A DNA stretch of 19,016 nt from Pseudomonadota bacterium. GTDB lineage: Bacteria; Myxococcota; Myxococcia; Myxococcales; Myxococcaceae. Positions 1 through 19,016 of this stretch are shown piece after piece. The stretch spans positions 1-19,016 of the forward strand of contig JAFADT010001007.1 of assembly GCA_023424585.1 (NCBI GenBank). Direction: 5' to 3'. Positions within the stretch are counted from its first letter, which is position 1. Every line of letters starts with the position of its first letter. The notes below the pieces were generated by a model. It was not told where the DNA came from, did not search any database, and saw only the letters and a program-made list of their open reading frames with translations. The position numbers were made by a program, and so were the translations under genes.

Positions 1-24
1 CGGGAACTCCTCGACGCGTGTCAT
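1..24 (-). CDS. Start of a further operon gene, running off the left edge
   Basis: An ATG at 24-22 overlaps the TGA stop (23-21) of the DegT gene in the same ATGA arrangement used at most other junctions of this operon. Eight codons are visible (MTRVEEFP) without a stop before the window ends. The call rests only on this overlap pattern; nothing can be said about the product. It implies that the operon has at least ten genes and that its 3' end lies outside the window. Confidence 0.5.
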
Positions 25-1316
25 GGCCCTTGCCTTTCTTGCCGCGCGGAGCGCGCCGCCGGAGCGGCGCGGAAGCTCCGCAGCGCGCGGATGACCCATT
101 CAATCTGGGCCTCGTCATGCCAGCCCCGGCAGGGGATGCACAGCGTGCGCATCCAGAGCGCCTCGCAGCGGGGGAGCGCCGAGCGGGCGAAGCGCTGGAA
201 GCGCGAGAGCCGGTGCAGCGGGTAATAGAGCCAGGTGCTCTCGATGCCCCGCGCGCTCAGGTGCGCCGCGAGCGCCGGCCGCTGCTCCGGGGGACAGAGG
301 AGCGTGAAGAAGTTGGGGAGGCCCCGCGCGTAGGCCGGCACGACCGTCACGCCGTCCACGTCGCGCAGCGCTTCCACGTACCGCCTGGCGAACCGCCGCG
401 CGCGGAGCCCATACGACTCCAGCAGGGGCAGCTGCGTGAGCAGGAGCCGGGCGCTCAACCCGTCCATGGCCGTGAGCTTCACGTCCGACGGGTAGGCCTC
501 CAGCGCGTCCACGACGTCCGTGAAGCGGAGGGACGACGCGCGGACGGACGAGGACACCCGGCTCGCCCTGTCCACCGCCAGCAGCGCCAAGGCGTCCCGC
601 CGGCGGCGCCGTGGCGCGGGTCCCAGCTGCCGCCGCAGCGGCTCCACCAGGGCCCGGTCCCGGCAGACCAGGGCCCCGCCCCCGCCCGCGAAGAGCGGCT
701 TGTGCCGGCCGAAGCTCAGCACCCCGAAGTCTCCCCAGGAGCCCAGCGGCCGTCCCTCTTCCGACTCCCCGAAGGCCTGGGCCGCGTCGTCGATGAGCGC
801 GACGCCCGCCTCCTGACACAGCCGCTGGAGCGCCCCCGCGGCGGCGCCCAGCCCGAAGACGTGCGTCATGATGACCGCGCGCGTCCGGGGCCCCAGAAGC
901 GGACGCACCGTGTCCACCGACAGGTTGAACGCCTCGCCCACGTCACAGCACACCGGGACCATCCCCGCGCCCAGGACCGCCTCGATGACGCTCGGGCAGT
1001 TGAACGAGCAGAGGATCACCTCATCCGTGTCCCCCCGCTTGAGCGCCCGCAGCGCGAGCGTCAGCGCGCAGGTCCCGCTGGACGTGAGCAGCACCTGCCC
1101 CCGTCCGCCCAGGCGCTCCGCGACGTCCGCCCCGGCCCGCGCCAGCAGCCCCCAGGGCGCCTCCTTCGCCGCGGTCCGCCCCAGGGACACCCGGAGCAGC
1201 TGGGCGAGCGACCAGGGCACGGGATAGAGCGGGACGCGGATCCGCGCGGGGAGCGGGTTGTAGCGCGTGCGCTCCCGCATCTGCTGACGGGAGCCTGCGT
1301 CCACGGCCGGGCTCAT
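21..1316 (-). CDS. DegT/DnrJ/EryC1-family PLP aminotransferase (second of two)
   Basis: This 431-residue protein has the DegT/DnrJ/EryC1 fold (type I PLP aminotransferase). Visible motifs are LLTSSGTCALTLALRAL near residues 76-92 (phosphate-binding start of the large domain), LIDDAAQAFG around 175-183 (Asp that contacts the pyridine nitrogen) and SFGRHKPLFAGGGGAL at 201-215, where Lys206 is the expected Schiff-base lysine. Family members usually aminate keto-sugars, and some act on cyclitols or other ketones. The substrate cannot be told from sequence. The start ATG at 1316 overlaps the stop of the M20 gene by 4 bp (ATGA), indicating translational coupling. It differs clearly from the other DegT gene at 3501-4706, so the two probably catalyse different steps rather than being a recent duplication. 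The C-terminus is Arg/Ala-rich and not conserved in appearance. Confidence 0.85.
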   Translation of the reverse strand: MSPAVDAGSRQQMRERTRYNPLPARIRVPLYPVPWSLAQLLRVSLGRTAAKEAPWGLLARAGADVAERLGGRGQVLLTSSGTCALTLALRALKRGDTDEVILCSFNCPSVIEAVLGAGMVPVCCDVGEAFNLSVDTVRPLLGPRTRAVIMTHVFGLGAAAGALQRLCQEAGVALIDDAAQAFGESEEGRPLGSWGDFGVLSFGRHKPLFAGGGGALVCRDRALVEPLRRQLGPAPRRRRRDALALLAVDRASRVSSSVRASSLRFTDVVDALEAYPSDVKLTAMDGLSARLLLTQLPLLESYGLRARRFARRYVEALRDVDGVTVVPAYARGLPNFFTLLCPPEQRPALAAHLSARGIESTWLYYPLHRLSRFQRFARSALPRCEALWMRTLCIPCRGWHDEAQIEWVIRALRSFRAAPAARSARQERQGP

Positions 1317-2590
1317 GGGGCGAAGAGCTCCAGGAGGGTGGCGGAGAGCGTCCAGGCGTACTGCGCCAGCTCGTCCTCCGTGACGTACTCATCCGCCCCA
1401 TGCGCCCGGCGCAGGTCCCCGGGGCCGAAGACCACGGAGGGAATCCCGAAGGCCTCGAAGAGCCGTGCGTCACACGGGCTCGGAAAGTGGTCCACGGTCA
1501 GCGGCGTCCCCCCCGGGACGCCATTGCGCACCAACGCGTCACATAGCGGGAGGTCCGACAGGGAGCTGCCCGCGAAGCGGATCCCATACGGCTCCACCGT
1601 GGGCAGCCGGTCGCACCGGCCCCGCAAGCGCTCGGCCATCAACCGCCGCAGCTCGTCTATCACCTGCTCCAGCGACAGGCTGACCGGCAGCGCCGCCGTC
1701 ACCCGGAGCTCCGCCGAGCTCGCGGGAACCGCCGCGTCCGAGCCGCCCGACATTTCCCCATACATGATGTACCGGGAGCCGGGATTGGCGCACCGCTCCC
1801 CCACCCAGGCATCCAGCTCCTCCAGGCACAGGCTCACCACCGCCAGGAGCTGGTTCGCGTTGTCGTAGGGCCTGGCGAAGACCATGTGGACGGGGCGCCC
1901 CTCGCACACGACCTTGAACTGATGGAACCCCCGCGAGCCATGGCAGACCACGCCGCCGGTGGGCTCGCCGATGAGCGCGATGGCGTCCCGGCGCCTTGGC
2001 GTGGACATCAGCGACCAGAGCGTTCCATTGCCTCCAATCTCCTCGTCCACGACGAGCTGCACCTCGATGCTGCCGCGCTTGCCCAGCCGGCCCATGACCT
2101 GCTTCAGCGCGAACAGGAAGCACGCCACCCCCCCCAGCATGTCCGACGCGCCACGGCCATAGATGCGCCCGTCCCGCAGCGCCCCGGAGCGCCACAGCCC
2201 GGCGTGGGCCCACTGGCCGGGTCCCGTCACGAACTCCACGTCCAGGTGCCCGTTGAGGATGAGCGCCGGCCCCCCCGGCCCCAGCTCCGCCCTGCCGACG
2301 AGGTTGAACCGCTCGCCCTTGCCGTAGTCGCTGAAGCGCCCGCCAAAGGCGGTGACGTCCACGTAGTGCGGGGACTCGCGCAGCCGCGCATGGTCGATCC
2401 GCTCCCACGTCACCTGGAGCCCCAGGGCTTCCATCTCCCGCGCGCAGATGCGCTGCGCCTCGAGGATCCCCTCCGAGTCGTAGATGGGGTGCGCCTGGAT
2501 GAGCGCTTGCAGCAGCGCGACCAGCTCCCCGTGCCTGGGAGCCGGGCTTTCGAGCCGCGCGAATCCATCCTCGTGTCGTGCCTGGCTCAT
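1313..2590 (-). CDS. M20-family metallopeptidase/deacylase (ArgE/DapE-like)
   Basis: This is a zinc-dependent amidohydrolase of the M20 family (ArgE, DapE, carboxypeptidase G2 type), 425 residues. From the chosen start, the motifs are NGHLDVEF with His115 and Asp117, YGRGASDMLGG with bridging Asp150, DEEIGGNG with catalytic Glu183 and ligand Glu184, GEPT near 208-211, and a C-terminal AHGADEYV carrying the last His. All metal and catalytic positions look intact. An open frame extends to an ATG at 2626, but the ATG at 2590 forms an exact ATGA overlap with the upstream stop and is preferred. Relatives remove N-acyl groups from amino acids or hydrolyse dipeptides. Lying between an isomerase and an aminotransferase, it may deprotect an N-acylated amino intermediate; that role is inference. 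Confidence 0.87.
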   Translation of the reverse strand: MSQARHEDGFARLESPAPRHGELVALLQALIQAHPIYDSEGILEAQRICAREMEALGLQVTWERIDHARLRESPHYVDVTAFGGRFSDYGKGERFNLVGRAELGPGGPALILNGHLDVEFVTGPGQWAHAGLWRSGALRDGRIYGRGASDMLGGVACFLFALKQVMGRLGKRGSIEVQLVVDEEIGGNGTLWSLMSTPRRRDAIALIGEPTGGVVCHGSRGFHQFKVVCEGRPVHMVFARPYDNANQLLAVVSLCLEELDAWVGERCANPGSRYIMYGEMSGGSDAAVPASSAELRVTAALPVSLSLEQVIDELRRLMAERLRGRCDRLPTVEPYGIRFAGSSLSDLPLCDALVRNGVPGGTPLTVDHFPSPCDARLFEAFGIPSVVFGPGDLRRAHGADEYVTEDELAQYAWTLSATLLELFAP

Positions 2591-3504
2591 CGGTGCACTG
2601 GGGAGTCTTCCATGAGGGTCCGACACCAGTCCGCGACCTGGAACGCCATCTTCCGGAACCGGTAATCCGTCTCACGGATCTCCAGCGTGGTCGCCTTGGC
2701 CTTGCTCCGGCAGATGTGCGCGAAGGCCTCGCGATACACGGACTCCGGGACGTCCGCGTCCCAGGGCGGCATGCCCTCCACGCACCGCGTTCCCCGCCGG
2801 CGGGACGCCACGCCACGGAAGGCGCTGAAGTGGTAGTGGACGATGTGGTCCCCCAGCGCCAGGAAGTCCATGTAGCCCGCGGGCTGCACCCGGGGGTACT
2901 CGTCCAGCTCGTCCAGCTCGTTCGCCAGGAGCTTGCTGGCGACAAAGACAGAATAGCTGTAGTGGCAGAAGTCCCAGGTGATGCCCACGTTCCCGCCGTA
3001 CAGCCCCTCGAAGTCATGGGGGAACACCAGGACGGGATCCAGCTCCTCGGCGTCGTTTCCGTGGATGGGCATGTTCTCCAGCCCCACCCAGAAGCGCGCC
3101 CCCCGGGTCCGTTGCTGGAGCTCCTGCGCGAACTCCCGGTACTGCTCCCACTTCCGGGCCGGGTCCAGCCGCCGCCACTCGTCCGTCGGATAGATGAGGT
3201 TGGAGTGCAGCACGAGCCCATCCATGCCGCACGCATCCACCAGCTCCAGGCTCTCCCAGACGCGCTGCCGGACCAGCGGGTCCTCCAGGTAGTTGCAGTC
3301 ATTGACCGGGAAGTGGAAGGTGTAGCTCGCGGGACGGTGCTCGCGGGCGATGCGCAGCGTGTTCGCCTGGACCTGGCGCCACACCTCGGGATCCACGATG
3401 TCCTGGCGGTCGAAGAGTGACGCCTCCACGCCGAACCCCTGCTCCAGGGTCGCGGGAGAGAACTGCTCCATGCGGCTGGCCAGGAACGGGATGGAGAGGA
3501 TCAT
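2587..3504 (-). CDS. Xylose-isomerase-like TIM-barrel protein (sugar isomerase/epimerase)
   Basis: This 305-residue protein of the AP-endonuclease-2/xylose-isomerase-like superfamily probably isomerises or epimerises a sugar, polyol or related ketone. Candidate divalent-metal ligands sit at the ends of beta strands as expected: Glu143 in WVGLENMP, Asp178 and His181 in TWDFCHY, His223/His225 in IVHYHF and Glu275 in TLEIRE, with His100 in LVLHSN nearby. The set is complete, so activity is likely. The start ATG at 3504 overlaps the stop of the aminotransferase gene (ATGA at 3504-3501); the in-frame ATG at 3519 is less likely. It belongs to the sugar/amino half of the lux-containing operon. Superfamily members also include DNA repair endonucleases and inosose isomerases, so the reaction is unassigned. 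Confidence 0.8.
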   Translation of the reverse strand: MILSIPFLASRMEQFSPATLEQGFGVEASLFDRQDIVDPEVWRQVQANTLRIAREHRPASYTFHFPVNDCNYLEDPLVRQRVWESLELVDACGMDGLVLHSNLIYPTDEWRRLDPARKWEQYREFAQELQQRTRGARFWVGLENMPIHGNDAEELDPVLVFPHDFEGLYGGNVGITWDFCHYSYSVFVASKLLANELDELDEYPRVQPAGYMDFLALGDHIVHYHFSAFRGVASRRRGTRCVEGMPPWDADVPESVYREAFAHICRSKAKATTLEIRETDYRFRKMAFQVADWCRTLMEDSPVHR

Positions 3505-4706
3505 CGTGCGGCCCCACACAGCTCGCGGAGGGCCGAGATGACCTTCGCCTGCTCCGCGTCCGTCAGACCGTAATACATGGGCAGGCTCACCAGCCCCGGC
3601 GCGACCGCGTCCACGACGGGAAACCCAGCGCCACGCACCAGGGGGAGCGACTCAAAGGCCGGCTGCCAGTGCAGGGGCGTGTAGTGCACCTGGAGGCGGA
3701 TGCCCCGGGCCTCGAAGAACTGGAACACGGCGGCCTTGGACAGGCCCAGGCGCCGCAGGTCCAGCTCCACCGGAAACAGATGCAGCGCGGACGTGCGGCG
3801 GGGGTCCCTGGGGTGCAGGGTGACGGGTCCCAGTCCGGCGAGATCCTGGCGGTAGGTGCGCGCCAGCGCCTGCCGGCGGGCCAGACTCTCATCCAGCCGC
3901 TTGAGCTGGACCAGGCCCACGGCGGCGTGCAGCTCCGACATGCGCAGGTTGAGCCCAGGCTCCGCGACCTCGTAGTACCAGGGGTTCTGGACGCCCCGCT
4001 CGTCGAACGCCTGCTCCTTCCTGGCGAAGCCGGAGCGCTGCATGTTGTGGCTACAGAAGAGCCGCAGCCGCTGGAGCAGCGCCTCGTCGTTGGAGAGGAT
4101 GGCGCCCCCCTCTCCCGTCCCCAGGCTCTTCGTGGGGTGGAAGCTGAAGACGCCCGCCCTCGCGGAAGGGTGGTTGCCCGTCAGGGCGCCGCCCGGGAAG
4201 TTCCCCAGCAGCGCGTGACAACTGTCCTCGACGAGCAGCGCCCCATGGGACGCCGCCACCCCGGCGAGCGCGTCCATGTCCGCGGGGACCCCGGCGAAGT
4301 GCACCGGGTTGATGATGACGGCCGCGTAGCCGCTGGCCCGGGTCCGCAGCACGTGCTCCAGGGCGCGCGGATCCATGTTCAGGGTGTCCGGCTCCACGTC
4401 CGTGAACGCGACATCGAAGCCCAGCAGGCTGGCGCTGGCCGGCCCCGCCAGGAAGTTGAGCGCCGAGGTCACGTAGAGGACCTTGCCCTCCTTCGGCTTG
4501 AGCAGGTGGAAGAGGGCATACAGCGCCACCGTGCCGTTCGCGACGCAGACGACGCCCTTCGCGCCCATCCGCTCGCGCAGCCCCTCCTCGAACCGCTGCA
4601 CACGGGGGCCCGTCGTCCACCAGCCCGACTGGATGACCTCCGTGAGCGCGTCCGTCTCCTCGGAGGTCCAGAAGGGCTTCGAGTACGGGATGAAGTCCTG
4701 GCTCAA
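3501..4706 (-). CDS. DegT/DnrJ/EryC1-family aminotransferase (PseC/ArnB-like), TTG start
   Basis: This PLP-dependent sugar aminotransferase of the DegT family has 401 residues. The N-terminus FIPYSKPFWTSEETDAL followed by GWWTTGPRVQRFEE is the classic opening of 4-keto-sugar aminotransferases (PseC, ArnB, WecE types). Further motifs are VANGTVALYAL, VEDSCHALLG (pyridine-N Asp161) and SFHPTKSLGTGEGGAIL with Schiff-base Lys193. The frame opens upstream to 4739, but homology begins just after a TTG at 4706-4704 that overlaps the TGA of the epimerase gene (TTGA), matching the coupling seen elsewhere; I therefore place the start there. It follows an SDR epimerase/dehydratase-like gene, the usual pairing for making a 4-amino-4-deoxy sugar. 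Substrate assignment is inference. Confidence 0.87.
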   Translation of the reverse strand: MSQDFIPYSKPFWTSEETDALTEVIQSGWWTTGPRVQRFEEGLRERMGAKGVVCVANGTVALYALFHLLKPKEGKVLYVTSALNFLAGPASASLLGFDVAFTDVEPDTLNMDPRALEHVLRTRASGYAAVIINPVHFAGVPADMDALAGVAASHGALLVEDSCHALLGNFPGGALTGNHPSARAGVFSFHPTKSLGTGEGGAILSNDEALLQRLRLFCSHNMQRSGFARKEQAFDERGVQNPWYYEVAEPGLNLRMSELHAAVGLVQLKRLDESLARRQALARTYRQDLAGLGPVTLHPRDPRRTSALHLFPVELDLRRLGLSKAAVFQFFEARGIRLQVHYTPLHWQPAFESLPLVRGAGFPVVDAVAPGLVSLPMYYGLTDAEQAKVISALRELCGAAR

Positions 4707-5653
4707 GCGCCGTCTCCCTGCTTGCCGTCGCGGACCCACTCCAGCGTCCGCCGGATGCCTTCCGTCAGGGAGGTGCTCGCCTCGAAGGGGATCTGCCGCG
4801 CGGCCTTGGCCACGTCCGGGATGCGGCGGAAGACCTCGAAGCTCAGGTTCCGTCCGACCTGCGTCGCCCCGAAGGGGACGACCTCCAGGGGACTCTGGCT
4901 GTTGGCGATCTCCCGGATCCGCTGCGCCAGCGTGGAGATGGTCACCGTCTCCTTGGAGCCGATGTTGAAGATTTCAAACGGGCGCTGCTGGGGCGCGAAG
5001 GCCGCGGCGACGATGCCCTTCGCCGCGTCGTCGATGAAGGTGAACGTCCGTGTCTGGGCGCCCGTCCCATGCACCTGCAGCAGCGAGTTGGAGATCGCGC
5101 CCCGGCAGAAGCGGACCATGACGAAGTCCTCGCGCTGCCCGGGCCCGTACACGTTGAACAGACGCACCACCGTGGCCACGGAGCTGGTGCGCTCGGCGAA
5201 CTGCTGCGACAGCCGCTCCCCCTCCACCTTGCTCTTCCCATAGGCGGACTTCGGCTGTGGCACGTCCACCTCGCGGAACTGCTCCGCCTGCCCGTCGCCG
5301 TAGATTTCAGAGGAGGACGAGAAGAGCAGCCGCTTGATGCCGTGCGCCTCCATGGCCGCGAGCACGTTGCGCGTGCCCTGCACGTTGGTCTCATAGACCA
5401 GCGCTTCGTCCTTCTGACACGCCTCGACGCCCAGCATCGCCGCCAGGTGGAAGACCCGGTCGTGGCCCTTCATGGCCCGCGCCAGCGCCTCCGCGTCACC
5501 GATGGAGCCCTCCACGAAGTCCACCGCCAGGCCCTGGGGCGGTTTGAGATCGAAGACGGTGACCTGGCAGTCACCCCGCTGGAGCAGGAGCTTGAGGACG
5601 TTGCTTCCGACGAAGCCGGAGCCCCCCGTCACAAAGATCTTATTCACAGCCAT
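4703..5653 (-). CDS. NAD-dependent epimerase/dehydratase (extended SDR)
   Basis: This extended short-chain dehydrogenase acts on nucleotide sugars. The Rossmann motif VTGGSGFVG lies at residues 8-16, FHLAAMLGVEACQ near 68-80, the Ser stretch SSSSEIYGD at 112-120, and the catalytic YGKSK with Tyr138 and Lys142. Later RLFNVYGPGQ and FTFIDDAAKGI are typical of UDP/dTDP-sugar 4-epimerases, 4,6-dehydratases and decarboxylases. Length is about 316 residues, normal for the family. A GGGGG ribosome-binding site at 5659-5655 is only 1 nt from the ATG at 5653 but 7 nt from a GTG at 5647, so translation may really begin two codons later, giving MNKIFVTGG. The gene is 152 bp downstream of luxA, and its stop overlaps the next start. 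It probably provides the keto-sugar for the adjacent aminotransferase (inference). Confidence 0.88.
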   Translation of the reverse strand: MAVNKIFVTGGSGFVGSNVLKLLLQRGDCQVTVFDLKPPQGLAVDFVEGSIGDAEALARAMKGHDRVFHLAAMLGVEACQKDEALVYETNVQGTRNVLAAMEAHGIKRLLFSSSSEIYGDGQAEQFREVDVPQPKSAYGKSKVEGERLSQQFAERTSSVATVVRLFNVYGPGQREDFVMVRFCRGAISNSLLQVHGTGAQTRTFTFIDDAAKGIVAAAFAPQQRPFEIFNIGSKETVTISTLAQRIREIANSQSPLEVVPFGATQVGRNLSFEVFRRIPDVAKAARQIPFEASTSLTEGIRRTLEWVRDGKQGDGA

Positions 5654-5805
5654 TCCCCCAACATTGACAAGGCACACGGGCGCCGGGGCCGCGAACCCCC
5701 ATGGCTTCGCACCCGATGCGCTCTCAAGAATGAAATGGATGCAAGCCTTCACAGGAGCCACACGGCAGAGCCGGTGGCCCCTGCTTCCTCGGAACGACCA
5801 CCCGC
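5654..5805. other. Gap between luxA-like gene and epimerase gene
   Basis: A 152-bp spacer without a supported gene. Frames continuous with the epimerase read through it but show no family similarity, and the ribosome-binding site sits at its epimerase end. I see no stem followed by a T-tract on the minus strand, so there is no obvious terminator, and transcription could continue from luxA into the sugar genes. Confidence 0.5.
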
Positions 5806-6885
5806 TCAGGTCTTCTTCTTCGCCGGCTTGATGTGCGGCCGGACTTCCTCGTTGAAGAGCTTCATTGACTGGAGCACGTCCTCGCGCTTGCCCGCGGCCT
5901 CGAAGGCACACACGATGCGGCTCACGCCCGTGGCATCGACGATCTGCTGGATCGTCTTGATGCACTCCTCGGGGGTGCCGATGGGGTTGAGGCGCAGCAG
6001 GTTGCTGACCACGCGCGGAATCGGCGTGTCCCCCTTCAGCGCGGCCTGGCGCCAGTACTGGAGGTGCCAGTCGTACGCCTCCACCTTGTGCTCGCGCACG
6101 ATGTTCACGATGTTCTGGGCGTGCTCCACTTCCTGCTCGAACCAGAGCAGATAGCGGCGGCACTTCTCACGGATCTCATCGCCGTTGCGGCCGACCCCCA
6201 CCACCATGGAGAGGGTGTGCTCCACCTTGCTCGGGTCATGGCCGTGCTGGCGCGAGGTCTCGTTGTAGAGCTCGATGTTGGCGACCTTCGCCTCGTGCTC
6301 GATGTCGTGCTGCATGATCATCGACAGGTTGTTCTTGGCAACCCATTCAATGGTCGACGGAGACATCGACGCGACGACGACTGGCACCGGGTCGGAGATC
6401 GGCTTGGGCTGGACGGGCACCGCCGGGAACTTGAGGAACTCGCTGTTGCCAGCGACCGTCCCCTTCGTCCAGGCGTCTCGCATGATCTCATACCAGTCCT
6501 GGAAGATCTTCCGCGTGTTCCGGATGTCGACCCCGAACACCGCGAAGTCCTTGTCGAAGAAGCCCCGGCCAATGCCCAGGATGAAGCGGCCGTTGCTCAT
6601 GTGGTCCAGGAGGGCCACCTGCTCCGCCAGACGGACCGGGTGCTCGATGGGCAGCACGTTGATGGCCGTGCCGATCTTGAGCTTGCGGGTCGCCCCCAGG
6701 ACGAAGGAAGCCATCACCATCGGTGAGCCACAGAGGCCGTAGTTGGTGAAGTGATGCTCCAGGACCCAGCCGCTCTCGAACCCCGTCTCTTCCGCGATCT
6801 GCCCGTAGAAGAGCGCGTTCTCCAGGACCTCGCGCTCCGTGAAGTCAGGCGGCTTCGCGGTGTTGAGATACATTCCCCACTTCAT
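5806..6885 (-). CDS. Bacterial luciferase alpha-subunit-like flavin monooxygenase (LuxA-like)
   Basis: This LLM-class flavin monooxygenase has 359 residues, against about 355 for Vibrio LuxA. Compared with remembered Vibrio harveyi LuxA it aligns end to end: MKWG start, LEHHFTNYGL with His44/His45, HPVRLAEQVALLDHMSNGRF, GRGFFDKDFAVFGVD, STIEW, IELYNE, the QYWRQAALKG segment of the alpha-specific active-site loop, LNPIGTPEECI and VCAFEAAG. Arg107 and the Ser/Thr of the FMN-phosphate site are kept; Cys106 is Gly, Glu175 is Met and Trp194 is His. Luciferase oxidises long-chain aldehyde with FMNH2 and O2 to acid and light. An ATG two codons earlier (6891) has its AGGGGG ribosome-binding site only 2 nt away; the ATG at 6885 has 8 nt spacing and the LuxA-like start, so I prefer it. 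No luxB is present. Light emission is unproven; another flavin-dependent oxidation is possible. Confidence 0.9.
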   Translation of the reverse strand: MKWGMYLNTAKPPDFTEREVLENALFYGQIAEETGFESGWVLEHHFTNYGLCGSPMVMASFVLGATRKLKIGTAINVLPIEHPVRLAEQVALLDHMSNGRFILGIGRGFFDKDFAVFGVDIRNTRKIFQDWYEIMRDAWTKGTVAGNSEFLKFPAVPVQPKPISDPVPVVVASMSPSTIEWVAKNNLSMIMQHDIEHEAKVANIELYNETSRQHGHDPSKVEHTLSMVVGVGRNGDEIREKCRRYLLWFEQEVEHAQNIVNIVREHKVEAYDWHLQYWRQAALKGDTPIPRVVSNLLRLNPIGTPEECIKTIQQIVDATGVSRIVCAFEAAGKREDVLQSMKLFNEEVRPHIKPAKKKT

Positions 6886-6891
6886 GTTCAT

Positions 6892-7056
6892 TACCCCCTA
6901 TGCGGGGCCCCGAAGGACCCTCGCCAAGCATTGAGAGACCAGACGCGTGAATCGACGCGCCCCCACTGATACGTCAATAGGCCCCCGATGCCTCGTGTTC
7001 AGGTTTCCGGTTCCCCTTGTGATCCGGCCTTGGCCGACAGTGTCAACACAACCCTC
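6892..7056. other. Gap between luxD and luxA-like gene
   Basis: A 165-bp spacer in an otherwise overlapping gene chain. On the minus strand it contains a perfect TTGACA hexamer at 7046-7041, but there is no convincing -10 element 16-18 nt downstream (ATCACA is the nearest). A short GC stem, CGGCC-TT-GGCCG, lies at 7025-7036 without a T-tract. It may carry a separate promoter or processing site for luxA; the evidence is weak. Confidence 0.3.
6894..6899 (-). promoter_or_regulatory. Ribosome-binding site of the luxA-like gene
   Basis: AGGGGG on the minus strand lies 2 nt before the ATG at 6891 and 8 nt before the ATG at 6885. The spacing favours the second ATG, which also matches the LuxA N-terminus. 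Confidence 0.6.
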
Positions 7057-8010
7057 TCAACCGGCCTTCGCCGCCAGCTGCGCGGCCCCGATCGCCTGGG
7101 CATCCGCGGCCTGATAGAGCCTGCGCTCCCGGATGGAGTGCTCGGAGATGACATTGAACTGTGGCTCGAGCTCCAGCTCCGTCATCTCCGGCTTGCCTTC
7201 GGTCACCATGTCGGCGGCCCGGGCGACCTCCTTGAACAGGTAGCGCGCGACCTGCGGGTTGTTGCCCAGGTCATGGCCGCTGCCCGTCAGGTTGTAGAGC
7301 CGGCGCAGCCCGTTGCCCGACGCGAGGGCCCCGCGCACGTCCTCCTCGCGGACCCACTCATCGTTGCTGCCGATGAACGCGATGATGGGCGTGGCCGACG
7401 AGGAGACCTCACGCACCGTCGTGGCGTGGGCGAACCAGTCGTGGGCCACACAGTCGGCGTGGAAGGTAGCCGCCCGGACGTTGTGACGCTCCTCGAAGGT
7501 GACGAACTCCGGCAGCGCCTCCGGGGCATAGGTCGAGTAGTCCACGCCGAAGACCTGCTTGAGCGTGTACTGGAGGTTGGTGACCCCCACCGCGGTGACC
7601 AGGAAGCGCACGTCCGAGGACCTGGCCACGAGGCGATAGGCGATCCGCGCCGAGAGGCTGGTGGCGACGACGCCCACGCCCGACAGGCCACGCTCCTCGC
7701 GCATCCAGTCGATGACCTGCTGCATGCAGGCCAGCCCCTTGCTCATGGTGAAGTCCTCCATGCCGCCGGAGCTGAGCCCCACATGGTCCAGCGGGTCGTA
7801 GCGGAAGACCTCGAACCCGCTGTAGGCCAGGTACATGGCCAGCGGACCAAACGCCGACATCTTCCGACCAAAGCCCGGCGCAATCAGGATGGGGATGGAC
7901 CGCATGGCCCTGTCGATATTGACAGTCCGCCAGACCATCACCCGTCGATCCGGAGGGCCGATCTCGAACTGCTGGAAGGAAATCTCCGGAGCAGGAGCTG
8001 TCGCGCTCAT
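7057..8010 (-). CDS. luxD: LuxD acyl transferase (myristoyl-ACP thioesterase) of the fatty acid reductase complex
   Basis: This alpha/beta hydrolase of 317 residues matches Vibrio LuxD along its length. Diagnostic blocks are FRYDPLDHVGLSSG (69-82), EDFTMSKG, the nucleophile elbow ATSLSARIAY with Ser118, FLVTAVGVTNL, PIIAFIGSNDEWV with Asp217, GSGHDLG with His246, and a C-terminal IRERRLY. In luminous bacteria LuxD takes the acyl group from acyl-ACP or acyl-CoA and releases fatty acid for LuxE/LuxC. The DHVGLSSG and TAVGVxNL blocks are specific to LuxD rather than to generic hydrolases. The ATG at 8010 overlaps the luxE stop (ATGA at 8010-8007) and is preferred to the ATG at 8040. There is a short Ala/Pro-rich N-terminal extension compared with LuxD from memory. 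Confidence 0.93.
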   Translation of the reverse strand: MSATAPAPEISFQQFEIGPPDRRVMVWRTVNIDRAMRSIPILIAPGFGRKMSAFGPLAMYLAYSGFEVFRYDPLDHVGLSSGGMEDFTMSKGLACMQQVIDWMREERGLSGVGVVATSLSARIAYRLVARSSDVRFLVTAVGVTNLQYTLKQVFGVDYSTYAPEALPEFVTFEERHNVRAATFHADCVAHDWFAHATTVREVSSSATPIIAFIGSNDEWVREEDVRGALASGNGLRRLYNLTGSGHDLGNNPQVARYLFKEVARAADMVTEGKPEMTELELEPQFNVISEHSIRERRLYQAADAQAIGAAQLAAKAG

Positions 8011-9143
8011 CTCTTCTGTGCCTCCATTGCCAAGGCGCACCCCTTCTGGGCGCGCGTGACCAGTCTGCGTTGGATATCGACGCGAATGCCTTCACGACCG
8101 CATCCGCAAACCCCCGCCCGGGTGCTCCCCACGTCCTCTGTCACCAGGAAGCAGGGATAGCTGTTGGACGAAGCGTCCAGGTATGACATCAGACCTGGCG
8201 TCCCGGGAGGAAGGACCTCCAAAGTATGGGGATCCCGGGCAGCGACCAGGACCCAGGGCGGAACGTGCTTCTCCCGGGCCGAGCACTCCATGAAGACAGT
8301 GTTGAGCTCGACCTGGTTGAAGGCATCCCGCACCTGCGAGCCGTCCTCCAGCCGGAAGGTGTCAACGCAATACGTCTCGAACTCGTCGCGGGGCAGCATC
8401 CGCCCCGACTGTCGCTTCCAGCCGCCCGCGGTGAGGATGGTGAGCCGGGACCCCAGGTCCATGCGGCGGTCGCGCGCCCGGACCCGTTGACAGAGGTCGT
8501 GGACGAGGAAGGGCGGCCCCACGACGCCGATGAAGCCGGGGCGCGCGGCGAAGTAGTCCAGGACCGGGAGCACCTCGTCGGGGTGCAGGACCCCGTCCTT
8601 CACCACCGAGTACGTGGGGAAGAGCAGCTCGATGAGGCTCATCACGTACTGGAACCAGACGTTGCCCGCATCCTCGCGGCCCGGCCCCAGGTTGATGACC
8701 GTGAAGTCCTCTTCGTGCCAGTCCTGGATGAGCCCAAGGCTGGTGCGGACCGAACCGATGAGCCGCTCGATGGTGACGCGATCCCGGCCAATCCGACTCT
8801 GGGGCCCCCCGCTGGTGCCGCTGCTCAGATACCACTGCTCGATGTCATCGCGGGGAACGCTGCGGACCTCGCTGTACTTGAACGCCCGCGTGGACAGCAG
8901 CGGGATCTTCTCCAGGGGTCCGTCGACGCGGGCATGGCTCCGCTCGAAGTACATCCGGTACTGGGGGCAGGAATCCAGGTGCCTGACCAGGGCCTCCCGC
9001 ACGAAGCGCTGGGTCAGCTGCTGCTGCTCGACCAGGGGCAGGTCGTACCAGGGCTCCTCGGAGTGGATGAGCAGGTCCAGGTCGGAGCTCGCGTTGACGA
9101 CGCGGTAGTCCAGCGGCGGCTCCTGAAGCGTGAGGGCCCTCAC
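8007..9143 (-). CDS. luxE: LuxE acyl-protein synthetase
   Basis: LuxE activates fatty acid with ATP, forms an acyl-enzyme and passes the acyl group to LuxC. The protein has 378 residues. It carries SSGTSG at 107-112 (adenylate-forming signature), INLGPGREDAGNVWFQYVM, VRDAFNQVELNT, EKHVPPWV, GLMSYLDASSNSYPCF and the C-terminal TRAQKGCALAM, where Cys369 corresponds to the acyl-accepting Cys of Vibrio LuxE. These blocks match remembered LuxE nearly word for word. A small insertion with CGCGREG near residues 347-353 adds two Cys not expected in Vibrio LuxE. The GTG start at 9143 overlaps the luxC stop (GTGA), so LuxC and LuxE, which form a complex, are translationally coupled. Confidence 0.94.
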   Translation of the reverse strand: MRALTLQEPPLDYRVVNASSDLDLLIHSEEPWYDLPLVEQQQLTQRFVREALVRHLDSCPQYRMYFERSHARVDGPLEKIPLLSTRAFKYSEVRSVPRDDIEQWYLSSGTSGGPQSRIGRDRVTIERLIGSVRTSLGLIQDWHEEDFTVINLGPGREDAGNVWFQYVMSLIELLFPTYSVVKDGVLHPDEVLPVLDYFAARPGFIGVVGPPFLVHDLCQRVRARDRRMDLGSRLTILTAGGWKRQSGRMLPRDEFETYCVDTFRLEDGSQVRDAFNQVELNTVFMECSAREKHVPPWVLVAARDPHTLEVLPPGTPGLMSYLDASSNSYPCFLVTEDVGSTRAGVCGCGREGIRVDIQRRLVTRAQKGCALAMEAQKR

Positions 9144-10579
9144 GGCACGAACTCCACGAACCGGTCGTTCTCAAGGAAGCTTGTTTGATCAATTCGGATC
9201 GTCATGGTCTTCGTGTAGAGGGCGCTGGGCTGCTCCGTCGAAGACAGGCGGACCAGGTGCTGGAGGGGGAAGATGCCGTCGTGCGCCGTGCCAGCCCGGA
9301 AGATGTTGTTCATGCCCAGCTCCACGAAGCGGGACACGCCCTTGCTGGCCATCCGGTCCCGCAGGCCCTCCACGGCGTGGAAGGGCATCACGGCGACGGT
9401 CTGGACATCACCGTCCACGTACTGCGCGACCTCATCGACAGACTTGATGGGGTGAATGAAGAGCGTCCGCCCCAGCGGGTGGAGCCCCACGAACTCAGGA
9501 GAGCAGACCGCGAACGCCCAGCTGCCCTCGGGGTCGTGGTAGAAAGGCATCCCCATGAACAGCGCTTCGCTGACCGCGAGCGTGCGCGCGGCCTTCTCGT
9601 CGAAGTCGTGGAAGCCCTTGGGCAGGACCTGCTTGTAGACATTCATCGCCTCCACGAGGTGGGGGATGAACTCGCCGAGGTCCACGTCCGTGAAGACCTG
9701 TTGGACCGAGAAGCAGGCGCGCTGATCATAATAGGAGACATCGTGCGCCAGACAGCGGGCCGCGGCCTTGAGGTCGCTCCCCTGGGTGACCACGGCCAGG
9801 CTCCGTTTGGGGCCGAACTTGACGACGTCCGTCTTCTCCGAGGCGTAGCGCGCCGCCCACCGCATGGCATCCCGGCCTCCCCATGCGCAGATGACATCCG
9901 CGGCCCGCGCGATCTGATCCTCCAGCGCCCCCTCCTGCCCACCGGCCCAGTTGATCACCGACATCGCCTGGGTCACCGGGTGGTTCGCCTCGATGTCCTG
10001 GAAGCTCTGGGCCAGGAAGAGCGGCGTGAAGGGGTCCCCCGAGGAGGACTTGACGACGACGCTGTTCTTCGTGATGAGCGCCCGGACGATGGAGCCGACC
10101 CCCGAGAGGGGGACGTTGCCGGCCAGCGTGTGGAGCGACAGCCCCTTGGGATAGGCGCGGACCTCCGCCTCCTCGCGAAGGACCCACTTGTCCAGGATGT
10201 GTCGGCTGCCCAGCTCCGTCGTCACGATGTCGTACGTGACGGCGTGGGACGACAGCAGCATGGAGATCCAGTTCGCCTCCAGCTCCGCCATCTTCTCGGA
10301 GAAGCCGAGGTGGCTCACCAGCGCCCGGATGTACATCTTGCGCCGGGTATACTCCTTGGACTTCCAGCTCTGTCCCGCGTTATAGAGGAAGCCGACAATC
10401 TCATGCAGTGACAGCTTCTCCAGGGCCTTGGTGTCCTGCTCCACGATCTGCTTCGTCATGGCGGCATCAAGGATGGGAAACCTGACGACCGAGCCATTAT
10501 CAAGCGTCAGGAGACGATGAGAGCCCTCGCTCGGGCTGTATTTCTCCCCCCTGATGATGAATGGCACATCCCTGATCAT
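9140..10579 (-). CDS. luxC: LuxC long-chain acyl reductase
   Basis: LuxC reduces the acyl group handed over by LuxE to a long-chain aldehyde with NADPH. The protein is 479 residues, the usual length. It contains FLYNAGQSWKSKEYTRR (64-80), MAELEANWISMLLSS, HTLAGNVPLSGV, CAWGGRDAMRWA (231-242), KFGPKRS, YDQRACFS with Cys289 at the acyl-accepting position (Cys286 in Vibrio harveyi by memory), GMNNIFRAGTAHD and a C-terminal QTSFLENDRFVEFVP that mirrors LuxC. It opens the operon: the ATG at 10579 is preceded by GAGGGGG at 6 nt spacing, and a candidate promoter and a terminator-like hairpin lie further upstream. LuxC-like reductases also occur in O-antigen clusters, but the co-occurrence with LuxE, LuxD and LuxA argues for the lux type. 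Confidence 0.95.
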   Translation of the reverse strand: MIRDVPFIIRGEKYSPSEGSHRLLTLDNGSVVRFPILDAAMTKQIVEQDTKALEKLSLHEIVGFLYNAGQSWKSKEYTRRKMYIRALVSHLGFSEKMAELEANWISMLLSSHAVTYDIVTTELGSRHILDKWVLREEAEVRAYPKGLSLHTLAGNVPLSGVGSIVRALITKNSVVVKSSSGDPFTPLFLAQSFQDIEANHPVTQAMSVINWAGGQEGALEDQIARAADVICAWGGRDAMRWAARYASEKTDVVKFGPKRSLAVVTQGSDLKAAARCLAHDVSYYDQRACFSVQQVFTDVDLGEFIPHLVEAMNVYKQVLPKGFHDFDEKAARTLAVSEALFMGMPFYHDPEGSWAFAVCSPEFVGLHPLGRTLFIHPIKSVDEVAQYVDGDVQTVAVMPFHAVEGLRDRMASKGVSRFVELGMNNIFRAGTAHDGIFPLQHLVRLSSTEQPSALYTKTMTIRIDQTSFLENDRFVEFVP

Positions 10580-10585
10580 TTAGAG

Positions 10586-10592
10586 CCCCCTC
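10586..10592 (-). promoter_or_regulatory. Ribosome-binding site of luxC
   Basis: GAGGGGG on the minus strand with 6 nt to the ATG at 10579. It is the strongest Shine-Dalgarno in the block and fixes the luxC start, consistent with luxC being the first gene. Confidence 0.7.
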
Positions 10593-10687
10593 GAACGCTT
10601 CTCAGCGAGACCAGCAGCCGCGTCCCAATGCGAGGACTGCCGCCCCATGGCGGCTCACACTGCCCCGCCCGCGTGCATGAGTTGTTG

Positions 10688-10718
10688 ATTACCTAGCAGA
10701 GACCCAAACACACTTCAA
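10688..10718 (-). promoter_or_regulatory. Candidate sigma-70-type promoter upstream of luxC
   Basis: On the minus strand TTGAAG (10718-10713) is followed by TAGGTAAT (10695-10688), in a locally AT-richer stretch about 110-140 nt upstream of luxC and just downstream of the terminator-like hairpin. The -10 match is modest (GGTAAT at 19 nt spacing, or TAGGTA at 17). No lux-box-like 20-bp palindrome was seen. This is a pattern guess only. Confidence 0.25.
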
Positions 10719-10727
10719 GCCGTCATC

Positions 10728-10751
10728 AAAGAAAAACGGGTTCTCCCGTTT
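10728..10751 (-). terminator. Rho-independent terminator-like hairpin between the beta-propeller gene and luxC
   Basis: Read on the minus strand, AAACGGG (10751-10745), loop AGAA and CCCGTTT (10740-10734) form a perfect 7-bp stem, followed directly by TTCTTT so that the 3' side is TTTTTCTTT. It should end transcripts coming from the beta-propeller gene and insulate luxC. Alternatively, if a promoter lies above it, it could act as an attenuator in a luxC leader. Confidence 0.6.
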
Positions 10752-11022
10752 CATCCCGCGCTCCTCCCAATCAATCCCTCTCGCATGAACACACCGTATT
10801 GGGACACCTCACGCGAGCCATGAATCCTGATGAGGATTGGCCTTTCGCGACTCGAACGCCGTGTGAAATCCAGCACTTGAGGGGCAGACGAAACTCTTGA
10901 TATTGGCTGGTCGCGCCCCGTCATCCTGGGTATGTAGCCAAGGGCTCACACGTTCGAGCCCCCAGACGTGAGAGGTTGTCTTTGTGACCTCCACGGTCTT
11001 GTCCCAAGGCGCGCTGGGCCCG

Positions 11023-11997
11023 CTAATCCGCCACGGCAAGGCCATGCGGGTCGCGGCCGACCTGAACAACGCTCAGTTTTCTACCCGTTGAGGATTCCAT
11101 GACCCACACGGAGTGGTCTCCATTGCAGGACACGAAGAGCCGCTGCCCATCCGCGCTCAGGGTGGCGGCGAAGGGGCTCTTCCCCACGCGGAGTGACTCC
11201 AGCCGCTGTCGAGCGTGCCGGTCCACCCGTGAGAGCGCGTCATCGTCGAGGTTGGTGACATAGAGGCAGCGCCCATCCGGGCTGGGGGCGATGCTGGTGG
11301 GATGTCTTCCCACGAGGATGCAGCCCACCTCCCGGCCCGAGCCCGGGTCGTGGATGGAGACGACGTGGTCTCGGATGGACGTCACATACAGGAGGCCGTC
11401 GCAATACAACACGCCATATGGCTGTCCCCTGACGGGGAAGGTTCTCTGTACCCTCAGCGAATCCAGCTCCACCGCGGAGACTGTGTCGTCCGCGTTGTTG
11501 GTGATGAAGAGCAGGTTCCGTTCGGGCGCCAGAGTCAGGTTCCGGGGTCCGCGCCCGACCGCCACTTCGTGGACAGGCCGACCGCTGAGCGCCTCCAGCA
11601 CGCAGAGCCTGGAGCCCTGTCTGCTCAGGACCCACAACCAGCGCCCCTCGGGACTGACGGCCAGGCCTCGCGGATCCGGGCCGACGGCGAAGGTGTCCAC
11701 GACCCGAAGCTCACGCGTCGAGACAACCGAGACCGAACCATCGCCGCTGTTGCTGACGTAGAGCAGGCTCTTGTCACTGTTCAGCGCGACGGAGCGGGGC
11801 TCATGCCCCACGGGGATCTTCGCCAGGATCATCCCGGAGTCACCGTCCAGGCACCAGACACGGTCCTCCAGACAGCTCGCCACGAAGAGGGGGGTCGAGC
11901 TCCGGCTCTCGGCAACCATCAACAGACCTCGCTTGGATGACCGGTCCGCCCGTTGCGCTGGACAGGCGATGAGCAATGAGGCGCCGATGACACACAT
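11023..11997 (-). CDS. YVTN-type beta-propeller protein, possible lipoprotein
   Basis: The protein is up to 324 residues with seven consecutive repeats of about 40 residues, each with the pattern hydrophobic-YVxN/S followed by a VxVGxxPxxxA-type turn: VASC, LLYVSNS, LWVLSR, LLFITNN, LLYVTSI, CLYVTNL and LFVSCN. It should fold as a seven-bladed propeller, probably a binding or scaffold protein rather than an enzyme. Two starts are possible. The ATG at 11997 gives a hydrophobic N-terminus with a lipobox-like LIAC but no basic residues and no ribosome-binding site. The ATG at 11919 has GAGG 7 nt upstream and gives a leaderless protein of 298 residues. It is separated from luxC by 443 bp and a terminator-like stem, so it is probably not part of the lux operon. 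Function unknown. Confidence 0.8.
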   Translation of the reverse strand: MCVIGASLLIACPAQRADRSSKRGLLMVAESRSSTPLFVASCLEDRVWCLDGDSGMILAKIPVGHEPRSVALNSDKSLLYVSNSGDGSVSVVSTRELRVVDTFAVGPDPRGLAVSPEGRWLWVLSRQGSRLCVLEALSGRPVHEVAVGRGPRNLTLAPERNLLFITNNADDTVSAVELDSLRVQRTFPVRGQPYGVLYCDGLLYVTSIRDHVVSIHDPGSGREVGCILVGRHPTSIAPSPDGRCLYVTNLDDDALSRVDRHARQRLESLRVGKSPFAATLSADGQRLFVSCNGDHSVWVMESSTGRKLSVVQVGRDPHGLAVAD

Positions 11998-12734
11998 CGG
12001 GCCCGTGCCAGCTCAAAATCTGCTCGCCTCATCCCGGGCGCGTCAAGGACGCACCAGAGCATGTCACTGGCGTCTCATGCCTTCGGACGCGTCATGAGAA
12101 GAACATGGCGGCTCAGGGCAGCACCGGGCCCTGGGTCTCATCCCGCTGCCCCCGGCACCGCGAACCACGTGCCAGGGCGGAGGCACACACCTTACAAATC
12201 CTCGCAGTTTCCCCCCGGATGCGCCGACGAAGGCCAGCGCGCACACCGCCAGCAGCGTCATGACCTTGAGCTTCTCCATCAGCGCGGCCATGGCGGCGCT
12301 GTCCCAGGAGCGACACCGGACCGCGCAATCCCAATGGCCGCCGCGATGCTGGCCACGCTGACGCTCCCAACGACGAGCGTCACCAGCAGGAGCACGAACG
12401 CGAGCAGCACCGTCCAGGCGTGGGGACGGTGCGAAAGCGGGAGGGTTGGCGACGGAAGACGGCTCGGAGGGGAAAGCCATGGCGGACGAGGGTGGCGCCC
12501 CGGTTCGCGCAAGAGGAGAAAGACCTCGCCGCCGTTGCCCTGCGCACCTGCTCGTCGCCACGTCGGGCAATGAGACAAAGCCATATGACCCGTCCGCCAC
12601 GGCGCGCTCCGGGCTGAGCTTCGATTGCGCCCACATGCTCAGCCCGGTGCTGCTCGACAGCGGCCACGCGGCGCTTCGAGCAGCAGGCGCGGCGCTCGGT
12701 GCCGCCATCCCCTGGCAGGTCCTGGTTCGCGCCC
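11998..12734. other. Region with no confident intact gene
   Basis: Several overlapping open frames on both strands are low-complexity products of high GC. A weak promoter-like pair on the minus strand, TTGACG at 12046-12041 and GCAGAT at 12024-12019, lies above the beta-propeller gene. The middle of the region contains two hydrophobic coding-like segments in different minus-strand frames, listed separately as a possible remnant. Confidence 0.5.
12205..12480 (-). pseudogene. Possible frameshifted remnant of a small membrane protein
   Basis: Two hydrophobic segments sit in different minus-strand frames. One reads HAWTVLLAFVLLLVTLVV (about 12420-12370) followed by SVASIAAAIGI, and stops at 12281-12279. 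The other starts at an ATG overlapping that stop (TGATG) and reads MEKLKVMTLLAVCALAFVGA, like a signal peptide or membrane helix. Codons within each hydrophobic stretch end mostly in G or C, as in real genes here, but the bias decays on both sides (for example AAA CTG CGA GGA TTT GTA after the second). This fits an old small membrane-protein gene broken by frameshifts. Two tiny overlapping genes are the alternative. There is no clear ribosome-binding site. Confidence 0.25.
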
Positions 12735-13361
12735 TTACGGTTGCTTCCGGACGCCGACGGTGATGGACGTCATTCCCCCCGAAGACTGGAGCGTGACACG
12801 GCCCGCGGTGAGGTCCTCCTCCCTGAACTGATACAGGAGGACGCCGGTAATGGTGTCATTGACGCTGATATCACTGTCCCAGACGCGGAAGCCCCATGGC
12901 TCCGAGAGCAGGCGACCCGCCGTGGCGGTGCAACCGCCCGAAGCCCAGGCGGGCGTATAGCTCTCCACTTCCGGTGTGAAGGAGGCCAGCGTCGCCCCCG
13001 GGCATTGCATCTCCACGAAGACATCCGGCGCGGAGCCATCCGCATCCCAGGCCGAGCCATTGTTGTTGGCCGTGATCTGAGCGGACAGGGGCTGGACGAG
13101 CCAGACACCCGCCGGGTCCGCGCCGCACGTCTGCTCCGTCTTGCAGACCTGGGCCGCGTTGCACGTCTGGCACGTGGCCCCGGCCTTTCCACACGCGGAA
13201 GCGGTATTCCCCGTCTGACAGGTGTTGTTGAAACAGCAGCCCGCGCAGTTCGCCGCGGAGCACGTCACCGGCGGGGTGTTGTCCTCCCCCGGGTCGTCAC
13301 CGCCGCCGCAACCCGCCAGGGACAGTCCCGCGACCACTGCCAACATCCGATGAATCTTCAT
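12735..13361 (-). CDS. Cys-rich secreted lipoprotein with C2-like C-terminal region
   Basis: The protein has 208 residues from the ATG at 13361, chosen because it gives a textbook lipoprotein signal: MKIHRMLAVVAGLSLAGC with lipobox LAGC, then GGGDD. A longer open frame to 13493 has no such sense. A Cys-rich segment (roughly residues 34-80, about a dozen Cys, with CAGCC and CQTC) follows a short linker. The rest resembles the C2-like domain common in myxobacterial lipoproteins, with WDADGSAPDVFVEM and, later, FRVWDSDISVNDTI. Such domains often bind calcium through the Asp residues. It is predicted to be anchored in the outer membrane or secreted. No catalytic motif is visible and the role is unknown. 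Confidence 0.8.
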   Translation of the reverse strand: MKIHRMLAVVAGLSLAGCGGGDDPGEDNTPPVTCSAANCAGCCFNNTCQTGNTASACGKAGATCQTCNAAQVCKTEQTCGADPAGVWLVQPLSAQITANNNGSAWDADGSAPDVFVEMQCPGATLASFTPEVESYTPAWASGGCTATAGRLLSEPWGFRVWDSDISVNDTITGVLLYQFREEDLTAGRVTLQSSGGMTSITVGVRKQP

Positions 13362-13428
13362 ACCTGTGTGACGCCCCCAAGAGGTCGGTGTTCGGGGCGC
13401 ACGATGTCCAGGCGGACGTTGACTGTCT

Positions 13429-13833
13429 CTACCTCTTCTGGGGGATGGCGCATCGAGGGGGCCCGGAAGAAGCTCCCTCCAGCCGGTGCGCACGGCGCCG
13501 GTACTCGCCGGGAGGCACTCCCATCTCCCGCCGGAACGCCCGGTTGAAGGCGAACTCCGATTCGTAGCCCACGCGGCCCGCGATGGCCGCGAGCCCGCCC
13601 TGCCCCTCCCGCAGCGCGTGCGCGGCCTCCTGCATCCGAAGCCGCGTCAGGTACTCATGAGGCGCCACACCCACCTCGCTCGCGAAGCACCGCGCGAGCA
13701 TCGCCCTCGAAGTCCCCGCGCGCCGCGCCAGCTGGCTCACGGTCCAGCTCCGTCCTGGCTCCGCGTGCATCCAGCCCATGGCGCTGGCGAGCGTCCGGTC
13801 GCCGAGCGCCCCCAACTCCGGGGGCGAGGTCAT
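13429..13833 (-). pseudogene. AraC-family regulator, 5'-truncated (DNA-binding domain only)
   Basis: The 134-residue frame is an almost complete AraC/XylS C-terminal domain. The first helix-turn-helix is around WTVSQLARRAGTSRAMLARCF (residues 30-50), then GVAPHEYLTRLRMQEAAHAL, and the second HTH AIAGRVGYESEFAFNRAFRREMGVPPGEYRR (about 83-113). AraC proteins with this linker (SAMGWMHAEPGRSWTV) normally carry a cupin sensor domain of about 150-200 residues in front; it is absent. An in-frame stop lies at 13845-13843 just above the ATG, and there is no ribosome-binding site. The truncation point coincides with that of the divergent membrane-protein remnant. It may still be expressed as a bare DNA-binding domain, but a broken gene is more likely. 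Confidence 0.65.
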
Positions 13834-14088
13834 CCCCTGGCTCTACTACGTCAAGGCAGGCAGGGACTCGGCGTGGCACTGGCGATGTTCGCCCTGGTGG
13901 CCATCCGGCAGCGACAGGCTGCGGGCGTCTTCGTCCTCGCCTGCATCGTGATGCCCACCGTGGACGCGCTGACCGTGCTGCATGGCGGTGCCTCGCTCGC
14001 CTTCGCGCTCGCCGTTCATGGAAGCGCGGCGGCCTACGGAGCCGTGCTGGCCGCCGCGCTGCTGCTCCCCCAGAAGGGCACCGCTTGA
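13823..14088 (+). pseudogene. DUF4267-like membrane protein remnant, 5'-truncated and frameshifted
   Basis: The end of a small four-helix membrane protein of DUF4267 type is visible. From 13829 one frame reads VIPWLYYVKAGRD. Then a single-base loss near 13867-13873 shifts to the frame reading LGVALAMFALVAI, QRQAAGVFVLACIVMPTVDA and LAFALAVHGSAAAYGAVL, ending with TGA at 14086-14088. The combined reading GRD-LGVALAM restores a family-like sequence. The first part of the gene (N-terminal helix and start) is missing. Regulator and DUF4267 genes commonly sit divergently; here both have lost their 5' ends at the same place. Confidence 0.55.
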
Positions 14089-14172
14089 TTCAGCGTCCAG
14101 GCGCGGCCGTCTGGCGGGCGTGGCTACTTTGAGGGCGGGAGGTCGCGCTCCTGCCCCGCGACACGCCTGCTC

Positions 14173-16110
14173 ATGGACCTCTACAGCGCCGCCAGGCGGA
14201 TGGCCCGCCCCTTCCGGTTCACCAACCCGGCGTCCTACCGGGAGATCTCCCTGGCCGCCCGCGGGGTGATTGGCGATGGAAGCTCCTGCGCGCTCGTCCG
14301 GCCGGACGGCGTCATCGACTGGCTCTGCTTCCCCCGCTTCGACAGCCCGAGCGTCTTCGCGGGCATCCTCGATGACGCGAAGGGCGGCATCACCGGCATC
14401 ACCCCCGTCGTGTGGCCCTTCGAGAGCCTGCAACGCTACGACCCGGACACCAACGTCCTGGAGACGCTGTTCCGCTTCGAGCGCAGGGGAGCCATCCGCA
14501 TCATCGACTACATGCCGTGGAGCAACGACCCCCGCTCCACCGTCCACGAGGTGCACCGGCGCATCGAGTGCCTGGAGGGCCCGGTGGAGCTGAGCATCGT
14601 CTTCGACCCGCGCTTCGGCTACGGCGCGTCGCGGACGCGGGTGGAGCGAGAGGAGCACGGCCTTGTCGCCCGGGGCTCGGGAGGGGAGCGGCTGGTCGCC
14701 GTGCTCAGCGGGGAGGCGGAGTGGCGGCCCTGCGAGGCGCTGCGCGGCCAACCCTGCCGGGGAGACACGGGCCTCCAGGCGCGCATCCGGATGGGACCGG
14801 GCGAGCGGCGCTGGATGATCCTGTCGTGGGATTCCGACCGGCCGGAGCCCCTGGCCGCATACCGGCCCTTCGACCACCTGCGGGATACGCGCCAGGCCTG
14901 GCGCGAGTGGGCGCAGCAGCTCCACTACGAAGGGCCGTGGCGGCACCACGTGCTGCGCTCCGCGCTGGCGCTGAAGCTGCTGATGTACGGCCCCACGGGC
15001 GCGATGGTGGCCGCGCCCACCACCTCGCTCCCCGAGTGGATGGGAGGGCCTCGCAACTGGGACTACCGCTTCAGCTGGGTCCGCGACTCCGCGATGGCGG
15101 TGCGCGCCACCAACCTCCTCGGCTTCCAGAGCGAGTCCCGCGAGTTCTTCTACTTCGTGCGCGACACGTTGCAGCGCGGTGACACGCTTCAGGTGATGTA
15201 CACGCTGGACGGTGCCTCCGTGCCGCCGGAGCGGGAGCTGGACCACCTGGCCGGCTTCCAGGGCTCACGGCCGGTGCGGTTGGGGAACGACGCGAAGGAC
15301 CAATTCCAGTTCGACACCGCGGGCGCGCTGCTCGACGCGGCGTACCTCTACGAGCGCTCCGGCGGGCGGCTGCCGCTGCGCACCTGGCGGCTGCTCCGCT
15401 CGGTCATCCACGCCACCGCCCGCCGCTGGAGCGAGCCCGACCACGGCATCTGGGAGCCGCGCCGGGAGATGCGGCACAACGTCCACTCGAAGCTCATGGG
15501 GTGGCTGGCCCTGCGCCGGGGGCAGCACCTGGCACGGCTCTTCGGGGAGACGGCGCTGGAGCAGTCCAGTGCCGACCTGGCGGACGTCATCCGGGCGGAC
15601 ATCCTGCGCAACGGCGTGGATCCGGCGCGCAAGCACTTCGTCGGCGTCTACGGAGGCAACGAGCCAGACGCCGCGTTGCTGCAGTTGCCCATCGTGGGCT
15701 GCTTCCGGGGGACGGATCCGTTCATCCTGAGGACGCTCGACTGGCTGCGCGCGGAGCTGGGCACGGGCCCGTTCCTGCGCCGGTACCGGATGGAGGACGG
15801 GGTCGCGGGGCCGGAGGGAGGCTTCATCCTCTGCGGCTTCTGGCTGGCGGAGGCGCTGGCGTTGGCCAATCGCATCCAGGAGGCCGAGGACGTCTTCGTC
15901 GCGCACGCGGAGGCGTCGAACCACCTGGGCCTGCTGGCGGAGGAGATCCACCCGCTGACGCGCGAGCAGTTGGGGAACTTCCCACAGGCCTTCAGTCACC
16001 TCGGCCTCATCAGCGCCGCCGCGCGCATCGACCGCGCGCTCAGGCTCCGAGATGAAGGGCAGTCGGAGCCCCCGCACCTCCTGGAGCCCGAGCCGCCCTC
16101 CATCGAGTGA
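14173..16110 (+). CDS. Glycoside hydrolase family 15-like protein (glucoamylase/trehalase type)
   Basis: The 645-residue protein has the two-part layout of bacterial GH15-like enzymes. The N-terminal beta-sandwich domain contains IGDGSSCALVRPDGVIDWLC (33-52) and FDSPSVFAGILDD. The catalytic (alpha/alpha)6 barrel begins near 255, with APTTSLPEWMGGPRNWDYRF and WVRDSAMAV. The general acid is Glu428 in DHGIWEPR, and the general base is probably Glu591 in GLLAEEIHP, followed by GNFPQAFSHLGLI. All key positions are present, so it should be active on alpha-glucosidic bonds (starch oligosaccharides, glucans or trehalose; undetermined). No signal peptide is evident, suggesting a cytoplasmic role. The ATG at 14173 lacks a good ribosome-binding site; an ATG at 14200 is possible. 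It stands alone on the plus strand. Confidence 0.88.
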   Translation: MDLYSAARRMARPFRFTNPASYREISLAARGVIGDGSSCALVRPDGVIDWLCFPRFDSPSVFAGILDDAKGGITGITPVVWPFESLQRYDPDTNVLETLFRFERRGAIRIIDYMPWSNDPRSTVHEVHRRIECLEGPVELSIVFDPRFGYGASRTRVEREEHGLVARGSGGERLVAVLSGEAEWRPCEALRGQPCRGDTGLQARIRMGPGERRWMILSWDSDRPEPLAAYRPFDHLRDTRQAWREWAQQLHYEGPWRHHVLRSALALKLLMYGPTGAMVAAPTTSLPEWMGGPRNWDYRFSWVRDSAMAVRATNLLGFQSESREFFYFVRDTLQRGDTLQVMYTLDGASVPPERELDHLAGFQGSRPVRLGNDAKDQFQFDTAGALLDAAYLYERSGGRLPLRTWRLLRSVIHATARRWSEPDHGIWEPRREMRHNVHSKLMGWLALRRGQHLARLFGETALEQSSADLADVIRADILRNGVDPARKHFVGVYGGNEPDAALLQLPIVGCFRGTDPFILRTLDWLRAELGTGPFLRRYRMEDGVAGPEGGFILCGFWLAEALALANRIQEAEDVFVAHAEASNHLGLLAEEIHPLTREQLGNFPQAFSHLGLISAAARIDRALRLRDEGQSEPPHLLEPEPPSIE

Positions 16111-16166
16111 CCCTGGGCGGTCTCCAGCCGTGGAGTACGCTTCGTGCTTCGCGGTTGTTTCGCGCT

Positions 16167-16173
16167 GGAGGAG
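16167..16173 (+). promoter_or_regulatory. Ribosome-binding site of the broken serine hydrolase gene
   Basis: GGAGGAG with 6 nt spacing to the TTG at 16180. It identifies the original lipoprotein start although the frame no longer connects to the enzyme body. Confidence 0.6.
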
Positions 16174-16179
16174 AGCCGA

Positions 16180-17077
16180 TTGCGGAACGCGCTGCGGACC
16201 TGGGCCCTGTGTGTGTTGCTTGCCAGCGGCTGTGCCACGACGTCAGCGGTTCGTGAGCCGCCAGTACCCGGACGAGGACCGCTACTCGACCTGGTCCCAC
16301 CTGGCGGGTGACGAACGCTGGCGGGACATCACGCCGCGCGTGTTGCTCACCCACAGCGCGGGCTTCGCCAACTTCGGCTTCCTTGAACCGGACGAGCGGC
16401 TGCGCATCCACTTCGCGCCCGGCAGCCGCTTCGCGTACTCCGGTGACGGCATCATCCTGATGCAGTTCGTGCTCGAGCGCGGGCTCGGGCTGGACGTGGG
16501 CGCGGAGCTGCAACGGCGCGTGTTCGACCGCTTCGGCATGCGCACGACCAGCATGACGTGGCGGCCCGACTTCGCAACGAACCTGGCGGACGGCTGGAAG
16601 CTCGACGGCGGCGTGGAGCCGCACGACGAACGCAGCCGGGTGCGCGCGGCAGGCTCCATGGACACCACCCTCGACGACCTGTCGCGCTTCGCCGCGGCGC
16701 TGGTGAGCGGTGAGGGCCTGTCGCCTGAAACCTTCACCCGGATGACCTCGCCGCAACTGCCCATCATCCCCCGGAGCCAGTTCCCCACCCTCCAGGATGA
16801 ACTGCCGCCGGAGTCGCGGCGCAAGGACCTGGCGGCGGGGCTGGGCGTGGTGGTGTTCGACGGCCCCCAGGGACGCGGGTTCTTCAAGAACGGCCACAAC
16901 GACAGCACCGCCAACACCCTCGTGTGCCTGCCGCGCGGACGCCGCTGCGTGCTCATCCTGAGCAACGACGTCCGCGCCGAGCCCGCCTATCCCCACCTGG
17001 TTCGCTTCGTGCTGGGCGAGGCTGGCGTGCCCTGGGATTGGGAGTACGGCGACATGGCGTTCTGGGACGGACGCTGA
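16180..17077 (+). pseudogene. Beta-lactamase-fold serine hydrolase lipoprotein with internal deletion
   Basis: A TTG start at 16180 with a strong ribosome-binding site encodes a lipoprotein signal (RNALRTWALCVLLASGC, lipobox ASGC), but this frame stops at 16310-16312. The class C beta-lactamase/esterase body continues in another frame from about 16250: SRQYPDEDRYSTWSHLAGD, RDITPRVLLTHSAGF, RFAYSGDGIILMQF (second motif YSG), GSMDTTLDDLSRFAAAL and FFKNGHNDSTANT near the C-terminus. The segment that should lie between, around 100 residues with the catalytic Ser-x-x-Lys, is missing. The simplest reading is an out-of-frame internal deletion, making an inactive gene. A downstream in-frame start in the body would give a protein lacking the nucleophile. 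The C-terminal half looks well preserved, so the event may be recent. Confidence 0.7.
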
Positions 17078-17122
17078 GCATCAGCGCCCGTCCACCGCCG
17101 CCACCTCGCCTGCCAGCGGCTT

Positions 17123-18454
17123 TCAGTACCGATACAGCTCCGACGCCACCTGCGCGTCGCAGGACGTGACGGCGGAGCCACAGGCGGGGGGATTGTAATA
17201 CATGATTGAGTTGCAATCCCGATGGTGCGCGATGCCGAGGGTGTGACCAATCTCATGAACGCTGACGCTCTTCGCGTGGTACGCACCCGCGTGATACGTG
17301 TTGTTCATGTTCACGATGCTGCCGGTCATGCAGCCCCCTGACGCGTAGTTCCAGGTATAGGCATACCAGCCGTTGGTGCCGTACCAGTTCTCATAGACCA
17401 TGACGTCGGAGGAGCCGCTGCCGCGCCAGTACAGGTACAGGCTGTTCGAGACGCTCGTATACATCCACGCGTTCATCGCGTCGCCAACCGGCCAGCGCGT
17501 GGTCGTGTAGTCCGTATAGGTGACGTTCGTGGGGCGGCGGCACCACTTGTAGCCAAAGAGCGGCACCCCGCACCAACTCTGGGCGGTCGGTCCGCCCGGC
17601 GCGTCCTCCACCGAAGGCAGCGCGCGCGCCTCGGGGCGGACGTATTCGACGGCCCGGGCGCGAGCGCTGGCGCTCGCGAGCAGCGCGCCGACGGGGCCGC
17701 CCAGGTGCGCCTTGAGCGCGGTGGCGTGAAGCGGCGAGCTCGGGCCCTGCACGAGGCCCCCCTTCACGAGGACGCGCCCCACCGGGCCCCCCGTCACGCC
17801 GTAGACGCCCGTCAGGGATTGCGTGGCCAGCGGTTTGACGCCGTCCTGCGGCGCGAGGAAGAGGACCGCCTGCTCCCCCACCTCGGGCAGCGGGCTGTCT
17901 TCCGGCGCGAGCGTGCAGCCATCGGCGAGCAGGCCGCCGGGATACATGACGTCCACGGTGGCTCCCTGCGCGACGACGCCACCCGACGCGCTCCGTAGCT
18001 CCCTCGACGTGCGCGCGATGTCGGAGATCCTCACGGTCGCGATGGTGACGGGGAGGTCCGTGTAGAGGCCGCTCAGCTCACCCGGGACCGCCCCCTCCTC
18101 CTTCGACCGCGCGTAGGTGCGCAGGACGTCGTAGCGCGTGGACTCCACCGTCCCGTCGATGATCAGCGCCGAGTGGTCCGTCAGCGCCTCCACGGTCTTC
18201 TCCTGGAGGACCCAGTCGACCTGGAGCGTGTGCTCCGTCCCCTCGGCGTGCGCGGGAGCGGGCACCGGCGTCTCCGGCACCCACGCCTTCACGTGCGCGT
18301 CCCCCGGCGCGGAGGTGACGGCCTCCTCCTTCCCCGCGTCGTTCGTGCACCCCAACATGCCCAGCAAGGCCAGCGGCACGGCCCAGGCGCGGGGCGCCCG
18401 CAGACAGGCGGTGACTTCGGACTTGGCGGTGCTCCATCGGGTCCACGGCTTCAT
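17123..18454 (-). CDS. Matrixin-like zinc metalloprotease lipoprotein
   Basis: The protein has 443 residues from the ATG at 18454, chosen because GGGAGG lies 6 nt upstream and the N-terminus becomes a lipoprotein signal (RAPRAWAVPLALLGMLGC, lipobox MLGC). Residues about 50-300 form a substrate- or regulatory-type region without recognised catalytic motif. The C-terminal roughly 130 residues form a metzincin catalytic domain: VSVHEIGHTLGIAHH with zinc-binding His400, His404 and His410 and catalytic Glu401, then the Met-turn CNSIMYY with Met418. The preceding YTDYTTTRWPVGDAMNAW resembles the matrixin start. It is expected to act at the outer membrane or cell surface, possibly after release of the N-terminal part as a propeptide (inference). 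It is convergent with the broken hydrolase gene. Confidence 0.88.
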   Translation of the reverse strand: MKPWTRWSTAKSEVTACLRAPRAWAVPLALLGMLGCTNDAGKEEAVTSAPGDAHVKAWVPETPVPAPAHAEGTEHTLQVDWVLQEKTVEALTDHSALIIDGTVESTRYDVLRTYARSKEEGAVPGELSGLYTDLPVTIATVRISDIARTSRELRSASGGVVAQGATVDVMYPGGLLADGCTLAPEDSPLPEVGEQAVLFLAPQDGVKPLATQSLTGVYGVTGGPVGRVLVKGGLVQGPSSPLHATALKAHLGGPVGALLASASARARAVEYVRPEARALPSVEDAPGGPTAQSWCGVPLFGYKWCRRPTNVTYTDYTTTRWPVGDAMNAWMYTSVSNSLYLYWRGSGSSDVMVYENWYGTNGWYAYTWNYASGGCMTGSIVNMNNTYHAGAYHAKSVSVHEIGHTLGIAHHRDCNSIMYYNPPACGSAVTSCDAQVASELYRY

Positions 18455-18460
18455 GGGCTT

Positions 18461-18466
18461 CCTCCC
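18461..18466 (-). promoter_or_regulatory. Ribosome-binding site deciding the metalloprotease start
   Basis: GGGAGG on the minus strand, 6 nt before the ATG at 18454. It supports this ATG over the upstream in-frame ATG at 18502. Confidence 0.65.
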
Positions 18467-18616
18467 TGGCGTGACGCGCACCTCCGGACACACGGCGTCC
18501 ACGACGCCGCGCGACTCGACGCGGCGGCGGCCCGTGGTTCCATCGGTTGCGGTTTTTCCCCAGGGACGAGAGTTCGCGAATTTCGTCTCACCCGGCCGTG
18601 ATTTCGGAGCGCGGGG

Positions 18617-19016
18617 TCAGTCCGCCAGCAGCTGGCGCAGGCTGATGTCCAGCTCGCTGCGCACGAGGCGCAGCAGGCTGTCCAGCTCGCCGGGGGTGAG
18701 CCCCAGCCGCGTCGTCAGCTCCTCGCGGGTGAGGGCCAGGAGCCGTTCTCGGGCGCGGGCGACCCAACGCGCCACGGTGGAGCGCGGCGCCTGCGTGGTG
18801 GCCGCCATCGCGTCCATGGACAGGCCATGCACATGGTGCAGCCGCAGCAGGTTGCGCTCCCGCGTGTCCAACCTGCCCAGCGCGGCGCGGAAGGCCCCGC
18901 GGAAGTCCTCCTGGTGCCGCTCGCGGATGAAGGCCAGCTCGGGGTCCGCGCCCAGCCGCTCCGCCAGCCCCGGCAGCCGCTCGCCCACCGGCTGCTCGCG
19001 CGGCGCGGCGCGCTGC
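18617..19016 (-). CDS. Sigma-70-family RNA polymerase sigma factor, C-terminal part (runs off right edge)
   Basis: The open frame continues to the window end, so only the last 130 or so residues are visible. They contain AALGRLDTRERNLLRLHHVHGL and MDAMAATTQAPRSTVARWV, a sigma region 4 helix-turn-helix that would contact the -35 element, followed by ARERLLALTREELTTRLGL and a C-terminal extension ending in ISLRQLLAD. The tail after region 4 resembles a group of myxobacterial sigma factors that end in a Ser/Leu-rich extension (from memory). The true start lies outside the window; the GTG at 18988 is merely the first possible internal start. It sits upstream of the metalloprotease in the same orientation, 162 bp away, and might regulate it, but there is no direct evidence. 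Confidence 0.8.
   Translation of the reverse strand, partial: QRAAPREQPVGERLPGLAERLGADPELAFIRERHQEDFRGAFRAALGRLDTRERNLLRLHHVHGLSMDAMAATTQAPRSTVARWVARARERLLALTREELTTRLGLTPGELDSLLRLVRSELDISLRQLLAD

Follow-up and report, generated by a model that had tools for sequence, protein, structure and literature searches.

What could a lux gene set do that has a single luciferase gene and, downstream on its own strand, five sugar genes? Textbook bacterial luciferase requires two subunits, which arose by gene duplication. The locus in question lies in the window, the whole stretch of 19,016 nucleotides analysed here (contig JAFADT010001007.1, assembly GCA_023424585.1), and its features are collected in Table 1. 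Judged from its sequence, we consider it probable, at roughly 60%, that this is a luxB-less set in the order luxC-luxE-luxD-luxA, with a LuxA homodimer as the predicted light-producing enzyme and five predicted amino-sugar genes as likely partners in one transcript.

Table 1. Coordinates in the window of the lux genes, the genes downstream of luxA and one intergenic feature
Feature	Position	Strand	Length	Family and features
luxC	9140-10579	minus	479 aa	fatty acid (acyl-protein) reductase; Cys289
luxE	8007-9143	minus	378 aa	acyl-protein synthetase; Cys369; 4-bp overlap with luxC
luxD	7057-8010	minus	317 aa from ATG	acyl transferase/thioesterase; Ser118-Asp217-His246; 4-bp overlap with luxE
luxA	5806-6891	minus	361 aa	luciferase alpha-type subunit
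epimerase	4703-5653	minus		NAD-dependent nucleotide-sugar epimerase/dehydratase; best NCBIfam match LegB, below cut-off
DegT 1	3501-4739	minus		DegT/DnrJ/EryC1/StrS sugar aminotransferase; best NCBIfam match PseC, below cut-off
TIM barrel	2587-3519	minus		sugar-isomerase-type; weak PF01261 match below Pfam cut-off
M20 deacylase	1313-2626	minus		ArgE/DapE-like family
DegT 2	21-1316	minus		second DegT aminotransferase, divergent
possible intrinsic terminator	10733-10752	minus		between beta-propeller gene and luxC; 8-bp stem and T-rich tail

The earlier note had placed luxC, luxE, luxD and luxA at 5806-10579, and this holds, all four proteins being full-length. The four ORFs form a single run on the minus strand, and each matches its Pfam family over nearly its full length (LuxC 308, LuxE 261, Acyl_transf_2 for LuxD 229 and Bac_luciferase 210 bits). 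The NCBIfam lux models were likewise matched almost end to end, with all four proteins under the model cut-offs (LuxC 550/750, LuxE 353/550, LuxD 236/420 and luciferase alpha 368/600 bits). The catalytic residues that the note had named in LuxC, LuxE and LuxD are present and identical in all seven rows of an alignment comprising the window, two myxobacteria, one luxB-less gammaproteobacterium and three marine CDABE loci, and LuxA retains the mobile-loop segment that is absent from LuxB. An upstream GTG could serve as an alternative luxD start, giving 327 aa with the triad numbered 128/227/256; a GGAGG motif lies 10 nt 5' of the ATG. GC3 of the four genes (0.88-0.92) is similar to that of the contig's other coding genes.

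LuxC- and LuxE-family proteins are frequent in Myxococcota, occurring in 105/112 and 62/112 sampled genomes, respectively; the genome searches used samples of 377, 112 or 200 genomes from larger groups. The possibility, raised earlier as a refutation, that LuxC and LuxE would group far from lux proteins was not borne out: in trees from which 12 duplicate loci had been removed beforehand, both fall inside lux clades, far from their generic myxobacterial relatives. Those relatives reach at most 101 (LuxC) and 105 bits (LuxE), versus at least 733 and 566 bits for lux-type rows. The one exception, a generic LuxC row (L054) with a long branch in the tree, scores 469 bits only as a result of its inclusion among the seeds of the search. 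A generic origin of LuxC and LuxE was rejected on this score gap and on the trees. LuxD gave full-length matches at 34-56% identity and strong matches in only two of 377 sampled Myxococcota genomes, and its probable standing as a lux protein rests on these full-length matches and on this rarity.

The myxobacterium-like setting was also supported: the nearest named relatives, searched for with two peptide patterns, are myxobacterial. No described luminous relative of this kind had been known to the earlier note, but the set is also present in Plesiocystis pacifica SIR-1 and Enhygromyxa salina, which share the order C-E-D-A and the five genes after luxA. Identity to these two is 50-52% for LuxC, 53-54% for LuxE, 42-43% for LuxD and 66-67% for LuxA, and that of the four proteins to six marine CDABE loci is 38-45%. 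The nine genes are collinear in all three loci at 34-67% identity, the ninth being interrupted by a contig end in E. salina. The window nevertheless represents a separate lineage, with the sugar and LuxC/E/D proteins only 34-54% identical to theirs, and a search of the P. pacifica genome for the window's GH15 neighbour, with 3 of 13 candidates scored, was negative at 1e-30. In the part of the literature reached by our search, with sugar and aminotransferase terms outside its scope, no account of these lux loci was found, and the literature so covered contained no documented light from these organisms.

The luxCDABE operons of Aliivibrio, Shewanella hanedai and Candidatus Enterovibrio escacola encode homologous LuxC, LuxD, LuxA and LuxE with the same catalytic residues, whereas the window is without luxB and its LuxA is placed beyond the marine LuxA+LuxB group. 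The order C-E-D-A does differ from C-D-A-B-E, as had been pointed out, but it is not a unique rearrangement, being that of the known luxB-less set. A LuxA-profile search of window ORFs of at least 150 aa, with matches of at least 250 residues, returned luxA alone; the host could in principle carry a luxB outside the window. No LuxB-like protein was found in the P. pacifica or E. salina genomes either; a luxB elsewhere in these genomes was rejected, since their three other luciferase-family proteins score at most 19 bits with the LuxB model, for which a LuxB among the model's own seeds scores 549 bits. Neither the absence of luxB nor the five same-strand sugar genes reaching down to base 21 had been remarked on in the earlier note.

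In the LuxA tree, from which 9 of 64 rows had been removed as near-duplicates, as too short (one row) or as the most divergent, the window protein adjoins the marine LuxA+LuxB group and shares an 8-row clade with E. salina LuxA (support 100/100). The LuxA+LuxB grouping has support of 86/92, and the AU test made with this tree gave p 0.005; with a LuxB branch as long as 3.3, both share any long-branch pull. The closest solved structure to the window LuxA is 8cbb, which is identical to the LuxA of E. salina SWB005 and 67% identical to the window protein. This protein is reported to be a homodimeric luciferase, and the core luxB-less system is for that reason not new. It is reportedly much dimmer than LuxAB and said to prefer medium-chain aldehydes, a behaviour that would suit a side activity no less than a main one.

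The five genes downstream of luxA constitute, as far as families and a predicted fold indicate, a predicted amino-sugar module comprising an SDR epimerase, two DegT aminotransferases, an isomerase-type enzyme and a deacylase; the DegT and epimerase proteins score under the NCBIfam cut-offs. Kin of the module occur without lux on a Mycobacterium plasmid, described below, and we therefore consider two systems to be joined at the locus. Since DegT 2 reaches nearly to the edge of the window, the gene run may extend past it. The TIM barrel has the predicted fold of ketose 3-epimerases and xylose isomerase, with candidate metal residues (Glu148, Asp183, His186 and Glu280) that are invariant in 32 sequences. 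A structure search (Foldseek, VIA) gave comparable scores for numerous ketose epimerases and xylose isomerases, and therefore no substrate is assigned. Strong TIM barrel matches occur in two of 377 sampled Myxococcota genomes, the same two as for LuxD, when the best five candidates per genome were scored. Four long ORFs on the plus strand opposite the sugar genes (18-1868, 1886-2665, 2578-3420 and 3417-5243) were rejected, having no Pfam match and the wrong codon-position GC.

By homology, LuxD would free a fatty acid from acyl-ACP, LuxE would activate it with ATP and hand it to LuxC, and LuxC with NADPH would reduce the activated acid to the aldehyde. LuxA without a beta subunit could then convert aldehyde, FMNH2 and O2 to acid, FMN and blue-green light. 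A flavin reductase with its gene at another site would supply the FMNH2: neither a flavin reductase nor a known lux regulator was found among the window ORFs scanned, and one flavin-reductase-family gene is present in the genome of P. pacifica, in that of E. salina and in those of 13 of 14 controls. From the same promoter, the epimerase, the two DegT enzymes, the ketose-isomerase-type TIM barrel and the M20 enzyme might start from a nucleotide sugar and end at a deacylated amino sugar. The gaps between luxD and luxA (165 bp) and between luxA and the epimerase gene (152 bp) leave room for internal promoters. The terminator in Table 1 is a weak candidate because the scan gave 2 sites versus a mean of 3.0 in shuffles. 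A sigma-70 promoter for luxC was tried and rejected, the sole site in 5000-12100 lying inside luxA (1 versus a mean of 0.6 in shuffles). No RNA family reached its gathering score in the window or in loci L001 and L002.

A different account of the same genes, which we regard as possible but rather unlikely, is that all nine form one biosynthetic cluster, in which the aldehyde or acyl product of LuxD/E/C would be oxidised by LuxA and enter a lipid-bearing amino-sugar metabolite, light being incidental. The gene order kept across three divergent loci would be expected of such a cluster, though relatives of the sugar module also occur elsewhere, and the reported dimness of E. salina LuxA would suit it. 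The P. pacifica locus, moreover, goes on with a GNAT enzyme, an APH-type kinase and a nucleotide-sugar dehydrogenase, a natural-product-like continuation. On the other hand, LuxC, LuxE, LuxD and LuxA would together make a closed fatty acid-aldehyde-acid cycle whose sole obvious net output is light, and LuxC and LuxE group with marine lux rather than with generic myxobacterial pairs. Gammaproteobacteria bacterium 45_16_T64, which has one luciferase-family gene in its genome, also keeps the order C-E-D-A, but next to riboflavin genes (GTP cyclohydrolase II and RibD, before the set) and with a LuxR-type regulator after it, and the window's sugar genes had no match in its 20.8-kb locus.

Less probable still is a complete lux set that lies upstream of an independent sugar cluster by chance, a transferred island that held both having made them neighbours. 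A cluster on Mycobacterium branderi plasmid pJCM12687 contains a nucleotide-sugar dehydrogenase, a TIM barrel, two DegT enzymes, an epimerase and GNAT, in another gene order, with a PIG-L deacetylase replacing M20 and no lux gene among the 17 features listed. Its identity to the window is 44% for DegT 1, 28% for the TIM barrel and 27% for the epimerase, while DegT 2 aligns in two pieces only. Further TIM barrel relatives were found in Streptomyces and Nonomuraea among the 7998 candidates sharing most words, to which scoring was confined. The TIM barrel tree conflicts with that of LuxA: joining the window and Nannocystaceae TIM clades against the rest, Streptomyces included, was rejected (p-AU 0.004; 3 of 46 rows had been removed from the TIM trees and AU tests, two of them under 270 aa and the third, P0062, the window's own), and the two halves therefore have partly separate histories. 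Overall GC in 1-kb windows is also lower over the lux genes (0.60-0.66) than around them (0.66-0.74), though, as noted, GC3 stays at about 0.9. Against mere adjacency, the nine genes keep order and strand in three loci at 34-67% identity, where a chance neighbour would be expected to be shuffled; a single ancient transfer of all nine genes would still fit.

That the set is not lux at all, but combines acyl reductases of the generic LuxC/LuxE type with a hydrolase and a flavin monooxygenase of ordinary kinds, is very improbable, since the abundance of these families in Myxococcota and the scores under the NCBIfam cut-offs are outweighed by the tree placement, the large score gap, the presence of LuxD, the catalytic residues and the likeness of LuxA to the 8cbb protein.

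Starting again from the luxB-less set, predicted to make light and likely co-transcribed with amino-sugar genes, we tentatively raise the further idea, doubtful at present, that the nine-gene operon is one functional unit, in which the aldehyde or acyl supply from LuxC/E/D would serve both a luciferase of one subunit and a sugar metabolite modified with a lipid. If true, the unit would represent bacterial luciferase as it was before the duplication and would reveal the purpose of lux chemistry before, or besides, the marine light organ. With a third, diverged myxobacterial-type locus whose single LuxA lies outside the marine LuxA+LuxB group, the pre-duplication question becomes testable. A luciferase that is encoded by one gene and comes with its own source of aldehyde would moreover make a compact reporter, and the conserved joining of lux and amino-sugar genes suggests a use of lux chemistry beyond plain light.

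The four lux genes proposed by the earlier note are real, lie at the positions it gave and are on the minus strand, with 4-bp overlaps between luxC and luxE and between luxE and luxD, and 165 bp between luxD and luxA. All four proteins miss the curated NCBIfam lux cut-offs and are therefore regarded as divergent members. The residues singled out in that note, LuxC Cys289, LuxE Cys369 and the LuxD triad, do not vary between the window and the six lux loci compared with it. In an alignment with 1brl_A, the Vibrio harveyi LuxA chain, the window LuxA keeps His44, His45, Asp113 and Trp250 (46, 47, 115 and 250 in the window) and carries Gly at Cys106. A CxC motif of LuxE (Cys346 and Cys348 in the window) is common to the four luxB-less loci (window, L001 and L002 of the myxobacteria Plesiocystis pacifica and Enhygromyxa salina, and L006 of Gammaproteobacteria bacterium 45_16_T64) and missing in all three aligned marine LuxE proteins.

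Genes of the lux locus and its flanks in the window
Gene	Position	Strand	Remarks
luxA	5806-6891	-	Pfam and NCBIfam, near full length
luxD	7057-8010	-	Pfam and NCBIfam, near full length
luxE	8007-9143	-	Pfam and NCBIfam, near full length
luxC	9140-10579	-	Pfam and NCBIfam, near full length
YncE/lactonase-like beta-propeller	11023-11997	-	Directly upstream of luxC, same strand
AraC-type HTH protein	13429-13833	-	Flank
Sigma-70 region 4 protein	18617-18988	-	Flank

When contigs of GTDB genomes were scanned non-exhaustively for LuxD, using an alignment of the protein and two peptide patterns, at least nine loci came up: P. pacifica SIR-1, E. salina SWB005, 45_16_T64 and six marine ones (four Aliivibrio, Shewanella hanedai and Candidatus Enterovibrio escacola). 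The order is C-D-A-B-E in all six marine loci, and C-E-D-A with no second luciferase match in both myxobacterial loci and 45_16_T64. Identity to the window LuxA is 66-67% for P. pacifica and E. salina LuxA, 39-41% for the six marine LuxA and 45_16_T64, and 27-31% for the six marine LuxB. As the earlier note had expected, LuxC and LuxE belong to the lux clade: ten lux rows group at 94 and 99 in quick trees of 31 and 27 rows, respectively, and one long generic row joins outside the ten in the LuxC tree, at 95.

The PDB entry 8cbb, an alkanal monooxygenase alpha chain by name, matches the window LuxA at 581 bits; across 363 residues it does not differ from the LuxA encoded in the E. salina lux locus. 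Yudenko and colleagues (Proteins, 2024) reportedly found that this protein works as a homodimeric luciferase, gives less light than LuxAB and favours medium-chain aldehydes, and are said to have proposed its pre-duplication origin. Since a luxB-less lux set is thus known, we claim no newness for it; the window adds a new lux set to the Enhygromyxa type. In a careful LuxA tree of 55 rows, an eight-row clade supported at 100/100 unites the window with P. pacifica, E. salina and five catalogue proteins. Outside this clade, marine LuxA and LuxB form a joint group (86/92), and a constraint that joined marine LuxA to the window clade while leaving LuxB out was rejected (p-AU 0.005). Because LuxB is a long branch, this separate grouping of marine LuxA and LuxB is suggestive only.

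Within the window, luxA alone matches the luciferase type at 250 residues or more, and luxB is presumably absent from the host genome. Beyond LuxA, the P. pacifica genome holds two luciferase-family proteins, E. salina one and 45_16_T64 none; a LuxB model gave these three extra ORFs at most 19 bits, against 549 for LuxB from its own seed set. With its one luciferase-family gene, the 45_16_T64 genome offers another candidate, from a distant lineage, for bioluminescence based on a single subunit. Genes for RibD and for a GTP cyclohydrolase II that bears a GGDEF domain come before its C-E-D-A set (L006, 3013-13182), and one for a LuxR-type regulator comes after. Among 200 genomes from the phylum of 45_16_T64 searched for the LuxD family, three matched: one at 572 bits, 45_16_T64 at 203 bits and one weakly and in part. 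Two LuxA relatives with 42-43% identity, P0032 and P0041, whose annotation places them in Pendulispora albinea and Nocardia uniformis, are possible further single-subunit luciferase-like enzymes. The top plasmid match to the window LuxA (42%), an annotated luxA from an uncultured bacterium (AJ297913.2, 38419-39474), may be an inserted laboratory marker.

The GH15 glycosidase gene beside the lux locus has full-length Myxococcota relatives with up to 64% identity; at 1e-30, matches, including partial and distant ones, occur in 108 of 377 Myxococcota genomes, and none in the P. pacifica genome. By this comparison within Myxococcota, the window likely comes from a myxobacterium that is neither P. 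pacifica nor E. salina. A WD40 propeller gene also lies near the lux genes of L006, and propellers beside lux in both it and the window are probably a coincidence.

No account of the nine-gene lux and amino-sugar run, conserved in three loci, was found through lux, luciferase or organism names in sources mostly outside subscription journals. The window TIM barrel, the sugar-isomerase-type protein of the module, does not cluster with its P. pacifica and E. salina counterparts, and a constraint placing both groups in a single clade, apart from all other rows including those of Streptomyces, was rejected (p-AU 0.004, in a tree whose bootstrap is not fully settled). This differing history weakens a simple one-origin story: the module may have joined lux twice, or spread later to actinobacteria, or the window copy may have been replaced. 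In P. pacifica, a divergently oriented GlmS-like gene (glutamine amidotransferase and SIS domains; locus record L016, 3550-5487) adjoins luxC and could be a source of amino-sugar precursor.

The main rival reading holds that lux genes and module form one joint biosynthetic pathway, in which light would be incidental. Most likely, by analogy with established LuxCDE and LuxAB biochemistry, which the enzyme steps follow, LuxC, LuxD and LuxE would run a self-sufficient aldehyde cycle feeding a predicted one-subunit LuxA luciferase with predicted light output, the lux genes being predicted to be transcribed jointly with the amino-sugar module.
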